This document shows positions 1 through 64,000 of a stretch of 64,000 nucleotides of DNA, piece after piece (the first letter of the stretch is position 1; each line of letters opens with the position of its first letter). Source of the DNA: Haloplanus ruber (GTDB lineage Archaea > Halobacteriota > Halobacteria > Halobacteriales > Haloferacaceae). The DNA lies in assembly GCF_024494725.1 (NCBI RefSeq), contig NZ_JANHDK010000001.1:1240001-1304000 (forward strand). The letters run 5' to 3'. Position numbers and translations under genes: made by a program. The notes under the pieces are model-generated. The model ran no database searches and was not told where the DNA came from. It saw nothing but the letters and a program-made list of their open reading frames with translations.

Positions 1-1611
1 GTCGGTCTGCCTGATCTCGTAGGTCAGCGCGGTCAACAGCCACTCCGCGAACCGGTATTCGGTCGTCTCACGGAGGAAGGCCTCAAACGGCCGGCCGTCG
101 ACGGACAGCCCACCCGTCTCGAACTCCGTGTGGTGGGCGAGCCGCAGGTTATCACGAAGCGTCGACTCGTCGATACGGCCCTGTGCGGCGCGTTCGAGCG
201 TCCCCGCGGTCTTGTCCTCGTACCGGACGAACAGGTTCGTTCCTGCGAGCGCCTCTGCGGGCGCGAGACTCCGCGACGCAGCCGGGGGGTCGTCGCTCTC
301 CAGACGCTCGATCTCCGCCTCTAATTCGGCTACCCGTTCCTCCAGACGCTCGGCGGCGGCACGATGCTCGTCGCGCTCGGTCGCGATCCGGTCGCGTTCG
401 GCCTCGACCTCCGATTTCGCCTTGCGAACGGTGTCGAGTTCCCGACGCAACCGCGCGGCCTCGTTGTCGGTCACCGGTTCGGCCGCCGACGCCGCGTCGT
501 CGACCTCGTCGGCCGGCGTGGACTCGACGCCGTCGGCCGCTCCGGTGGCCGCCATCCGATCACTCGTGTTCCCGTCGTCCGACTCCGTGTCGTCCGCCGG
601 ATCGGCTCCGGACTCTTCGACGGGGTCGACCGCCACATCCTCCGTGGTCACCGTCCCCGCGTCCGCCGCCGTCACCGTTCCGTCCGCGTCGACTCCGCCG
701 GACTCCGGGTCGTCCGTCGTCGCGGAGGCTTCGGTCGCCGTGTCGCCGGTCGTCGTCTCGGTGGGTGTGTCGGCATCGTCGTCCGCGTCGTCGCCATCCG
801 TGTCGGCGTCGTCTGCGACCACCTCGGGAGTCACCCAGTCGGGGGCTATCGCGTCAGCGTCGTCTCCGGCGCTGTCGTCCGTCGGCGTCCGGTCGGTCGA
901 CGCGGCGGCGAACGCCTCGTCCGTGGCGTCGTCGTCCGTGCCGTCGCCGGTGTCGACGTCGTCAAATGCGGCGTCGGCCCGATCCGTCTCGGGGTCTGGG
1001 TCTGTGGTCGCGGTGTCGGGACCTGCCCCGGTGACGGGGGATGCCCCGCTCTCGTCTCCGCCACGTGGATCCGGTTTCGGCAACTCGACGACGTCGATAT
1101 CGGCATCGACGACGGAGTAGATGCCCACCTCGTCGGCCGCGCGTTCGAACGCCTCGTCGCCGGTCAGGAGGCGCCGACTGTTGCCCACGTAGGCGACCGG
1201 GAGTGACCGGCCGCCGTAGTAGACGACGTAGTAATCGCCCGAGAGGACGTTCTCCGAGAGTTCGACGTAGCCGACGAAGTTCCCCGAGGAGAGCGTGCCG
1301 TCGATTTCGGTCAGCGGCGTCTCGTTGGAGTAGTACTGACCGCGAGTCTGACCCCCGCCGGCCCGCATCGCGTAGAGGAGCGGCAGAGAGCTGTCGGGCG
1401 CCGTGTAGGCCGTCAGCGACGCGTCCTCGAAGTCGTCGATGTCGCCGTCGAACACCCCCAGATACCGGCCGTTGAGGACGAACGTCCACGCGGCACCGTC
1501 GGTGACGGCGCCCGAGAACTCCGCGTCAGCGAGGTCGTACAGCCCGACGACGCCGTCGGAGACGGGGTGGTCTCCCCACTCGGTCACCGCGTCTAGAATC
1601 TCGCTGTCCAT
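1..1611 (-). CDS. DUF7527-like coiled-coil protein, C terminus cut by window edge
   Basis: An open frame begins with ATG at 1611 and runs off the left edge with no stop, giving 537 codons and a missing C terminus. Residues 1-175 look like a compact domain with aromatic and glycine-rich strands (VVYYGG, VAYVGNSR). Residues about 180-380 are an extremely acidic Asp/Ala/Thr linker. Residues about 382-437 are charged heptads (ERLEERVAELEAEIERL) that predict a coiled coil, followed by another folded stretch. I recognise the N-terminal pattern from haloarchaeal proteins filed as DUF7527, sometimes labelled transcriptional regulators without proof. An AT-rich box at 1635-1642 sits about 28 bases before the ATG, supporting this start and a leaderless message. 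Confidence 0.85.
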   Translation of the reverse strand, partial: MDSEILDAVTEWGDHPVSDGVVGLYDLADAEFSGAVTDGAAWTFVLNGRYLGVFDGDIDDFEDASLTAYTAPDSSLPLLYAMRAGGGQTRGQYYSNETPLTEIDGTLSSGNFVGYVELSENVLSGDYYVVYYGGRSLPVAYVGNSRRLLTGDEAFERAADEVGIYSVVDADIDVVELPKPDPRGGDESGASPVTGAGPDTATTDPDPETDRADAAFDDVDTGDGTDDDATDEAFAAASTDRTPTDDSAGDDADAIAPDWVTPEVVADDADTDGDDADDDADTPTETTTGDTATEASATTDDPESGGVDADGTVTAADAGTVTTEDVAVDPVEESGADPADDTESDDGNTSDRMAATGAADGVESTPADEVDDAASAAEPVTDNEAARLRRELDTVRKAKSEVEAERDRIATERDEHRAAAERLEERVAELEAEIERLESDDPPAASRSLAPAEALAGTNLFVRYEDKTAGTLERAAQGRIDESTLRDNLRLAHHTEFETGGLSVDGRPFEAFLRETTEYRFAEWLLTALTYEIRQTD

Positions 1612-1684
1612 TACCGGATATGCCTCCGAGCGATGCAAATACCTTCCGGCAACCGACGGCGGCGACGCCGTGTTTCCGGCGACA

Positions 1685-1909
1685 CTACTCCTCGCGGAAC
1701 TCGACAGCGACGCGACGGCGTTCCCCGTCGACGTACTTGTAGCGCTCGTCCGGGTCCTCTTCCTCGGTCCGGCGGTGGGAGCCGTCACAGAAGGGGTACT
1801 CCTCGCTCAGGCCACAGAGGCAGACCGCCACGTCCCCCTTCTCCGCGTCGATGTCCGCCGGCGTGATGATCTTCGGTCCCGTCGCGGTGTGGGTCACTTC
1901 CCGTGCCAT
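1685..1909 (-). CDS. CDGSH-type iron-sulfur protein
   Basis: A 74-residue protein with the CDGSH signature C-x-C-x2-S-x3-P-x-C-D-G-x-H (CLCGLSEEYPFCDGSH) at residues 30-45, which binds a redox-active 2Fe-2S cluster through three Cys and one His. Nothing else is fused to it, so it is the small soluble form. Its substrate or redox partner is not known. The C-terminal half is charged, with a strand-rich tail. The ATG at 1909 is preferred to longer frames because the box cttaacc at 1934-1940 lies 28 bases upstream and the upstream extension is low-complexity Arg/Ser-rich shadow sequence. Confidence 0.93.
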   Translation of the reverse strand: MAREVTHTATGPKIITPADIDAEKGDVAVCLCGLSEEYPFCDGSHRRTEEEDPDERYKYVDGERRRVAVEFREE

Positions 1910-1970
1910 ACCACGCGGTCGGGTGGCCGTCACCTTAACCGCGGTGCCGGGAGTGGCGCCGTCGCCGCGG

Positions 1971-2198
1971 TCAGTGCTTGTGCGTGAACAGCAGCGGACT
2001 GCCCTCGTGGACCGTGACACAGATGTCGAGCGGTTCGATCTGTTCGAGGCTGGTTTCGTCGTTCTTACACACCACGAGGTCGTCGAACGGCTCCTCACAC
2101 ACCGGACACGCCACGGAGACGGTGTTCTGGTAGAGCTTGATTTCGTCGTTCTCTTCCCGGGGCGTGAGTGACGACACGAGCTGCTCGAAGTCCTCCAT
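1971..2198 (-). CDS. DUF7385-like small zinc-ribbon protein (so-called flagella cluster protein)
   Basis: A 75-residue acidic protein with one CPVC pair (residues 31-34) followed by a further Cys (VVCKN) and a hydrophobic C-terminal end (SPLLFTHKH). The arrangement matches small haloarchaeal proteins labelled flagella cluster protein or DUF7385; that label comes from neighbourhood in other genomes and no function is established. There are no motility genes beside it here. A strong AT-rich box (taaattta, about 2225-2232) lies about 28 bases before the ATG, so the start is well supported. Confidence 0.8.
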   Translation of the reverse strand: MEDFEQLVSSLTPREENDEIKLYQNTVSVACPVCEEPFDDLVVCKNDETSLEQIEPLDICVTVHEGSPLLFTHKH

Positions 2199-2248
2199 AG
2201 CAATAGCTGTCGTGTGTGGCTACATAAATTTACGCCGGCGGACGCCGA

Positions 2249-3103
2249 TCAGGCGCCGAGCGAGCCGCCGAGATACAGCACGACGACGAGGAAAATCCAG
2301 ACCACGTCGACGAAGTGCCAGTACATCGAGACGGTGCTGATCGACACGTGCCGCTCGGCGGAGTACTGTCCGGCGAGCGCACGAATCGTGACGACGGCGA
2401 GAAGGACGCCACCGAGCGAGACGTGGAGGCCGTGAAGGCCGGTCAGCCCGTAGAAGGCCGACCCGAACAGCCCGGAGGTGACGGTGAACTGCGTGTGGAC
2501 GATGAACTCGTAATACTCGTACACCTGCCCGCCGATGAAGACCAGTCCGAGGACGAGCGTCGACAGGAGTCCGAGCACGAACTTCCGGCGGCTGTCGTTA
2601 CGGATGGCGACGTGGGCCCAGTGGAGCGTGAGACTCGACGCCACTAGGATCGCCGTGTTGATGATGACGAGCGAGCCGGTCAGGTGCGGGAGTTCGCCCG
2701 GTGGCCACGTCCCCGCACGGATGAAGAAGTAATACGTGAACACCGCCCCGAAGGTGGCGAGTTCGGACCCGAGGAAGGCGATCATCCCCCAGCGAAGCGC
2801 CGACGCGGTCTTCTCGTCGGCGTCGCTCGACCAGAACTCGGTGACGAAGGCGTGATACACCCAGCCGTACAGGCCAAAGAGGAAGGCGCCGACGCTCGCC
2901 GCGGTGGCGAGCGGGGCGATCATGGGGTCGATGGTCGAGTCGGAGCCGCCCGAGACGATAAACAGGGCCGCACCGAGGTAGATTCCCCCTGCGCCAAGGG
3001 CGGTGATGAAGGGCCACCAACTCGCCTCGCCGAACCCCCGGGGCCAGTCCTCGACCGCCGGGAGGTGATGTCCATGGTCGTCTCCGCCGTGATCCGTGCT
3101 CAT
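2249..3103 (-). CDS. cytochrome c oxidase (heme-copper oxidase) subunit III
   Basis: A 284-residue membrane protein with seven predicted helices, the usual subunit III count. Family features are visible: the N-terminal PRGFGEASWWPFITALG segment, FLGSELATFGAVFTYYFFIRA in helix 3, the conserved GLHGLHVSLGG in a late helix and the C-terminal SMYWHFVDVVWIFLVVVLY. Subunit III has no metal centre; it stabilises proton uptake in the terminal oxidase in the cytoplasmic membrane. Subunits I and II are not in the window. The N terminus is His/Asp-rich. An AT box at about 3125-3132 lies 28 bases before the ATG. Confidence 0.93.
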   Translation of the reverse strand: MSTDHGGDDHGHHLPAVEDWPRGFGEASWWPFITALGAGGIYLGAALFIVSGGSDSTIDPMIAPLATAASVGAFLFGLYGWVYHAFVTEFWSSDADEKTASALRWGMIAFLGSELATFGAVFTYYFFIRAGTWPPGELPHLTGSLVIINTAILVASSLTLHWAHVAIRNDSRRKFVLGLLSTLVLGLVFIGGQVYEYYEFIVHTQFTVTSGLFGSAFYGLTGLHGLHVSLGGVLLAVVTIRALAGQYSAERHVSISTVSMYWHFVDVVWIFLVVVLYLGGSLGA

Positions 3104-3208
3104 ACCCCCCGTTGCGATTCAACTACCAAAAATCCTCCCAACCGGAGACGGCGCGTGGCCCGCTCCGTTCCGGAAGCTACTCGGGAGGGACACCCTAACC
3201 GTCGACTC

Positions 3209-4621
3209 ATGGTCCCGGAATTGCGTCGGGATAGGTGTCGGTGGCAGGGCCTGCCGACCGCTGTCGTCGCTCTCGGCGTCACCTGGTGGCTTTCGACCGC
3301 CGTCGGCCGCGTCGCCGCCCACAGCGGAAGCCTTCGCGGCGCGACACGCGACCCAGTCGCCGTCCCCACCTGGCTGTTCCTGCTGACCGGCGGCGGCGTC
3401 GTCGGCGTCTCCTTTCTGCTCGCCAGTTTCGTCACCGACCGCCGCCTGGTCGCGGCTATCCACGACTGGGCTCGGCCGCTCCCGGCCCCGGGGCGGATCG
3501 GTCGCGGACTCGCCAGCGCCCTCGGTGTCGTCGTCCTCGCCGTCACGCTCGGCGTCGGAGTCGCCGAGGACGCGACAGGCGTCCGCAACCTCGCGGTGCT
3601 CGTCGTCTGGGTCGCCTGGTGGGGCGGCTACGTCGCCTCGACGTATCTCCTCGGCAACTCCTGGCCGGCGCTGAATCCCTTCCGGACGGTGGCAGAGCGG
3701 CTCCCCACCCTCGACCGACCGTATCCCGAGCGCCTCGGTGCGTGGCCGAGCGTCGCCGGACTTCTCCTCCTGATATGGGTCGAGGTGACCGCCCCGCTGG
3801 CGGACGACGCGCAACTCCTCGCGACGGTCCTCGCGGGATACACCGCGGTGACGCTCGTCGGATCGGTCGTCTTCGGCCCGGATCGCTGGTTCGGCTCCGT
3901 CGACCCGCTCGCCCGGGCGTTCCGGCTCTACGGCCGCCTCGCGCCGCTCGGCGTCACCGACGGGCGCCTCCGGGTTCGACTTCCCGGGAGTGAGCTTCCC
4001 GACACCCGACTCGACGACGCCGGCGACGTGGCCTTCGTCGTCACTCTCCTGTTTGTCACCACCTACGACGGCTTCGTCGCCACCGGCCCCTGGGCGGCTG
4101 GCGTCCGCGCCGTCGCCGACGCCGGCGTCCCGCCCCTTGCCGTCTACTTCGGGGCGTACCTCGTCGGCGCCGGGCTGTTCTACCTCGCCTATCGGGCGGC
4201 GGCACGGGCCGGACGGGTCGGCGCCGAAACCTACCTCTCGGCTGGAGCGCTAGCGCGGCGCTTCGCTCCGTCTTTGCTCCCCATCGCTGCCGGCTACCAC
4301 CTCGCACACAACCTCGGGTCGGTGCTCGTGCTCGCGCCGACGTTCGTCACCGTCGCCGCCGCGCCACTCTCGCCGCCGCCGTCGCCGCCACAACTCGCCG
4401 GCCTCCCCGGCTGGTTCGGCGGCCTCGAGTTTGCCTTCGTCCTCCTTGGCCACCTGCTCGCCGTCTGGGTCGCCCACGCAACCGCCTACGAACTGTTCCC
4501 CTCGCGGCTGCAGGCCGTCCGCAGTCAGTACGGGGTGACCGCCGTCATGGTCTGTTACACCATGCTCAGCCTCTGGATCGTCGCCGAACCGTACGTCGCA
4601 CCACCGTTTATCGCCTCGTGA
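3209..4621 (+). CDS. uncharacterised multi-pass membrane protein beside the oxidase subunit
   Basis: A 470-residue very hydrophobic protein with roughly ten or more membrane segments and no domain I can name. Conserved-looking loops include NSWPALNPFRT and GPDRWFGSVDPLARAFRLYGRL. It is divergent from cytochrome oxidase subunit III with a gap of about 105 bases and overlaps the next zinc-finger gene by the stop codon, so those two are probably one transcript. The ATG at 3209 is chosen because the reading frame upstream is an arginine-rich shadow of the oppositely oriented oxidase gene. The neighbourhood hints at a role linked to respiratory membrane complexes, but this is inference only. Confidence 0.8.
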   Translation: MVPELRRDRCRWQGLPTAVVALGVTWWLSTAVGRVAAHSGSLRGATRDPVAVPTWLFLLTGGGVVGVSFLLASFVTDRRLVAAIHDWARPLPAPGRIGRGLASALGVVVLAVTLGVGVAEDATGVRNLAVLVVWVAWWGGYVASTYLLGNSWPALNPFRTVAERLPTLDRPYPERLGAWPSVAGLLLLIWVEVTAPLADDAQLLATVLAGYTAVTLVGSVVFGPDRWFGSVDPLARAFRLYGRLAPLGVTDGRLRVRLPGSELPDTRLDDAGDVAFVVTLLFVTTYDGFVATGPWAAGVRAVADAGVPPLAVYFGAYLVGAGLFYLAYRAAARAGRVGAETYLSAGALARRFAPSLLPIAAGYHLAHNLGSVLVLAPTFVTVAAAPLSPPPSPPQLAGLPGWFGGLEFAFVLLGHLLAVWVAHATAYELFPSRLQAVRSQYGVTAVMVCYTMLSLWIVAEPYVAPPFIAS

Positions 4622-4623
4622 TC

Positions 4624-4893
4624 ATGACCGACACCGAACCAGAGACCCACGTGCCTCCCGACGTGACCACCCACGTCTGCGAGCGCTGTGGCCGACCGTT
4701 CACCGACGAGAGGTATCTGGCACTCCACCGCGGCCTCGATCACCCATCGGCCCTATCGGCCGCCGAACGGGAGGCCTTCGATACCGCCCGGACGAAAGAG
4801 GAGGAAGCCCTCCAGCGGTTCCGACTGCTGGCGCTCGGGGGGCTTGTGGTGCTCTACTTCGGATTCCTGATGACGTACGCAGTCGTCACCTGA
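4624..4893 (+). CDS. C2H2 zinc-finger protein with C-terminal membrane helix
   Basis: An 89-residue protein. A C2H2 finger, C-x2-C-x12-H-x4-H (CERCGRPFTDERYLALHRGLDH), lies in the N-terminal third; a charged helical stretch (EREAFDTARTKEEEALQRF) follows; the C terminus is one membrane helix (LLALGGLVVLYFGFLMTYAVV). So it is a tail-anchored finger protein rather than a free DNA-binding factor. A GTG at 4618 overlaps the previous stop as GTGA and would add two residues; the ATG at 4624 is equally plausible. Coupling to the preceding membrane-protein gene suggests they act together. Confidence 0.85.
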   Translation: MTDTEPETHVPPDVTTHVCERCGRPFTDERYLALHRGLDHPSALSAAEREAFDTARTKEEEALQRFRLLALGGLVVLYFGFLMTYAVVT

Positions 4894-4905
4894 CAGGCCG
4901 GGCGG

Positions 4906-5979
4906 TTAGTCGGCTCCGCCGCGTGCCCGGTGGTAGGGTTGCCCGGCGATGTCCTCGCGGAGGTCCTCGAGCGACCCGGACGAGGCGCCCGTCATCTCGG
5001 TGACGACGGCGAACACCTCCTGTCGCGAGACCTTCACGCCGGTGTCAGAGAGGGCATCCTCGGGGCGGGCAAGGAGTTCGCGGAGCGTCCCGACCGCAAG
5101 CAGGAAGGGGATGGCCCACGCCGCGACGGTGTTGCCGTCCGTCGTCGGCACCGCCTCTAGGTACGTCTGGGCGTCGTCGAGGAACGAGCGAGCGTGTCGC
5201 GCGGTGCGGCGGACGACCGCCGCGGCCCCGGACTCGTGTTCGGAGGCGACGACCTCCTCCTGTGGGACGCCCTCGGCGGCCAGCCACTCCGCCGGCAGGT
5301 AGACGTTGTCCTCCTCGGTGTAGTCGTCGTAGACGTCCTTGGCGACGTTGACCAGTTGGAGCAGGAGGCCGAACTCCTCGGCGGTGTCGTAGAGGCGTGT
5401 GCGCCGCCCCTCGCTGAGGTTGCCGCGGGCCAACAGATTCGTCACGAGGGTGCCGACGGTGCCGGCGGCATAGTAACAGTACTCTTCCAGTTCCTCCCGA
5501 GACTGGATGCGAAGCCCCCCCTCGTCGGCGTAGCGTTCGACGAACATCGCCATCCCCTGGACGAGTTCGCGAGCGGGCGGGGTGACCGCTTCGCGCACGT
5601 CGTCGGGCAGGCTCTCGAACGTGCGGACGATCCGCGGGGTGCTGGCGACGACCTCCCAGTCGTCGGTTCGCTCCTCGGGGGCGGGGAGCCACTCGTCGAC
5701 CGACGCGCGGAACGCCTCGACGTCGGTGTCGGCCGCGGGGTCGAGGACGCGGTCGTACTCGTTCAGGAGTCGCGCCTGTGCGGCCGGCGGGATGTGGTCG
5801 GCGTCCTCGACGGTGTCGGGAACGCGACAGAGGAGATAGCCGACACAGATGTACGACGCCATCGGTTCGTCGAGCACGTCGACGGTCAACGCGAACGTTC
5901 TGGAGACGCCTTGAACCGCCTCGTGACACCAGTCGAGGTCGGTGTTGTCACCGGGAGGTCTGGCTGCGTGTCGAGACAT
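4906..5979 (-). CDS. squalene/phytoene synthase family protein (farnesyl-diphosphate farnesyltransferase type)
   Basis: A 357-residue all-helical head-to-head prenyl synthase. The first Asp-rich motif is DTVED near residue 55, the form usual in squalene synthases rather than the DELVD of bacterial phytoene synthases; the second is in LVNVAKDVYDDY near residue 210; the EEYCYYAAGTVG stretch between them is characteristic. The expected reaction joins two isoprenyl diphosphates with loss of diphosphate, toward squalene or carotenoids (bacterioruberin path). The motif favours squalene but I cannot exclude phytoene. It is divergent from the LEA-like gene; ttaaaaa at 6010-6016 is a likely TATA box giving a leader of a few bases. 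Confidence 0.88.
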   Translation of the reverse strand: MSRHAARPPGDNTDLDWCHEAVQGVSRTFALTVDVLDEPMASYICVGYLLCRVPDTVEDADHIPPAAQARLLNEYDRVLDPAADTDVEAFRASVDEWLPAPEERTDDWEVVASTPRIVRTFESLPDDVREAVTPPARELVQGMAMFVERYADEGGLRIQSREELEEYCYYAAGTVGTLVTNLLARGNLSEGRRTRLYDTAEEFGLLLQLVNVAKDVYDDYTEEDNVYLPAEWLAAEGVPQEEVVASEHESGAAAVVRRTARHARSFLDDAQTYLEAVPTTDGNTVAAWAIPFLLAVGTLRELLARPEDALSDTGVKVSRQEVFAVVTEMTGASSGSLEDLREDIAGQPYHRARGGAD

Positions 5980-6070
5980 TCGGAGCGGTTGCGGATTACG
6001 ACCGTGGGGTTAAAAAGTCTCGTGGGCGGTCCGACCCGGCGACCGTCGGCCGCCGACAGCCACAAGCCGT

Positions 6071-7351
6071 ATGTCACGGCGGGCCAACCGACTCCGCATG
6101 CCATCGAAGCGAAACGTCGCCATCGGCGTCGCGGGCGTCGTGTTGCTCGCCGGGATTGCCGTCTTCGTGCTGGGTCAGCCCTCGGTGTCGGGCGTCGACA
6201 ACCGGTTCGGTGGCGTCAACGAGACGACGACCGTCGTCGAGAGCGACCTGTCGGTGCGAAACCCCAACCCCATCGGCGCGAGTCTCGGCGGTCTCACCGT
6301 CGACTACGCCATCGACATGAACGGTATTCGGATGGCGACCGGTGTCAAGGAGGGACTCTCGCTGCCAAGCGGCGAGTCGACGGTGCCGATGACCACCCAC
6401 CTCGCGAACGAGCGCATCCCCGCGTGGTGGGTGAGCCACCTCGACAACGGCGAGCGCACGGAACTTGCGATCACCGCGGACGTCCACTCGTCGGCACTGG
6501 ACACCTCCTTCGGCACACCGCAGGTCACCCGTACCGTCGAGACCGACGTCATCTCGGCGTTCAACTCGACGGAACGCCGTCCCGTCGGCGAGGAGGGGCC
6601 GAACGGCGAACCGATCCTCTACATCGAGGAAACCAGCGCCCAGTGGGGGGCAATCGACTCGTCGGCGACCGAAATCGAGATGCGCTTTGTCGTCTACAAC
6701 CCCAACCCCTACCCCGTGCCCGTCTCCGAACTGAGCTATCGGGCGACGATGAACGGCGTGGAGATGGGGACCGGTGTCACCGAGGGCCAGGGGACGGTCC
6801 CACCGGAGTCGACTCGCACCATCCGGGCGACGACGGTCCTCGACAACGGCAACATCGATGAGTGGTGGGTCACCCACCTGGAGAACGACCAGCGAACGGA
6901 GCTACGGATCGACTTCTCGGCGCGGGTCGAACTGCCGACCGGGACCGTCGAGATTCCGCTGCGGCCGTTGACCTACACCGAGACCATCGAGACGGATCTC
7001 TTCGGCAACAAAAACGAGACGGACGCGGGCGGCGAGGCGACTCCAACACAGGGAGCGGAGGTGACGCCGACGCCCACCTCGGCGTCCGACGGCGAGAGGA
7101 CCACGACGCCGACACCCACCGACGACGGCTTACTCGACGGTGGGGAGGAGACGGCCACGCCGACCCCTGCCGACGACGAGAGGACCACGACGCCGACACC
7201 CACCGACGGCGGCTTACTCGACGGCGGGGAGGTGACGGCCACGCCGACTCCTGCCGACGACGAGAGGACCACGACGCCGACGCCCACCGACGACGGTTTA
7301 CTCGACGCGCGGCCACCACACGGGTCGATCCGCGCGCGGTCGGATCACTGA
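6071..7351 (+). CDS. LEA14/WHy-domain membrane-anchored protein with Thr/Pro repeat tail
   Basis: A 426-residue protein. One N-terminal helix (about residues 16-36) anchors it, and two related beta-sandwich domains follow at about residues 40-150 and 180-300. They repeat the same features: NPNP with a buried strand, a MNG..MATGV/MGTGV turn and an AWWVSHL/EWWVTHL motif, as in late-embryogenesis-abundant group 2 (WHy) proteins. From about residue 335 the chain is Thr/Pro/Asp-rich and made of a 28-residue tandem repeat. It is likely extracytoplasmic and may protect surface proteins, but its function is unknown. An in-frame ATG at 6098, just before the helix, is an alternative start. It ends directly against the convergent PhoU-like gene with no spacer. 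Confidence 0.85.
   Translation: MSRRANRLRMPSKRNVAIGVAGVVLLAGIAVFVLGQPSVSGVDNRFGGVNETTTVVESDLSVRNPNPIGASLGGLTVDYAIDMNGIRMATGVKEGLSLPSGESTVPMTTHLANERIPAWWVSHLDNGERTELAITADVHSSALDTSFGTPQVTRTVETDVISAFNSTERRPVGEEGPNGEPILYIEETSAQWGAIDSSATEIEMRFVVYNPNPYPVPVSELSYRATMNGVEMGTGVTEGQGTVPPESTRTIRATTVLDNGNIDEWWVTHLENDQRTELRIDFSARVELPTGTVEIPLRPLTYTETIETDLFGNKNETDAGGEATPTQGAEVTPTPTSASDGERTTTPTPTDDGLLDGGEETATPTPADDERTTTPTPTDGGLLDGGEVTATPTPADDERTTTPTPTDDGLLDARPPHGSIRARSDH
7094..7306 (+). repeat. 84-base in-frame tandem repeat, 2.5 copies
   Basis: Units at 7094-7177, 7178-7261 and a partial third at 7262-7306 are nearly identical and encode ERTTTPTPTDDGLLDGGE plus ten more residues each. Because 84 is a multiple of three, unit gain or loss changes only the length of the Thr/Pro-rich tail of the LEA-like protein. 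The third unit stops after GLLD and is followed by an unrelated 14-residue end. Confidence 0.95.
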
Positions 7352-8383
7352 CTACTCGATGGTGACGTGTTCTGACTCCTCGTTGAGCGCGAGGTTCGCC
7401 GCGATTTCGGCGTTGCGCATGGCGTACTGTGCGGTCTGCTGGAGGCTCACCAGCACCTCGCGGGTCCGCAGGAGTTCGACCTTCGGCATGTCGGGGAGGC
7501 TCCGGATCAGTTCCATCTCGCGGTCGCTGATCTCCTCGAACATCCGCCCGACGGCGATGGCCTTGTCGTAGTCGCGTTCGACGACAGCCTCGACCGCGGT
7601 GACGGTGATCTCGTCGACCTGGTCGGTGAACTCGCGGATCGCTCGCATCGTCGAACTGTCGACGTCGATGGTGTTTTCCTTCGCGTCGAGCGCGATGTTG
7701 CCGATATCCTCGGCGTTGTCGGCGGTGAGTTCGAGATTCTTCGCCACCGACCGGTAGCCGATGAGCGGGAAGCCAGATTCGAGACCGACCGCCCGGGCGA
7801 GATTGGGGTTCTGGTACGCCATGAAGATCAGGCGAAGCAGGAGGACGAAGATTTTGTTCGCCTGGCGTTCGCGGTTCAGCGCCCGTTCGGCCAGGTCGGC
7901 GTTGCCGTGGGCAAGCGCCTTGACCGATTCACCGCGCATGGTACTCCCGGTGTTTTCCAGGCGTTCGAGGAGGTTATCGAGGGTGAAGTCCTCGGGATCG
8001 ACCGAACAGCGGATGGCGATCCGCTCAGGCGTCTCCTCGATGACGCCGAGACCCATCAGCTGCGTCTCAGCGCGGTAGACGGCGTTGATATGCTCGCTGT
8101 CGAGGGCACCCTCCGACTTCTGGATGTGAATGACGCGTCGCCCGAGGACGTACTGCGCGACGATGGCACGTTCCAGCGCGCCCGCATCGAGGTTGTCCGC
8201 GTGAATCGTCGCGGTGGACCCCTCGGTGCTCGCGGACTCCGGGAGCACCGTCAGCGTACCCTTCCCGCCCATCCGGAGTGACACCTCGTCGCCCTTCTCG
8301 ACATCGTGTTCCTTGGCCCACTCGGCTGGGAGCGTCATGGCCAGCGTCGACGGCCCCAGGCGTTGCACCTTCCGTGTTTCCAT
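7352..8383 (-). CDS. AbrB-PhoU domain regulator of phosphate uptake type
   Basis: A 343-residue protein. Residues 1-45 (METRKVQRLGPSTLAMTLPAEW) are a SpoVT/AbrB swapped-hairpin DNA-binding-like domain, and the C-terminal half has two PhoU-type helical bundles (AEDIGNIALDAKENT; EEISDREMELIRSLP). This architecture is common in haloarchaea, where it is linked to phosphate signalling, but no Pst transporter lies nearby. The frame is open 12 codons further up, but the ATG at 8383 is chosen because cttaatc at 8408-8414 is exactly 28 bases before it and the extra residues are not family-like. The stop touches the stop of the LEA-like gene. Confidence 0.88.
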   Translation of the reverse strand: METRKVQRLGPSTLAMTLPAEWAKEHDVEKGDEVSLRMGGKGTLTVLPESASTEGSTATIHADNLDAGALERAIVAQYVLGRRVIHIQKSEGALDSEHINAVYRAETQLMGLGVIEETPERIAIRCSVDPEDFTLDNLLERLENTGSTMRGESVKALAHGNADLAERALNRERQANKIFVLLLRLIFMAYQNPNLARAVGLESGFPLIGYRSVAKNLELTADNAEDIGNIALDAKENTIDVDSSTMRAIREFTDQVDEITVTAVEAVVERDYDKAIAVGRMFEEISDREMELIRSLPDMPKVELLRTREVLVSLQQTAQYAMRNAEIAANLALNEESEHVTIE

Positions 8384-8407
8384 ACCACGGGTACGTCTCC
8401 CAACGAC

Positions 8408-8414
8408 CTTAATC
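8408..8414 (-). promoter_or_regulatory. TATA-like box fixing the PhoU-like gene start
   Basis: The sequence cttaatc (gattaag on the coding strand) is centred 28 bases before the ATG at 8383, the spacing for a leaderless haloarchaeal transcript. An ATG further upstream would fall before the transcription start. Confidence 0.6.
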
Positions 8415-8463
8415 TTCACTATGCGTCATTATACGCCATCATAGCTGTTGAGGGATGGCGGTT

Positions 8464-9522
8464 TTAGGCAATCTCCATCAACCGCCGCTCGAACCGGCCG
8501 ACGCGGACGCGGGTCCAGCCCCGCAGGTCCGCGTCGAGTTCGGGGTCGTCGGTGTCGACCTGCAGTCGGCCGAGGTCGTCGAGTTTCGACCGAGAGGCGA
8601 CGACTTCGACCTCGCATCGCCGGATGACCGCCGGCGAGAGCTGTGGGTTTCCGCGCCCGAAGACGAACCCCTGCCCACCGATGGGCGAGACCACGATCAC
8701 GTTTCGCTCACCGAGGGCGTCGAGAATCGCCGACTCGGTGGCGTCCGTGACGAGCACCTCGCCGTCGCGCCACACGTCCACGCCGAGGGGTGATCCCTCG
8801 AATCCGAGCGCCTCCTTGATCGTCCCGACCGTACTGCCGGGGCCGAGGACGTAGGTCACGCCGGGATCGACGCTGTCGGCAAACCCCTCGGCCAGGGATT
8901 CGACGTTCCCACTTCCGGTCTGTTTCGAGGACTGGAGGTTCTCGCCGACGGGGACTCGGACGACCGCCCGAAGTTCGGGGTCGACCGCCCCCCCGCGGTA
9001 CGCATCCTCGTCGATGTCCATCACCTCTCGGCGCTCGGTTCGCTCGAAGGTATCGACCACGGCGGCCGCGTCCTCCGGCGACACGGCGAACACCGAGGAG
9101 TACACCTTCACGCCACCGGGGACGCCGAGCATCGGCGTGTCGGTCCCGTCGAGGGCGTCGGCCACGTCCGCGGCGGTGCCGTCGCCGCCGACGAAACAGA
9201 CGAGGTCGACGCCGGCGTCGACGAACGCCGCGACGGCCTCGCGGGTGTCCGCGGCCATCGTCTCCCCCTCCCCGGGCGTGCCGAGAACCGTGGGGTCGAA
9301 GCCGGCCTCGCGGGCCAGGTCGGCACCCATCGGCGCACCCCACGTCAGGAGCGTCGCCTCGGGGCGTCGGTCGTAGAGGGCATCGAGCGCACGCCGCGCC
9401 CGGTTCGGGGAGCGCGGGTCGGCGCCGCGAGCGCGTGCCTCCGCGACCTTTCCATCGGTGCCTTTCAGGCCGACCCGTCCGCCCATGCCCGCGATGGGGT
9501 TGACCACGAACCCGAGTCGCAT
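8464..9522 (-). CDS. ATP-NAD kinase-like protein
   Basis: A 352-residue protein starting MRLGFVVNPIAGMGGRVGLKGTDG, the typical N terminus of the ATP-NAD kinase (AcoX/NadK-like) branch. The nucleotide-binding GGDGT motif appears as CFVGGDGTAADVADAL near residue 115, and GVPGGVKVYSSVFAVSP follows as in the same family. It would phosphorylate NAD or a related small molecule using ATP or polyphosphate. It is longer than the minimal archaeal NAD kinase (about 270-280 residues), so the true substrate is unsure. The ATG is supported by caaaagtc at about 9545-9552. Confidence 0.85.
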   Translation of the reverse strand: MRLGFVVNPIAGMGGRVGLKGTDGKVAEARARGADPRSPNRARRALDALYDRRPEATLLTWGAPMGADLAREAGFDPTVLGTPGEGETMAADTREAVAAFVDAGVDLVCFVGGDGTAADVADALDGTDTPMLGVPGGVKVYSSVFAVSPEDAAAVVDTFERTERREVMDIDEDAYRGGAVDPELRAVVRVPVGENLQSSKQTGSGNVESLAEGFADSVDPGVTYVLGPGSTVGTIKEALGFEGSPLGVDVWRDGEVLVTDATESAILDALGERNVIVVSPIGGQGFVFGRGNPQLSPAVIRRCEVEVVASRSKLDDLGRLQVDTDDPELDADLRGWTRVRVGRFERRLMEIA

Positions 9523-9579
9523 GGTGTGGGCTATGTCGGAACGGACAAAAGTCTCCCCACGTGGGCGGCGTAACGAACG

Positions 9580-9585
9580 TTTAAG
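9580..9585 (+). promoter_or_regulatory. TATA-like box ahead of a 36-codon gene
   Basis: tttaag at 9580-9585 is 27-28 bases before the ATG at 9610. It is the main reason to believe the very short gene that follows. Confidence 0.55.
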
Positions 9586-9609
9586 CGACTGCCGTCGATA
9601 GGGGCGAAT

Positions 9610-9720
9610 ATGCTCCCGCTACAGTCTGGGGAAGCACTCCCCATCGAGGCGACCGGTGCGGTGGTACTACTCGCTAGTCTCGGCGTCACCTTGCTCTGGT
9701 TGCTCTACCTCCGTCGCTAA
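9610..9720 (+). CDS. 36-residue single-helix membrane microprotein, antisense to a CinA-like gene end
   Basis: The reading MLPLQSGEALPIEA is followed by one hydrophobic helix (VVLLASLGVTLLWLLYLRR) and a stop. A short outward N terminus, one helix and a positive C-terminal end is a typical membrane microprotein layout. The last 54 bases overlap, on the opposite strand, the 3' end of the CinA-like gene. A TATA-like box at the leaderless distance supports expression. I do not know a function; chance coding is possible because the overlapping part is constrained by the other gene. Confidence 0.65.
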   Translation: MLPLQSGEALPIEATGAVVLLASLGVTLLWLLYLRR

Positions 9721-10398
9721 GTCGACACGCTCGCGGAGCCAGTCGGCGGCCGCGCGGGCCGTCGCAGGGTCGGTCCCGCGAATCTTCAGCCGGACCGAGT
9801 CGCCGGGGTAACTCCCGACGGACACGTCGAAACGCTCCTGTACCCCGTCGAGACGGTCGATGAGTGCGCTCTCCGGTTCGCTCGTGTGGACCTCCTCGAC
9901 GGAGCCTCGCTCGCCCGCGAACTCCCCGGCGACCGTCTCGAACATGGCCTTCATCTCGTCGGGGACGCCGGGCAGGACGTACACCGAGTCGAGGGCGGCT
10001 CCCGGAGCCACCCCCTCTGGGTTTCGGAGAAATCGCGCCCCCTCCGGGAGGTGAGTCGTCCCCTCGGTGAGGTCGGAAACCGTGTAGTCGCCGTGCTCGT
10101 CGATCCACGCCGCGGCCGCCTCGTTGGGGACGACCGGCCGACCGAACGCAGTCGCGACACCATCCATCGTCACGTCGTCGTGGGTCGGGCCGACGCCGCC
10201 GGTGACGAGGACGGCGTCGTACTCCGCACGGTACTCGTTGACCACGCGGGCGATGTCGGCGACTCGGTCGGGGACGGTCGTGATCCGCTCGACGGTCACC
10301 CCGCGGTCGTCGAGCCGATTACACAGCCACGAAGCGTTCGTATTGACCGTGTCCCCGGAGAGCAGTTCGTCGCCGACGGTGACGACCGCAACTCGCAT
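9667..10398 (-). CDS. CinA-like molybdopterin-binding domain protein
   Basis: A 243-residue protein with the MoCF-biosynthesis/MoaB-Mog fold of the competence-damage (CinA) N terminus: GDELLSGDTVNTNASWL near residue 10, LVTGGVGPTHDDVT near 65-78, and PGVPDEMKAMFE near 145. The C-terminal NMN-amidohydrolase half of full CinA is absent, as in many archaeal versions. The domain binds molybdopterin-like or nucleotide ligands; the cellular substrate is unknown. The ATG is supported by a gaaaag box about 28 bases upstream (10422-10428). The 3' end overlaps the microprotein gene on the other strand. Confidence 0.88.
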   Translation of the reverse strand: MRVAVVTVGDELLSGDTVNTNASWLCNRLDDRGVTVERITTVPDRVADIARVVNEYRAEYDAVLVTGGVGPTHDDVTMDGVATAFGRPVVPNEAAAAWIDEHGDYTVSDLTEGTTHLPEGARFLRNPEGVAPGAALDSVYVLPGVPDEMKAMFETVAGEFAGERGSVEEVHTSEPESALIDRLDGVQERFDVSVGSYPGDSVRLKIRGTDPATARAAADWLRERVDLATEVEQPEQGDAETSE

Positions 10399-10451
10399 GA
10401 GGCGCCGTAGACGGGGCGAGGTGAAAAGGCCCGCGACCGGAGTCGATGGAG

Positions 10452-11252
10452 TCAGCCCATCCCCGGTGGCGGGTCGTCGCGGAACTCGTCGTCGTCGGTC
10501 TCCACGTCGAGGCCGAGTTCCTCCCGCCGTTCGCGGAGTTCGTCGATCCGGCGCTTGTAGTAGAACGCGCCCACGAGGCCGACGACGGTTAGACCGGCCG
10601 CGGCCCCGCCGAAGATCAGCAGGTCACGCTGCAGGTAGAACCGAACCGAGACCGAGTCGGTTTCCACGCCGTCCCAGCGAATGATCCGTTGGTCGCCGTC
10701 GGCGGTCACCTCGTACCCGCGGGGGTTGACGTTCCCGAACGGGAACACCTCGACCCGGCGGTCGGGCGGCAACACGACGGCGTAGGACCCGTTGACGAAC
10801 GCTGGGAGGCTGAATCGCTTGGGCGTACTGGAGGAGGTAAAGGCCAGACGACCGCCCCCGTCGTCCGGGGAATCGTCCGGGAGGACAACCGACACTCGTT
10901 CGCGCGAACGGTTGATCGACCCGCCGCGGGCGACGAGTTCCGTCCCCGTGATCACCGTTCCGTTGGGGTAACGGTAGCGAACCGCCGAGACCGGGATGGC
11001 GTTCCGGCCGCCGAACCCGTCCCGGCGGAACAGCTCCATCCGCGTCCGGTTCAGTTGGTAGACCGCCTGGAACCGCGCGTTCTCGGTGATCGTGATGTGG
11101 GCGTTCACCTCGGTGTCCCAGACGTACGGGGCGGGCGGCTCCTCGTCGAGTTGCTCGTCGGAGAGCGGCTGAGAGCCGAAGAAGCCGGCACAGCCGGCGG
11201 TGACGACGAGCGCCACGAGCCCGAGCAACGGGAGCAACTGACGCCGGTTCAT
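10452..11252 (-). CDS. DUF5803 family lipoprotein
   Basis: A 266-residue haloarchaeal protein. The N terminus MNRRQLLPLLGLVALVVTAGC is a lipoprotein signal with the lipobox TAGC. A beta-rich ectodomain follows (RFSLPAFVNGSYAVVLPPDRRVEVFPF), then one membrane helix near residues 205-225 (LLIFGGAAAGLTVVGLVGAFYY) and a charged cytoplasmic tail. I recognise the pattern as DUF5803; no function is known. It is the last gene of the run TFE, DUF2110, DUF5803 and starts 3 bases after the DUF2110 stop. Confidence 0.85.
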   Translation of the reverse strand: MNRRQLLPLLGLVALVVTAGCAGFFGSQPLSDEQLDEEPPAPYVWDTEVNAHITITENARFQAVYQLNRTRMELFRRDGFGGRNAIPVSAVRYRYPNGTVITGTELVARGGSINRSRERVSVVLPDDSPDDGGGRLAFTSSSTPKRFSLPAFVNGSYAVVLPPDRRVEVFPFGNVNPRGYEVTADGDQRIIRWDGVETDSVSVRFYLQRDLLIFGGAAAGLTVVGLVGAFYYKRRIDELRERREELGLDVETDDDEFRDDPPPGMG

Positions 11253-11255
11253 CGG

Positions 11256-11924
11256 TCAGGGGATGACACACTTCAGCTCCGCAGGGAGGTACTCGCCGAC
11301 GCTCGCGAGCAGTCCCGGCGGGTCGGTCCCCTCGGTACAGACGACGCTCTGTTCGAGCAGGCCGAGCCGTTCGACAGTGACGACGTCGCGGGCGTGCCCG
11401 GCACGGTTGGTCGTCGCCCGCACCTCACCCCGGGTCGCGCTATTGACGTTCAGGCGGCCGTTGTCGCCGCGGGTCCACCCGAACAGCCGGTCGCGCTCGG
11501 CGTCGGCCAGTCGCGGTGGGTCACCTGCGGTGAACCGCAGGGGAAGGTGCTGGACGAGGCCGAACCGGTCGCGGATCTGTGACGGCGACCCCGGGCCAAG
11601 ACCGAGTTCGTCGGCCGGAATCCGGACGCGCTCGCCTGCGTCGAGGACGAACCCATCCGCGTCCCAGGATTCGAGCGTCCCGACGTACGTCTCGCCGTCC
11701 TCGAAGCCGGTCCCGACCGTCCCCCACTCCTCGCCGAGGGCGTTGCGCGCCGCCACCGCGTCGTCGCCGGTAATCGTCACCGAGACGAAGTCGTCGTGGC
11801 GGACACCGACCTCCCACTCGACGTCTAGGTCGCCAATGGCGTTGTCGACCAGTGCGTCCATCCCATCGAGCGCCCGCTCGCGGGCGTCGCCGTCGACGTA
11901 ACACTTGGTTGCGAGGACGACCAT
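11256..11924 (-). CDS. DUF2110 family protein
   Basis: A 222-residue protein starting MVVLATKCYVDGDARERAL. It has the feel of two RNA-binding-like halves: an acidic alpha/beta N-terminal part (DFVSVTITGDDAVAARNALGEEWG) and a small beta barrel (GETYVGTLESWDADGFVLDAGERVRIP). The family is conserved across archaea beside TFE; its job is unknown but the constant linkage suggests transcription or RNA handling. Its ATG overlaps the TFE stop by one base (TGATG), so it is translationally coupled. Frames further upstream are shadows of tfe. Confidence 0.88.
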   Translation of the reverse strand: MVVLATKCYVDGDARERALDGMDALVDNAIGDLDVEWEVGVRHDDFVSVTITGDDAVAARNALGEEWGTVGTGFEDGETYVGTLESWDADGFVLDAGERVRIPADELGLGPGSPSQIRDRFGLVQHLPLRFTAGDPPRLADAERDRLFGWTRGDNGRLNVNSATRGEVRATTNRAGHARDVVTVERLGLLEQSVVCTEGTDPPGLLASVGEYLPAELKCVIP

Positions 11925-12448
11925 CAGCGGGTAATTTCCACGCTGAGTTCGTTCCGAAGCTCCTCGATTCGTCGCTCGGTCGCCTCGACGAGGTCGTCGT
12001 TTTCCATCGGTTCGAGCGGTGCACCCGTCTCCGGACACTGGAAGTCGAACTCCATGGCCTCGCTGAACTCGAAGCGGATGCCCGCGGGTTCCGAGAGATA
12101 GAACTCGTGGGTCCGCTCGTATTCGAGACGCTCCTCCAAGGCGTCGAGCAGGCGGTGCATCTCCTCTTCGAGGTTCTCGGGGATATTTTCGTACTCGAAC
12201 GTCCAGAGATACGTGAGCCACCCGGAGTCCTCGTCGCGGACGCGGCGGTAGCTGGCGAGGTCGTTCTCGTAGAGGATAAAGAGGGCGCGGCGGACGTCGT
12301 TCAGTTCCAGCCCCAACTCCTCTGCGAGTTCCTCGTCCGTCACCTCCCCGTCCGGCGGCGCGGCGGCGACCGGCATCCCCGTCGGACCGACGAGCTCGTG
12401 GAGGTACTTCTGGATCACCGGATCGCTCAGCAGCTCCTCAAAAGCCAT
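11924..12448 (-). CDS. tfe: transcription initiation factor E, alpha subunit
   Basis: A 174-residue protein. Residues 1-85 form the winged-helix domain (VIQKYLHELVGPTGMPV, ELGLELNDVRRALFILYENDLASYRR), followed by a coiled linker (ENLEEEMHRLLDALEERLEYE) and the ribbon region. TFE stabilises the open complex with TBP, TFB and RNA polymerase. The usual four zinc Cys of the ribbon are reduced to one (Cys138 in QCPETG); the first pair site reads YLSEPAGIRFEF. tttaaa at 12474-12479 lies 28 bases before the ATG. DUF2110 and DUF5803 follow in the same run. Confidence 0.95.
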   Translation of the reverse strand: MAFEELLSDPVIQKYLHELVGPTGMPVAAAPPDGEVTDEELAEELGLELNDVRRALFILYENDLASYRRVRDEDSGWLTYLWTFEYENIPENLEEEMHRLLDALEERLEYERTHEFYLSEPAGIRFEFSEAMEFDFQCPETGAPLEPMENDDLVEATERRIEELRNELSVEITR

Positions 12449-12507
12449 TACACCTCGTTCGGACCGGCGTCGGTTTAAACGCCACGGTCAGCCGGACGGA
12501 ACGACCC

Positions 12508-13107
12508 TCAGGCGCGCTCGGACTCTTCCTCGCCCGTCGGCTGCCCGTCGCTCGTCTCGGCCGCCGTCGCGGCTCGCTCCCTGGCGAGTTCGGCGTCGAT
12601 ATCGTCTTCCATCTCGTCCAGCGAGGCGACGGTGAGGACGTTCCCGCCGCCGGGGTCGACCACCAACACCTCTGCGCCGACGGGAATCTCGCCGTCGAGC
12701 GCCCGTGCGCTGTAGTTGGGATTGAAGCCGCCACGGTCGAGTTTTACCTCGCCCGACTCCTCGGTCACCCGTTCGGTCACCCGCCCCGTCCGGCCGCGAA
12801 GGGAGTCGGAGTCGCTCGTCCGCCCGGTGCCCGCGCCACCGTAGAAGTCGAACCGGCGATACCCCGCGAGCGCCAAGCCGCCGAAGGCGAGAACGAGGAC
12901 GGCGAGAACGAGCGGTCCGGCGACGGGACCCAGCAACAGTCCGACGATACCCGCCGCGAGCAAGGCGACACCCAGAACGGCGAAGTGGGCACCCGGTGCC
13001 ATCGCCTCCGCGATGGACAGGCCAAGCCCCGCAACCACCAAGAGGAGCGGGAGCGTCTGGGGGCCGAGTTCGATCCCCGCCTGCAGAACGCTCGTGGCGA
13101 CGACCAT
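12508..13107 (-). CDS. NfeD family membrane protein
   Basis: A 199-residue protein with three or four closely spaced N-terminal membrane helices (residues about 15-85) and a C-terminal OB-fold domain (LRGRTGRVTERV, LDGEIPVGAEVLVVDPGGGNVLTV), the layout of NfeD proteins that partner with stomatin-like membrane proteins. No stomatin gene is adjacent here. The C-terminal 40 residues are acidic and disordered. A TATA-like tttatac at 13132-13138 sits 28 bases before the ATG at 13107. Confidence 0.87.
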   Translation of the reverse strand: MVVATSVLQAGIELGPQTLPLLLVVAGLGLSIAEAMAPGAHFAVLGVALLAAGIVGLLLGPVAGPLVLAVLVLAFGGLALAGYRRFDFYGGAGTGRTSDSDSLRGRTGRVTERVTEESGEVKLDRGGFNPNYSARALDGEIPVGAEVLVVDPGGGNVLTVASLDEMEDDIDAELARERAATAAETSDGQPTGEEESERA

Positions 13108-13441
13108 GCGCTCGTCTTTGGGCCGCGGGCGTTTATACTACCGGCCCGTGGCGTCTGTCCGGGCGGGCTGGTGTCGACGGATCGTTCGCGGGCTGTCGCG
13201 GTTCGATGGCGCGTGTCTCGCTCTGTGGCCGAACCCGTGGGTATCACGCCAACTCGGGACGGGATGGACCGCTCGGCGTACCATTACGGGGCGAGGTATC
13301 ATTAAAAGGCACCAATCACAACTAGATTGGGCCACTCAGTTCGTCAAAAGGGGTACCTTCTCCCGATTTCCTTCGGGTATGTTGTGACAGGGGGGCGTTT
13401 CACCAAAAAATATAAATATGTTTGTATAGTTATGTAGGCTG
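13108..13441. promoter_or_regulatory. divergent regulatory region between nfeD-like gene and amide ABC operon
   Basis: This 334-base spacer has no convincing gene. The left end holds the NfeD promoter. The right 170 bases turn AT-rich. A strong box TATAAATA at 13411-13418 is about 28 bases before the ATG of the substrate-binding protein, so that message is leaderless. A small inverted repeat, CCCGA at 13362-13366 and TCGGG at 13373-13377, lies about 35 bases upstream of the box and is a candidate operator. Confidence 0.6.
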
Positions 13442-14791
13442 ATGTCGAGAGATGTCCGAAAGAGGACCGAAAATGGAGAGAAAGATTCGCAAAATGCGTT
13501 TAACCGCCGTAATTTTTTGAAATCTGTAACCGTGAGCGCCGGTGCAGTCTCGCTCGGCGGCTGTACCGGACAGATCGGGGGTGCCGACGGAGAGGGACCG
13601 ATCACCATCGGCACACTCTACGACAACAGCGGTCCACTCGGCTTCGTCGGGAAGGGGAAAGACGCCGCCACGGAGATGTGGCTCGAACAGCAGGAGTACG
13701 AACTGCTCGGTCGGGAGGTGGAGTGGATCGACTACAACCCGGCGGGAGACAACACGAAATACAAGAATCTGACACGCAAGCAGATCCAGCAAGACGACGT
13801 CGACATGATCTTCGGTGCGTTGCTCAGTTCGAACCGGGAAGCGCTCCGGCCCATCGTCGACGAGAACCAGCAACTGTTCAGCTACAACGACTGGTACGAG
13901 GGTGGCGTCTGTGACGAGTACATGGTCATCAACACGACCCTCACCTCTCAGCAGCGCCCGTTGATCGACTTCATGGTCGAGAACTTCGGCTCGGACTACT
14001 ACGCGCTCGTCGCCGACTACAACTACGGTCGTGTCAGCAATCGATACGCACGACATTACGCCCGAGAGAACGGGGCAGAGCCAGTCAACGAGGAGTTCAT
14101 CCCGCTCGATACCTCGGAGTTCGGGTCGACGATCAACCGTATCCGAGAGGAGGACCCCGACTGGATTCTCAGCCTTCTCGTCGGCTCGGCCCAGTACTCC
14201 TTTTTCAAACAGGCGGAGTCGGCCGGGATAGACCTCCCGTACGGCTCGCTCGCCAACATCGCGGGCACGTACGAACACGTCAGCTTCGATCCGCCGGTGA
14301 TGGCCGACACCTACTCCTGTTTCAGCTACTTCCAGGAGATTCCGACGGAGACAAATCAAGAGTTCGTCGAGAACTTCCAGGAGCGCAATCCGGCGTACAC
14401 GAAAGAGGAGGGCGGCTACGTCTTCCTCTCGATTGCGGACGCGTGGAACGCGATTCGATTCTACTGGAACGCCGTCGAGAACGCGGGGACGGTGGACCAA
14501 GAGGCCGTCCTCGCGGAGTACGAGAACGGGCTGGAGATGGACTCCCCGAAGGGACCGGTCACGTTCAACGGCGAGACCCACCACGCGACCCAAAACATGT
14601 GGCTCGCGAAGGTCAACGACGACCACAGCGTCAGCTTCCTCGACATGGACGGCGAGGAGACCGAGGAGCCAATCGCCGAGAACGTCCAGACGAGCGAGTG
14701 GTTCCGCAACCAGTGTAACCTCGTCGACGACAGTTCGTGGGACGAACCCCGGACCGAGTATCTAACACCGGACGAAGGTGATCTCGGCTGA
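13442..14791 (+). CDS. ABC transporter substrate-binding lipoprotein, branched-chain/urea/amide type
   Basis: A 449-residue periplasmic-binding protein of the Leu/Ile/Val-urea class. The N terminus carries a twin-arginine motif in NRRNFLKSVTVSAGAVSLGGC with a lipobox ending at Cys41, so it is exported folded and lipid-anchored. The mature part starts ITIGTLYDNSGPLGFVGKGKDAATEMW and contains YVFLSIADAWNAIRFYW, close to the urea/short-amide binding proteins (UrtA, FmdD, AmiC). The operon ends with an amidase, so an amide or urea-like ligand is likely; branched-chain amino acids are the alternative. Its stop overlaps the next start by one base. Confidence 0.9.
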   Translation: MSRDVRKRTENGEKDSQNAFNRRNFLKSVTVSAGAVSLGGCTGQIGGADGEGPITIGTLYDNSGPLGFVGKGKDAATEMWLEQQEYELLGREVEWIDYNPAGDNTKYKNLTRKQIQQDDVDMIFGALLSSNREALRPIVDENQQLFSYNDWYEGGVCDEYMVINTTLTSQQRPLIDFMVENFGSDYYALVADYNYGRVSNRYARHYARENGAEPVNEEFIPLDTSEFGSTINRIREEDPDWILSLLVGSAQYSFFKQAESAGIDLPYGSLANIAGTYEHVSFDPPVMADTYSCFSYFQEIPTETNQEFVENFQERNPAYTKEEGGYVFLSIADAWNAIRFYWNAVENAGTVDQEAVLAEYENGLEMDSPKGPVTFNGETHHATQNMWLAKVNDDHSVSFLDMDGEETEEPIAENVQTSEWFRNQCNLVDDSSWDEPRTEYLTPDEGDLG

Positions 14792-15657
14792 TGGCCGTCG
14801 TCGAGTCGATCCTTCGCTTTCTGGTGTTGTTGCTGAGTTTCTTCGGCACGCTCGCGCTCGCCGGACTCGGCCTCGCCGTCATCTTCGGCATCATGGGGAT
14901 CATCAACTTCGCCCACGGGGAGTTCATCATGATCGGCGCGTACTCGACGTCGATTGCGTACGGCGCAGGAATCCCCCTCGCGGGAGCCATCGTCGTTGGC
15001 GGGCTCACGACCGGCGCGTTCGGTCTCGTCGTCGAGCGATTGCTGATTCGTCACATGTACGACCGGCTGATCGACACGCTGGTCGCGACGTGGGGACTGA
15101 GCCTGATCCTGACGCAGGCGGTCCAGATCCAGTTCGGAGGCACGTTCGGCAGCATTCCGGTTCCCTTCGGAACCTTCCAGTACGCTGGATTCAGCGCCTC
15201 GATGTACAAGATCGTTCTGGGCCTGACGGCGCTTGGGCTGTTCGCCGGGACCTACGCCGTCTTTACACAGACCACCTACGGACTCCAAGCGCGGGCGGCC
15301 ATGCAGAACAAGGAGATGGCACGGAGTCTCGGTGTCGACACCGGTCGCACCTACATGCTCACGTTCGCCTTCGGATCGGTGCTTTCGGGCATCGCCGGCG
15401 GCCTGTTCGCTCCACTCACGGTGCTGACACCGACCATGGGCAGCGAGTACATCGTCGAGGCGTTCGTGACCGTCATCGTCGGCGGCACAAACGTCCTGAT
15501 CGGAACCTTCGGCGCTGCGCTCTCCCTTGGACTCATCCAGACGCCGGCCTCCCAACTCTTCGGGACGCTCGGCGGCCGTGTCGCACTGCTCGTCACGACG
15601 ATTCTCATCATCCGCGTGCTGCCCGAAGGTATCTCTGGGGTGGTGACGAGTGACTGA
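14791..15657 (+). CDS. ABC transporter permease, LivH/UrtB type
   Basis: A 288-residue inner-membrane permease with about eight helices. Family marks are GLAVIFGIMGIINFAHGEFIMIGAY near the N terminus, VERLLIRHMYDR and the GRTYMLTFAFGSVLSGIAGGLFAPL segment. It pairs with the LivM/UrtC-type permease encoded next to form the translocation pore. Its ATG overlaps the stop of the binding-protein gene by one base and its own 3' end overlaps the next gene by eight bases, a fully coupled arrangement. Confidence 0.92.
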   Translation: MAVVESILRFLVLLLSFFGTLALAGLGLAVIFGIMGIINFAHGEFIMIGAYSTSIAYGAGIPLAGAIVVGGLTTGAFGLVVERLLIRHMYDRLIDTLVATWGLSLILTQAVQIQFGGTFGSIPVPFGTFQYAGFSASMYKIVLGLTALGLFAGTYAVFTQTTYGLQARAAMQNKEMARSLGVDTGRTYMLTFAFGSVLSGIAGGLFAPLTVLTPTMGSEYIVEAFVTVIVGGTNVLIGTFGAALSLGLIQTPASQLFGTLGGRVALLVTTILIIRVLPEGISGVVTSD

Positions 15658-16747
15658 CGCGGGTGGTCCGGGGGCGATTGCTCGGCTCCGTGACTTGCTC
15701 GAAGGACAGAACACCCTCGGCAACTCGACGCGCTTCTGGTACGGCTTCCTCGTCGTCGTCGGGTTCATGTTCGTGTACCCGTTCCTGACCAACCCCTTCG
15801 TGCTGAAGGTAAACACCGACTACTTCGTCTGGATGATCCTCGCGCTCAGCCTCGCGGTCGTGTGGGGATATACGGGGATTTTCAACTTCGGACAGACGGC
15901 CTTCTTCGGTCTCGGTGCCTACACCTTCGGCATCGTCGGCATCACGCTGATCGAGGTGACCGGCGGGACGAACGTCGCCATCCTGGCGGCAGTCGTCGTG
16001 ACGGTGCTCGCCAGCGCGCTTCTCGGATACTTCATGTTCTACGGCCGGATCAGAGGGCTGTACGTCGCGATCCTGACGCTGGCCGTCGCGTTGACCGGGA
16101 ACCTGATCCTCGTGCGGACGACGAACACGACAATCGGCGCGGCGGAACTCGGTGGCAACAACGGCGTCACCGGGATTCCGAGCCTGACCCTCGGCGGCGG
16201 CCCGCTATCGGTCCCGCTCGGGATCACGGCGCAGTATTATCTCGTGGCGCTTCTCCTCGTCGCGACGTATCTCGGGCTCAGGATCCTGCTCAACTCCTAC
16301 TACGGCTACGTTCTCCTAGCTATCCGCGAGGACGAGGATCGAACACGAATGCTCGGCTACGACGTCCGGAAGCTGAAGCTCATCGCGTTCTCGCTCACCG
16401 CGGGACTCGCCGGCTTCGCCGGCGCCTTACACGCCGCGTGGGGCAACTTCATCGATCCGACGGTGATGGGGTTGACCGCCGCGTCCGTCCCGATCATCTG
16501 GGTCACCGTCGGCGGCCGCGACACCCTCATCGGGCCGTTGGTGGCCGCATACGCTCTGCAGTCCATCTCGACGAAGCTGTCGACCGTCGGCAGCGGCTAC
16601 ACGAACATCTTCCTCGGCGCGGTGTTCGTACTGGTCGTGCTTTTCTTCCCGGACGGTCTGATCCCCGCCATCGTGGCCCGATGGCGGGAGCGAACCGGCG
16701 ACGGACACGATATCGATCGAAGCAACACGACGGAGGCCGAAGCATGA
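15650..16747 (+). CDS. ABC transporter permease, LivM/UrtC type
   Basis: A 365-residue permease with about nine to ten helices. Diagnostic stretches are VWGYTGIFNFGQTAFFGLGAYTFGI, LAIREDEDRTRMLGYDVRKLKLIAFSLTAGLAGFAGALHA (the cytoplasmic EAA-like loop that contacts the ATPase) and GGRDTLIGPLVAAY. Translation begins at GTG 15650, eight bases inside the upstream gene. The last four bases overlap the ATPase start as ATGA. It forms the second half of the pore for the amide or urea-type importer. Confidence 0.92.
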   Translation: MTDAGGPGAIARLRDLLEGQNTLGNSTRFWYGFLVVVGFMFVYPFLTNPFVLKVNTDYFVWMILALSLAVVWGYTGIFNFGQTAFFGLGAYTFGIVGITLIEVTGGTNVAILAAVVVTVLASALLGYFMFYGRIRGLYVAILTLAVALTGNLILVRTTNTTIGAAELGGNNGVTGIPSLTLGGGPLSVPLGITAQYYLVALLLVATYLGLRILLNSYYGYVLLAIREDEDRTRMLGYDVRKLKLIAFSLTAGLAGFAGALHAAWGNFIDPTVMGLTAASVPIIWVTVGGRDTLIGPLVAAYALQSISTKLSTVGSGYTNIFLGAVFVLVVLFFPDGLIPAIVARWRERTGDGHDIDRSNTTEAEA

Positions 16748-17492
16748 CCACATCACAACACGGAGACGAGCGAGCGATCCTCCGCACCGACGGGTTGACG
16801 AAGCGCTTCGGCGGTCTCACGGCCGTCGACGACATCTCCTTTCGCCTTCCGGCAGGCGAGATTCGCTGTCTCATCGGCCCGAACGGAGCGGGAAAGAGCA
16901 CCTTCCTCAAACTGGTCACCGGCACGCACCGCCCGACCGAGGGGACCGTCCACTTCGACGGCGAGGATATCACCGATCTGAAACCGCACGTGCGCGTTCG
17001 TCGAGGGATGAGCCTCAAATTCCAGCGGATCAGCACGTATCGGGAGCTAACGGTCGAACAGAACCTCCGTGTGGCGACCCAGCGGATTCACGACGGCCAG
17101 GACGCCACGAGGCGGATCGACGAGCTACTCGACCTCATCGGTCTCACGGCCGAGCGCGAGGCGGTCGCCGGAAGCCTCGCACACGGTGACCAGCAGTGGC
17201 TGGAAATCGCGATGGCGATGGCGACAGAGCCGAAACTCCTCTTGCTGGACGAACCGACCGCCGGGATGACCATCGAGGAGACCCGCGAGACGGGCGAACT
17301 GATCCAGGACCTCGTCCGGGAAGGGATGTCGATTCTGGTGGTCGAACACGACATCAACCTCGTCAGACAGGTCGCGGATCGCGTCACCGTTCTCAACCAG
17401 GGATCGATGCTCATGGAGGGGACGGTCGCAGAGGTCACCGGCAACGAGGACGTCAAGCGCATCTACCTCGGCAAACAGGCGGAGGGGACGGC

Positions 17493-17496
<4 letters not shown>
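16744..17496 (+). CDS. ABC transporter ATPase, LivG/UrtD type
   Basis: A 250-residue ATPase. Walker A is GPNGAGKS near residue 45, the signature is LAHGDQQWLEIAMAMA (the variant typical of UrtD-like proteins instead of LSGGQ), Walker B is LLLLDEPTAGM and the switch His is in VVEHDINLV. The ATG at 16744 overlaps the permease stop (ATGA). A much longer open frame runs upstream in this register but is a shadow of the permease. It energises import together with the second ATPase. Confidence 0.93.
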
Positions 17497-18197
<701 letters not shown>

Positions 18198-18198
18198 G

Positions 18199-19797
18199 AT
18201 GTCCGGCGACACGTATCCGAACGTCCATCGGCCGTCGCCCGAACGGGTCGCGGCTATCGCTGACGGCCTCGGCCTGGAGCTGACCGACGAGGAACTGGCC
18301 GACTACCTCGCCGTCCTCGACGGCGCACTCGACGACGTCCGGCGCGTGATGGAACTCCCCTCACCGTCGTTCCCGATCCACCGGCGGAGCTACACCGACC
18401 GGCCGACGGGGCACTCGCCGTCGGGAGAGGACGACCCCTACAACGTCTGGATCACGCGGTGTACGGTAGAGGGCGCCGACGACGGCCCGCTCGCGGGGCG
18501 GACGGTCGGCCTGAAAGACAACATCGCCCTCGCAACCTACCCGATGACCTGTGGATCACGGGTGCTTCGCGATTACGTTCCCCGGATCGACGCGACGGTC
18601 GTGACCCGCCTGTTGGACGCTGGCGGAACCATCACCGGCAAGCTGAACATGGAGGCGTTCGCGTGGTCGGGGTCCAGTGACATCTCCGACTACGGGACCG
18701 TCCCCAACCCACACGATCCGGCACGACTGGCCGGTGGCTCCTCCAGCGGGAGCGGTGCCGCTGTTGCCCTCGGTGAGTGTGACATCGCCCTCGGCGGTGA
18801 CCAAGGCGGATCGATCCGCATCCCCGCCTCGTGGTGTGGCGTCGTCGGGCTCAAACCGACGACGGGACTGCTCCCCTACACCGGGATCTTCCCGCTCGAT
18901 CCGACGATAGATCACGTCGGCCCGATGGGCAGTACCGTCGAGGACGTGGCGCTCGCAACCGAAGTCCTCGCCGGCGAGGACGTCCAGAACGGCGTGCGGA
19001 TGGACGCCCGCCAGCCACGCGGCGTCTCGGCTGAGCCGTACACCGACGCCCTCGACGAGGGGGTCGACGGTCTCACCATCGGAGTCCTCGAAGAGGGCTT
19101 CGACTGGCCGGCCGGCAACCCCGAAGTCGACGAGGTGGTCCGCGATGCGGTCGACAGCCTCCGCTCTCGTGGCGCCACCGTCGAGTCCGTGAGCGTCGAC
19201 TTCCACCGTGAGATCCTCACGCTGCTGACGCCCCTCGAGATACAGGGCGGTACCCGGACGATGGAAGAGGGCGGCGTCGGCACGCACCACACCGGCTGGT
19301 ACTGGACCGACCTCGTCGACGCCGTCGAGTCGCGGACGCGCTCACGGACGGACGAACTGCCACCGACGGCTAAGAGTTCACTGCTCGTCGGGACGTATCT
19401 CGCCGAAACGTTCGGCATCGAGTTCTACGCAAAGGCGAAAAACATCGGCCTCGAACTGGAACGACAACTGACGGCCCATCTCGATCACTGTGACGCGCTC
19501 GTCACGCCGACGGTGCCGATGTTGCCGTTCGAGCGCGACGACTCGCTGAGCCGAACGGAGCGTCTCGGACGGATCGTCGAGAATCACCGCAACACCGCGA
19601 CGTTCGATCACACCCACCATCCCGCGCTCACGGTGCCGTGTGGGGAAGTCGATGGGCTTCCCGTCGGCCTCCAACTCGTCGGCGAGCACTTCGACGAGGC
19701 GACGCTCTTTACCGTCGGTCGAGCCGTCGAGCGGTCGACGGAGGCGCCGACGGTCCCAGTCCCGCCCGCTGCCGTCGGCCGGACAGACGGGGAGTGA
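18199..19797 (+). CDS. amidase-signature family amidase
   Basis: A 532-residue amidase-signature enzyme. The Lys-cisSer-Ser triad can be placed at Lys106 (VGLKDNIA), Ser181 (AGGSSSGSGAA) and Ser205 (DQGGSIRIP). The overall sequence resembles the nitrile-associated amidases of Rhodococcus and Pseudomonas more than GatA. It hydrolyses an amide to acid plus ammonia in the cytoplasm. It follows the ABC importer genes in one transcript (gap of one base), so the transporter very likely brings in its substrate. Substrate identity is not readable from sequence. A GC-rich self-complementary stretch at 19843-19857 downstream could end the transcript. Confidence 0.92.
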   Translation: MSGDTYPNVHRPSPERVAAIADGLGLELTDEELADYLAVLDGALDDVRRVMELPSPSFPIHRRSYTDRPTGHSPSGEDDPYNVWITRCTVEGADDGPLAGRTVGLKDNIALATYPMTCGSRVLRDYVPRIDATVVTRLLDAGGTITGKLNMEAFAWSGSSDISDYGTVPNPHDPARLAGGSSSGSGAAVALGECDIALGGDQGGSIRIPASWCGVVGLKPTTGLLPYTGIFPLDPTIDHVGPMGSTVEDVALATEVLAGEDVQNGVRMDARQPRGVSAEPYTDALDEGVDGLTIGVLEEGFDWPAGNPEVDEVVRDAVDSLRSRGATVESVSVDFHREILTLLTPLEIQGGTRTMEEGGVGTHHTGWYWTDLVDAVESRTRSRTDELPPTAKSSLLVGTYLAETFGIEFYAKAKNIGLELERQLTAHLDHCDALVTPTVPMLPFERDDSLSRTERLGRIVENHRNTATFDHTHHPALTVPCGEVDGLPVGLQLVGEHFDEATLFTVGRAVERSTEAPTVPVPPAAVGRTDGE

Positions 19798-19902
19798 TCC
19801 CCCGACAGACCGGCGGAGTGGGGCGCGGAGCCGAGCGTTGACGGCGGCGTCGCCGCCCGACCTTCGGTACGTTTATTATTCCCACTCCCCGCCATTGATG
19901 GC

Positions 19903-20136
19903 ATGGGTGGACGACCCCTCGACGTGCTGGAGGCCTCGCTTGACGAGGACGTGACGGTGCATCTCAAGGACGGCCGTGCGTTCCACGGCCTCCTCGGTGG
20001 GTACGACCAGCATATGAACGTCGTGCTCGAACCCGACGACGAGATCGGCGAGGGCGTCCTCGACGATCCGAACGTCGAGCAGATCGACAACACAACCATT
20101 ATACGCGGCGACAACGTCGTGACGATAAGTACATGA
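19903..20136 (+). CDS. lsm: LSm (Sm-like archaeal) RNA-binding protein
   Basis: A 77-residue Sm-fold protein. The Sm1 motif is [31 protein letters not shown] and the Sm2 motif is [10 protein letters not shown]. These assemble into heptameric rings that bind U-rich RNA. tttatta at 19872-19878 is about 28 bases before the ATG at 19903, so this start is preferred and the message is leaderless. The stop overlaps the L37e start as ATGA, the standard haloarchaeal pairing. Confidence 0.95.
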
Positions 20137-20306
20137 CCGGAGCAGGAACGCCGACCCAGGGAAAGAAGAACAAGACGACCCACGTCAAATGTCGACGTTG
20201 CGGTGAGAAATCCTACCACGTTCGGAAGAAGGTCTGTTCGTCGTGTGGCTTCGGCAAGTCGGCGAAGCGACGCGACTACGAGTGGCAGAGCAAATCCGGC
20301 GAGTAA
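20133..20306 (+). CDS. rpl37e: 50S ribosomal protein L37e
   Basis: A 57-residue zinc-ribbon ribosomal protein, [18 protein letters not shown] followed by two pairs, CRRC (residues 20-23) and CSSC (35-38), and a basic C-terminal half ([13 protein letters not shown]). It binds 23S rRNA in the large subunit. The ATG overlaps the LSm stop by four bases, so the two are co-translated. Length and motif match the family closely. Confidence 0.97.
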
Positions 20307-20433
20307 TCCGGCTCCGGACGGTTCGGTTTCTCGTTTTGTCGTTTCTCGCGAACGCCGTCAACCGTAAGTAGCGTCCCGAATACCGTTGATTCGTCGATGA
20401 ATTTTGCGGCGGTTACATGCCTAATAGCGTGCC

Positions 20434-20440
20434 TTTTTAC
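20434..20440 (+). promoter_or_regulatory. TATA-like box of purF
   Basis: tttttac is centred 27 bases before the ATG at 20464. It places the transcription start at that ATG, which argues that PurF is made with a 16-residue extension before its catalytic Cys. Confidence 0.5.
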
Positions 20441-20463
20441 CCCACGACACACTACGGACGCTC

Positions 20464-21942
20464 ATGGCACACGGGCGGGATCACCGTACCCCGAACGGGA
20501 TGACCGAGAAGTGTGGCGTCGTGGGCGTCTCCCTCGCCGACCGCGACGCCGCTCGGCCCCTATATTACTCGCTGTACGCGCTCCAGCATCGGGGGCAGGA
20601 GTCGGCCGGTATCGTGACCCACGACGGGTTCCAACAGCACAGCCACGTAGAGATGGGACTGGTCGGCGACGTCTTCGGCGCTGACGACCTGGATCAACTG
20701 AACGGGCCTGCGGGAATCGGCCACGTTCGGTACCCCACGGCCGGCGGCGTCAACACCTGTTGTGCACAGCCCTTTTCGGTCTCGTTCAAGTCCGGATCGC
20801 TCGGCCTCGCACACAACGGCAACCTCGTCAACGCCGCCGAGATCCGGTCGGAACTGGAGGCGCTTGGCCACGCCTTCACCTCCAACGGCGACACCGAGGT
20901 GATCGCCCACGACCTCGCGCGCAACCTACTGGAAGAGGACCTCGTACGAGCGGTCAAGCGAACCATGAGCCGCATCCACGGCTCCTACGCGCTGACGATC
21001 ATGCACGACGACGCCGTCCTCGGGGTGCGCGATCCCGAAGGCAATCGCCCACTCTGTATCGGAAAACTCGACGACGGCTACGTACTGGCCTCGGAATCGG
21101 CGGCCATCGACACACTCGACGGCGAACTCGTCCGCGACGTGGCGCCCGGAGAACTGATCGTCCTCGAACCGGACGGCTCCGGCTTCGACTCCTATCAACT
21201 CATCGACCGCGACGATACGGCCCACTGCTTTTTCGAACACGTCTACTTCTCGCGCCCGGACTCCGTCATCGACGACGGCCTCGTCTACGAGGTGCGGCGT
21301 GACCTCGGGCGCGAACTCTGGACCGAGAGCGGCATCGAGACGGACGTAGTGATGCCGGTCCCCGACTCCGGGCGCTCGTTCGCATCTGGCTACGCGGAGG
21401 CCGCGAACGACGGCGACGCCGACGTGGAGTTCGCCGAGGGGTTGATGAAGAACCGCTACGTCGGCCGGACGTTCATCATGCCGACACAGGACGAGCGCGA
21501 GCGTGCCGTCCGACTGAAGCTCAACCCGATCCGAAGCACGGTCGAGGGCAAGACCGTCACCATCATCGACGACAGTATCGTCCGCGGGACCACCTCGACA
21601 CAACTTGTCGACCTCATCCGTGACGCTGGCGCCGAGGAAGTCCACGTCCGTATCGGCGCACCGCCCATCGTCGCCCCCTGTTATATGGGAATCGACATGG
21701 CGAGCCGAGACGAACTCATCGCGGCCGACAAAAGTATCGACGACATCAAAGAGGTCATCGGCGCCGACAGCCTCTCGTATCTCTCTATCGACGCCATCGC
21801 GGACGTGTTGGGACGGGCGAAAGGCGACCTCTGTCTTGGCTGTGTGACCGGAGAGTACCCGTACGACATTGAGGGAGAACAGACCGACCGCGACGTCACC
21901 CGGCCGGTCGTCGGCGGCGAGTCCGCCCCGGCGGACGACTGA
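20464..21942 (+). CDS. purF: amidophosphoribosyltransferase
   Basis: A 492-residue enzyme for the first step of purine synthesis: glutamine plus PRPP gives phosphoribosylamine. The N-terminal Ntn glutaminase domain holds the catalytic Cys in MTEKCGVVGVSL (Cys17 from this start) and LQHRGQESAGI; the C-terminal phosphoribosyltransferase domain has the PRPP motif VTIIDDSIVRGTTS. The C-terminal Cys pair in DLCLGCVTGEYP fits the 4Fe-4S-bearing type. Removal of residues before Cys is needed for activity. A second in-frame ATG at 20500 would leave only four residues ahead of Cys; the TATA-like box favours 20464. Confidence 0.95.
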   Translation: MAHGRDHRTPNGMTEKCGVVGVSLADRDAARPLYYSLYALQHRGQESAGIVTHDGFQQHSHVEMGLVGDVFGADDLDQLNGPAGIGHVRYPTAGGVNTCCAQPFSVSFKSGSLGLAHNGNLVNAAEIRSELEALGHAFTSNGDTEVIAHDLARNLLEEDLVRAVKRTMSRIHGSYALTIMHDDAVLGVRDPEGNRPLCIGKLDDGYVLASESAAIDTLDGELVRDVAPGELIVLEPDGSGFDSYQLIDRDDTAHCFFEHVYFSRPDSVIDDGLVYEVRRDLGRELWTESGIETDVVMPVPDSGRSFASGYAEAANDGDADVEFAEGLMKNRYVGRTFIMPTQDERERAVRLKLNPIRSTVEGKTVTIIDDSIVRGTTSTQLVDLIRDAGAEEVHVRIGAPPIVAPCYMGIDMASRDELIAADKSIDDIKEVIGADSLSYLSIDAIADVLGRAKGDLCLGCVTGEYPYDIEGEQTDRDVTRPVVGGESAPADD

Positions 21943-21965
21943 GTCGAATCGCGATACTCGAAAAA

Positions 21966-22000
21966 CCCCGCGGATCGGGGCTGAAACTGGCAATATTTTT
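21966..22000 (+). terminator. hairpin and T-run after purF
   Basis: CCCCG at 21966-21970 pairs with CGGGG at 21976-21980 around a five-base loop, and a TTTTT run lies at 21996-22000. This is a plausible transcription end for purF. The AT-rich part may also serve the following halocyanin promoter. Confidence 0.45.
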
Positions 22001-22029
22001 GAAGGGGTCGTGTGTAGGAGGAGGCGACC

Positions 22030-22806
22030 ATGAGCGAGGAACGCGACGTTCGGCTGGGACGACGGCGGCTGTTGCGGGCGAGCGCCGGGACCGTCGGGGC
22101 TGGCTTACTCGGTGTGGGAGCGACCGGGACCGTGGCGGGCCAGTCCGGACCGTTCGGCGGATGGATGAGCGACGTGAGCAACTACGAGGGCGTCGTCGAC
22201 CAAACGGGCTCGGGCGAGGTGACGGTCGAAGTCGGCGTCGAGGCCAACAACGGCGCGTTCGGGTTCGGCCCCGCGGCCATCCAGGTCGACACCGGCACGA
22301 CCGTCGTCTGGGAGTGGACCGGCCAGGGCGCACAGCACAACGTCGTCGCCGAGGAAGGCGGCGACTTCGAGAGCGACCTCGCCGCCGAAGCCGGCACCAC
22401 CTTCGAACAGACCTTCGACTCCGAAGGTGTCGTGAAATACTACTGCACACCCCATCAGGCGCTCGGCATGAAAGGCGTCGTCGTCGTCGGCGACGTGGAC
22501 ACCGGCGCGGAGGTTGTCAGCGGCGGTGGTGGCGAGAGCGGTGGCGGTGGTGGCGGTGAAAGTGGCGGTAGTGGTGGCGGTGAGGGTGGCGGTGGTAGCG
22601 GTGGCGAAAGCGGTGGCGGCGGTGGCGAGAACGGCGGTAACGGCGGCAGCACGGCCAGCCAGGTGATGTCTCTGGCTGTCGGCGGATCACTCGTCGCCGC
22701 CTTCCTCTCGCCTATCGTCTTCGGACTGATCCTGATGCTCAGAAACGTCGGCGGCGCCCCCGACGACGCGAGCGCGGAACACGGGAATCCGAGCCACGAG
22801 GACTAG
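22030..22806 (+). CDS. halocyanin (type 1 blue-copper protein), Tat-exported and membrane-anchored
   Basis: A 258-residue protein. A twin-arginine signal (RRRLLRASAGTVGAG) leads to a cupredoxin domain with type 1 copper ligands in QHNVV (His), YYCTPHQALGM (Cys, His, Met). A Gly/Ser/Glu-rich linker of roughly 35 residues follows, then one C-terminal helix (VGGSLVAAFLSPIVFGLILML). It is therefore tethered outside the membrane on a flexible arm. As a neighbour of nitrite reductase it is a likely electron donor to it. Unlike most genes here it has a Shine-Dalgarno-like GGAGGAGG at 22017-22024, five bases before the ATG. It shares its stop region with the convergent HTH gene (CTAG). Confidence 0.92.
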   Translation: MSEERDVRLGRRRLLRASAGTVGAGLLGVGATGTVAGQSGPFGGWMSDVSNYEGVVDQTGSGEVTVEVGVEANNGAFGFGPAAIQVDTGTTVVWEWTGQGAQHNVVAEEGGDFESDLAAEAGTTFEQTFDSEGVVKYYCTPHQALGMKGVVVVGDVDTGAEVVSGGGGESGGGGGGESGGSGGGEGGGGSGGESGGGGGENGGNGGSTASQVMSLAVGGSLVAAFLSPIVFGLILMLRNVGGAPDDASAEHGNPSHED

Positions 22807-23441
22807 TCGACGACGCTCGCGTCGGCGATGAAGGCCTGAATAATCGCGCCCTCAGCGCGATGCAGTCGCTCGCTGGCTGTCGATTTGGCGATATCGAGGT
22901 GGTCCGCGAGGTCGGTCAACGTACAGGAGCGGGGCGTATCGTAGTAGCCGAGTTCGACCGCCGTCTCGATCAGGTCGCGCTGGCGGTCGGAGACGACCGA
23001 CTCGGGGTCCATCGAGGTGCGAACCGACCGGACGTCGAACTCGAGGCCGAAGGTGCGAAGTTGATCGGCGAGCGACGACAGTCGCTCCCGTGAGGCCGTG
23101 AGTTCGAGGTCAGCGACGCCGTCGACGATGGTGATTGGCGGTTCGAAGGGGGTACGGGAGTTACGAATCGAGAGCAACAGGAGCGGGTCGTCAGTCTCGA
23201 ACTGGATCAGCGCTCGGCCGTCGCCACGGTGGAGCAGTTCGAAGACCCGAACGCCGGTGGCCGCATCGAGTTTCGAGAGGACGGCCTCCATGTCGGGGGC
23301 GGTGATTTCGACCAACCCGACGCCCGTGTCGTCGTCGGGGAGCGCGGCGAGCACCCGAAAGGTCGCCTCTGGGTGTCGCGACGAGAGGTCGGCGATCCAG
23401 ACGTCCTCCGGAAGTGTCACCGCGAGCCGTGCCGTGGGCAT
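22803..23441 (-). CDS. Bat-type HTH_10 transcriptional regulator near nirK
   Basis: A 212-residue protein. The N-terminal 150 residues are an alpha/beta sensor-like region (MPTARLAVTLPEDVWIADL; TFRVLAALPDDDTGVGLVEI) and the C terminus holds the bacterio-opsin-activator HTH (ETAVELGYYDTPRSCTLTDLADHLDIAKSTASERLHRAE). It lacks the N-terminal Cys cluster expected of the denitrification regulator NarO, so it is not a simple NarO copy. tataa at 23466-23470 is about 27 bases before the ATG at 23441, which rules out a longer start. It sits between halocyanin (convergent, sharing stop bases) and nirK (same strand, upstream), so control of these genes is a fair inference. A paralogue is at 52124-52789. 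Confidence 0.9.
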   Translation of the reverse strand: MPTARLAVTLPEDVWIADLSSRHPEATFRVLAALPDDDTGVGLVEITAPDMEAVLSKLDAATGVRVFELLHRGDGRALIQFETDDPLLLLSIRNSRTPFEPPITIVDGVADLELTASRERLSSLADQLRTFGLEFDVRSVRTSMDPESVVSDRQRDLIETAVELGYYDTPRSCTLTDLADHLDIAKSTASERLHRAEGAIIQAFIADASVVD

Positions 23442-23540
23442 ACCCGTACGGTAGTCCGCGGCGGGTATAAGTCGGTCCCGCCGCATCCGAGAGGGGAGCG
23501 GCGTCATCACGGCCAGGGATCGACGCCGGTCGCCCCGGAG

Positions 23541-24656
23541 TCAGGCGTACTTCGACCCCTCGTGACTGGTTCCGTGGGCGTCGGGGTCGTAGTAGTCCTC
23601 GCGCTTCTCGCCGACCACGTCGATTTCGGCCAGCATCCCCCGGCGGGCGACGCGGCTGAGCGCGTGGTCGACGAGTTTGATCCGCTCGGGGACCGGCGTG
23701 TCCATCTCGCCGATCATACAGCTTCCAGGCGGCACCTTCATCGTCTGGATGTTCCGGTCGGCGTAGGCCTCGAAGTCGCCATTCTGGGGGAGGCCGCCGT
23801 CGCGGTAGGCTCGCTTCCAGACGTTGCCGATGGGGTGGAAGTTACTGGAGTAGTTGGGGCCGCCGTCGACCATGAACACGCGAACCCGTTCGCCTTGCTG
23901 GACCTCGACGGGGCCGCGGTTCGCGGCCGCCCACGCGTACTTCTCGCCGTTCAGGAGCACGTAGGTCGGGTCCTCGCGCTTCATCGCGTCCATGTCGAAG
24001 CTGTGTTTCCCCTCCTGGCCCACCTCGCCATCGGTGTAAACCTCGTGCTGGCCGAAGTAGAGTTCGCGGTCCACCGTCGGAAGCCCACCTTCCGGCTCGA
24101 CGAGGATCATGCCGAACATGCCGGCACTGATGTGCATATCCAGGTTCGGCACGGCACAGTGGTAGATGAACGCCCCCGGGTAGTCGGCCCGGAACGTCAT
24201 GGCGTTCTCCTCGCCGGGCGCGGCGGTGGTCGCCACCGCCCCGCCACCGGAGCCGTAGACGGCGTGGAGGTCCACATTGTGCGGGAGGGCGTTACCCGAG
24301 GGACTCTCGAAGGTCAGGTCGACGGTGTCTCCCCGACGGACCCGTATCATCGGGCCGGGAATCTGGCCGCCGAACGTCATGAAGTCGAAGGTCACCCCCG
24401 GCTCGATCTCAGCGGTCACCTCCTCGGCAGTTACCGTGACCTCGTGGGTTGTCGGCTCGTCCCGGTCGATAGGATCCGGGAGGTCGGTCGGGTCGGCCGC
24501 CACCTGGTCGGCCGTCGGCGTCGACGTCTGCTCGACCTGCTGTCGCTGTATCTCCGCTTCAGAGGCCGTCGGAGCCTCGGCGCTGCACCCCGCAACCGTC
24601 GCCGCGCCGCCGATACCGAGCGCCTGGAGCGCCCGTCGACGGGTGGTTTCGAACAT
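23541..24656 (-). CDS. nirK: copper-containing nitrite reductase
   Basis: A 371-residue two-cupredoxin enzyme reducing nitrite to nitric oxide outside the membrane. The signal MFETTRRRALQALGIGGAATVAGC combines a Tat motif and a lipobox. Copper ligands are visible: LPHNVDLH (one type 1 and one type 2 His), YHCAVPNLDMHISAGMFGM (type 2 His, type 1 Cys, His, Met) and NFHPIG (type 2 His). The YHCAVPNLDxHISAGM form is typical of class II NirK. A Cu-NIR is about 350-380 residues, so it is full length. A CGAA-N4-TTCG palindrome lies about 85 bases before the ATG. Halocyanin and a MoaD-like protein flank it. Confidence 0.95.
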   Translation of the reverse strand: MFETTRRRALQALGIGGAATVAGCSAEAPTASEAEIQRQQVEQTSTPTADQVAADPTDLPDPIDRDEPTTHEVTVTAEEVTAEIEPGVTFDFMTFGGQIPGPMIRVRRGDTVDLTFESPSGNALPHNVDLHAVYGSGGGAVATTAAPGEENAMTFRADYPGAFIYHCAVPNLDMHISAGMFGMILVEPEGGLPTVDRELYFGQHEVYTDGEVGQEGKHSFDMDAMKREDPTYVLLNGEKYAWAAANRGPVEVQQGERVRVFMVDGGPNYSSNFHPIGNVWKRAYRDGGLPQNGDFEAYADRNIQTMKVPPGSCMIGEMDTPVPERIKLVDHALSRVARRGMLAEIDVVGEKREDYYDPDAHGTSHEGSKYA

Positions 24657-24735
24657 CGGGTGTCACCTCTATGTGGACCATTGGGGGGAACCCGTATCAA
24701 CCGCCCAGTCGATTCCTGTCAGGTGAGGCGACAGC

Positions 24736-24747
24736 CGAACCCGTTCG
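24736..24747. promoter_or_regulatory. CGAACCCGTTCG palindrome upstream of nirK
   Basis: A 12-base CGAA-N4-TTCG inverted repeat centred 85 bases before the nirK ATG. Matching 12-mers occur at 25269-25280 and 52834-52845. It resembles, from memory, the CGAAC/GTTCG-type inverted motif reported for the haloarchaeal denitrification activator NarO; the exact spacing of that motif should be checked. Confidence 0.55.
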
Positions 24748-24822
24748 CACGCGGGTACAAAAGGAGGCGGGGCCGAACGGCGAGCAGTCGATCCGACAGA
24801 GCGACGACGAAGCGCCGCGGCG

Positions 24823-25227
24823 TCAACAACAGAAAATAAACGGGTAGACGAGGCTCACGCGGTCCTCGTCCTCGATGTGCGTATCGAAGCCGTCGAGGAC
24901 TTCGTTGAACTTGCCGTTGACTAACACCCGCGCGTATGGTTTCGTCTGTTCGCCCTCGGGGTTTTTGTGCCACGTGCCCGGGAGATTTTCGGGTGGCTTC
25001 GCCCACCCGTCGGTCGTCGCCTCGGCCTCCGTCTCCGCGACGAGCATCTCCGCGAGTCCGGGCTGTTCGTCGAACAGTTTCTCTAGCAGGTCCCGGAGGG
25101 TATCCCCCTGGAACGTGAACGTCTGGTGGGGCTGCTCCATCGCGTCACGGACGTGCCCGGTCGCGTGGAGCGCCACCGTCGTCGTTCTCGGACTCGCCTG
25201 GCTCTCGGTGTCGGTCGTTGTGCTCAT
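24823..25227 (-). CDS. MoaD/ThiS-like ubiquitin-fold protein ending in Cys-Cys
   Basis: A 134-residue protein with the beta-grasp pattern of MoaD proteins: a first strand VALHATGHVRDAM, DTLRDLLEKLFDEQPGLAEML helix, ARVLVNGKFNEVLDG and IEDEDRVSLVYPF. Canonical MoaD and archaeal SAMP proteins end in Gly-Gly, needed for adenylation; this one ends FIFCC. An insertion around residues 66-90 (TTDGWAKPPENLPGTWHKNPEG) is unlike simple MoaD. It lies upstream of nirK on the same strand, and I recall a 'pterin cluster' protein next to nirK in Haloferax. The function is unknown; metal or thiol chemistry at the Cys pair is possible. Confidence 0.82.
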   Translation of the reverse strand: MSTTTDTESQASPRTTTVALHATGHVRDAMEQPHQTFTFQGDTLRDLLEKLFDEQPGLAEMLVAETEAEATTDGWAKPPENLPGTWHKNPEGEQTKPYARVLVNGKFNEVLDGFDTHIEDEDRVSLVYPFIFCC

Positions 25228-25268
25228 GACGACTACTCATACGCGGATACCCCCCGAAAAGCTATGTC

Positions 25269-25280
25269 CGAACATATTCG
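25269..25280. promoter_or_regulatory. CGAACATATTCG palindrome upstream of the MoaD-like gene
   Basis: The second CGAA-N4-TTCG 12-mer, about 42-53 bases before the ATG at 25227 and just upstream of an AT-rich stretch (aaaagctatg) that may be its TATA box. It sits between two divergent genes, so it could serve either the MoaD-like gene or the winged-helix gene at 25351. Confidence 0.55.
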
Positions 25281-25350
25281 ATCGGCGTTCGACCGCCGGT
25301 GTGCTCCGGGAAACGGCGGGCCTAAGTGACTTCCTCGGCGAGGGGCGTGT

Positions 25351-25728
25351 ATGGTGCGTGATCCGCTGTCGGGTGACGATCCGCCCGACCTGCAGTCGGT
25401 GTTGGACGCTCTCGACGACGCCGACTGCCGGACCATCATCCGACACCTCGACGAACCGATGACGGCGACCGAGGTGTCCGAAGAGTGTGATATCCCCATG
25501 TCTACGACTTACAGAAAACTCGACCTGTTGACCGAGGCGTCGTTGCTCGTCGAGGGGACGGAAATCCGGCCGGACGGTCACCACGCGACCCGCTACGAGA
25601 CCGACTTCGAAGCGGTCACGATTGGACTGACCGACCAGCGTGACCTCGACGTGAATATCGACCGGCCGTCCCACAGCGCCGACGAACGCCTGGCGTCGCT
25701 GTGGGGGGAGGTTCGCAAGGAAACATGA
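25351..25728 (+). CDS. winged-helix regulator paired with a small membrane protein
   Basis: A 125-residue protein with an ArsR-like winged helix: DLQSVLDALDDADCRTIIRHL, MTATEVSEECDIPMSTTYRKLDLLTEASLL (recognition helix in the middle) and the wing VEGTEIRPDGHHATRYETDF. It carries no obvious metal cluster. Its stop overlaps the start of a 91-residue membrane protein by ATGA, so the two are made together. This is a recurrent haloarchaeal pair; the signal and target genes are unknown. Position beside the denitrification genes is suggestive only. Confidence 0.88.
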   Translation: MVRDPLSGDDPPDLQSVLDALDDADCRTIIRHLDEPMTATEVSEECDIPMSTTYRKLDLLTEASLLVEGTEIRPDGHHATRYETDFEAVTIGLTDQRDLDVNIDRPSHSADERLASLWGEVRKET

Positions 25729-26000
25729 GTCACCTCGACATCGCACTCATCGCCGTCAAGACGGGGACGCTACTGCTCGGGAGCCTCATCACCTTCCTCT
25801 CGCTCAAGGCCTACCGGCGGACCGGCACGGCCGCGCTCCGGGCGCTTGGAATCGGGTTCGGCCTCGTCACCGTCGGCGCGCTTCTCGCCGGCGTTGGCCA
25901 CCAGTTCACCACGCTCTCGCTCACACACTCGATTGTCATCGAGAGCGCTCTCACGCTCATCGGCTTCGCCGTTATCGTCTATTCGCTGTACGTGGAGTGA
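25725..26000 (+). CDS. three-helix membrane protein, DUF7521-like, coupled to a winged-helix gene
   Basis: A 91-residue protein with three helices: LIAVKTGTLLLGSLITFLSLKAY, then a cytoplasmic RRTGTAALR loop, LGIGFGLVTVGALLAGVGHQF, and IVIESALTLIGFAVIVYSLYV. A conserved His and acidic residue (LTHSIVIES) begin helix 3. I recognise the layout as DUF7521, function unknown. The ATG is four bases inside the winged-helix gene stop. A distant cousin is the product at 26991-27326, which is also coupled to a winged-helix gene. Confidence 0.85.
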   Translation: MSHLDIALIAVKTGTLLLGSLITFLSLKAYRRTGTAALRALGIGFGLVTVGALLAGVGHQFTTLSLTHSIVIESALTLIGFAVIVYSLYVE

Positions 26001-26048
26001 GCCACCCCGCCATCGCCGGGTCGGGGACGGCATCGGGGTCGTCGGTCG

Positions 26049-26609
26049 TCAGTAGACCACATAGAGCAGGGCGTAGACGACGTTACCGAGGACGAAGGAG
26101 ATCAGCCAGAGGCTCGCAGCGATCCGTCCAACCCGGGCGTGGGCGGTGTCGGTGAGGGCTGCGACCGGGCGCGTCGTCGCGAGAAGGAGCACGTAGTACA
26201 ACAGCGGGATACAGACGATGGCGAGGAGGATGTGGACGGCCAAGACGGGGAGATACACCCACCGGCGGACGGCATCCGGCCCGGGGAACGCCGCAGGCCC
26301 TTCGAGGGTTACCTTGTACAGGTAGAGCACGAGGAAGACGAGAAAGAGGGCAGCCGAGGTCAGCATCATCGCGCGGTGTCTGTGGAACTCGCCGCGCCGG
26401 GCGAAGGCGACGCCGGCGACGATGGTGACCACGGCGACGGCGCTGACGACGGCGTTGACGTGAGGGATGGCAGACAGGGCGAACGCGGGCGCGCGGGGAA
26501 CGACGCCACGGGGAATCGCGCCGAGTACCGCGCCGAACACCAGGGCGAGCGACACGACAGAGAGGGCGGCAGTCATCTCGGGGACACGGGTCCGGACGTC
26601 AAGCGGCAT
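26049..26609 (-). CDS. DUF420 membrane protein
   Basis: A 186-residue membrane protein with five helices. DUF420 marks are visible: AIPHVNAVVSAVAVVTIVAGVAFARRGEFHRHRAMML, FLVFLVLYLYKVTLEGP and LPVLAVHILLAIVCIPLLYYVLL with conserved His residues suited to heme or metal binding. The family is often found near terminal oxidase or nitric-oxide reductase genes and may help assemble them; no reductase is adjacent here. The ATG at 26609 (MPLDVRTRVPEM) is preferred over an eight-codon longer start on family length. Confidence 0.85.
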   Translation of the reverse strand: MPLDVRTRVPEMTAALSVVSLALVFGAVLGAIPRGVVPRAPAFALSAIPHVNAVVSAVAVVTIVAGVAFARRGEFHRHRAMMLTSAALFLVFLVLYLYKVTLEGPAAFPGPDAVRRWVYLPVLAVHILLAIVCIPLLYYVLLLATTRPVAALTDTAHARVGRIAASLWLISFVLGNVVYALLYVVY

Positions 26610-26752
26610 GCCTGACCTGGGGTGGCGACTCACAAAACGTCGGGGATTTCGGGGTAGGATCCGCGGCGGACCGAGACGGGCAAAAGGAAAGCCATTTCAA
26701 ATACCCCCGACAACGGTGGTATGCGTAGCGACGAAATACAGAACCACTGCGA

Positions 26753-26837
26753 GCGTGGGTAGCCAAGCTAGGCCAACGGCGCAGCGTTGAGGGCGCTGTC
26801 CCATAGGGGTCCGCCGGTTCAAATCCGGTCCCACGCA
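26753..26837 (+). tRNA. tRNA-Leu (anticodon GAG)
   Basis: An 85-base class II tRNA. The acceptor GCGTGGG pairs with CCCACGC and A is the discriminator. The D arm starts GCCAAGC, the anticodon stem is CAGCG/CGCTG around loop TTGAGGG, giving GAG (reads CUC). The long variable arm TCCCATAGGGG and T arm GCCGG-TTCAAAT-CCGGT follow. No intron and no encoded CCA. An AT-rich box about 26694-26703 could be its promoter. Confidence 0.95.
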
Positions 26838-26990
26838 TCGCACCGGCGCGAGCGAACGCGAGCGCCCACCGATGCAGGTGATTCCCACCCGGGACATCAC
26901 CCACGCACAACTTCTCTGCGAACGCACGACCACGAGCGTGAGCCACGGCCGGACGAAGCGTTCAGGTACGCACGGGGCGAACAGTCACGT

Positions 26991-27326
26991 ATGACTCCGC
27001 CGGTCCCGCTACACGGCGTCGCGAACGCCGGTGTCACGCCCGGATTGCTCGTCGTCGTCCTCGTCGCGACCCTCGGGGCGGCCGTGCTTCTCGGCCTGGC
27101 CTTCGCGGCCTTCGTCCGACGACGCTCCCGTCCCTACCTCCTGCTCGTGGCCGCCTTCGCGGCGCTACTCGGTCGTTCCGCCGTCGTCGGGGTGAGTCTG
27201 CTCGGCGGCTTCTCGCCGGCCACGCACCACCTCCTCGAACACAGCCTCGACGTGGTGTTGGTGGCACTGGTCGTCGCGGCGGTGTACTACGCCCGGAGCG
27301 TCGACCGGGAGGTGTCTACCTCGTGA
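26991..27326 (+). CDS. three-helix membrane protein, DUF7471-like, coupled to a winged-helix gene
   Basis: A 111-residue protein with three helices: LLVVVLVATLGAAVLLGLAFAAFV, then a basic RRRSRPY loop, LLLVAAFAALLGRSAVVGVSLL and VVLVALVVAAVYYARSV. The start of helix 3 has ATHHLLEHSLD, resembling LTHSIVIESAL in the product at 25725-26000, with the same basic loop after helix 1. The next gene, a winged-helix regulator, begins at GTG 27323 inside this gene's stop. The gene order is the reverse of the first pair. Frames upstream of the ATG at 26991 run back into the tRNA and are not coding. Confidence 0.82.
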   Translation: MTPPVPLHGVANAGVTPGLLVVVLVATLGAAVLLGLAFAAFVRRRSRPYLLLVAAFAALLGRSAVVGVSLLGGFSPATHHLLEHSLDVVLVALVVAAVYYARSVDREVSTS

Positions 27327-27838
27327 CGACGCAACGTGACCGCATCCGCCGACACGTCGACGCCAACCCGGGTGTCCACTTCAACGAACTCGCTCGCGAA
27401 CTTGACCTGGCGACGGGGCAGGTCCAATACCACCTCAAGAAGCTCCGCCGCGACGACGACTTGATCGCGGAGCCACTGTACGGCCGCACACACTACTACA
27501 CGCCGGAGTACGACGCGACAGAGCGTGGCGCCATCGCCGTGTTGCGTCGGGAGACGGCGCGAGACGCGTTGCTCACCCTGATCGACCGGGGGCCGAGTCC
27601 GCCGGATACGGTCGCCGACGACCTCGGAATCGCCCGGAGTACGCTGGAGTGGCACTTGGGTCACCTGACCGAACAGGGCCTCGTCGAGAAGCGACGCGAC
27701 GACCGCGACCGCGTGACACTCGCCCTGTCGCGGCCGGCGGCGACCGCCAGCGCGCTTCGGGAGATCGAACCCTCGCTTCCCGAGCGACTCGTCGACCGGT
27801 TCACGCGACTCGTCGACGGACTGGTCGCCGACGAGTAG
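27323..27838 (+). CDS. double winged-helix transcriptional regulator
   Basis: A 171-residue protein with two consecutive winged-helix units. The first (RDRIRRHVDANPGVHFNELARELDLATGQVQYHLKKLRRDDDLI, residues about 5-50) and the second (ARDALLTLIDRGPSPPDTVADDLGIARSTLEWHLGHLTEQGLVEKRR, about 80-130) follow the ArsR/MarR pattern common in haloarchaea. The C-terminal helix may serve in dimerisation. Translation starts at GTG 27323, overlapping the membrane-protein stop by four bases. Targets are unknown. Confidence 0.88.
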   Translation: MTTQRDRIRRHVDANPGVHFNELARELDLATGQVQYHLKKLRRDDDLIAEPLYGRTHYYTPEYDATERGAIAVLRRETARDALLTLIDRGPSPPDTVADDLGIARSTLEWHLGHLTEQGLVEKRRDDRDRVTLALSRPAATASALREIEPSLPERLVDRFTRLVDGLVADE

Positions 27839-27896
27839 CCTTCGAGAGCTACACCACAACCCGCTTCCCGTCAGCGACCGAAGTCGCCACTAACCG

Positions 27897-29186
27897 ATGT
27901 CTATCGACGGCGACCGCTCGCGGCGGGCCGTCCTGAAAGCGGCCGTCGCACTCGGCGGTGCGAGCGCGCTGAGCGCCTGTCTGGACCGCACCGACGACGA
28001 CCCGGTACCGACGGGTGATCCCGCGGCCAAGCCGCCGCGACAACACGCCTGGCGCGAGTACGTCCGCCACGACGACCACGGGAACAGCCGCCTTCCCGCT
28101 CACCAGGTCCTCCTGTATCTCGATTTCGACGTCGGGGGTCCGCCGACCGACGCGGACCGGGATGCGCTGGCGGCCTCGCTCGCGGCCCTCGACCGCGCCT
28201 ACGCGTGGCGCCACGAAGGCCTCCTTCACTCGATTGCCTACTCGCCGGCCTACTTCGACCGGTTCGACACCCCGCTTCCGGAGGGAATCGACCTCCCGGA
28301 ACCGACGGCCCTGTCACCGTTCGAGTCGCCGACGTTCGACCGGCAGGACGCCGTCCTCCACCTCGCGAGCGACCGGGCCGACGCCGTGTTGGAAGCCGAC
28401 CGCGCCCTCCGCGGAGAGCGCGAGGCGGCAAACGGCGTGTCGGTCCCGTCGCTCACCGAGGTGGCGACGGTAGACTCCCGGCGGACGGGCTTCGTCGGCG
28501 CCGGCCTCCCCGCAGCCAACCAGGACGCGGCGGGGATTCCCGACTCAAAGCCCGTGCCGGAGGCGTCGCCGCTGTTCATGGGGTTCGAAGCGGGATTTCG
28601 CGGTAACCAGGCGACCGAGGACTACGTCACCGTCGATACGGGTCCCTTCGCCGGGGGGACGACCAAGGTGATCGCCAACCTGCGCCAGCGACTCGCCGAC
28701 TGGTACGACGAGCAGTCCCACGAGGAACGAGTGATGGAGATGTTCAGCCCGGGGCACGCCGAAAACGGTCTCGTCGAGGGCGTCGGCGACAACCTCGGGT
28801 CGTCGAGCGGAATCGACCGGTTCGTCGACAGCGTCGTCGACGACGCGCGCGAGCACGGACGGGTCGGCCACGCCCAGAAGGCCGCGCGGGCGAACCGCGA
28901 CGCGGACGGGAACGTCCGCCTGCTGCGCCGACACTTCGAGTCGACCGACGACATCGGATCGGACCAGCGGGTCGCCAGCCTGCACTTTCCGTCCCTCCAG
29001 CGGCGGATCTCGGCGTTCGAGGCCGTGCGTCGGGCGATGAACGGAACGGACCTGACCGAGGCGACACCGGCGATTCGTCAGCGGGTCAACAACGGCATTC
29101 TGGAGTACATCTTCGTGCGCCGGCGGGGGAACTTCCTCGTCCCGCCACGGCGACACCGGGTTCTGCCGACGCCGCGGCCGGAGTGA
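27897..29186 (+). CDS. DyP-peroxidase-like Tat lipoprotein (DUF7405 type), likely lacking the catalytic Asp
   Basis: A 429-residue exported protein: RR at residues 9-10 and lipobox Cys28. The body follows the heme-binding DyP fold in order. GFVGAGLP at 198-205 sits where DyP enzymes have GF-x-DG; GGTTKVIANLRQRLADWYD (253-271) matches the strand-helix after it; GHAQKAARAN with His325 fits the proximal heme-ligand segment; LLRRHF (342-347) matches the conserved LLRRGY. The catalytic Asp of GxxDG is absent, so peroxidase activity is doubtful though heme binding may remain. It is followed by a P19-like lipoprotein, echoing EfeB plus P19 iron systems. Confidence 0.75.
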   Translation: MSIDGDRSRRAVLKAAVALGGASALSACLDRTDDDPVPTGDPAAKPPRQHAWREYVRHDDHGNSRLPAHQVLLYLDFDVGGPPTDADRDALAASLAALDRAYAWRHEGLLHSIAYSPAYFDRFDTPLPEGIDLPEPTALSPFESPTFDRQDAVLHLASDRADAVLEADRALRGEREAANGVSVPSLTEVATVDSRRTGFVGAGLPAANQDAAGIPDSKPVPEASPLFMGFEAGFRGNQATEDYVTVDTGPFAGGTTKVIANLRQRLADWYDEQSHEERVMEMFSPGHAENGLVEGVGDNLGSSSGIDRFVDSVVDDAREHGRVGHAQKAARANRDADGNVRLLRRHFESTDDIGSDQRVASLHFPSLQRRISAFEAVRRAMNGTDLTEATPAIRQRVNNGILEYIFVRRRGNFLVPPRRHRVLPTPRPE

Positions 29187-29250
29187 GCGACACGCCGGCG
29201 TTCGACGGCCGGACCAGAACCGGTATTCCGCCCGAACCCCGAGCGTGGAT

Positions 29251-30327
29251 ATGAAGCGCCGGGAACTACTTCGGACGGGAGCAGCCCTGTCTGGGGCGCT
29301 GACGCTCGCTGGCTGTTCCAGCCTGATCGAGACGCGGGCGGCCGGGGTCCCCCCAGTCCCGGAGAACCGCCCCGACGGCGTCTACTATCCCAGCCACGTC
29401 GAGGGCATGGAGATGGTCGGCACAGCGTCGAGCGGTGACTACACCGTCGGTCTCATGTACAGCTACCCACACCGGTTCTGGAACGTCAACGGCGAGAGCG
29501 TCGCTCTGACGGAGATCGACGCCGACGACGCCGTCCACCTGATGGCGAGCGTCTGGGACACCGACACCGAGGCGATCCTCCCCGACACTGGCCTGTCGGC
29601 CGAAATCTACCGGGAGGGATCGCTCGTCTCTCAGGAGGCCATCTATCCCATGCTCTCCCAGCCGATGGGGTTTCACTACGGGGCGAACTTCGGGCTGGAC
29701 GGTGAAGGCGAGTACACGGTTCGCCTGAGTGTTGGCGCGATGTCGACGCGCCGGACGGGGGCGTTCGAGGGCCGGTTTGCCGATCCGACGACCGTCGAGA
29801 TTCCCTTCGAATACAGCGAGGCGGCGAAAGAAGACATCGCGTTCCGCACCCTCGACGACCAGGTCAGTACCCCCGGAGCGGTCGACGCCATGGCTATGAC
29901 AGCCCTTCCCGACGCCGTCGCTCCAGCGGAGTCGGCACTGCCGGGTCGCGTCCTCGGTTCAGCGACGAGCGACGACGCTCGCCTGATTGTGACCGCCCTC
30001 GACACGCCGCCAGCGGGCGTCGACGGCGACGGGACGTACCTCGCAGTCTCGGCGCGAACGCGGTACAACCGAATGGTGATCCCCGCGATGGGGCTGTCGG
30101 GACGGCTAGCACGAAACGGCGAGGCCGTCTACGATGGGGCGTTCGAACGGACACTCGACCCGGATCTGGGCTATCACTACGGGGCGGTCGTCGACGACAT
30201 CGCCTCGGGGGACGAACTCACCCTTTCGGTGACCGTCCAGCCACAGACGGCGCGCCACGAGGGGTACGAGACGGCCTTCGGCGGGCTCATGGGCGGGATG
30301 CCCGACGTGACGGTCGCGGTGCCCTGA
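29251..30327 (+). CDS. P19/Tp34-like metal-binding lipoprotein with two domains (DUF7350 type)
   Basis: A 358-residue lipoprotein; the signal MKRRELLRTGAALSGALTLAGC combines a twin-arginine motif with lipobox Cys22. The N-terminal domain resembles P19/Tp34 iron- or copper-binding proteins: YPSHVEGMEMVG, LMYSYPHRFW, HLMASVWD and MGFHYGANFGLDGEGEYTVRLSVG supply His, Met and Glu ligands. The second domain repeats the pattern (TYLAVSARTRYNRMVIPAMGLSG, GYHYGAVVDDIASGDELTLSV), so it arose by duplication. It lies 64 bases after the DyP-like gene on the same strand. No Ftr1 permease is nearby. ATG 29251 is preferred; a GTG two codons earlier is possible. Confidence 0.82.
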   Translation: MKRRELLRTGAALSGALTLAGCSSLIETRAAGVPPVPENRPDGVYYPSHVEGMEMVGTASSGDYTVGLMYSYPHRFWNVNGESVALTEIDADDAVHLMASVWDTDTEAILPDTGLSAEIYREGSLVSQEAIYPMLSQPMGFHYGANFGLDGEGEYTVRLSVGAMSTRRTGAFEGRFADPTTVEIPFEYSEAAKEDIAFRTLDDQVSTPGAVDAMAMTALPDAVAPAESALPGRVLGSATSDDARLIVTALDTPPAGVDGDGTYLAVSARTRYNRMVIPAMGLSGRLARNGEAVYDGAFERTLDPDLGYHYGAVVDDIASGDELTLSVTVQPQTARHEGYETAFGGLMGGMPDVTVAVP

Positions 30328-30366
30328 ACGACAAGGGATTTATCCGTCGGTGCCGTTGTCGCGGAT

Positions 30367-31311
30367 ATGGCAGGCCCCGTCACCGACGCGCTCGCCTGGG
30401 CCGTCATCGGGCTGTTTCTCGTCGGTGCGCTCCTCCGCTGGCGGGAGTACGACGGCGGGCGGACGGTTACCGTCGCCGCCTGGGCCGTCTTCGCCGCCTT
30501 CTGGGCGGCGCTCGTCCCCCACTTCGCGTTCGAGCAAAAGAGCTTCGTCGAGGGCTTTCTCTCGCTGGCCGCCGTCCCCGCGTCGCTGTACGTCGGATGG
30601 CTCCTCTACGACGGCCGGGACTCCCTGTTCGTCCTTTCGAAGGCCGTCGCGGTCATGGGGGTCGTCTACCTCCCCTTCGAGACGATTCCGGCGCTCACGA
30701 TGGGCGGCCTCGCGCTCCCCTCACCCCGGTATGTCCTCATCTCGCATACGACCGCCCAGACCGAGCGAGCGATGGAACTGCTCGGGTACACGCCGACGCT
30801 CGTTGAAGGCGATCAGGGCTATCTCAATACGTTCAAATTCGTCACCGAGGGCGGACACGTCATCCTGTTCTCGATCATCCTCGCCTGTACAGGCCTGGGA
30901 AGCATCGCCATCTTCGTCGGCCTTATCGCCGCCGTGAAGGCGCCGTTGGGTCGAAAACTCCGTGCGCTCGCCATCGCCGTGCCCGTCATCTACGTCCTCA
31001 ACATCGCACGGACGACGTTTATCGGCCTGATGTTCGGCAAGCAGTATATGCAGTGGTTCGTCGACGAAGTCCTCTTCCTGTTCGGCGGGACCGACCCCTA
31101 CAAGGTCTCCTTTTACCTCTCGGATCGCGTCATCAGCCAGGTGCTCGCGGTGTTTGCACTGATCGCCGTCACCTACCTGGTCGTCCGCGAACTCCCCGAA
31201 CTGCTGACGATCATCGAGGACGTCCTCTATGTCGTCACCCGCGAGGAGTACGACCTTCGGGAGGCCCTCGACCTGCCCGAACGGGGCGAGGTCGGACCGG
31301 GCGCCGATTAA
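30367..31311 (+). CDS. artA: archaeosortase A
   Basis: A 314-residue membrane protein with about eight helices. The exosortase/archaeosortase triad can be placed at Cys174 (IILACTGLGSIAIF), Arg215 (NIARTTFIG) and Arg254 (LSDRVIS), one residue beyond the Haloferax ArtA positions as I recall them (Cys173, Arg214, Arg253). It cleaves PGF-CTERM tails of surface proteins such as the S-layer glycoprotein and couples them to a lipid. The box ggatttatcc at 30335-30344 is about 28 bases before the ATG. The gene is followed by an AT-rich spacer and a convergent gene. Confidence 0.95.
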   Translation: MAGPVTDALAWAVIGLFLVGALLRWREYDGGRTVTVAAWAVFAAFWAALVPHFAFEQKSFVEGFLSLAAVPASLYVGWLLYDGRDSLFVLSKAVAVMGVVYLPFETIPALTMGGLALPSPRYVLISHTTAQTERAMELLGYTPTLVEGDQGYLNTFKFVTEGGHVILFSIILACTGLGSIAIFVGLIAAVKAPLGRKLRALAIAVPVIYVLNIARTTFIGLMFGKQYMQWFVDEVLFLFGGTDPYKVSFYLSDRVISQVLAVFALIAVTYLVVRELPELLTIIEDVLYVVTREEYDLREALDLPERGEVGPGAD

Positions 31312-31559
31312 AAACACAGGGAGACGGCGACAATGCTTTCGTGGGCAGGCTGAGCGTCCCTGATCGGTATGGCGTGTCGCGACGGCGGGTGTCACCCGAC
31401 CTCAGAGCCTACCGACCCCGACCGACTCCCTACGAAGTTAAAATACGCAGAACTGTTTAAAATTGTCTATTTTTCCCAAATATTGAACTGTTATATCGCC
31501 ATACTCCACATGTTCGTTGGTATTTTGGCGCCGTTACACTTTGGTTCGGTCGGATTCAG
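31312..31559. other. AT-rich spacer between convergent artA and dphB
   Basis: A 248-base spacer between two 3' ends where no promoter is needed. The part from about 31437 to 31550 is clearly AT-rich against the rest of the window. It contains GAACTGTTTAAAA at 31450-31462 and GAACTGTTATAT at 31485-31496, a direct repeat with TATA-like ends 35 bases apart, and short T-runs. It may hold terminators for both genes or a promoter for a small RNA antisense to dphB. I find no convincing coding frame. Confidence 0.5.
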
Positions 31560-32354
31560 TCAGCGCTCGGGCAGGAGCGACGCGGGCGCCTCCGCGAGCG
31601 TTCGGAGCGCGTCGGCCTCGACGTGATGGATCTCGCCGGGAATCACTAGCAGGTGAAGCGGGTCGCCGAAGTCACGGTCGGCGAGGGCCGCGAGACGGTC
31701 GGCAACGACCAGCGGATCGGGACTGCCGGCCCGCGCGACGGCCACGGCGAGGCGGTCGGGCCACTCCGCGGCCAGCAGATCGGCAGCGACGTCGGCGGTC
31801 ATGAACCGCTCGCCGGCGTCCGGTCCCCGTCCGTCGTCGACCTTGATGTCGAGGTAGACGAGGGTGTGGAGACCGCGCTCGCGGTTGGCCGCCACCGAGT
31901 CGACGACGGAATTGGGGACGCCATCCCCGCCGTGGGCGCGGGGAAAGGGGAGCGTGACGGCCTTCCCGAAGCGGTAGTTCTGGAGGCCGGTGAGACCGCT
32001 GGCCGCGGACTGGGCGGTGACGCCGTGGACCACTCGGGTGTCGATGCCGCGGTCGACCGCGCGCAGACGGAGGTCGACGTGGGTCGTCGAGATCATGGCG
32101 TCGCCGGCGGTCAGGAAGACGGCGTCGCCGGCCTCGGCGGCGTCGAGGATGGGGTCGGGGTTCCGCTCGACGCCGGCGCGGTCACGGATCTCGATGTCGA
32201 TCCCGTGGTGGGATTCGAGAGCGTCGACGCTGGTGCCGACGAGTCGACTGGTGTAGAACTCGGCGAACGCGTGGTCGGCCGCACGGAGGGCGTCGCGTCC
32301 CTCGACCGTGATCGACCGCTCGTCGTAGAGTCCGAGGCCGACGAAGGTGAGCAT
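31560..32354 (-). CDS. dphB: diphthine synthase
   Basis: A 264-residue SAM-dependent methyltransferase of the tetrapyrrole-methylase fold. The opening MLTFVGLGLYDERSITVEGRDALRAADHAFAEFYTS and VFLTAGDAMISTTHVDLRLRA are diagnostic for Dph5/DphB. It methylates the modified His of elongation factor 2 during diphthamide synthesis. GLHTLVYLDIKVDDGR is also family-specific. The sequence is full length. ataaat near 32376-32382 lies about 25-28 bases before the ATG. Confidence 0.95.
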   Translation of the reverse strand: MLTFVGLGLYDERSITVEGRDALRAADHAFAEFYTSRLVGTSVDALESHHGIDIEIRDRAGVERNPDPILDAAEAGDAVFLTAGDAMISTTHVDLRLRAVDRGIDTRVVHGVTAQSAASGLTGLQNYRFGKAVTLPFPRAHGGDGVPNSVVDSVAANRERGLHTLVYLDIKVDDGRGPDAGERFMTADVAADLLAAEWPDRLAVAVARAGSPDPLVVADRLAALADRDFGDPLHLLVIPGEIHHVEADALRTLAEAPASLLPER

Positions 32355-32381
32355 ACGGGTCGTGGGACGCGGGCGGATAAA

Positions 32382-32537
32382 TCAGGTGCGTCTCGCGCGC
32401 GCCTGTCGTACGTCCGCGCCGTCGCGGACGAGGTCCTCACAGTTCGGGCAAACGCGGGGTTCGGTCATGCCGGAGGGAGCGAATACCCGGACGTAGTCGT
32501 CGGTGACGAACGAGCCACAGTTCTGACAGCTCGGCAT
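32382..32537 (-). CDS. DUF7563 small zinc-ribbon protein
   Basis: A 51-residue protein, MPSCQNCGSFVTDDYVRVF, then PRVCPNCEDLVRDGADVRQAR. Two C-x2-C pairs (residues 4-7 and 30-33) predict one zinc ribbon; the rest is charged. It matches small haloarchaeal proteins filed as DUF7563, function unknown. It ends 27 bases before the dphB start on the same strand and may share its transcript. Confidence 0.85.
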   Translation of the reverse strand: MPSCQNCGSFVTDDYVRVFAPSGMTEPRVCPNCEDLVRDGADVRQARARRT

Positions 32538-32639
32538 ACGTTCGCATGAGTGACGTGAACCAACATGTACGTTACGGCCGACCGGGTCGTCCGGGACAGG
32601 GGTCGTCGTTTCAAGTAACCCGGGATCGAACGGGCGCGT

Positions 32640-33080
32640 ATGTACGACGCAATACTCGTCCCGACGGACGGTAGCGAGGGTGTCGACCGCACACTCGATC
32701 ACGCCCTCGAGATGGCGAACAACCACGACGCGACGATCCACGCCCTCTATGTCATCGACCGCCGGTTCGAACTCGCGGCCGACGAGGACCGCGACGACCT
32801 GATCGCTCGCCTCACCGAACGCGGCGAGGCGGCCGTCGCGACGGTGGCCGAACGGGCCGAAGCCGCCGGCGTCGACGCCGTGACCGACGTCCGCGAGGGG
32901 GTGCCCTACAAGACCATCCTCGGGTACGCCGACGAGGCGGCCGTGGACGTGATTACGATGGGGACCCACGGCCGCACCGGCCGGGACCGACTCGCCCACC
33001 TCGGGAGCGTCACCGAGCGCGTCGTCGAGAACGCGACGGTCCCCGTCTTCGTGGTCAACATCGGGGACGACGCGGACTGA
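32640..33080 (+). CDS. universal stress protein (UspA family)
   Basis: A 146-residue Usp-fold protein. It begins MYDAILVPTDGSEGVDRTLDHAL and carries the ATP-binding pattern in VITMGTHGRTGRDRLAHLGSVTERVVENATVPVFVV. These dimeric cytoplasmic proteins bind ATP and respond to stress; the specific trigger is not predictable. A TATA-like stretch (tcaagtaa, about 32611-32618) is 28 bases before the ATG. It converges on the malic-enzyme gene with a gap of seven bases. Confidence 0.93.
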   Translation: MYDAILVPTDGSEGVDRTLDHALEMANNHDATIHALYVIDRRFELAADEDRDDLIARLTERGEAAVATVAERAEAAGVDAVTDVREGVPYKTILGYADEAAVDVITMGTHGRTGRDRLAHLGSVTERVVENATVPVFVVNIGDDAD

Positions 33081-33087
33081 TCGCCCG

Positions 33088-35346
33088 CTAGCGTTCCTGT
33101 GCGTCGACGACGGCGACGCCAGCGAGATTGACGATATCCTTGACCTCGTCGCCCCGCTGGAGGACGTGGACCGGTTCGTCCATGCCGACCAGCATCGGGC
33201 CGACGGCGTCGGCGCCGCCGAGGCGCTGGAGGAGTTTGTAGCCGATGTTCCCTGCCTCCAGATTCGGGAAGATCAGCACGTTCGCGGGGTCGTCCAACTC
33301 GGCGAAGTCGTAGGTCCCGTCGACGATATCCTCGACGACGGCCGTGTCGGCCTGCATCTCTCCGTCGACCGGGAAGTCGACCGCCGGATCGTCGCGTAAG
33401 GTCTCGGCGGCCCGGCGAGGCTTGCGCGTCCCCGCGTTGTCCACGCTCCCAAAGTTCGAATACGAGAGGAACGCCGCCCGCGGTTCGACGTTGAACCGCC
33501 GAGCCAACTCGCCGGTGTGGCGACCGATCTCGGCCAACTCGTCCGCGCCGGGGTCCTGGTTGACGGTGGTGTCGGCGACGAAGATCACCCGGTTGCGGAA
33601 GGCGAGCATGTAGACGCCGGCCGCGTACTCAGCGTCCGCGGCGGTTCCGATCACCTGGAGTGGCGGTCGCAACGCCGACGGATAGTGGTGGGTCAGCCCC
33701 GTGAGGAGGGCGTCGGCGTCACCGGCCTCGACCATCACGCTTCCGAAGTAGTCGGTGTCGGTGCGGACGCGGTCTTCGGCCTCGACCCGCGTGAGGCCTT
33801 TGCGCTTGCGCGCGTCGTAGAGTCGGTCGGCGTAGGAGTCGAGCGTGTCGGCCGCTGCCGGGTCGACGACCTCGGGGTCGAAGTCGAGACCGAGGTCCTC
33901 GACCCGACCTTCGATGGTCGCCCGGTCGCCCAGCAGAATCGGGTGGGCGATGCCTTCGGAGACCATCTGGGCGGCGGCGCGGATGGTCGTCGGGTTCGTC
34001 CCCTCGGCGAGGGCGACCCGCTTGGGGTCGGTCTTGGCCTTGTTGAGGATGATCCGCATCATCTCGCGGTCCTTGCCGAGGCGGGCCTCTAGGTCCTCGC
34101 GGTAGGTATCGAGGTCGAGGTCGACTCGGGTGACGCCGCTCTCGACGGCGGCCCGCGCGACAGCGGGAGCCACCTCGAAGAGCACGCGCGGGTCGAGCGC
34201 CTTCGGGATGAGGTACTCGGGGCCGTAGCGGAGCGGTTCGTCGCCGTAGGCCTTCGCGACTGCGTCGGGCACGTCCTCGCGGGCGAGTTCCGCGAGCGCG
34301 CGGGCGGCCGCAACCTTCATCTCCTCGTTGATCTCGCGTGCACGCACGTCGAGGGCGCCGCGGAACATGAAGGGGAAACAGAGGACGTTGTTCACCTGGT
34401 TGGGGAAATCGGAGCGCCCGGTGGCGGCGATGACGGTGTCGTCGCGGGCCGCCTTGGCCTCGTGGTAGCCGATCTCGGGGTCGGGGTTGGCCATCGCGAA
34501 GATGATCGGATTGTCGGCCATCGAGCGCACCATCTCGGGGTCGACGAGGTCGCCGACCGCGAGGCCGACGAAGACGTCGGCGCCGGCCATGGCGTCGGCC
34601 AGGTCGCCGGCAGGGCGGTCACTCGCGAACCGCGCCTTGTAGTCGTTGACTGCGCCGGCCTCGGCGCGGTCGGTCGTGACGATTCCCGAGGAGTCCACCA
34701 TCGTCACGTTCTCGCGGGGAACACCGAGCGAGACGTAGAACTCGGCGGTGGCGATGGCGCTGGCACCCGCGCCGGCGAAGGCCACCTCCAGGTCGGCGAG
34801 ATCCTTGTCGACGATGTCGGCCGCGTTGAGCAGGGCCGCCCCGGAGACGATGGCGGTACCGTGTTGATCGTCGTGGTAGACGGGGATATCCATCCGCTCG
34901 CGGAGGCGTTCCTCGATCTCGAAACACTCGGGCGCCTTGATGTCCTCGACGTGAATGCCGCCGAAGGAGGGTTCGGTGAGCGACACCGCCTCGACGATGG
35001 CGTCAGGATCAGCGGTGTCGAGTTCGAAGTCGAAGACGTCGATGTCGGCAAAGCGCTTGAGCAGCACGCCTTTGCCCTCGATGACGGGTTTCGACGCCTG
35101 GGCGCCGATATCACCGAGACCGAGGACCGCCGAACCGTTCGAGACCATGCCGACCAGATTCCCCTTCGCGGTGTACGTGTAGGCGTCGGCGGGGTCGTCG
35201 GCGATGGCCCGGCAGGGGGCGGCCACACCCGGCGAGTACGCCAGGCTCAGATCGCGCTGTGTGCTGGTCGGCTTCGTCGTCTCGATAGCGACTTTCCCCG
35301 GTGGGTCGCGCCGGTGGTAGTCGAGGGCGTCTTCGTCGAGTCCCAT
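33088..35346 (-). CDS. maeB: NADP-dependent malic enzyme fused to phosphotransacetylase-like domain
   Basis: A 752-residue protein of the MaeB type. Residues 1 to about 420 are the malic enzyme (SLAYSPGVAAPCRAI, VYHDDQHGTAIVSGAALLNA, GAGASAIATAEFYVSLGV for the nucleotide); residues about 430-752 are a phosphotransacetylase-like domain (ALAEGTNPTTIRAA, GLTHHYPSALRPPLQVIG). It decarboxylates malate to pyruvate and makes NADPH; in bacterial homologues the second domain senses acetyl-CoA rather than catalysing. ataaaac at 35371-35377 lies 28 bases upstream of the ATG. Confidence 0.95.
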   Translation of the reverse strand: MGLDEDALDYHRRDPPGKVAIETTKPTSTQRDLSLAYSPGVAAPCRAIADDPADAYTYTAKGNLVGMVSNGSAVLGLGDIGAQASKPVIEGKGVLLKRFADIDVFDFELDTADPDAIVEAVSLTEPSFGGIHVEDIKAPECFEIEERLRERMDIPVYHDDQHGTAIVSGAALLNAADIVDKDLADLEVAFAGAGASAIATAEFYVSLGVPRENVTMVDSSGIVTTDRAEAGAVNDYKARFASDRPAGDLADAMAGADVFVGLAVGDLVDPEMVRSMADNPIIFAMANPDPEIGYHEAKAARDDTVIAATGRSDFPNQVNNVLCFPFMFRGALDVRAREINEEMKVAAARALAELAREDVPDAVAKAYGDEPLRYGPEYLIPKALDPRVLFEVAPAVARAAVESGVTRVDLDLDTYREDLEARLGKDREMMRIILNKAKTDPKRVALAEGTNPTTIRAAAQMVSEGIAHPILLGDRATIEGRVEDLGLDFDPEVVDPAAADTLDSYADRLYDARKRKGLTRVEAEDRVRTDTDYFGSVMVEAGDADALLTGLTHHYPSALRPPLQVIGTAADAEYAAGVYMLAFRNRVIFVADTTVNQDPGADELAEIGRHTGELARRFNVEPRAAFLSYSNFGSVDNAGTRKPRRAAETLRDDPAVDFPVDGEMQADTAVVEDIVDGTYDFAELDDPANVLIFPNLEAGNIGYKLLQRLGGADAVGPMLVGMDEPVHVLQRGDEVKDIVNLAGVAVVDAQER

Positions 35347-35388
35347 ACCGCCGACTCGACGCCCGCGATGATAAAACGGGGCGGACGA

Positions 35389-36687
35389 TTAGGCGTCCGC
35401 GGGCGGGGTGGCAAGCCAGGTGCCGCGCAGGCCGGCGGCCCACTCCGGCCGGCGCTCCCACGGCACGTCGGCCGGAAGGGCAGTGACGACCGTCGCGCCG
35501 GCGCGGACGCGATAGGCATAGATCGTCTTCCCATCCACCTCGTAGAGGATCCGGTCCCACGGCCGCCCGGCGAAGGTGGCGGTTCCCGAGGTAGTCACCG
35601 GGCCCTCCTCGGCCGACGCGACGGCCGACCGGGCGGCGTCCGGCGAGGAAAAGCGCTCGACGTACAGCGGATTGGCGTTGAACCCCGCGTCGACCGCGTC
35701 GATCATCATCGTGATGCCGACGGTCCGACTCGTCGAACGGACCGGGCCGAAGAGGTCGGTAAGGACCGGTTCGAAGTCGTCGAGTCGCTCGCGGTAATCG
35801 ACCGTGTCCTCGAGAAGCGCCACGGTGCCGTCCTCGCCGACCGCGTACAGTTCGTTGTACTGCGGTTCGTTCTCGTGTTCGTTGAGCGGATGGGGGGTGG
35901 AGTGCGCGTGGGCGTGTGCGTAGGTTCGGTGTCCGCTCGGGAACTCGTGGGTGTGTCGGTCGATCCCGTCGTCGGTCGTCGACTCGGTGCGATCCGGATG
36001 GGCCCACGTGGTAACGTCGTGATCGACGCTGACGAGCGCGACGATCAGGTCGTCGTCGCCCGGGACGAGCAGGTCGTACAGCGTGCCGTAGGCCGGACGC
36101 CGGGAGAACGCGTTTTCGACGTACGACGTCGAGATGACCCGCTGGTAGAACTGCCGCGCACGGGAGAGCGCCCGCCGCTGGAGTTCCTCGTCGCTCCGGG
36201 TGACTCCCCGTTCGAAGTCACGCACGTAGACGTTGTCACCGGTTCGGAGTGTGGCATCGACGACGAAGTGATCGGTGAGAGTCGCCCGCACGTAGTCGGC
36301 GACGGCCGTAGTCGCCTCGCGCAACGCCGTCACGTGTGACTGGGTCGCCTGGTCGGCGTCCGCGGCGTCGGAGATTGCCCCGAGGACGCGGTTGGCCCGC
36401 GTCCGGAAGCCGCGGATGGCCGGGCTGTACTCCGTGCGCAGCCACTCGAACTCCGATACGATGTCGGCTGTGGTCCCCGCGAGGTCGGCGTGAGCGACCG
36501 GCGTCGCCGTCGCCGTCTCGGTGTCGTTCGTCCCGCCGGTGTCGGTGGTCGCCGTCTCCGCCGTCGACTGTCTGGCGGTCGACGCGCCGTCGGGAGTCGT
36601 CGCCTCGGAGCTATCGAAACACCCCGCGAGGAGGGAGGACTGGGCGAGAGCGGCGGCCGCCAAAAGCCCTCGTCGGGTCACGGACAT
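35389..36687 (-). CDS. uncharacterised haloarchaeal lipoprotein with His-rich loop
   Basis: A 432-residue protein starting MSVTRRGLLAAAALAQSSLLAGC: twin arginine plus lipobox Cys23. A Thr/Asp-rich linker of about 45 residues follows, then helical (EFEWLRTEYSPAIRGFRTRANRVLG) and alpha/beta regions. A loop rich in His (HTHEFPSGHRTYAHAHAHSTPHPLNEHEN) could bind metal. I do not recognise a family. The start is supported by aatta at about 36713-36717, 28 bases upstream; frames above it are not coding-like. Confidence 0.78.
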   Translation of the reverse strand: MSVTRRGLLAAAALAQSSLLAGCFDSSEATTPDGASTARQSTAETATTDTGGTNDTETATATPVAHADLAGTTADIVSEFEWLRTEYSPAIRGFRTRANRVLGAISDAADADQATQSHVTALREATTAVADYVRATLTDHFVVDATLRTGDNVYVRDFERGVTRSDEELQRRALSRARQFYQRVISTSYVENAFSRRPAYGTLYDLLVPGDDDLIVALVSVDHDVTTWAHPDRTESTTDDGIDRHTHEFPSGHRTYAHAHAHSTPHPLNEHENEPQYNELYAVGEDGTVALLEDTVDYRERLDDFEPVLTDLFGPVRSTSRTVGITMMIDAVDAGFNANPLYVERFSSPDAARSAVASAEEGPVTTSGTATFAGRPWDRILYEVDGKTIYAYRVRAGATVVTALPADVPWERRPEWAAGLRGTWLATPPADA

Positions 36688-36780
36688 TCGATGTGAGCGA
36701 AGGACGGCGGTCAATTAGCTCTGTCGGCCGACTGAGCGGCGAGCGTTAACGTCTTGAACCGGGGTGTCGAACGTCGTCGT

Positions 36781-36888
36781 ATGAACCTTCCATCGTCGAC
36801 GACGCCCGAAGGGCTCTTCGAGTACATGATGGTGTTCCTCCTCCTGGCGGCGGCACTCGGATTCGCCGTCATCTACTTCGGCGGGTGA
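36781..36888 (+). CDS. 35-residue membrane microprotein
   Basis: MNLPSSTTPEGLFEYMMV followed by one helix (FLLLAAALGFAVIYFGG) and stop. The short polar N terminus with a TPEG..EYMMVFL motif resembles small conserved haloarchaeal single-span proteins. It is divergent from the lipoprotein gene. Upstream sequence is moderately AT-rich (gttaacgtcttgaa, 36744-36757). Function unknown. Confidence 0.62.
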   Translation: MNLPSSTTPEGLFEYMMVFLLLAAALGFAVIYFGG

Positions 36889-36952
36889 ACCGGCCGATTC
36901 ACGGGTAACGTTCATGACGGTGTGCCCGAAACTGACGGCCGGTGCGACACCT

Positions 36953-37303
36953 ATGACAACAACCGAAGACGTGCTGGACCACCACCTCGACGCGTTCACC
37001 GCACAGGACCTCGACGAGACGCTCGTAGATTACACGGACGACTCCGTCGTCATCACTAACATGGGGACATTCCGTGGACTCGACGAGATCGAGGGCCTGT
37101 TCGCCGACCTGTTCGCGGAGTTTTCACAGGACGGCTCGCGGATCGACCTCGAACAGAAGACCGTCGAAGGCGAGTACGGGTATATCGTCTGGGACGGGGA
37201 GACGCCCGATAACGACTACGAGTTCTGTACCGACACGTTCGTCGTCCAAGACGGGACGATCCACCGACAGACCTTCGCTGGAAAGATCGAGCCGAACGCG
37301 TAG
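36953..37303 (+). CDS. SnoaL/NTF2-like protein
   Basis: A 116-residue protein of the cone-shaped NTF2-like superfamily: MTTTEDVLDHHLDAFTAQDLDETLVDYTDDSVVITNMGTFRGLDEIEGLFADLFAEF is the standard opening, and YGYIVWDGETPDNDYEFCTDTFVVQDGTIHRQTF follows. Members bind small hydrophobic ligands, some as enzymes; ligand unknown. ATG 36953 is chosen on family length; the frame extends 13 codons further but those residues do not fit. It converges with the HalOD1 gene three bases away. Confidence 0.85.
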   Translation: MTTTEDVLDHHLDAFTAQDLDETLVDYTDDSVVITNMGTFRGLDEIEGLFADLFAEFSQDGSRIDLEQKTVEGEYGYIVWDGETPDNDYEFCTDTFVVQDGTIHRQTFAGKIEPNA

Positions 37304-37306
37304 TCC

Positions 37307-37582
37307 TCAGGCCGGACGAGCGAGGACTCGGCCGTCCCCACGAACGGTGACACGGAGGTCATCGACCGGGAAGCTGATCCGTAAGGAAGGGTCGGAATCG
37401 GTCACGAGCGCGTCTAGCGCGTCGGGGTCGACGTAGTCGAACAGCGGCGGATCGCTCCCCTCCCGGGCCGCGTTGAGTACCTCGGCAACGACGATGCTCG
37501 GCGGGAGTTCCTCCGCGTCGAAATTGGCCACGTACGCGCCGCTGTCGTCGTCCCACGTCACTAGAGAGTCGGAGCCGATCAT
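37307..37582 (-). CDS. HalOD1 output-domain protein
   Basis: A 91-residue protein, essentially one haloarchaeal HalOD1 domain: YVANFDAEELPPSIVVAEVLNAAREGSDPPLFDYVDPDALDALV and a C-terminal strand pair (RISFPVDDLRVTVRGDGRVLA). HalOD1 is found as an output module of haloarchaeal signalling proteins and as stand-alone proteins; its partner is unknown. The ATG at 37582 is preferred because upstream residues are Arg/His-rich shadow. Confidence 0.82.
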   Translation of the reverse strand: MIGSDSLVTWDDDSGAYVANFDAEELPPSIVVAEVLNAAREGSDPPLFDYVDPDALDALVTDSDPSLRISFPVDDLRVTVRGDGRVLARPA

Positions 37583-37902
37583 GGACGGCAGACCACCCCT
37601 ACGGGTGGCGTAGCCGTGGTGTGGCCGGACGGCTCGGTATCGGCGAGGCTCCGCGGCCGAGGACCGCGATGTTGGTCGGGCATGGTGTGGGTGTACGCCT
37701 ACGTCTCGGAGTACAGCTAGTGACCTCTGCACAATATGTCTTTTGGGCAACGTGTGTGCCGCCGTCGACGTGGCTCCGTCGGTCGACCTCTTCGGCCCTC
37801 AGATCACCGGCGCGTGGCAGAGCCGTTACTCTCGCTCGCTCGGCCGGCACCACGATGGCGCGAGGCACGGGATTCAAGACGGTGTGTCGTGCAGGGGAGG
37901 GT
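37583..37902. other. divergent spacer before the GCS2-like gene
   Basis: This 320-base stretch shows no convincing gene. gattcaagac at 37871-37880 lies about 28 bases before the ATG at 37903 and is the probable promoter of the ligase gene. An AT-rich patch at about 37731-37745 (cacaatatgtctttt) may contain another promoter; its direction is unclear. Confidence 0.45.
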
Positions 37903-39450
37903 ATGAATCGTGACCTGGCGGCACGGGTCCGAGACGTTCTCGACGTAGACGTCTCCGAGTTCCGTGCGCAGGCACAGGCGGACGCGGAGGTGGTCAAGAC
38001 CGAACTCAAGGACGGTACCTTCGACAATCACCGCTCCATCGTGGGGCTGGAGTACGAGTTCTACGCTGTCGCCGACGGGCGGTGGCGGCGGAACGGCGAC
38101 GACGACGACGCGGGCTCGGAACTCGTCCGCGTTCCGCGTCGGCTCCTCGAACTCATCCGCTTCGAGAAGGAACTCGGGTTGCACAACGCGGAGTTGACGA
38201 CCAGTCCACAGCCGTTGAACGCCGAGGGCCTTCGGGCGCAGGCGGCGGGCGTCCGGTCGCATCTCTCGTCGGCGCTCCAGACGACCCGCATCGAGGGGAT
38301 GCGCCTCGTCAGCGACGGCATCTGGACCATCCCGCCGTCGGGCGAGACGGCGCGGCGGTATCTGACCGACAGCATCTCGGATCGGGGCGTCCGCGTCGCC
38401 ACGAACATGACCGACGCGGTGCGGTATCACGCGATGGCCAACGGCCCGAACGCGCCGACTCCGTTCGCCATCGAGGCGCCCCACGTCAGCCTCGACGCCG
38501 ACACGGTGATGCCCGAGAGCCTCATCACCTCCATCCAGCCGCACTACCAGGTGCCTCACGCCTCGGACTTGCCGACCTACCACAACTACGCCCTGCGTGT
38601 CGCCGGGCCGTTGCTGGCACTCGGCGTCAACTCCCCGTTTTTCCCGCCGGACCTCTACGACGAGGGCGCCGACCCGGCGGCGGTCGTTGCGGACGCCCAC
38701 GCGGAGAACCGCATCCACGTCTTCGAGTCCGTCCTCAACACCGAGGGCGCCGAGAAGGTGCGCTTCCCGCGTGACCTCGACACCGTCGAAGAGGCGGTCG
38801 ACCGCGTCGCGAGCGATCCGACCGTCGTCCCGATGCCCGTCGACCGGGGAGACCGCTTCGACGACAAGTTCGCCACCCTCCGACGCAAGCACGGCACGTT
38901 CTGGCGGTGGGTGCGGCCGGTCTTCGACGGCGCCGACCGCTCGTCGGCCAACGCCCGAATCGAGTTCCGGCCCATCGCCGCGCAGCCGACCGTCAGTGAC
39001 TCCATCGCCTTCCTGGCGACCGTCGCCGGCCTGATGGAGAGTCTCCCACGCCACGAACACCCCGTGATCGGCCAGGACTGGACCGTCGCCAAGGAGAATT
39101 TCTACGCCGCGGCCCGCCACGGCACCGCCAGCGAGCAGCGCTGGGTCACCAACGACGGCCAGGAGACGACCGATCCGGCGGTCGTCTACGACGACATCTT
39201 CTCACACGCCGTCGAGGGACTGCGAGCCGCGGGCTGTTCGACCGACGAGGCGGAGTCGTACGTCGCCCCCCTGCGGCAACGCGCCGAGGCAGGCGTCACG
39301 CCGGCGGCGTGGAAGCGCGACCGGGTACGACGGCGGGTCGCAGACGGGGCGTCGCTGGCGACGGCCATCCCCGCGATGCAGCGCGCTTACGTTGACAATC
39401 AGACGGAGACACTGCTCGACGGGGCGTTCGTGGACTGGCTGGACGACTGA
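37903..39450 (+). CDS. GCS2-like (glutamate-cysteine ligase family) protein
   Basis: A 515-residue protein. The segment HRSIVGLEYEFYAVADGRW near residues 46-64 and FEKELGLHNAELTTSPQPLN are the metal/ATP-binding strands of the carboxylate-amine ligase (GCS2/YbdK) fold, and ANARIEFRPIAAQPTVSDSIAFLATVAGLM near residue 350 is the matching C-terminal element. Haloarchaea make gamma-glutamylcysteine, but their known GshA is shorter (about 360 residues), so this may ligate a different amine or be regulatory. The start is fixed by a TATA-like box and family-like N terminus. Confidence 0.75.
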   Translation: MNRDLAARVRDVLDVDVSEFRAQAQADAEVVKTELKDGTFDNHRSIVGLEYEFYAVADGRWRRNGDDDDAGSELVRVPRRLLELIRFEKELGLHNAELTTSPQPLNAEGLRAQAAGVRSHLSSALQTTRIEGMRLVSDGIWTIPPSGETARRYLTDSISDRGVRVATNMTDAVRYHAMANGPNAPTPFAIEAPHVSLDADTVMPESLITSIQPHYQVPHASDLPTYHNYALRVAGPLLALGVNSPFFPPDLYDEGADPAAVVADAHAENRIHVFESVLNTEGAEKVRFPRDLDTVEEAVDRVASDPTVVPMPVDRGDRFDDKFATLRRKHGTFWRWVRPVFDGADRSSANARIEFRPIAAQPTVSDSIAFLATVAGLMESLPRHEHPVIGQDWTVAKENFYAAARHGTASEQRWVTNDGQETTDPAVVYDDIFSHAVEGLRAAGCSTDEAESYVAPLRQRAEAGVTPAAWKRDRVRRRVADGASLATAIPAMQRAYVDNQTETLLDGAFVDWLDD

Positions 39451-39484
39451 AAACGGAGTCGTCTCGGCGGGGAGAGACCGGCGT

Positions 39485-40222
39485 CTACAGCAGCGCCTCG
39501 AAGTCCTTGTGTTTCGTGATCTCGACGCCTTCGTCGGTGACGACGGCGAGATTGATGCCGTTGCCGGAGGCCAGGTCGCGTTCGACCGCGCTCTGGATGG
39601 CGTGGGCGGCGACGGATTTTGCCTCGTCGACCGAGAGGTCCGCGTCGTACTCCTGTTCGAGGACACCGAGGGCGTACTGGCTCCCGGAGCCGGAGACGGC
39701 GTAGTCTTCTTCCATCATCCCGCCGAGGGGATCGAGGCTGTAGACGTGTGCGCCGTCCTCGTCGACGCCGCCGAGAAGCGGAGAGACGATGAAAAAGGCC
39801 CCCGAGCGGAGGAAGTTACTCGTAAGCGTCGAGAGCGCTTCCATGCTCATGTCCTTGCCGCGACGGGTCTCGTAGAGACTCGTCTCGGATCGAAGAGAGC
39901 GGATGAGCGACTGGGCGGCCGAGACCGACCCTGCGATGGTGAGGGCGGCGTTGGGGTGGATCTTCTCGACCTTCTGGACGTCCTTGCTGGAGACCATCCG
40001 GCCGGCGCTGGCGCGCATGTCGGTCGCCATCACCACGCCGTTCTCGGTCGAGAGTCCGACAGTCGTCGTGCCGGTTTTCATCTCTTTGTCTTCGCCTTCG
40101 GCCGCGGCGAGACGCTGCTCGGTGTCGGTGAACTCGCCGATCTCCGGGCCGAACACCGGCCGGTCGCCGCCGTCGAGACGCTCCTGTGTCCGTGAAAAGT
40201 CCTGATTCGTCGGAGTACGCAT
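39485..40222 (-). CDS. psmB: 20S proteasome beta subunit
   Basis: A 245-residue Ntn hydrolase. Residues 1-51 are a propeptide; autocleavage at KTG/TTTVGL exposes Thr52 as nucleophile. Later family motifs are GVVMATDMRASAGRMVSSKDVQKVEKIH and the DYAVSGSGSQYALGVLEQEYDADLSVDEA stretch with the catalytic Asp/Ser network. It forms the inner rings of the 20S proteasome. ATG 40222 is favoured over the GTG just before it; ataaatgc at 40248-40255 is the likely TATA box. Confidence 0.96.
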   Translation of the reverse strand: MRTPTNQDFSRTQERLDGGDRPVFGPEIGEFTDTEQRLAAAEGEDKEMKTGTTTVGLSTENGVVMATDMRASAGRMVSSKDVQKVEKIHPNAALTIAGSVSAAQSLIRSLRSETSLYETRRGKDMSMEALSTLTSNFLRSGAFFIVSPLLGGVDEDGAHVYSLDPLGGMMEEDYAVSGSGSQYALGVLEQEYDADLSVDEAKSVAAHAIQSAVERDLASGNGINLAVVTDEGVEITKHKDFEALL

Positions 40223-40270
40223 CACCTGCCTTTGCGGGGGCGCGCTGATAAATGCAACCCTTCCCGATGC

Positions 40271-40438
40271 TCACGCAGTGCTCTCGTACGCACGCCCGGC
40301 GGCCGCCACGAGGTCGCCGACCGGCATCGGGACGCCGAGTCGCCCGGCCATCAGGGCAAGCGGCATCAGAAGGATACCGACCACGAGAGTCAACTGGTAA
40401 ACGGTGAACACGCCGGCGCGATACAGTGAATCGAGCAT
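40271..40438 (-). CDS. 55-residue single-helix membrane protein
   Basis: MLDSLYRAGVFTVYQLTLVVGILLMPLALMAGRLG is a mostly hydrophobic N-terminal helix followed by VPMPVGDLVAAAGRAYESTA. The product looks like conserved haloarchaeal small membrane proteins near psmB. tatata at 40468-40473 lies about 30 bases before the ATG at 40438, a clear promoter, so a longer frame upstream is rejected. Function unknown. Confidence 0.75.
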   Translation of the reverse strand: MLDSLYRAGVFTVYQLTLVVGILLMPLALMAGRLGVPMPVGDLVAAAGRAYESTA

Positions 40439-40603
40439 CTGCGTAGTCGTGGCAGGAGCGACGGTCGTATATAAGGGTTCCGTCCCTGCCACTCCGCGCA
40501 TCCCGACGCAGTCTGCCGATTCGCTCTCACCGACCGCCGTCACCCTCGCCCACTCACTCCCACGCGTCATCGGCGTATTCCGGGGATGCAGTATCCCGGT
40601 CTC

Positions 40604-40620
40604 ATGCATAAGTTATGCAT
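40604..40620. repeat. perfect 17-base palindrome ATGCATAA-G-TTATGCAT
   Basis: Eight-base arms 40604-40611 and 40613-40620 are exact reverse complements around a single G. It lies about 77 bases before the DUF5799 ATG and about 170 bases before the small membrane gene on the other strand. Its AT-rich core in a high-GC spacer suggests a dimeric regulator site. I know no haloarchaeal regulator with this motif. Confidence 0.8.
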
Positions 40621-40688
40621 CGCATCGGCGGCACGTACGCGCGGCGGCGTGGGAAACGCTGATACGTCGGGTCGCCGTACGCCAGATC

Positions 40689-41126
40689 ATGTCGAACTGG
40701 ACCGATAGGATCGTCAGCGACCGGATGGCGGTCGACCGGGAGTTCAGCGATCGGGTCCGTGCCTCGGAGTTCTCGAATCAAGAGTGGGGGTTGATCATGA
40801 CCGCCGTCGAGTTCGAAATCGAAGATCCGGGCGATCCGGAACAGGCACGGATCGTCCCCAACACGGAGAATCTCCCGCAGATGATGCCCGAGTTAGAGAA
40901 AGTCGGACAGGCAGGTCCCGGCGGCGGGGCGCCACAACAGGACAGCGGCACCGGCGTCCTCGACGCCGTCCGCGGTGCGCTCGGCCTCGGTGACGACGAC
41001 AGCGAAGACCGACTCGACGCCGCGGAGCGTCTCGTCGGCGAGTACGCCACCGAACTCCAGACGCGACTCGAAAATGACGGCAAGTGGACGGACGTCCGCG
41101 AGACGTACCACGACGAGGAGCGCTAA
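40689..41126 (+). CDS. DUF5799 family protein
   Basis: A 145-residue acidic protein beginning MSNWTDRIVSDRMAVDREFSDRV, with EFSNQEWGLIMTAVEFEIEDPGDPEQARIVPNTENLPQMMPELE typical of haloarchaeal DUF5799, a Gly/Gln-rich turn, and a helical C terminus. No known activity. The ATG at 40689 is chosen because the upstream frame has no family similarity. Its stop shares bases with the convergent DUF7557 gene. Confidence 0.87.
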   Translation: MSNWTDRIVSDRMAVDREFSDRVRASEFSNQEWGLIMTAVEFEIEDPGDPEQARIVPNTENLPQMMPELEKVGQAGPGGGAPQQDSGTGVLDAVRGALGLGDDDSEDRLDAAERLVGEYATELQTRLENDGKWTDVRETYHDEER

Positions 41127-41272
41127 CCCTCGTCGCCGCTGTGGAACAGCGTGAGTTCCTCGGCCTCGTAGATGTTGATGAGTTCGGTGACGATTTCGTC
41201 GTACTCCTCGTGCTCCTGACGGAGGGTGTCGAGTCGAGCGACGGTCTCGTCGTCGAGGTGAATCTGTGGCAT
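41123..41272 (-). CDS. DUF7557 antitoxin-like small protein
   Basis: A 49-residue protein: [43 protein letters not shown] then HSGDEG. The strand followed by two helices is a ribbon-helix-helix-like pattern of VapB-type antitoxins, though no toxin gene is adjacent. Homologues are widespread in haloarchaea. Its last four bases overlap the convergent DUF5799 stop (CTAA), so the two genes share stop-codon bases. Confidence 0.82.
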   Translation of the reverse strand: MPQIHLDDETVARLDTLRQEHEEYDEIVTELINIYEAEELTLFHSGDEG

Positions 41273-41299
41273 ACGTCCCCAAAAGGACGGTGTGTCCGC

Positions 41300-42292
41300 T
41301 TAATGTTCGGGGAGCCGGTCGACGACCGCTTCAGCGACGGCGTCGGTGGTCGCTGTCCCGCCGAGGTCGGGCGTCCGCGGGCCGTCGGCGAGCGTCGCCT
41401 CGACGGCCGCCCGCACGTCCCGCGCCGCGCCGTCCGCGCCGAGGAACTCGAGGAGCATCGCGGCCGAGAGGATCGTCGCCGACGGGTTGGCGATTCCCTC
41501 GCCCGCGATGTCGGGCGCACACCCGTGGACGGGTTCGAAGATACCCCGCTCCGAGCCGATGTTCGCGCTCGGCAGCAGTCCGAGACCGCCGACGAGGCCG
41601 GCGGCCAGATCCGAGAGCACGTCCCCCGCCAGGTTCGGACAGACGATCACGTCGTACCCCGCGGGGTCCATCGCGAGGTGGGTCGCCATCGCGTCCATGT
41701 ACGCCTCGTCGACGTCGACGCCGCGGGCGGCCGCCTCCTCGCGGACGGTGTCGACGAAGAGACCGTCGGTGACGCGCATCACGTTGTTTTTGTGCGCGAC
41801 GGTGAACCCGTCGTGGCCGTTCGACTCGACGTAGTCGCAGGCGAACTCGGCGAGCCGCCGGGACGCCGACTGGGTCACCAGCCGCGTCAGCGTCGAGACA
41901 TCCTCCGTGAGGCGGTTCTCCACCCCGGCGTACACGCCCTCGGTGTTCTCCCGGAGAATCACCAGGTCCGTCTCGGGCTGGACGGCGTCGACGCCCGGGT
42001 AGGTCCGTGCCGGGCGCACGTTGACGAAGGAGTCGACGGCGTCCCGGAGGGGGAGGATCACGTCCGCGGACGTTTCGCCGGTCGCGCCGAACAGCGTCGC
42101 GTCGGCTTCACTGACCGCCTCCAGAGTCCCCTCGGGCAGGGGTGTCCCGCGCTGTTCGGCAACAGCGTCGCCCGCCTCGGCGTGGACGAACTCGATGTCG
42201 GCGACGGCGTCGAGCACCTCTAAGGCCGCGGGGACGACTTCGTGGCCGATGCCGTCACCCGGAACGACGGCAACGGTGGCTGTCTCGCTCAT
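41300..42292 (-). CDS. leuB: 3-isopropylmalate dehydrogenase
   Basis: A 330-residue beta-decarboxylating dehydrogenase. [19 protein letters not shown] opens it; the substrate signature is [14 protein letters not shown], the catalytic Lys is in [14 protein letters not shown], and [27 protein letters not shown] is the metal/NAD loop. It converts 3-isopropylmalate to 2-oxoisocaproate in leucine synthesis. It is the last gene of the ilv-leu run; the leuD stop overlaps its ATG by four bases. Homoisocitrate or isocitrate specificity is unlikely in this context. Confidence 0.95.
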
Positions 42293-42933
42293 CGCGACTC
42301 GACGTACGGCAGGTCAGCCGCCGTCTCGTCGATGGCGTCCATCTTCGACCGGAGCAGGGCGACCGTATCCCAGATGCCCTGCACCAGCGCACCGCGCATC
42401 GCCTCGTCGATATCGACGTCGACGGTCTTCCCGTCGTAGGTGACCGTCTCCGCGGCCACCTCGAGTTCGATCCCCGCGTCGGGCGTCGCCTCGATGAAGT
42501 CCTGTAACTCGGCGACCGTCTCCGGCTCGGCCGTCGCCGCCGGGATGCCCAGCGACTTGCAGTTGTCCGCGAAGATTTCGGCGAAGGACTCGCCGACGAT
42601 AGCCTCGACACCCCAGCGGGCGAGTGCCCGCGGCGCGTGTTCCCGCGAGGAGCCACAGCCGAAGTTGTCGTTGACGACGAGGACGTTCGCACCCTTGTAC
42701 TCGTTGAACGGGTGATCGTTGCGTTCGCCGTCGTCGTCGCGGCGGGCGTCGTAGAAGGCGTACTCGTCGAGACCCTCCCAGGTCGTCGTCTTGAGGAACC
42801 GGGCGGGGATGATCTGGTCGGTGTCGATGTCGTCGCCGCGGACGGGAACGCCGGTGCCGGCAACGCGGCGCACCTTCATCTCCTCGACGCCGACATCGTC
42901 TTGCCGTGGACTCTGCGACCCTTCGTCGCTCAT
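42289..42933 (-). CDS. leuD: 3-isopropylmalate dehydratase small subunit
   Basis: A 214-residue aconitase swivel-domain protein: [20 protein letters not shown] and [22 protein letters not shown] are diagnostic. With LeuC it isomerises 2- to 3-isopropylmalate. The N-terminal 20 residues are an acidic extension. The ATG at 42933 overlaps the leuC stop by four bases, and its own stop overlaps the leuB start. Confidence 0.95.
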
Positions 42934-44348
42934 GCCCCTCCCTCCATCTCGCGCACGTCGGTCACTTCGCCGGCCACCGCGGCGGCGGCGACCATCGCGG
43001 GACTCATCAGCACGGTTCGGCCGTCTTTGCTCCCCTGTCGCCCCACGTAGTTGCGGTTCGAGGAGGACGCACACCGCTCGTCGCCCTCCAGGGAGTCGTC
43101 GTTCATCGCCAGACACATCGAGCAGCCGGCTTCGCGCCAGTCGAACCCCGCCTCGCGGAACACCTCGTCGATCCCCTCGGCTTCCAGTTTCGACTTCACC
43201 GTCTGGGAGCCAGGAACCGCGAGCGCCCGCACGTCGTCGTGGACCTCGCGACCCTCCAGCACTGCGGCGGCCTCGCGGAAGTCGCTCACGCGACCGTTCG
43301 TACAGGTGCCGAGGAAGGCCACGTCGATGTCGTAGCCGGCCATCGGCTCGCCCGGTTCGACACCCGTGTGGTCCTGGGCGGTGCGAGCGGCCTCGCGCTT
43401 GCCCTCCGGCAGATCCGCGGGGGCCGGAACCGGCTCGGAGACGCCGACAGCTTGCCCGGGGTTGGTTCCCCAGGTGACCATCGGCGCTAAGTCGCTTACG
43501 TCCAGGTGGACCACGTCGTCGTAGTCGGCGTCGGGGTCGCTCCTGATCGACTCCCAGTACGCCTTGCGCTCCTCGAAGGCCTCGCCCTCGGGGGCGAACT
43601 CGCGGCCACGCAGGAACTCGTAGGTGGTTTCGTCGGGGTTGATGTAGCCCGCGCGGGCGCCACCCTCGATAGACATATTACACACCGCGAGCCGCTCCTC
43701 CATCGAGAGGTCGCGGATCGCCTCGCCGCCGTACTCGTAGACGTAGCCGACGCCGCCGTCGACGCCGAGTTCGGCGATGATTTTCAGGATCAGGTCCTTC
43801 GAGTGGACGCCTGGACCGAGACGGCCCTCGGTCTCGATACGGCGCACGTCGGCCTTATCGGCGGCGACACACTGCGAGGCGAGCACGTCGCGCACCTGAC
43901 TGGTGCCGATGCCGAAGGCGATAGACCCGAAGGCGCCGTGGGTGGCGGTGTGGGAGTCGCCACAGACGACGGTCATCCCCGGCTGGGTCAGCCCCAGTTC
44001 GGGGGCGACGACGTGGGTGATGCCCTGTTTCTCGGAGTCCAGGCCGTAGAACTGGATGTCCGATTCGCTGGTGTTGCGCTCGAGAGCGGTGAGCATTCCC
44101 TCGGCGGACTCGTCGGCCAGCGGGCGCTCGCGACCCTCCGGCTGGGTCGGCACGATGTGGTCTACCGTGGCAACGTTGCGCTCGGGGTAGGGAACCTCGA
44201 TGCCCCGCTCTCGGAGCTCCGAGAACGGCTGGGGGCTGGTCACCTCGTGGATGAGGTGGAGGCCGATGAACAGTTGGTCCTGTCCGTTCGGCAGGTCCGC
44301 GACCTTGTGCTGGTCCCACACCTTGTCGTAGAGCGTATCCGCGCTCAT
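42930..44348 (-). CDS. leuC: 3-isopropylmalate dehydratase large subunit
   Basis: A 472-residue aconitase-family subunit. Iron-sulfur cluster Cys occur in FLGTCTNGRVSDF and in GCSMCLAMN; SSNRNYVGRQG is the phosphate/substrate loop. It pairs with the adjacent LeuD. ATG 44348 (MSADTLYDKVWDQHKV) is preferred over one four codons earlier. About 54 bases separate it from ilvC upstream. Confidence 0.95.
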   Translation of the reverse strand: MSADTLYDKVWDQHKVADLPNGQDQLFIGLHLIHEVTSPQPFSELRERGIEVPYPERNVATVDHIVPTQPEGRERPLADESAEGMLTALERNTSESDIQFYGLDSEKQGITHVVAPELGLTQPGMTVVCGDSHTATHGAFGSIAFGIGTSQVRDVLASQCVAADKADVRRIETEGRLGPGVHSKDLILKIIAELGVDGGVGYVYEYGGEAIRDLSMEERLAVCNMSIEGGARAGYINPDETTYEFLRGREFAPEGEAFEERKAYWESIRSDPDADYDDVVHLDVSDLAPMVTWGTNPGQAVGVSEPVPAPADLPEGKREAARTAQDHTGVEPGEPMAGYDIDVAFLGTCTNGRVSDFREAAAVLEGREVHDDVRALAVPGSQTVKSKLEAEGIDEVFREAGFDWREAGCSMCLAMNDDSLEGDERCASSSNRNYVGRQGSKDGRTVLMSPAMVAAAAVAGEVTDVREMEGGA

Positions 44349-44402
44349 CGTGGTCGGCACCTCGGGCCGCCGTCTCGCGGCTCGGCCGAGCGGTGACGCC
44401 GC

Positions 44403-45443
44403 TCAGTCATCGGCCGGAGCCTCTGCCTCCTCCGGGGCCTCCTCCTCGGCCCAGGAGAACAGCGCACGCAGTCGGGCGCCGACCTCCTCGATGTCGTGGT
44501 TCCGGTCGGCCCGGTACAGTTGGGTGTAGCTCGGGCGACCGGCCTGGTTCTCCGCGATCCACTCGCGGGCGAACTCGCCGTTCTGGACGGCTTCGAGCGC
44601 CTCGTCCATGTTCTCGCGAACGCTCTCGTCGACGATTTCTGGACCGACCGCGAGGCCGCCGTACTCGGCGGTGTCGGAGACCGAGTTCCACATCTCGGCC
44701 ATTCCTCCCTCGTACATCAGGTCGACGATCAGCTTCATCTCGTTGAGACACTCGAAGTAGGCCATCTCGGGGCTGTATCCCGCGTCGACGAGCGTCTCGT
44801 AGCCCTTCTTGATGAGCGACGTGATGCCGCCACAGAGGACGGCCTGTTCGCCGAAGAGGTCCGTCTCGACCTCCTCTCGGAACGTCGTCTCGACGACGCC
44901 GGCGCGGGTACAGCCGATGGCCTGAGCGTACGCCAGTGCTTCCTCCTTGGCCTCGCCGGTCGTGTTCTGGTAGACGGCGAGGAGCGCCGGCGTGCCCGTG
45001 TCCTCGACGTAGTTACGCCGGAGGAGATGCCCCGGCGTCTTCGGGGCGATCATCGTCACGTCGACGCCCTCGGGGGGCTGAATCTGGTTGTAGTGGATGT
45101 TGAACCCGTGAGCGAACTGGAGGGTGTCGCCCTCCTCCAGGCCGTCACTGATGGCCTCGAACACCGCCGGCTGGACGGTGTCGGGGACGAGCATCGAGAC
45201 GATGTCCGCCTCCGCGGCGGCGTCGTCCGGTGTCGCCACGCGAAGGCCGTCGTTCTCGGCCTGCGTCCACGAGTCCGAGGACTGTCGCAGCCCGACGATC
45301 ACGTCGATCCCGCTGTCGTCGAGGTTCTGTGCGTGGGCGTGCCCTTGGCTGCCGTAGCCGAGGACGGCCACGGTCTTGTCGGCGATTACGTCGCTGTTCG
45401 CGTCGTCGTCGTAGTATACTGGGACGGTGAATTCGTCTGTCAT
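44403..45443 (-). CDS. ilvC: ketol-acid reductoisomerase
   Basis: A 346-residue class I enzyme. The NADP-binding motif is [15 protein letters not shown] (Gly29-Gly34), and the C-terminal knotted domain has [23 protein letters not shown] with the metal-binding Asp and Glu. It converts acetolactate to dihydroxyisovalerate (and the isoleucine analogue). The C terminus carries an acidic tail. The gene begins two bases after the ilvN stop and belongs to the same transcript. Confidence 0.96.
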
Positions 45444-45445
45444 GG

Positions 45446-46036
45446 TTATGTCGTCTTGCGTGTGCCGCGTTCGAGCGCCGCAGTGCCGGTGCGGACGATT
45501 TCGTGGATGCCGAATCGCCCGAACGTCTCGACGGCGGCGTCGATCTTCTGCTCGCTGCCCGTGATCTCGACCGTCACCGACTCCCGGGAGACGTCGACGG
45601 TCTTGCCGTCGTACATCTCCGCCACCGCACCCACCTGATCGGGAGCGCTCCCGTCGACCTTGATCAAGGCGAGTTCGCGCCGGATGGCGTCGGGTTCGAG
45701 TTCCGTGACGGCGATGACCGGAACGAGCTTCTGGAGTTGCTTTTTCGCCTGTTCGATGCCCGGTTCGGGCTCGTCGATTTCGAGGGTGATCCGCGCCCGG
45801 TCCCCATCGGTGGTCGGCCCCACAGTCAGGCTTTCGATGTTGAACTGGCGGCGACGGAAGAGGCCGGAGACGTTGGCCAACACCCCCGGCTCGTGTTGCA
45901 CGAGCGCCGAGAGGACGGCCCGTCGACTCTCGGGTTCGGCCTCCACCTCGGGGTCGATGCGGATGCCCTGGGAGTTGCGCCGGCCGTCCGGGGAGGCGCG
46001 CTCCTCCGGCGGCGGTCCTTCCAGTCCACCGCTCAT
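45446..46036 (-). CDS. ilvN: acetolactate synthase regulatory subunit
   Basis: A 196-residue protein: a charged N-terminal extension of about 35 residues, an ACT domain ([34 protein letters not shown]) and the ALS small-subunit C-terminal domain ([30 protein letters not shown]). It confers valine feedback on IlvB. The start overlaps the ilvB stop by four bases. Confidence 0.95.
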
Positions 46037-47802
46037 AGTTGATCCTCCGAGAGGGCGAACTCGTCGTTGGCACCGCCGCTTGGCACCATCGGGTAGACGT
46101 TCTCCGCGGGATCGATGTGGAAGTCGATCACCGAGGGACCGTCGTAGTCGAGTGCCGCCTCGATGGCGTCGGCCACCTCGTCGTAGTCGTCGACGCGCCA
46201 GCCACGGGCGCCGAAGGCCTCCGCGAGCTTGTCGAACTCCGGGATCCAGCTGTACCCAGCGGCCATGTGACGGCCTTCGAAGAAGGCGTCCTGCCACTGG
46301 CGGACCATCCCGATGTACTCGTTGTTCAGGATGGCGACCGTGATGTCGAGGTCCTCGCGCACCGCGACCGAGAGCTCCTGAACCGTCATCAGGAAGGAGC
46401 CGTCGCCGTCGACGCAGACGACCTCCTCGTCGTCGTCGGCAGCCAGTCGGGCGCCGATGGCCGCGGGAAGCCCGTAGCCCATCGTCCCGAGGCCGTGCGA
46501 GGAGACCCAGGTGCGTGGCTCGCGGAACGTCCAGTACTGGGACGCCCACATCTGGTGTTGACCGACCCCCGAGGTGACGATGGCCTCGTCGCTCGTGGCC
46601 TCGTCCAGCGCCTCGACGACGAACTGCGGTTTCAGCGGTTCGTCGTCCGGGGTCGCGTACCCCATCGGGTACTCGGTCTTCCAGGTCTGACACTGCTCGC
46701 GCCACTCGTCGGCGTCGGGCGCCTCGGGCAGCGCGTCGTGGAGTTGTTCGAGGACACGCCCCGCGTCGCCGATCAGCGGGTAGTCGGCGTGGATATTCTT
46801 GCTGACCTCCGCGGGGTCGATGTCGACGTGGATCACCTCCGCGTCGGGGGCGAACGTCTCGATACCGCCCGTGAGGCGGTCGTCGAAGCGGGTGCCCACG
46901 GCGATCAGGAGATCCGTGTGGTTGATCGCCATGTTGGCGTAGCCGGTGCCGTGCATCCCCGCCCACGACAGACAGAGGTCGTGGTCTTCGGGCACCGTCC
47001 CGATGCCGGGCATCGTCGTGACGACCGGAATCTCGTACTCGGTGGCGAACGCCCGCGCCTCCTCACTGGCGTCGGCTTTCACGACGCCACCGCCGAACAG
47101 GAGCAGGGGTCGGTCGGCTGCCTCGATGGTGTGGGCGGCCGTCTCCACCGCGTCCGCGTCGGCTTCCTCCTGTGGCGTGTAGGTCTCCGGGGTCTGTGGC
47201 ATGCCCGGATCGCGGTCCGTCTCGTTGTTGGTCACGTCCTTCGGAAGGTCGACGAGCGTCGGCCCAGGACGACCGCTGCCCGCGAGCGCCACCGCCTCGC
47301 CGACGGTGTCGCCGACGGTGTCGGCGTCGCTCGCGAAGTAGTTGTTCTTCGTAATGGGCGCGGTGATGCCAGTCGTGTCCGTCTCCTGGAAGGCGTCGCT
47401 GCCGACCATACTCTGTGGAACCTGGCCCGTCAACGCCACCACGGCGTCGGAGTCCATGTTCGCGTCGGCGATGCCCGTCACGAGGTTGGTCGCGCCAGGG
47501 CCCGAGGTGGCCAGACAGACGCCCGGCCGCCCCGACACCACGTTGTAGGCGTCGGCGGCGTGGGCCGCTCCCTGCTCGTGGGCCATCATCACGTGGTCGA
47601 TGTCCGATCCCCAGAGGGCGTCGTACACCGGCATGATCGCGCCGCCCTGCACCCCGAACATGGTCTCGATGCCGGCGTTCTCGAGGGCGCGCACGGTGGA
47701 CGTCGCGCCGGACGTGACGGTCGTCGGCGTGCCGTCGCCGCCTTTCGCGTCGGCGTCGGTCGTCTCCTCAGTCTCCCGCTGTTTGGTCGTTCGTTCGCTC
47801 AT
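46033..47802 (-). CDS. ilvB: acetolactate synthase catalytic subunit
   Basis: A 589-residue thiamine-diphosphate enzyme. The N-terminal domain has [14 protein letters not shown] and the catalytic Glu in [15 protein letters not shown]; the C-terminal domain holds the ThDP motif [29 protein letters not shown]. It condenses pyruvate to acetolactate, first step of valine and leucine synthesis. An acidic 30-residue extension precedes the domain. A 339-base spacer with its own signals separates it from leuA. Confidence 0.96.
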
Positions 47803-48141
47803 GGTTCTGTCTCGGTCGGTCGATGACGGTGTGTCCGTCGCTGATTATGTGTATCGGTCATGGTCGAGTGGCCGTCTGACTCCCTGTGGACGGTACGTGT
47901 GCCGGAGAGGATGGTGGATGGTGAGGGGCTATACAGCCCCTACAATGGGCTCGACCGGGCCGCCGACTTCGCGCTGGCGACCCCCCGAGGGGCCGGCGCT
48001 CGCGGCCTGACTGCGGTCGATATCGAGCCCTCGCATCGTACCCGTTCGATCCCGCTCCGGGCGTATAACGCTTTCCGTCGCGGTCGGTCGGCGAGGGAGC
48101 CACCCGCCGCTCCACGGGTGGAGCGAACGGGCGGGGCCCCA
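47803..48141 (-). promoter_or_regulatory. leader and promoter region between leuA and ilvB
   Basis: No gene is evident in these 339 bases. Reading in the gene direction, a hairpin with CCACCCG/CGGGTGG arms (48100-48106 and 48115-48121) begins about 20 bases after the leuA stop and may end that transcript. A TATA-like gttatac lies near 48062-48068 and another AT-rich box (gatacacataatc) near 47841-47853, so ilvB may have two starts. A second hairpin, GGGGCT-ATAC-AGCCCC at 47925-47940, would lie in the longer leader. Confidence 0.5.
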
Positions 48142-49363
48142 TCAGGCGCGGACCTCCTCCTCGCGCGTGACGTTCTCCTCGCGGGCGAACCGCCGGAGAT
48201 CCGCCATCGTGACGCGCTGTTTGTCCGCGCCGTAGTCCTTGACCAGTCGGGTGACCGCGCGGACCTCGGCGTCGGTCGGCGCGTAGCCGATCTCCTCGAG
48301 GCGCTTGCGCACCGAGTGTGTCCCCGTGTGCTTCCCGAGCACGAACTCCCGGGTGGCACCCACCATCTCGGGGGTCATCACGCCCGGTTCGAACGTATCC
48401 GAGTTCTCGATGACGCCCGCGGCGTGGATGCCGCTCTCGTGGGAGAACGCATTCCGTCCCACGACGGGCTTGTTCGGCGGGTTGGGGATGTCGCTGTAGT
48501 CCTCGACCATCCGGGATAGCTCCGTGATCCGGGTGGTGTCGATCCCGGTGTCGACGTCGTACAGCGCCTCCGAGGCCATCACGACCTCCTCGAAGGCAGC
48601 GTTGCCGGCGCGCTCACCAATGCCGTTGACCGACACCTGCGCCTGTGCGGCGCCAGCCTCGAACCCGGCGATGGCGTTCGCCGTTGCCAGGCCGAAGTCG
48701 TCGTGTGCGTGCACGTCGACCCGCGCGTCAGTGTTCTGACGCACCATCTGCACCAGGTCCATGAACCGGGTGGGGGTTGCGACCCCACACGTGTCGGGGA
48801 TGTTGATCCAGTCGGTCCCCGCCTCGCTGACCGCCTCGACCATCTCGACGAGGAAGTCGTCGTCGGTCCGAGTGGCGTCCATCGGCGAGAACATACACTC
48901 CACGCCCGCCTCTTTCACGCGCTCGACGCAGCTGACCGCGCGCTCGACGGCCTCCTCACGGGAGGCGTGCATGGAGTCCTGCAGTTGCACGTCGCTCGTG
49001 CTCACGAAGACGTGGATCAGTCCCACGCCCGACTCGATCGCCGCCTCGACGTCCTTGTCGACGACACGGGCGAGACCACACACCGTCGTGTCGGTGGCGT
49101 TGGTGATATCCTGGACGGCCTCGAACTCGGCGTCCGAGTTGACCGGGAATCCCGCCTCGATGACGTGGGTGCCCATATCGTCGAGTACTTCGGCGATGTC
49201 TCGCTTCTCGTCGTAACTGAACGACGTGCGTGGCGACTGCTCACCGTCTCGTAGCGTCGTGTCGAAAATTCGTACACCGTCGATTTCACCGGTGCGGGCC
49301 AACGTGCCCTGGAAGAACTCGATCCGCCGGGGTATCCGACGAATCCTCCATGTCGTTAGACAT
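48142..49363 (-). CDS. leuA: 2-isopropylmalate synthase with apparent frameshift near the N terminus
   Basis: The main frame encodes an HMGL-like synthase: RIFDTTLRDGEQSPRTSFSYDEKRDIAEVLDDMG, HDDFGLATANAI with the metal His, and ESGIHAAGV. About 395 residues are present; the C-terminal regulatory LeuA dimer domain is absent. It condenses acetyl-CoA with 2-oxoisovalerate; citramalate synthase is the alternative, but the operon favours leucine. No start codon suits this frame. A promoter-linked ATG at 49363 opens MSNDMEDSSDTP in another frame, and skipping one base near 49327-49332 joins it to RIEFFQGTL, the usual haloarchaeal beginning. So either the sequence has one extra base or the gene is damaged. 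Confidence 0.85.
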
Positions 49364-49388
49364 TGTATCCTACCAGAGGATGCCCCCA

Positions 49389-49396
49389 ATATAAAA
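49389..49396 (-). promoter_or_regulatory. TATA-like box of leuA
   Basis: On the coding strand the stretch reads TTTATATT, centred about 29 bases before the ATG at 49363. It ties transcription to that ATG even though the frame it opens soon leaves the LeuA frame. Confidence 0.65.
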
Positions 49397-49580
49397 AACT
49401 GTCCCTGTGGGCTGGGACGTAAGCTGGCTGACCAGTCGCCACCGACCCCCCTCTCACCCGTCGATTCGCCCGTTTCGGTCGTCCGAGAAGTCGTCGACCA
49501 CCGGCGATGTCGCGGGTCTCTCGTGGTCGCCGCACACGTTCGGGGCAACCCTCTCGGGGTCGACGCGGGGAGTGTTCGTC

Positions 49581-49952
49581 ATGCCACGGATCGACTTCGA
49601 GGCTGGACGCGAGTACGACGACGAGCAGTTCACCGCAACGCCCGCCTTCGAGAGCGACCGGGCGAAGGTGCTCCGTGTCTGCTTCGAGCCGGGGCAGTTC
49701 ATCCCCGTCCACGCGCCGGCAAGCGACCTCGTCGTCTCGGTCAGGGAGGGAACCGGTCTCGTCCGGGAAGGCGAGACGTCCCACCGGGTCGAACCCGGTG
49801 ACGCTATCGTCGTCCCCGCGGACACGCCGCGAGGGATCAAGGCCGACGACGAGCGACTGGAGGCGCTCGTGATGGTCGCGCCACCGCCCACGGACGCCGA
49901 CCACGACCCAGTCCGAGAGGGCCTGCGACGCGGCGAGTTCGACCCCGACTGA
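49581..49952 (+). CDS. cupin-domain protein
   Basis: A 123-residue single-cupin protein. Cupin motif 1 is reduced (CFEPGQFIPVHAPASDLVVSVREGTG) with one His, and motif 2 is HRVEPGDAIVVPADTPRGIKA without the usual terminal His, so metal binding may be weakened. The fold is sugar- or ligand-binding in general; no substrate can be named. The upstream frame to 49407 is not coding-like. It is divergent from leuA. Confidence 0.85.
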   Translation: MPRIDFEAGREYDDEQFTATPAFESDRAKVLRVCFEPGQFIPVHAPASDLVVSVREGTGLVREGETSHRVEPGDAIVVPADTPRGIKADDERLEALVMVAPPPTDADHDPVREGLRRGEFDPD

Positions 49953-50008
49953 CGGCCGTCGTGGGCGACGCCCGAACGCTTTTCTCGCGCCCCCGCGACC
50001 GTAGAGCC

Positions 50009-50302
50009 ATGAGCGAGTTCGACCTCGACCTCCGCAACGCGGAGGAACAACTCGAGGGCGAGGACGATGGGGGGGCGGAGGTGATTCTCGGCGTCCTCGA
50101 CGGGACCACCGATCCGGCCGAGTGGATTGCCGCCGTCGAGGGCGGCGACGTACTCGTGTTGGACGTCGACGGGGATCTGAACCGACTCGCCGCCGGGTTC
50201 GCCCGCGAGGTCAGGGACGCCGGCGGGACGCTGATGCGCTTCCGGGGGTTTCTCGTCGTGACACCGCCGGGCGTCGGCATCGACACCGACCGACTCTCCT
50301 AG
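50009..50302 (+). CDS. DUF5779 family protein
   Basis: A 97-residue acidic alpha/beta protein: MSEFDLDLRNAEEQLEGED, VILGVLDGTTDPAEWIAAVEGGDVLVLDVDGDLNRLAAGFAREVRDAGGTLMRFRGFLVVTPPG. The pattern matches haloarchaeal DUF5779, function unknown. A TATA-like cttttctc near 49979-49986 is about 28 bases before the ATG. It precedes the metallo-hydrolase-like gene on the same strand. Confidence 0.86.
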   Translation: MSEFDLDLRNAEEQLEGEDDGGAEVILGVLDGTTDPAEWIAAVEGGDVLVLDVDGDLNRLAAGFAREVRDAGGTLMRFRGFLVVTPPGVGIDTDRLS

Positions 50303-50375
50303 CGCCGGATCGGGGGCCGCGGCGGTGGAGGACGCGAGTCGAAGGTTTATCCGCGTCCCGCCCCCATCACGTGGT

Positions 50376-51053
50376 ATGCCACTGAAGGGCGGTCGCGCTG
50401 AGCTGCGTGAGATCGACCGCTGGGCGGACGGCGTCGGTTGGATCGCCTATCCCGACGAGCAGATGCAACGGGCGAGTCACGCCCTCGTCGGCGACGACGG
50501 GGTGTGGGTGGTCGACCCGGTCGACGCACCGGGACTGGACGACCTGCTCGCGGAGTTCGGCGACGTGGCCGGCGTCGCGGTCTGTCTCGACCGTCACGAG
50601 CGTGACGCCGGGACGGTCGCCGCTCGCCACGACGCCCCCGTCTACGTTCCCGAGTGGATGGACGGGGTGGCGTCGTCGTTCGACGAACCGGTCGAGCGAT
50701 TCGGCGGAGAACTCGGCGACTCCGGCTACCGCGTCCGCCGGGTTCGGGACGCCTCCTTGCCGCCGTGGCAGGAGGCCGCACTCTACACGGACGAGACGCT
50801 GCTGGTGCCCGAGGCCGTCGGCACCGCCTCGTTCTTCCGGGCCGGATCGGAACGGCTCGGCGTCCATCCGATGCTCCGGCCGATCCCACCCCGGCGGGCG
50901 CTCGCCGGTCTCGACCCCGACCGGGTGCTCGTCGGCCACGGCGAGGGCGTCGTCACGGACGCGGCCGACGCACTCCGGGACGCCCTCGACGGCGCGCGGC
51001 GGCGCCTGCCGGCCGCGTACGCGAAGATGGTCCGTGAAATGGTCCTGGGGTGA
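50376..51053 (+). CDS. metallo-beta-lactamase-fold-like protein, active-site His motif missing
   Basis: A 225-residue protein with the course of an MBL hydrolase: an N-terminal beta part (GVGWIAYPDEQMQRASHALVGDDGVWVVDPVDAPGLDDLLAEFG), an open site around VCLDRHERDAGTVAARHDAPVYVPEW that echoes HxHxDH in relaxed form, and a C-terminal DRVLVGHGEGVVTDAADALRDAL like the terminal MBL motif. The full HxHxDH cluster is not present, so hydrolase activity is uncertain. ggtttatcc at 50344-50352 supports the ATG at 50376. It overlaps the JAMM-like gene by GTGA. Confidence 0.75.
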   Translation: MPLKGGRAELREIDRWADGVGWIAYPDEQMQRASHALVGDDGVWVVDPVDAPGLDDLLAEFGDVAGVAVCLDRHERDAGTVAARHDAPVYVPEWMDGVASSFDEPVERFGGELGDSGYRVRRVRDASLPPWQEAALYTDETLLVPEAVGTASFFRAGSERLGVHPMLRPIPPRRALAGLDPDRVLVGHGEGVVTDAADALRDALDGARRRLPAAYAKMVREMVLG

Positions 51054-51487
51054 CTCCCGACGGCGACGCCGACCGGCCGGTGTACGCCACCCGGGGGCTT
51101 GTCGAGATGCTGCTCGGGCGCGCCGCCGATACGGAGCCGTCGTCGGTGAACCTCGTTCTCGATACGACGACGGCCGGCGAGTTCGACGCCGGACTGGAGC
51201 TCGCTCCGTCGACGCCGATTCTCAGTCACGTCTACTTCCCCACGGCGGGAGGCGCGGTCAACGACGTCTTCGGCGTCGACCTCGGGACGCCCGCCGGTCG
51301 AGGGCGCGCACGCTTTCTCAGCCACCCGCAGGGGCCTGCAGAGCTTACCCGCCGTGACGACCTGGCGGGCGTCGTGTTGCTCGCGGTGCCGCCGTGGGAG
51401 GAACTGCTCGCCTTCGACCGCCGGGGACGTCCGCTCGACCTGACCGTCGTCGACGCCGACCCGCCCACGGAGTCGCTCCCCGAGTGA
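51050..51487 (+). CDS. JAMM/MPN-like protein with altered metal motif
   Basis: A 145-residue protein. The region ILSHVYFPTAGGAVNDVFGVD then FLSHPQGPAELTRRDDLAGVVLLAVPP follows the JAMM order: x-S-H-P, six residues, Thr for Ser, two residues, Asp. Ser91-His92-Pro93, Thr100 and Asp103 fit the spacing, but the first zinc His of HxHP is Leu90. So it is a degenerate or non-canonical MPN protein; isopeptidase activity is doubtful. It starts at GTG 51050, four bases inside the previous gene, so the two are coupled. Assignment is my inference from motif spacing. Confidence 0.7.
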   Translation: MTPDGDADRPVYATRGLVEMLLGRAADTEPSSVNLVLDTTTAGEFDAGLELAPSTPILSHVYFPTAGGAVNDVFGVDLGTPAGRGRARFLSHPQGPAELTRRDDLAGVVLLAVPPWEELLAFDRRGRPLDLTVVDADPPTESLPE

Positions 51488-51506
51488 TCGCGGCCGAGGC
51501 CTGCGC

Positions 51507-51716
51507 TCACTCGAGGTAGCCGAGGTCGGCCAACTGGTCGGCGATTTCCTCGAACTCCGCCTCGGTCAGTTCGCCGCGGCGCTGATGCTGGATGACGATA
51601 CTCCGGAGGAGAAAGCGGACGAGGTCGCTCGTACTCGAAAAGCTGGTGCCGTCGATGGTCTCCTCGATCCGATCCCCGAGTTCCTTCGGGATCGAGACCG
51701 TCGTGTACTCGGTCAT
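51507..51716 (-). CDS. ribbon-helix-helix (CopG-type) DNA-binding protein
   Basis: A 69-residue protein: YTTVSIPKELGDRIEETIDGTSFSSTSDLVRFLLRSIVIQHQRR is the ribbon-helix-helix domain, followed by an acidic helix (LTEAEFEEIADQLADLGYLE). It would bind DNA as a dimer; no toxin partner is next to it. A clear TATA-like gttatat at 51741-51747 is about 28 bases before the ATG. Confidence 0.87.
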   Translation of the reverse strand: MTEYTTVSIPKELGDRIEETIDGTSFSSTSDLVRFLLRSIVIQHQRRGELTEAEFEEIADQLADLGYLE

Positions 51717-51800
51717 AGCTGGACCCAGGAGCGCGGGCGGGTTATATGACGGGGATCGACATGGCGGTCATTTTTAGTAGCTCGCCGATAACCTCCGATA

Positions 51801-52127
51801 ATGGCAGCCAGGCCGCCCCAACAGGATTCGTCGTCACCGGATGCGATCGAGTTCGGCATCGCGGCACTGGCCGGCCACCTCGACCGGACGGACATCGACT
51901 TCCCCGCGACGGACGAGGAAATCGTCCGCGCGCTTGGTGATCCGGACGTGCCGTACGATGCCGCCGGCAGCGCCGTCGCGCTCTCGGAGGCGATAGAGAC
52001 GCTCCCGAAACGAACCTTCGAATCCGAGTCGGAGTTGCTCGACCTGCTCCACCCCGTCTTCGAGGAGTACCGCGTCTCGACGAGTGGGAGTCTACTCGGC
52101 CGCCTCCGTTCGATCCTTCCCTTCTAG
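51801..52127 (+). CDS. DUF5789-like small protein
   Basis: A 108-residue protein with the pattern FPATDEEIVRALGDPDVPYDAAGSAVALSEAIETLPKRTFESESELLDLLHPVFEEYR, close to haloarchaeal DUF5789/DUF2795-like helical proteins. The C terminus is basic and hydrophobic (LLGRLRSILPF). Function unknown. tttttag at 51771-51777 is about 28 bases before the ATG. Its stop shares four bases (CTAG) with the convergent HTH gene. Confidence 0.8.
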   Translation: MAARPPQQDSSSPDAIEFGIAALAGHLDRTDIDFPATDEEIVRALGDPDVPYDAAGSAVALSEAIETLPKRTFESESELLDLLHPVFEEYRVSTSGSLLGRLRSILPF

Positions 52128-52789
52128 CCGACGGCCTGTGGTGTCTCGTCGAGCGCCACGTCCAGTCGCTCGGTGACGAACTCCTTGATCACACGCTCTT
52201 CGGCCCGGTGGAGCGTGACACTCGCCGTCGACTTCGCTAGGTCGGCCGCCTCGGCAACGTCGGTCAGCGTGCTCTCCCGCGGGGTGTCGTAGTAGCCCAT
52301 CTCGACGGCCGTCACCAGCAACTCCTGTTGGCCGTCGGTGAGCAGATTCGGCGACTCCGTGGCGTCGTACACCCGGTTGAGGGTATAGGACATCCCGAAG
52401 GCGTCGAGTTGGCGGCCGAACTCCGAGAGCCGATCCCGGGAGGCCGTGAGTTCGATGACCGCCTCGCCGTCCCTGATCGTCACGGGGAGTTCGATGGGTG
52501 CCCCCGACTCCTGAATCGACAGGAGAAGCAGAGGCTCGCTCGTCTCGAACTGGACGATGACGGTATCGTCGGTCTGTTGCATCAGTTCCAGCGAGGAGAT
52601 ACCCGAGCGATCCTCGAGGGCGTCGAGTACGTCGGGCATCTCCGCGCTCTCGATTTCGAGCAGGCCGAACCCCGCGTCCCCCGACGGCACCGCCGAGAGC
52701 ACCCGGAACGTCGTCGATGGAAACGACCGAGAAATCTCCCCGATCCAGATGGCGGACGGCAGGTCGATGGTGAGCTTGGCGTATGGCAT
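52124..52789 (-). CDS. second Bat-type HTH_10 transcriptional regulator
   Basis: A 221-residue paralogue of the product at 22803-23441; long stretches align, for example TFRVLSAVPSGDAGFGLLEIES, IVQFETSEPLLLLSI, ELTASRDRLSEFGRQLDAFG and the HTH (TAVEMGYYDTPRESTLTDVAEAADLAKSTASVTLHRAE). It too lacks a Cys cluster. A CGAATATGTTCG palindrome lies 45-56 bases upstream of its ATG, the same motif found beside nirK, so it may belong to the anaerobic regulon or control itself. Confidence 0.92.
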   Translation of the reverse strand: MPYAKLTIDLPSAIWIGEISRSFPSTTFRVLSAVPSGDAGFGLLEIESAEMPDVLDALEDRSGISSLELMQQTDDTVIVQFETSEPLLLLSIQESGAPIELPVTIRDGEAVIELTASRDRLSEFGRQLDAFGMSYTLNRVYDATESPNLLTDGQQELLVTAVEMGYYDTPRESTLTDVAEAADLAKSTASVTLHRAEERVIKEFVTERLDVALDETPQAVG

Positions 52790-52833
52790 GGGTGCGCGTG
52801 GACGAACGTGAGCCGGTCACACGGGGGTTTACC

Positions 52834-52845
52834 CGAATATGTTCG
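52834..52845. promoter_or_regulatory. CGAATATGTTCG palindrome upstream of the second Bat-type regulator
   Basis: The third CGAA-N4-TTCG 12-mer, located just upstream of the box ggtaaacc (52826-52833 on the coding strand) that could serve as TATA for the minus-strand gene. It is the near reverse complement of the site at 25269-25280: CGAATATGTTCG against CGAACATATTCG, which are exact reverse complements. Confidence 0.6.
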
Positions 52846-52988
52846 CTGGGTCCGGGGCCGCTCGGATGGCGTTCAGTGCGGGGCCGGCGTCCGCGGCCCG
52901 GCGGTCGCTCCCGCTGCGGCCGTCGGTCGGGGTCGCGGGTCGCGGCGGAAACGAACCGTTCACGTAGGGGCGAGACCGACCCCGGGAC

Positions 52989-54263
52989 GTGTTCGGATCG
53001 ACGCTCGACGCCGTTCGTGGCTTCCGACGGTCGGTCTACGCCGTGGCCGGAGGCCGCCTCATCAACGTCTTCGGATCGGGGCTGGTCTACCCCTTCGCGA
53101 GCATCCACTTCCACCTGCAGGTGGGCCTCCCGCTGAGTATCGTCGGCCTGGGACTGCTCGCGAACAACGTCGCCACGGCGACGGGGACGGCCGTCGGCGG
53201 CTACCTCGCCGACCGCTACGGCCGACGACCGGTGATGGTCGGGAGCATGGCCCTCTCGGCGTTTACGCTCGCGGCGTACGCGCTCGTGACGACGGGCGCA
53301 GGGTTCGTCGCCGTCGCGACGGCGGCGGGACTGACGACGGGACTGTACGCCCCCGCGAGTCAGGCGATGATCGCGGATCTCACGGACGCGACGGAGCGAG
53401 AGCGCGGCTACGGTCTCCTGAAAGTTGCCAGCAACGTCGGCTTCGGCTCCGGATTCGTCGTCGGTGGCGTCCTCTACGAGTTCGCCGACACGGCCGTGTT
53501 CGTCGCCGACGGCCTCACCTCCGCCGTCGTCGCCGTCGTCCTCCTCGCTGCCCTCCCACGAGTCCACGAGGGTCGGCCGGCCGCCACCCTCTCGGAGAGC
53601 GTTGGCGACTGGGGGCGGGCCATCTCTCGGCCGCGACTCCTCGCGCTTGCCGGTCTCAACGTCGGCTTCGCGGTTATGTACGCCCAAATGCAGGCGACGG
53701 TGCCCGTCGTCGCCAGCGAAACGCTGGGACTCGACTCCGCCGAAATCGGCACGCTCTACGTCCTCAACCCGCTGGTCCTCGTCGTCTTCCAGATGCCGGT
53801 GCTGGCCGCCGTCTCCGGGTGGCGCCGGACTCGCGGCCTCGTCGTGTCGACGGCCTTCTGGGGGGCCGGCTTCCTCGCCGTGGTCGCCGTCGACTGGACG
53901 CCCGCGCTCCTCGCGGCCGTCGCCGTCGAGTCGACTGCGCGGGCGACGACGTTCCTCGGCGTCGGTCTCCTCGCCGCCTTTCTCGTCCTCCGGACCGTGG
54001 GCGAGGTACTCCACTCGCCGCTGGTCACGTCACTGGCGAGCGATCTCGGTCACGCCGACGGGCGGGGGTCGCGCCTCTCGCTGATCGAAATCGCCAAGCG
54101 ACTGGGGATGGGCGGCGGCGCCGCCCTCGGCGGCGTCTTCTTCGATTTCGGCCTCGACGCCTTGCTCTGGCCGGCGCTCGTCGTCGGCTGTCTGGGGCTG
54201 GCGGGCGGGCTGTTCGCACTCGAACGCCGCGTCTCGCCCGCCGAAAACGGCGTCGGCGGTTAA
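52989..54263 (+). CDS. major facilitator superfamily transporter
   Basis: A 424-residue protein with 12 predicted helices. The MFS loop 2-3 motif is GGYLADRYGRRPVMVG and the GLYAPASQAMIADLTDATERERGYGL segment is typical of drug/multidrug-like members. Substrate unknown. Translation appears to start at GTG 52989; no ATG lies at a better place. Its stop overlaps the convergent menE stop by four bases (TTAA). Confidence 0.88.
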   Translation: MFGSTLDAVRGFRRSVYAVAGGRLINVFGSGLVYPFASIHFHLQVGLPLSIVGLGLLANNVATATGTAVGGYLADRYGRRPVMVGSMALSAFTLAAYALVTTGAGFVAVATAAGLTTGLYAPASQAMIADLTDATERERGYGLLKVASNVGFGSGFVVGGVLYEFADTAVFVADGLTSAVVAVVLLAALPRVHEGRPAATLSESVGDWGRAISRPRLLALAGLNVGFAVMYAQMQATVPVVASETLGLDSAEIGTLYVLNPLVLVVFQMPVLAAVSGWRRTRGLVVSTAFWGAGFLAVVAVDWTPALLAAVAVESTARATTFLGVGLLAAFLVLRTVGEVLHSPLVTSLASDLGHADGRGSRLSLIEIAKRLGMGGGAALGGVFFDFGLDALLWPALVVGCLGLAGGLFALERRVSPAENGVGG

Positions 54264-55741
54264 TCGCGTAGCCGCTCGCGCACCGCGTCGCGGCGGACGG
54301 TCCCCGAGTCGGTCCGGGGGATCGACGCCGCAAATCGGATCGTCCGCGGCACCTTATAGTCCGCCAGCGCCTCCCGACAGTGCGCTCTGAGTGCGTCCGC
54401 CGAGGGGTCGCTCCCGTCTCGCGGGACGACCAGTGCGGCGACGCGTTCGCCCCACTCCTCGTCCGGGACGCCCACGACCGCCGTGTCGGCAACGTCGGGG
54501 TGGGTCCGGAGGCGTTCGGCCACCGCCGCGGGCGCGACGTTCTCCCCGCCGGTGACGATCCGGTCGTCGGTGCGACCGATCACCCAGAGACGGCCGTCGG
54601 CGTCGCGATAGCCCACGTCGCCGGTCCGCAGGCCGTCTTCGCCGAACGCGTCGGCGCCGCGGCCACCGAGATAGCCCGGCGTCACCGTCGGCCCGTCGAC
54701 GACGAGTTCGCCCACCTCGCCAGGTGGCCGTTCGTCGCCGTCGTCGCCGCGGACGGTCACCGCGGTCCAGAGCAGCGGTCGTCCGACGGTGCCCGGGTGC
54801 CCCTGTGCCTCGGCGGGCGTCGCCGTCGCAATCTGTGACGCCGTCTCGGTCATGCCGTAGGTGGGGAAGACGGGCACGTCTCGGGCCGCACACCGGTCGA
54901 GCGTCGCCTCGCTCGCGGGCGCCCCCCCGAGCAGGACCGCCCGGAGGGAGTCGCCGAGCGATCCCTCGGTCGCGTCGAGTAGTCGGTCGAGCGTCGTCGG
55001 CACCAGCGACGTGGCGGTCACGCCGTAGCGCTCGAAGTCGGCGGCGACGGCCGCGGCGTCGAACGACCGCCGGAGGACGACCGTCATGCCGTACAGGGGC
55101 ATCCTGAACACGGGCGTGAGGCCGCCGACGTGATGCAGGGGGAGCGCGACGTGCCACGTCTCCGCGCGGTCGAGGCCGAGACGGAAGGCCGAGGCGGCGG
55201 CGCTGGCGAGGAGGTTGCCGAGGGTCAGTCGCACCCCCTTCGGCTCGCCGGTCGTCCCGGAGGTAAAGGGGATCAGGGCCGTCGTGTCGAGCGCCCAGTC
55301 GTGCGGGACGACGGCGTCCGGCGTGCGTGCATCGAGGGCGGGCACCCCGTCGCCGTCGTCGACGGTGACGACCGGGACGTCGCTGGCGTCGTCCGCCGCC
55401 GCAACCGCACGCTCGGCCGTCGCCGCCGAACAGACCACGGCCGTCGCGCCCGCGCGCTCGATGTTTGCGGCGAGTTCGGCGGGCGTAAGCCGGTGACCGA
55501 GGGGGACGGTGACCGCACCCAGGCGGAGCGCCGCGTGGAACACACGGACGGTGGCCGGCCGTGGAGGGAAGACGAGCGCGAGGCGGTCACCGGGACGGAC
55601 GCCGAGGGCCGCGAGGCGGCCGGCGGTTCGTTCGACGGCCGCATCTACCTCGGCGACCGTCCACCGGTCGTCCGTGTCGGCGTCGACGAGCGCCGTCGCG
55701 TCGGGGGACACGTCGGCCCGATAGGTGAGCGGATCGTTCAT
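54260..55741 (-). CDS. menE: o-succinylbenzoate--CoA ligase
   Basis: A 493-residue AMP-forming ligase. The P-loop is IPFTSGTTGEPKGVRLT, then PTYGMTETASQI, the TGDVGYRDADGRLWVIGRTDD motif and a C-terminal Lys (DSGTVRRDAV region). Homology and length fit MenE, which activates o-succinylbenzoate in menaquinone synthesis, the haloarchaeal quinone; another acyl-CoA ligase role is possible because no other men gene is in the window. Its ATG overlaps the epimerase stop by four bases. Confidence 0.86.
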   Translation of the reverse strand: MNDPLTYRADVSPDATALVDADTDDRWTVAEVDAAVERTAGRLAALGVRPGDRLALVFPPRPATVRVFHAALRLGAVTVPLGHRLTPAELAANIERAGATAVVCSAATAERAVAAADDASDVPVVTVDDGDGVPALDARTPDAVVPHDWALDTTALIPFTSGTTGEPKGVRLTLGNLLASAAASAFRLGLDRAETWHVALPLHHVGGLTPVFRMPLYGMTVVLRRSFDAAAVAADFERYGVTATSLVPTTLDRLLDATEGSLGDSLRAVLLGGAPASEATLDRCAARDVPVFPTYGMTETASQIATATPAEAQGHPGTVGRPLLWTAVTVRGDDGDERPPGEVGELVVDGPTVTPGYLGGRGADAFGEDGLRTGDVGYRDADGRLWVIGRTDDRIVTGGENVAPAAVAERLRTHPDVADTAVVGVPDEEWGERVAALVVPRDGSDPSADALRAHCREALADYKVPRTIRFAASIPRTDSGTVRRDAVRERLRD

Positions 55742-56127
55742 GCACTCTCGACGAACTCCACGAGGACGCCGCCGGTCGACCCGGGGTGGAGGAAGGCGAC
55801 GCGGTGGCCCCAGGCACCGGGTCGGGGTTCCTCGTCGACGAGTTCGACGCCGTGGGCCCGGGCAGCGTCGAGGGCAGCCGCCACGTCCGCCGTCTCGAAG
55901 GCGACGTGGTGGATGCCGGGACCATCGCGCTCCAGCGACCGGGCGACCGGCCCCGACTCCGCAGTCGGTTCGAGGAGTTCCAGATAGCCGTTACCTAGGT
56001 CGAGAAAGGTCACGTCGAGACCGTCGAAGGGTTCGCGGTGGGCCACCGGCACGTCGAGGAGGCCTCCGAACAGGTCGGCCAACTGATCGGCGTCCCGCGT
56101 GGCGATGCCGAGGTGATCGAAGCGCAT
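55738..56127 (-). CDS. mce: methylmalonyl-CoA epimerase
   Basis: A 129-residue VOC-fold protein. MRFDHLGIATRDADQLADLFGGLLDVPVAHRE, GNGYLELLEPT, PGIHHVAFETADVAAAL and the C-terminal VLVEF strand supply metal ligands His and Glu in epimerase order. It converts (S)- to (R)-methylmalonyl-CoA. A mutase gene lies 1.4 kb away. caaatacc at 56151-56158 supports the ATG at 56127. Translation is coupled to menE. Confidence 0.92.
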   Translation of the reverse strand: MRFDHLGIATRDADQLADLFGGLLDVPVAHREPFDGLDVTFLDLGNGYLELLEPTAESGPVARSLERDGPGIHHVAFETADVAAALDAARAHGVELVDEEPRPGAWGHRVAFLHPGSTGGVLVEFVESA

Positions 56128-56158
56128 ACCCTCACTCCCGCGTCCGCGAACAAATACC

Positions 56159-56458
56159 CTACGTGGCCTCCGCGTCGTCGTCGTCCGTCGCGAACGGGGA
56201 GTCCTCGACGGCGACGGATTCGACCTTGCGGGCACGCTCTGCCAGTTCCGAGAAGTAATCGAGCGCGATGGGGATGATCTCGTCGTCGGCCGCGCGTTTG
56301 AACCGCCCGTCGACGAACCCGAGATACTCCGTATCGTCGCCGAGGGGTTCGAACTTCAGCACCCACTCGGGGCCGTTCGCGTTCAACCAGTTGGCGATGT
56401 CGTTGCCCGTGATCGTGTCCCGGTCGAGCACGTCACCCGGCGGTTCGGTCTCACTCAT
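56159..56458 (-). CDS. conserved acidic haloarchaeal protein, function unknown
   Basis: A 99-residue protein, MSETEPPGDVLDRDTITGNDIANWLNANGPEWVLKFEPLGDDTEYLGFVDGRFKRAADDE, with an acidic C-terminal tail. I do not recognise a family. A box (gtttagt on the coding strand, about 56481-56487) lies 28 bases before the ATG. It lies upstream of mce on the same strand with 31 bases between them. Confidence 0.75.
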   Translation of the reverse strand: MSETEPPGDVLDRDTITGNDIANWLNANGPEWVLKFEPLGDDTEYLGFVDGRFKRAADDEIIPIALDYFSELAERARKVESVAVEDSPFATDDDDAEAT

Positions 56459-56563
56459 CGTCCGGAGAAAGGTGGGTAGTGACTAAACGTTATCCCCGAG
56501 ACACTGCCGTCGGGGCGTGCCGATAGCGTGACCGTGATCCGACTCCGAGACAGAGAGACAGGT

Positions 56564-57256
56564 ATGAGCCCGTCCGGGACGGACACGACGGAGGCCGAGA
56601 CGACCGACCGCGCCTTGCTGTTCGACATGGACGGCGTCTTAGTCGAGGGGCGGGGCGCCGACGACGCCGTCCACGACTACGCCCGCGACGACGCCCTCGC
56701 GGAATACGGAATCGACCCGCCGGATCGACACCGCGCGGCGCTGGGGAGTTACGAGTACACGGAGACGTTCGTCGCGGCGTGTCGCGCCGTCGGGGTTGAC
56801 CCGGTCGAGTTCTACGCCGCGCGCGAACGCCACAGCGCCCGGCGGATCGTCGAGCGTCTCCGGGCCGGCGAACGCGGCCTCTACCCCGACGTGGACGCGC
56901 TCAGCGGGGTCGCAAACGGGCGTCGGCTCGGAGTCGTCAGCAACAACTACCACCGGGCCGTCGAGTTCGTGGTCGACCACCACGGGCTGGACACCTTCTC
57001 GTTCGTCCGCGGCCGCGACCCGGGCGTCGATGGCTTTCGCCGCCGCAAGCCGGACCCCCACTACCTGGTCGAGGCGCTGGACGCCCTCGGCGCCGACGCC
57101 GGCTACTACGTTGGTGACCGCGAGACAGATGTGATCGCCGCCGAACGCGCCGGCCTCAACGGCGTGTTCGTCCGCCGGGACCACAACGCCGACACGACCC
57201 TGGACGTCGACCCGGCCCACGAAGTCGACTCTCTAGCCGAACTCGACCGGCTGTGA
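56564..57256 (+). CDS. HAD-superfamily hydrolase
   Basis: A 230-residue HAD phosphatase. Motif I is LLFDMDGVLVEG (nucleophile Asp in DMDGV), motif II GVVSNNYHR, motif III the Lys in RRKPDPHYLVEAL, and motif IV YVGDRETDVIAA. An alpha-helical cap lies between I and II. It is of the phosphoglycolate-phosphatase-like class; substrate unknown. The ATG at 56564 is selected because upstream codons are not family-like. Confidence 0.88.
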   Translation: MSPSGTDTTEAETTDRALLFDMDGVLVEGRGADDAVHDYARDDALAEYGIDPPDRHRAALGSYEYTETFVAACRAVGVDPVEFYAARERHSARRIVERLRAGERGLYPDVDALSGVANGRRLGVVSNNYHRAVEFVVDHHGLDTFSFVRGRDPGVDGFRRRKPDPHYLVEALDALGADAGYYVGDRETDVIAAERAGLNGVFVRRDHNADTTLDVDPAHEVDSLAELDRL

Positions 57257-57322
57257 GGGCGGCGAGTACGGGGCACCGGAATCTATAAGAGCCGACGCCA
57301 CATCAAACTATAATGATAAACC

Positions 57323-57487
57323 ATGAATGATACGGAGACAGCGGGCTGCCCGCTCTGTCCGCGGGAGCTATCCGTCCGCACGGAGCTACGGGTCCACCTG
57401 ATGGTCGACCACCGGAAGAGCGCGGTCATCGAAGAGTACGTCGCCCGGTTGGAGCACCGCGACGAGTCGGCGGCCCCCGCCCCTTGA
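57323..57487 (+). CDS. 54-residue C2H2 zinc-finger protein
   Basis: MNDTETAG followed by CPLCPRELSVRTELRVHLMVDH, a C-x2-C-x12-H-x4-H finger with exactly the spacing of the membrane-anchored finger at 4624, then a charged tail (EEYVARLEHRDES). A single finger in a 54-residue protein is a common haloarchaeal design. ctataaga at 57283-57290 or the nearby AT-rich actataatgataaa gives a promoter. It ends six bases before the mutase gene, convergent. Confidence 0.85.
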   Translation: MNDTETAGCPLCPRELSVRTELRVHLMVDHRKSAVIEEYVARLEHRDESAAPAP

Positions 57488-57492
57488 TTGGG

Positions 57493-59172
57493 CTACCGCC
57501 CCGGCTGGTACTCCCCGAACTCATCGCGGAGGACGTTCGCTATCTCGCCGACCGTGGCGTAGGCTTTCACCGCGTCGACGATGGGCGGGAGTAGGTTGTC
57601 GTCGCCGCGAGCACGCTCCCGGAGGGCCGCGAGTGCGGCCTCGACGGCCTCGTCGTCGCGCTCGGCCCGCACCGTCTCGAGGCGGTCGACCTGGCGGCGT
57701 TCGTCCTCCTCGGTCACCTCCTCTAAGTCCACCGCGGGGTCTTCGTCCTCGACGCGGTACTCGTTGACACCGACGATGACCCGTTCGCCCTCCTCGATCT
57801 CCTCCTGACGGTCGAAGGCGACGTCCTGAATCTGGCCTTGCACCCACTGGGACTTCACCGCGTCGAGCATGCCGCCGCGTTCGTCGATTTCGTCGAGCAG
57901 TTCGCGGGCCTCCGCTTCGAGGTCGTCGGTCAGGGACTCGACGTAGTAGCTCCCAGCGAGGGGGTCGATGGTGTCCGCCGCCCCCGACTCGTGAGCGAGG
58001 ATCTGCTGGGTGCGCAGCGCCGTCCGGACGCTCTCTTCGGTCGGGAGCGATAGCGCCTCGTCTTTGCCGTTGGTGTGGAGGCTCTGGGTCCCGCCGAGTA
58101 CGGCGGCGAGTGCTTGGTAGGCCACGCGGACGACGTTGTTGTCGATCTGCTGGGCGGTCAGCGTCGAGCCACCGGTCTGGGTGTGGAACTTCAACTGCTT
58201 CGATTTGGGGTTCTCGGCGCCGAACCGCTCTTCCATGATCGAGGCCCACATCCGGCGGGCCGCACGGAACTTCGCCACCTCCTCGAAGATGTTGTTGTGG
58301 GCGTTGAAGAAAAAGGAGAGCTGTGGGGCGAACTCGTCGACGTCGAGTCCGGCGTCGAGGGCGGCGTTCACGTATTCGATGCCGTTACCGAGGGTGAAGG
58401 CAATCTCCTGGGCCGCGGTCGATCCCGCCTCGCGGATGTGATAGCCGGAGATGGAGATGGTGTTGAACTTCGGCGTCTCGGCGGCACAGAACTCGAAGAT
58501 GTCGGTGATCAGCCGCATCGACGCCTCCGGCGGGTAGATGTAGAGGTTGCGCGCGATATACTCTTTCATGATGTCGTTCTGGATGGTCCCCCGGAGTTCG
58601 GCCCGGTCGACGCCCTGTTGGTCGCCGATGGCGACGTACATCGCCAGCAGGATGGCCGCGGGCGCGTTGATCGTCATACTCGTCGACACCTCGTCGAGGG
58701 GGATGCCGTCGAAGACCGTCTCCATGTCTCGCAGGGTGTCGATGGCGACCCCCGACTTTCCCACCTCGCCGGCAGCCATGGCGGCGTCGGAGTCGTAGCC
58801 CATCTGGGTCGGCAGGTCGAACGCCATCGAGAGGCCGGTCTGTCCCTCGTCGAGCAGGTAGTTGAACCGCTCGTTGGTCTCCGTCGCGGTCCCCATGCCC
58901 GCGTACTGGCGCATGGTCCACAGCCGACCGCGGTACATCGTCGAGTAGACGCCACGCGTGTAAGGCTCCTGTCCCGGAAAACCCAGGTCCGTCTCGTAGT
59001 CCAGGTCGGCGACGTCGTCGGGCGTGTAGAGCGGGGCGACCGACTGTCCACCGGTGTCGGTGGTGAACGCCTCCTTTCGCTCCCCGAACCGGTCCACGGT
59101 CTGCCCGTAGGCGTCGGACTCCCACTCCGCCTTGGCCTCGCGAACCCGTTCGAGGTCGTCGGGGTCGAACAT
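57493..59172 (-). CDS. mcmA: methylmalonyl-CoA mutase large (substrate-binding) subunit
   Basis: A 559-residue TIM-barrel domain with no B12 domain; in archaea that domain is a separate small subunit not present here. Family marks include FPYTRG-like [53 protein letters not shown] and [12 protein letters not shown]. With the epimerase it links propionyl-CoA, or the methylaspartate cycle, to succinyl-CoA. cttaag at 59197-59202 is about 28 bases before the ATG at 59172. Confidence 0.94.
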
Positions 59173-59293
59173 AGCCGAGAGGACGCTCGCCGCGACCTTA
59201 AGCCTTCGAGGCCACCACGCCGGTTTCCAACGGGTGGGAATCGTGCCGCCACATAGGTCGTTCGCGGCCCGAGGTACAGACGAGGTGAGAACG

Positions 59294-59626
59294 ATGCAAC
59301 TCCCCACCCACGCGCTCGGCGGGCTCGCACAACACCACCCTGGCCCACACGGCCCCGGCCCACACTGGGGTGGCGGCCACCACTGGGGCGCCGGATCGCT
59401 CGGGGACGCCGGCATGGGCGCGTTCGGCCCCTGGGGTGGCTGGTGGCTCCTCCTCGTCCTCCTCGCCGTGTTGGCCGTCGTCGCGGTGGGGTATCTCGCC
59501 GCGCGACGAATCGAGGGGGACGCCGACGAGGCACTCGCGACGCTCCGCGAGCGGTACGCCGCGGGCGAACTCGACGACGAGGAGTTCGAACGGCGTCGGA
59601 ACCGGCTGACCGAACGAATAGGGTGA
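59294..59626 (+). CDS. SHOCT-domain membrane protein with His/Gly-rich N terminus
   Basis: A 110-residue protein. Residues 1-45 are His/Pro/Gly-rich ([21 protein letters not shown]), possibly metal-binding; one helix follows ([21 protein letters not shown]), and the C terminus is a SHOCT domain ([28 protein letters not shown]). A Shine-Dalgarno-like GAGGTGAG lies five bases before the ATG at 59294. Function unknown. Confidence 0.85.
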
Positions 59627-59730
59627 CGCCCGACGGCGCCCCGACTCGTCGTCAAGGCCGGGCAAATTTTCTCTTCTGATAATTCGGTCGAGTATTTTTA
59701 TACAACCACTGGCGACTGTGACGATATATC

Positions 59731-59811
59731 ATGCGTAGCGTCGAGCGGAGCGGGCGAGCGGAGTCGAAATCGGCAGTCTCCGGAGTACCGTCACGGCGGA
59801 GGGACCGATGA
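59731..59811 (+). CDS. putative 26-codon upstream ORF overlapping the htr start
   Basis: ATG 59731 opens [19 protein letters not shown] plus seven residues and stops at 59809-59811, overlapping the chemoreceptor ATG (59808) as ATGA. TTTTTATA at 59695-59702 lies about 32 bases upstream, so this ATG would be at or near the transcript start. It may be a coupled leader peptide or a non-coding leader. Confidence 0.4.
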
Positions 59812-62180
59812 GAGGCGTTCCCTCGGTCGTCACCGACAGCTATCTGAAACGGTTCGCGACCATCGTCGCGGTCGTTCTGATCGTCGTCGCGGGCGTGGGT
59901 GTCTTCTTTCAGGGCCAGGCCGCCGCCGAGATTCGTCACAACGAACAGGCCGAACTTCGGACAATCGCGGAACTCGAAGCCAACGCGATGAACGAGTGGA
60001 TCGACCGCAACGGGGAGAACGCCCGGCTGGTATCGGCGCTCAACTCAATCGAGTCGGGCGACCGATATCGGATCGACGCGGCGCTGAACGAGGAACTGGA
60101 ACAGTTGCCCGACTCGACACACTCGATCCACTACGTCGACATCGGGCCGAACCGCATTATCGAGAGCACGCACGACGACCAGATCGATGGAAGCCTCGAG
60201 GATCTGCGGTGGACGCGTAGCTCGCTCGATGGACTCTCCGGGCAGGAAGCCTCCGCAGTCGCCGTCTCGGAGGGCTATCAACAGGGCGGCGTCGAACTGA
60301 TCGCGTTCGCCACTCGGATCGAGGGGACCGACCGGGCCATCGTGTTGACCGTCGACGCGAGTCAGCGGGCCGCCGATTTCCGGACACCGACCGAGTCGAG
60401 TTTCACTCAAGTCGTCGACAGCGAGGGAGTAGTGACGTTCGCGGCCGACGAGGAGGCAGCGCTCGAATCGTACGGGTACGGGTACGGCCACGTCAACATG
60501 GCCCAACAGGGTGAGACAGGCGTCATGGATATGCCCGAACGCGACCTAGTCGTCGGCTACGCGCCGGTCGAAGGCAGTGACTGGGTGGTCGTCACGCACA
60601 CGCCACGCTCGGAGGCGTACGCCCTCGTCGGCACCATCACCCGTGATATCGTCGCCCTCGTCGGCATCGCCTTGGCCGGCTTCCTGCTGATCGGGGTGAC
60701 GCTCGGCCGAAACACGGTGAACGCGCTCAACCGCCTGACCGACGACGCGGAGGCCATCGCCGGCGGCGACCTCGATGTCGAGGTGGCGTCGACCGACCGC
60801 GACGACGAGGTTGGCCGCCTCGTCGACGCGTTCGCCGACATGCAGTCGTACCTCTCGACGGCCGCCGGACAGGCCGAAGCGGTCGCCGACCAACGGTTCG
60901 ACGCCGCGGTGCTCGACGAGGACGTGCCCGGGGCGTTCGGCGAGACCATCGAGCAGATGAGCGCGGACGTCGAGCGGGCACAGCGAGAGGCCAAGGAGGC
61001 CCAACGGGACGTCGAGGAACTGAACACGGCACTGGAGACACAGGCCGACGAGTTCGGGGAGACGATGTCACAGGCCGCCGCGGGCGACCTGACCCAGCGG
61101 ATGGACGCCGGCGGTCGGAGCGAGGCGATGAACAGCATCGCCGAGTCGTTCAACGGGATGATGGCCGAGATGGAGGCGACCCTGGGTCGCATCCGGGAGT
61201 TCGCCGACGAGGTAGCGACGGCGAGCCAAGAGGTGACCACGGGCACCGAGGAAGTCGAGAGCGCGAGCGAGGACGTTGCGGACTCGATCCAAGAGATATC
61301 GGCCGGCGCGGAGCGACAGGACGAGCGGCTGACGACCGTCTCGGGCGAGATGCAGAGCCTCTCGGGAGCCATCGAGGAGGTGGCGTCGTCGGCCGACGAG
61401 GTGGCGACGACCGCCGAGCGGACGGCCGAGACCAGCGAGGCCGGCAGCGACGCCGCGATGGACGCTGTCGACGAACTCGAACGGATCGAAGCCCGGGCCG
61501 AGGAAGCCGCGACGGAGGTGACGTCGCTCGCCGAGGAGGTCACCGAGATTGGCGACATCGTCGACGACGTTGCCGCCATCGCCGAGCAGACGAACATGCT
61601 GGCGCTGAACGCCTCCATCGAGGCCGCACACGCCGACAGCGACGGCGACGGATTCGCCGTCGTCGCCGACGAAATCAAGAGTCTCGCGGGCGACGCCGCC
61701 GACGCCACCGAACGGATCGACCGCCGAATCGCCGAGGTGCAGGACGCCGCGGACGGCACCGTCGACGACATGCGGACGATGCGAGAGCGTGTCGCGGACG
61801 GGAGCGAGACCATCGACGACGCGCTCACGTCACTCGACGATATCGCACGGCAGGTCGACGACCTGCACACCGGCGTCCGAGAGATCAGTGAGGCGACCGA
61901 CGATCAGGCCGCGTCGACCGAGGATGTCGTCTCGATGCTCGACGAGGTGTCGGAACTCGCCGACCGGTCGAGCGCGGAGGCTGGCAACGTGTCCGCGGCC
62001 GCGGAAGAGCAGACCTCGACGCTGTCGGACGTCTCGGAGGGCGCACAGTCGCTCTCGGAGCGCGCCGAGTCGCTCCGGGAACTGCTGGCCGCGTTCACCG
62101 TCGAGTCCGAACACGGCGCCGCGGCGGCCGGCGAGGCCGGAAGCCCGTCGGCCGCGGCCGACGGCGGCACGGAGCGATAG
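59808..62180 (+). CDS. methyl-accepting chemotaxis transducer (Htr)
   Basis: A 790-residue transmembrane chemoreceptor. Helix 1 is near residues 15-35, an extracellular dCache-like sensor spans to about 285, helix 2 ([20 protein letters not shown]) follows, then HAMP ([22 protein letters not shown]), a coiled coil and the MCP signalling tip ([51 protein letters not shown]). The ligand is unknown. No che genes are in the window. Weak ribosome-binding signal; coupling to the upstream ORF is possible. Confidence 0.95.
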
Positions 62181-62250
62181 CGCGGACGGGGGCGGTCCAC
62201 ACGTCGAAACACGAGCGTTCAAGGGGACGCCGCCCCGCCTTTCGGGCGAT

Positions 62251-63021
62251 ATGTACATCGCAGACGAGACGTGGCCGGAACTCGGCGACTACTTCGACGA
62301 CGAGTCCCTCGCGCTCGTCCCCCTAGGCTCGACCGAACAGCACGGCCCGCACCTCCCGCTGGCGACCGACCACCTGATCGCGGAGGCCCTCGCCAGCGAG
62401 GCCGCCGAGCGAACCGGCTACCTCCGAACCCCGACGATCAACGTCGGCGTCAGCCCCCACCACCGCCAGTTCAACGGAACCATGTGGGTCGACGCCCCCG
62501 AATTCCGCGACTACGTCGAGTCGTTCACCCGAAACCTCACGTACCACGGCATCGACCGCGTGGTCTACGTCAACGCCCACGGTGGCAACGTCGACCACCT
62601 GCGCGAGGTGGGCCGACGCCTACGTGACGCCGAGGAACTCTACGCCGTCGAGTGGATGTGGGACGAGAGTATCCCCGAGTTGGTCGACGACCTGTTCGAA
62701 CAGAACGGCCCGCACGGCGGGCCGAAGGAGACGGCGATGATCCAACATCTCCGCCCCGAGTTGGTCCGCGAGGACCGACTGGCCGACGCCCGGGACGGCG
62801 GCGTCCCCGACGTCGAGGCCGCGGACACGGTCAAACACGGCGCGCGGACGTTCTACGACGCCGCCGACAACACCGGCAACGGTGTGTTGGGCGACCAGAC
62901 CGACGCCACCGCCGAGAAGGGCGCCGAACTGTTCGAGGCGGCGAGCGAACAGCTCTGCCGGCTCTGCGAGTGGCTCGACGACCAGCCCTTCGAGGACCTA
63001 CTGCCCGAAGAGCACGTGTAG
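62251..63021 (+). CDS. creatininase-family amidohydrolase
   Basis: A 256-residue metal-dependent hydrolase: LALVPLGSTEQHGPHLPLATDHLIAEALA, PTINVGVSPHHRQFNGTMWV, VVYVNAHGGNVDHLREV and FEQNGPHGGPKETAMIQHL give the binuclear metal His, Asp and Glu pattern of creatininase/formamide hydrolases (ArfB, MftE relatives). In archaea one role is FAPy deformylation in F420/riboflavin synthesis; which amide it cuts here is unknown. The long frame upstream is a shadow of the transducer. Confidence 0.9.
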   Translation: MYIADETWPELGDYFDDESLALVPLGSTEQHGPHLPLATDHLIAEALASEAAERTGYLRTPTINVGVSPHHRQFNGTMWVDAPEFRDYVESFTRNLTYHGIDRVVYVNAHGGNVDHLREVGRRLRDAEELYAVEWMWDESIPELVDDLFEQNGPHGGPKETAMIQHLRPELVREDRLADARDGGVPDVEAADTVKHGARTFYDAADNTGNGVLGDQTDATAEKGAELFEAASEQLCRLCEWLDDQPFEDLLPEEHV

Positions 63022-63067
63022 CGGTCTCCACCGGAGGCCATATACTGTCGACACACCTACACGACGT

Positions 63068-63583
63068 GTGTCTCTCCGTCGACGCCTCCGCCGACTCCCG
63101 GACGAGCGGCCTCGACTCGCCCTCGTCGCCGCCGTCCTCGCCGTCGAACTCGCCGGCGCGTCGGGCGCCGTCTTCACCGCCAGCGGCCTCGCGTCGTGGT
63201 ACGGGACGCTCCAGCGACCGGCGCTCGCACCGCCGAACTGGGTGTTCGGCCCGGTGTGGACCGCACTCTTTGCCCTCATGGGTGTCGCCGTCTGGCTGGT
63301 GTGGCGGCGCCTGTCGTCGCCACGGACCGGGCGCCGCGCTCGCGTCGCCCTCGCCTGTTTCGCCGTTCACTTCGTCGCCAATATTGGCTGGTCGCTGGCC
63401 TTCTTCGGCCTGCAGTCGGTCGACCTCGGCCTCGCCGTGATCGGCGTGCTCTTGGCGCTGATCCTGCTCACCGTGTGGGCGTTCGACGCGGTGGATCGAC
63501 GAGCGGCGCTCTTACTTGTCCCGTACCTCTGCTGGACGGCGTTCGCCGCGTATCTCAACTACCGGTTCTGGGCGTTGAACTAG
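63068..63583 (+). CDS. tspO: TspO/MBR family membrane protein
   Basis: A 171-residue five-helix protein. WYGTLQRPALAPPNWVFGPVWTALFALMGVAVWLVW, HFVANIGWSLAFFGLQSVDLGLAVI and LLLVPYLCWTAFAAYLNYRFWALN are the TspO hallmarks. It binds porphyrins and other ligands. Translation starts at GTG 63068; catatac at 63039-63045 is about 26 bases upstream, so a leaderless GTG start is likely and longer frames are rejected. Confidence 0.92.
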   Translation: MSLRRRLRRLPDERPRLALVAAVLAVELAGASGAVFTASGLASWYGTLQRPALAPPNWVFGPVWTALFALMGVAVWLVWRRLSSPRTGRRARVALACFAVHFVANIGWSLAFFGLQSVDLGLAVIGVLLALILLTVWAFDAVDRRAALLLVPYLCWTAFAAYLNYRFWALN

Positions 63584-63639
63584 GCGTGTAACCGCGACCC
63601 TTCGCCATGCTTTTGCCGTCAGGTCCCCACCCTCGATCC

Positions 63640-64000
63640 ATGTTTGGTGGCGGCGGCATGAACCCACGGAAGATGAAACAGATGATGGAACAGATGGGCA
63701 TCGACGTAACCGAACTCGATGCCGAGGAGGTCGTCATCCGAACGGCCGACGAGGAACTCGTCTTCAGCGACGCACAGGTGACGCGCATGGACGCACAGGG
63801 ACAGGAGACTTACCAGGTCGTCGGCGAACCCGAACACCGCGAGCCTGGGAGCGCGGCCGGCGCCGTCGAGGCCGGCGGGGCGGACACGGACGCCGCGGCG
63901 AGTGACGACACCGCGGACGCCATCCCCGAGGACGACGTCGAACTCGTCGCGACGCGGGCTGGCGTCGGCAAAAGTGAGGCACGGGCAGCGCTCGAAGCCG
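63640..64000 (+). CDS. nascent polypeptide-associated complex protein, 3' end cut by window edge
   Basis: The visible 120 codons encode [62 protein letters not shown], the archaeal NAC domain, then an acidic linker and the beginning of a UBA domain ([25 protein letters not shown]). It binds nascent chains at the ribosome exit. cttttgc at 63610-63616 supports the ATG at 63640. The stop lies beyond the window. Confidence 0.95.

Follow-up and report, generated by a model that had tools for sequence, protein, structure and literature searches.

Conserved pairs of a winged-helix regulator and a three-helix membrane protein in haloarchaea: candidate split transmembrane switches in copper and redox neighbourhoods

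The locus and its genes

The window analysed (the whole stretch of 64,000 nucleotides from Haloplanus ruber) carries two pairs of small genes, each encoding a winged-helix (wH) protein and a three-helix membrane protein. The four genes placed here by the initial annotation, together with the ATGA overlap of pair 1 and the GTGA overlap of pair 2, were borne out base for base when the sequence was re-read, and the same four frames and starts were chosen independently by a codon-usage gene caller trained mostly on the window's other genes. The two pairs, described as about 1 kb apart, are separated by 990 bp, with a DUF420 gene and a tRNA-Leu gene in between. The features of the locus are as follows.

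23541..24656, minus strand: NirK, copper nitrite reductase, context gene (TIGR02376, 365 bits against a cut-off of 296.3)
24823..25227, minus strand: SAMP/MoaD-like small protein, context gene, divergent from wH1 (weak NF041918/ThiS matches)
25351..25728, plus strand: wH1 of pair 1, single winged-helix regulator of the HTH_20 type, 125 aa (Pfam HTH_20, 42.8 bits; conserved DUF7521 partner)
25725..25728, plus strand: ATGA stop/start overlap of pair 1 (sequence; recurs in homologous pairs, below)
25725..26000, plus strand: DUF7521 of pair 1, three-helix membrane protein, 91 aa, predicted N-out/C-in with a basic cytoplasmic loop (PF24365, 103.8 bits over the full length; gathering score 27)
26049..26633, minus strand: DUF420 membrane protein, between the pairs (PF04238, 125.7 bits)
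26753..26837, plus strand: tRNA-Leu (GAG), between the pairs (ARAGORN)
26991..27326, plus strand: DUF7471 of pair 2, three-helix membrane protein, 111 aa (PF24283, 104.1 bits; gathering score 27; alignment A2)
27323..27326, plus strand: GTGA stop/start overlap of pair 2 (sequence; recurs in co-directional pairs, below)
27323..27838, plus strand: double winged-helix regulator of pair 2, HVO_0163 type, 171 aa (PF24266, HTH_HVO_0163_N, 119.7 bits; gathering score 31; HTH_20, 48 bits)
27897..29186, plus strand: DUF7405 secreted-type protein (PF24152, 539 bits; in 14/39 DUF7471 loci and 0/40 controls)
29245..30327, plus strand: DUF7350/Iron_transport (P19-like) lipoprotein (PF24041, 183.7 bits; PF10634, 27.5 bits; in 11/39 DUF7471 loci and 0/40 controls)

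By these Pfam gathering scores the two membrane proteins and the double wH are members of DUF7521, DUF7471 and HTH_HVO_0163_N respectively. Pfam lists DUF7521 and DUF7471 as families without assigned function.

Conservation of the pairing

DUF7521 is present in 96/97 haloarchaeal genomes and DUF7471 in 204/242. The Haloplanus ruber genome has seven DUF7521 copies, every one adjoining a wH1-like gene, which lies upstream on the same strand in six cases and is divergent in one. A winged helix adjoins 29/34 DUF7521 domains in a sample of ten genomes chosen irrespective of score, and 37/41 DUF7471 domains in a sample of about one genome per genus; both modules are conserved elsewhere, a result in favour of the initial annotation. 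Genes of the wH1 type scoring at least 60 bits numbered 36 in 40 DUF7521 loci versus none in 490 kb of control DNA. The pairing of a wH with these membrane proteins is beyond chance, and the linkage is real and old. The four-base stop/start overlap seen in the window recurs in 62/89 wH1-DUF7521 pairs and in 15/28 co-directional DUF7471 pairs. Family distances of wH1 and DUF7521 were correlated (Mantel r = 0.91 over 75 pairs, with a permutation maximum of 0.34), which indicates that the two travel together, a sign of co-inheritance and not of contact.

The linkage extends beyond the Halobacteria, where a wH gene directly precedes 11/12 sampled DUF7521 relatives. In four loci of Methanosarcina-like genomes, with weak DUF7471 matches, the gene of a small membrane protein overlaps that of a double wH. 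Some DUF7521 genes lack an adjacent wH, and in two such loci (L114 and L197) a heavy-metal ATPase gene stands nearby in its place. The sampled loci contained no fusion of a wH with a membrane protein.

The initial annotation took opposite gene order to be what distinguishes the two modules, and this reading does not hold. The wH comes first almost always in DUF7521 loci, where the order is nearly fixed, but DUF7471 may lie upstream of, divergent from or sometimes downstream of its partner: the sample contained 21 loci with the membrane protein first, 14 divergent and 2 with the wH first, and among the 30 loci with the highest scores 25 had DUF7471 divergent from the wH. Gene order is therefore a lineage trait and not a defining contrast. 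The 1-kb spacing of the pairs is a genus-level arrangement only. Besides the window genome, five others of the genus, of which one carries the name Haloplanus, have the block with both pairs, and nirK is seen in three of those five loci (the others are not all long enough to tell). In the samples of other genera, loci of the pair 1 and pair 2 types lie apart.

Relationship between the two membrane proteins

Whether the two membrane proteins are related, as first proposed, depends on how they are compared. Direct comparison gave no similarity beyond hydrophobicity, as HHalign of DUF7521 against DUF7471 returned 38% forward and 61% with the columns reversed, and strict HMMs stayed at background level; direct homology was rejected on these grounds. 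An iterative search that seemed to join the families was discounted, since intermediates had entered its profile.

The relationship does emerge through a third family, represented in the Haloplanus ruber genome by a three-helix protein of 95 aa whose gene precedes one for a double wH (L344, L345). A wH gene of this type was adjacent or close by in all 22 relatives examined. The profile of this family scored above 10 bits on 88/136 DUF7521 and 26/71 DUF7471 sequences, against 1/85 other small membrane proteins and 0/292 reversed sequences. The single control match is itself a borderline DUF7471. HHalign linked the third family to DUF7521 at 94% and to DUF7471 at 76%, and the reversed controls did not exceed about 20%. 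As this bridge stands above its controls, DUF7521 and DUF7471 are likely to share descent through intermediate families. Foldseek of both models against the PDB gave nothing at E <= 0.001, and a PDB sequence search gave chance hits only.

Anatomy of the membrane proteins

AlphaFold2 gave confident models of three helices each, with mean pLDDT 92.0 for DUF7521 (helices 3-33, 36-61 and 66-90) and 92.9 for DUF7471 (helices 17-44, 47-70 and 76-110). In both families the loop between helices 1 and 2 carries 3.7-3.9 K+R, against 0.04-0.27 in the loop between helices 2 and 3. By the positive-inside rule the N-terminus should therefore be outside, with the basic loop and the C-terminus in the cytoplasm.

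The families differ in their conserved residues. In 56 DUF7471 sequences R44, H79, H80, H84 and D87 are invariant, the last four forming the motif HHxxxHxxD, R62 is conserved in 98% and E83 in 88%, and residue 76 is Met in 62%. Residues H79-D87 sit at the outer end of helix 3 and are predicted to face outward, and a metal or haem site is plausible here. The DUF7471-like proteins of the Methanosarcina-like genomes are without these histidines. The DUF7521 alignment has no conserved histidine and no conserved metal ligand, so the His/acidic motif that the initial annotation had assigned to the start of helix 3 in both proteins is confined, in its histidines, to DUF7471. The THS and GHQ of the DUF7521 protein in the window are not family features.

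Copper and redox neighbourhoods

Copper was first suggested by annotated plasmid relatives, which adjoin genes for multicopper oxidase, plastocyanin, heavy-metal ATPase and 'iron transporter'. A copper-related gene (NosL, NosD, SCO1, CopC, multicopper, plastocyanin, heavy-metal ATPase or the P19-like 'iron transporter', which we take to be copper-related) was found within 3 kb of DUF7471 in 25/39 loci versus 3/40 controls (p = 9e-8). Since some of these categories were picked after the first DUF7471 set had been viewed, fresh loci were drawn, and here the counts were 10/20 versus 2/19 (p = 0.014); the effect is real, and weaker. Near DUF7521, NirK/multicopper genes occur in 9/40 loci and plastocyanin in 8/40, each against 0/40 controls, and comparison of coordinates by hand put DUF7521 and a NirK-family match no more than 1.5 kb apart in at least 11/97 genomes from seven genera. 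Copper or redox genes are enriched around both membrane-protein families. Copper genes are missing from a third of DUF7471 loci and from two thirds of DUF7521 loci.

In the window, the genes downstream of pair 2 encode DUF7405 and the P19-like lipoprotein, both recurrent DUF7471 neighbours, and the context also includes nirK, plastocyanin and DUF420. The second DUF7471 of the Haloplanus ruber genome lies in one operon with nosL and its own double wH.

A denitrification motif upstream of pair 1

Two copies of a motif related to the haloarchaeal denitrification semi-palindrome are present in the window.

25269..25280, no strand: CGAACATATTCG, variant of the semi-palindrome, 70 bp upstream of wH1, between the divergent wH1 and SAMP-like genes
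24736..24747, no strand: CGAACCCGTTCG, second copy, about 80 nt upstream of the nirK start

The semi-palindrome was found and mutagenised in the nor, nos and nir promoters of Haloferax mediterranei, 66-79 nt before the start codon, with the nirK motif 79 nt upstream of the ATG (PMC10062603). The motif CGAACATGTTCG has been shown to matter, and its regulator is not known (PMC10062603, PMC11218638). In related genomes CGAACATGTTCG or a variant lies at the same place between wH1 and the SAMP-like gene. Counted by a fixed pattern in place of one-mismatch counts of CGAACATGTTCG, the motif reached 29.7 copies per 100 kb in nirK loci and 5.2 in those of DUF7521, compared with 0.66 in controls. The motif occurs within 250 bp upstream of 8/101 wH1 genes versus 1/2000 control windows, at 65-77 bp in five of those eight. 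From its position and enrichment, pair 1 is probably a member of the denitrification regulon.

Archaellum loci

One DUF7521 copy of the Haloplanus ruber genome lies between a wH and archaellins, with a KaiC-like gene adjoining. With DUF7521 copies beside archaellins, copper is not a signal common to all copies. A similar locus is described in Haloferax volcanii, where CsmR (HVO_1209), a 13-kDa winged helix encoded upstream of the archaellins, regulates archaellum and cell shape, and the KaiC-like CirA is encoded nearby; the part of that paper covered here discusses no membrane partner of CsmR (PMC13286277). HVO_1209 was placed in the wH1 lineage by synteny, not by sequence. DUF7521 stands beside the wH in 21/30 sampled CsmR-like loci and is missing from three loci of one genus (g3). 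A candidate assignment of HVO_1208 as the DUF7521 partner of CsmR was dropped, as the three g3 genomes have no DUF7521 there.

Proposed mechanism and alternatives

An outer ligand site, a basic cytoplasmic loop, a co-translated wH and shared inheritance together suggest a transmembrane switch split over two genes. We consider it moderately probable that each pair is such a kinase-less one-component switch, working like SdpI/SdpR, with metal/copper or redox state as the DUF7471 signal. The three-helix protein (N-out, C-in) would receive a signal at its outer face and pass it via the basic cytoplasmic loop to the winged-helix protein made alongside. It would hold the wH at the membrane or release it, and the wH would then control its own pair and neighbouring genes. 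The likeliest signal for DUF7471 would be a metal ion, with copper as the first candidate, or else a redox state linked to it, and HHxxxHxxD would be the binding site; for DUF7521 the signal would differ from copy to copy, with the pair 1 copy serving copper and denitrification enzymes. Contact of the partners, metal binding, the direction of regulation and the target promoters are what we infer beyond the observed pairing, overlap, topology signals, invariant residues, neighbourhood enrichment and motif. Counted against a split copper switch were the missing fusion, the DUF7521 genes without a wH, the copper-free loci, the copies beside archaellins and the DUF7471-like proteins without histidines.

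A bolder form of the proposal, in our view rather doubtful, would make DUF7471 an outward copper sensor whose HHxxxHxxD directly controls the co-translated double wH. This would make it the first case of a kinase-less two-protein transmembrane signalling superfamily that haloarchaea share with further archaea of their phylum; DUF7521 and the third family would be variants adapted to different signals, among them archaellum control via CsmR-like proteins.

The same split switch might instead respond to oxygen, quinone or redox state, with copper genes adjacent since respiration and denitrification use copper proteins. The nirK, plastocyanin and DUF420 of the window, the denitrification motif upstream of wH1, the oxidase-type cluster at DUF7521 locus L197 and the ability of histidines to bind haem as well all fit this, and it is possible, if somewhat uncertain; the enrichment near DUF7471 of copper-delivery genes proper (NosL, SCO1, CopC, P19-like) argues for copper itself. 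It is also unlikely, though conceivable, that no signal crosses the membrane at all, the membrane protein being an effector (a metal or small-molecule permease, a chaperone or a respiratory accessory factor) and the wH its local autoregulator. An invariant HHxxxHxxD could let a three-helix protein transport copper or pass it on, nosL belongs to a DUF7471 operon, and the wH-less DUF7521 genes at L114 and L197 lie near heavy-metal ATPases. However, DUF7521 has no conserved metal ligand, the versions from other archaeal families keep the wH and are without the histidines, and the four-base coupling and r = 0.91 across many contexts, archaellins included, better fit a regulatory partner.

It is possible, though somewhat less likely than not, that pairs 1 and 2 have no joint function and that their nearness is the history of one genus, as the distribution of the block suggests, with the pairs together in the window genome and five genomes of the genus and apart in other genera sampled. 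Against this, both belong to one bridged membrane-protein superfamily paired with a wH and both lie in copper/redox neighbourhoods. Small co-translated DNA-binding and membrane proteins, often on large plasmids, also recall toxin-antitoxin or immunity pairs, but a module found in 96/97 genomes, co-inherited and beside respiratory and motility genes makes that reading highly improbable.

Comparison with known systems

The proposed switches would form an undescribed family of two-protein systems, spread over the haloarchaea and many methanogens, through which the cells may monitor metal or redox conditions outside. Among the papers searched none names DUF7521 or DUF7471, and one, an acetylome study, mentions HVO_0163. 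Archaea are considered to rely on fewer kinase-based membrane sensors than bacteria do. The pairs are concrete candidates for haloarchaeal copper sensing or denitrification switching, with a testable metal-site motif, and the general scheme may also explain signal input to CsmR-type motility regulators.

The copper two-component systems CusSR and CopSR likewise tie outward metal sensing to transcription beside copper genes, but the haloarchaeal pairs are without histidine kinase or receiver domain, none having scored above cut-off in Pfam or NCBIfam. In the membrane-bound regulators CadC and ToxR the transmembrane and HTH parts share one polypeptide. The same is described for ArnR/ArnR1 of Sulfolobus (PMC13286277). 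These regulators resemble the proposed haloarchaeal switches in the direct coupling of an HTH domain to a transmembrane protein, but the haloarchaeal pairs are two co-translated genes.

A further likeness is to SdpR-SdpI of Bacillus subtilis, an ArsR-type autorepressor and a polytopic membrane receptor, in which SdpI detects an external ligand and keeps the regulator sequestered at the membrane (PMC1626106). In either system a two-gene operon encodes a winged helix together with a small membrane protein. Against a cut-off of 100 bits, the SdpR model NF033789 scored 19.8 on wH1 and 24.8 on the double wH, and neither membrane protein matched an SdpI family of Pfam up to E = 1. The haloarchaeal pairs differ also in being archaeal and in having other neighbours, and sequestration here is a proposal by likeness. 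By this analogy, the haloarchaeal pairs most likely work as SdpR-SdpI does.

Further three-helix and winged-helix gene sets

At one locus in the Haloplanus ruber genome (L259), DUF7471 lies in an operon with its regulator:

L259:1153-2712, minus strand, single operon: DUF7471, nosL, double winged helix

The copper chaperone gene nosL sits between DUF7471, the putative sensor, and the double winged helix, the regulator. The same genome holds a third three-helix family, also paired with a double winged helix, in two similar gene sets on separate contigs (loci L344 and L345), next to a gene for a membrane protein with weak resemblance to ferric reductases. At L347:1450-2056 the layout recurs, with another single winged helix followed by a three-helix protein of 93 aa; this protein has no Pfam match. 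DUF7521 genes occur in tandem downstream of one winged helix at four loci (L126, L127, L129 and L131), and their products are perhaps hetero-oligomeric sensors.

Denitrification-type motif and other genes

A further denitrification-type motif, CGAATATGTTCG, is present at 52834-52845 in the window, close upstream of the following gene:

52127-52816 (match), minus strand, HTH_10 (bacterio-opsin activator-like)

The HTH_10 gene is a candidate for the regulator of this motif, or else for a member of that regulator's regulon. In three genomes of a single genus, g26, the NirK matches (L300, L301 and L302) contain one in-frame TGA.

Two further genes in the window:

30367-31308, exosortase/archaeosortase-like membrane protein (score slightly below the Pfam cut-off), downstream of the P19-like gene
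24823-25227, gene for a SAMP/MoaD-like protein, in divergent orientation to the winged-helix gene of pair 1

The SAMP/MoaD-like gene is kept across the genus, and its product ends in FCC, whereas GG is usual in ubiquitin-like modifiers.
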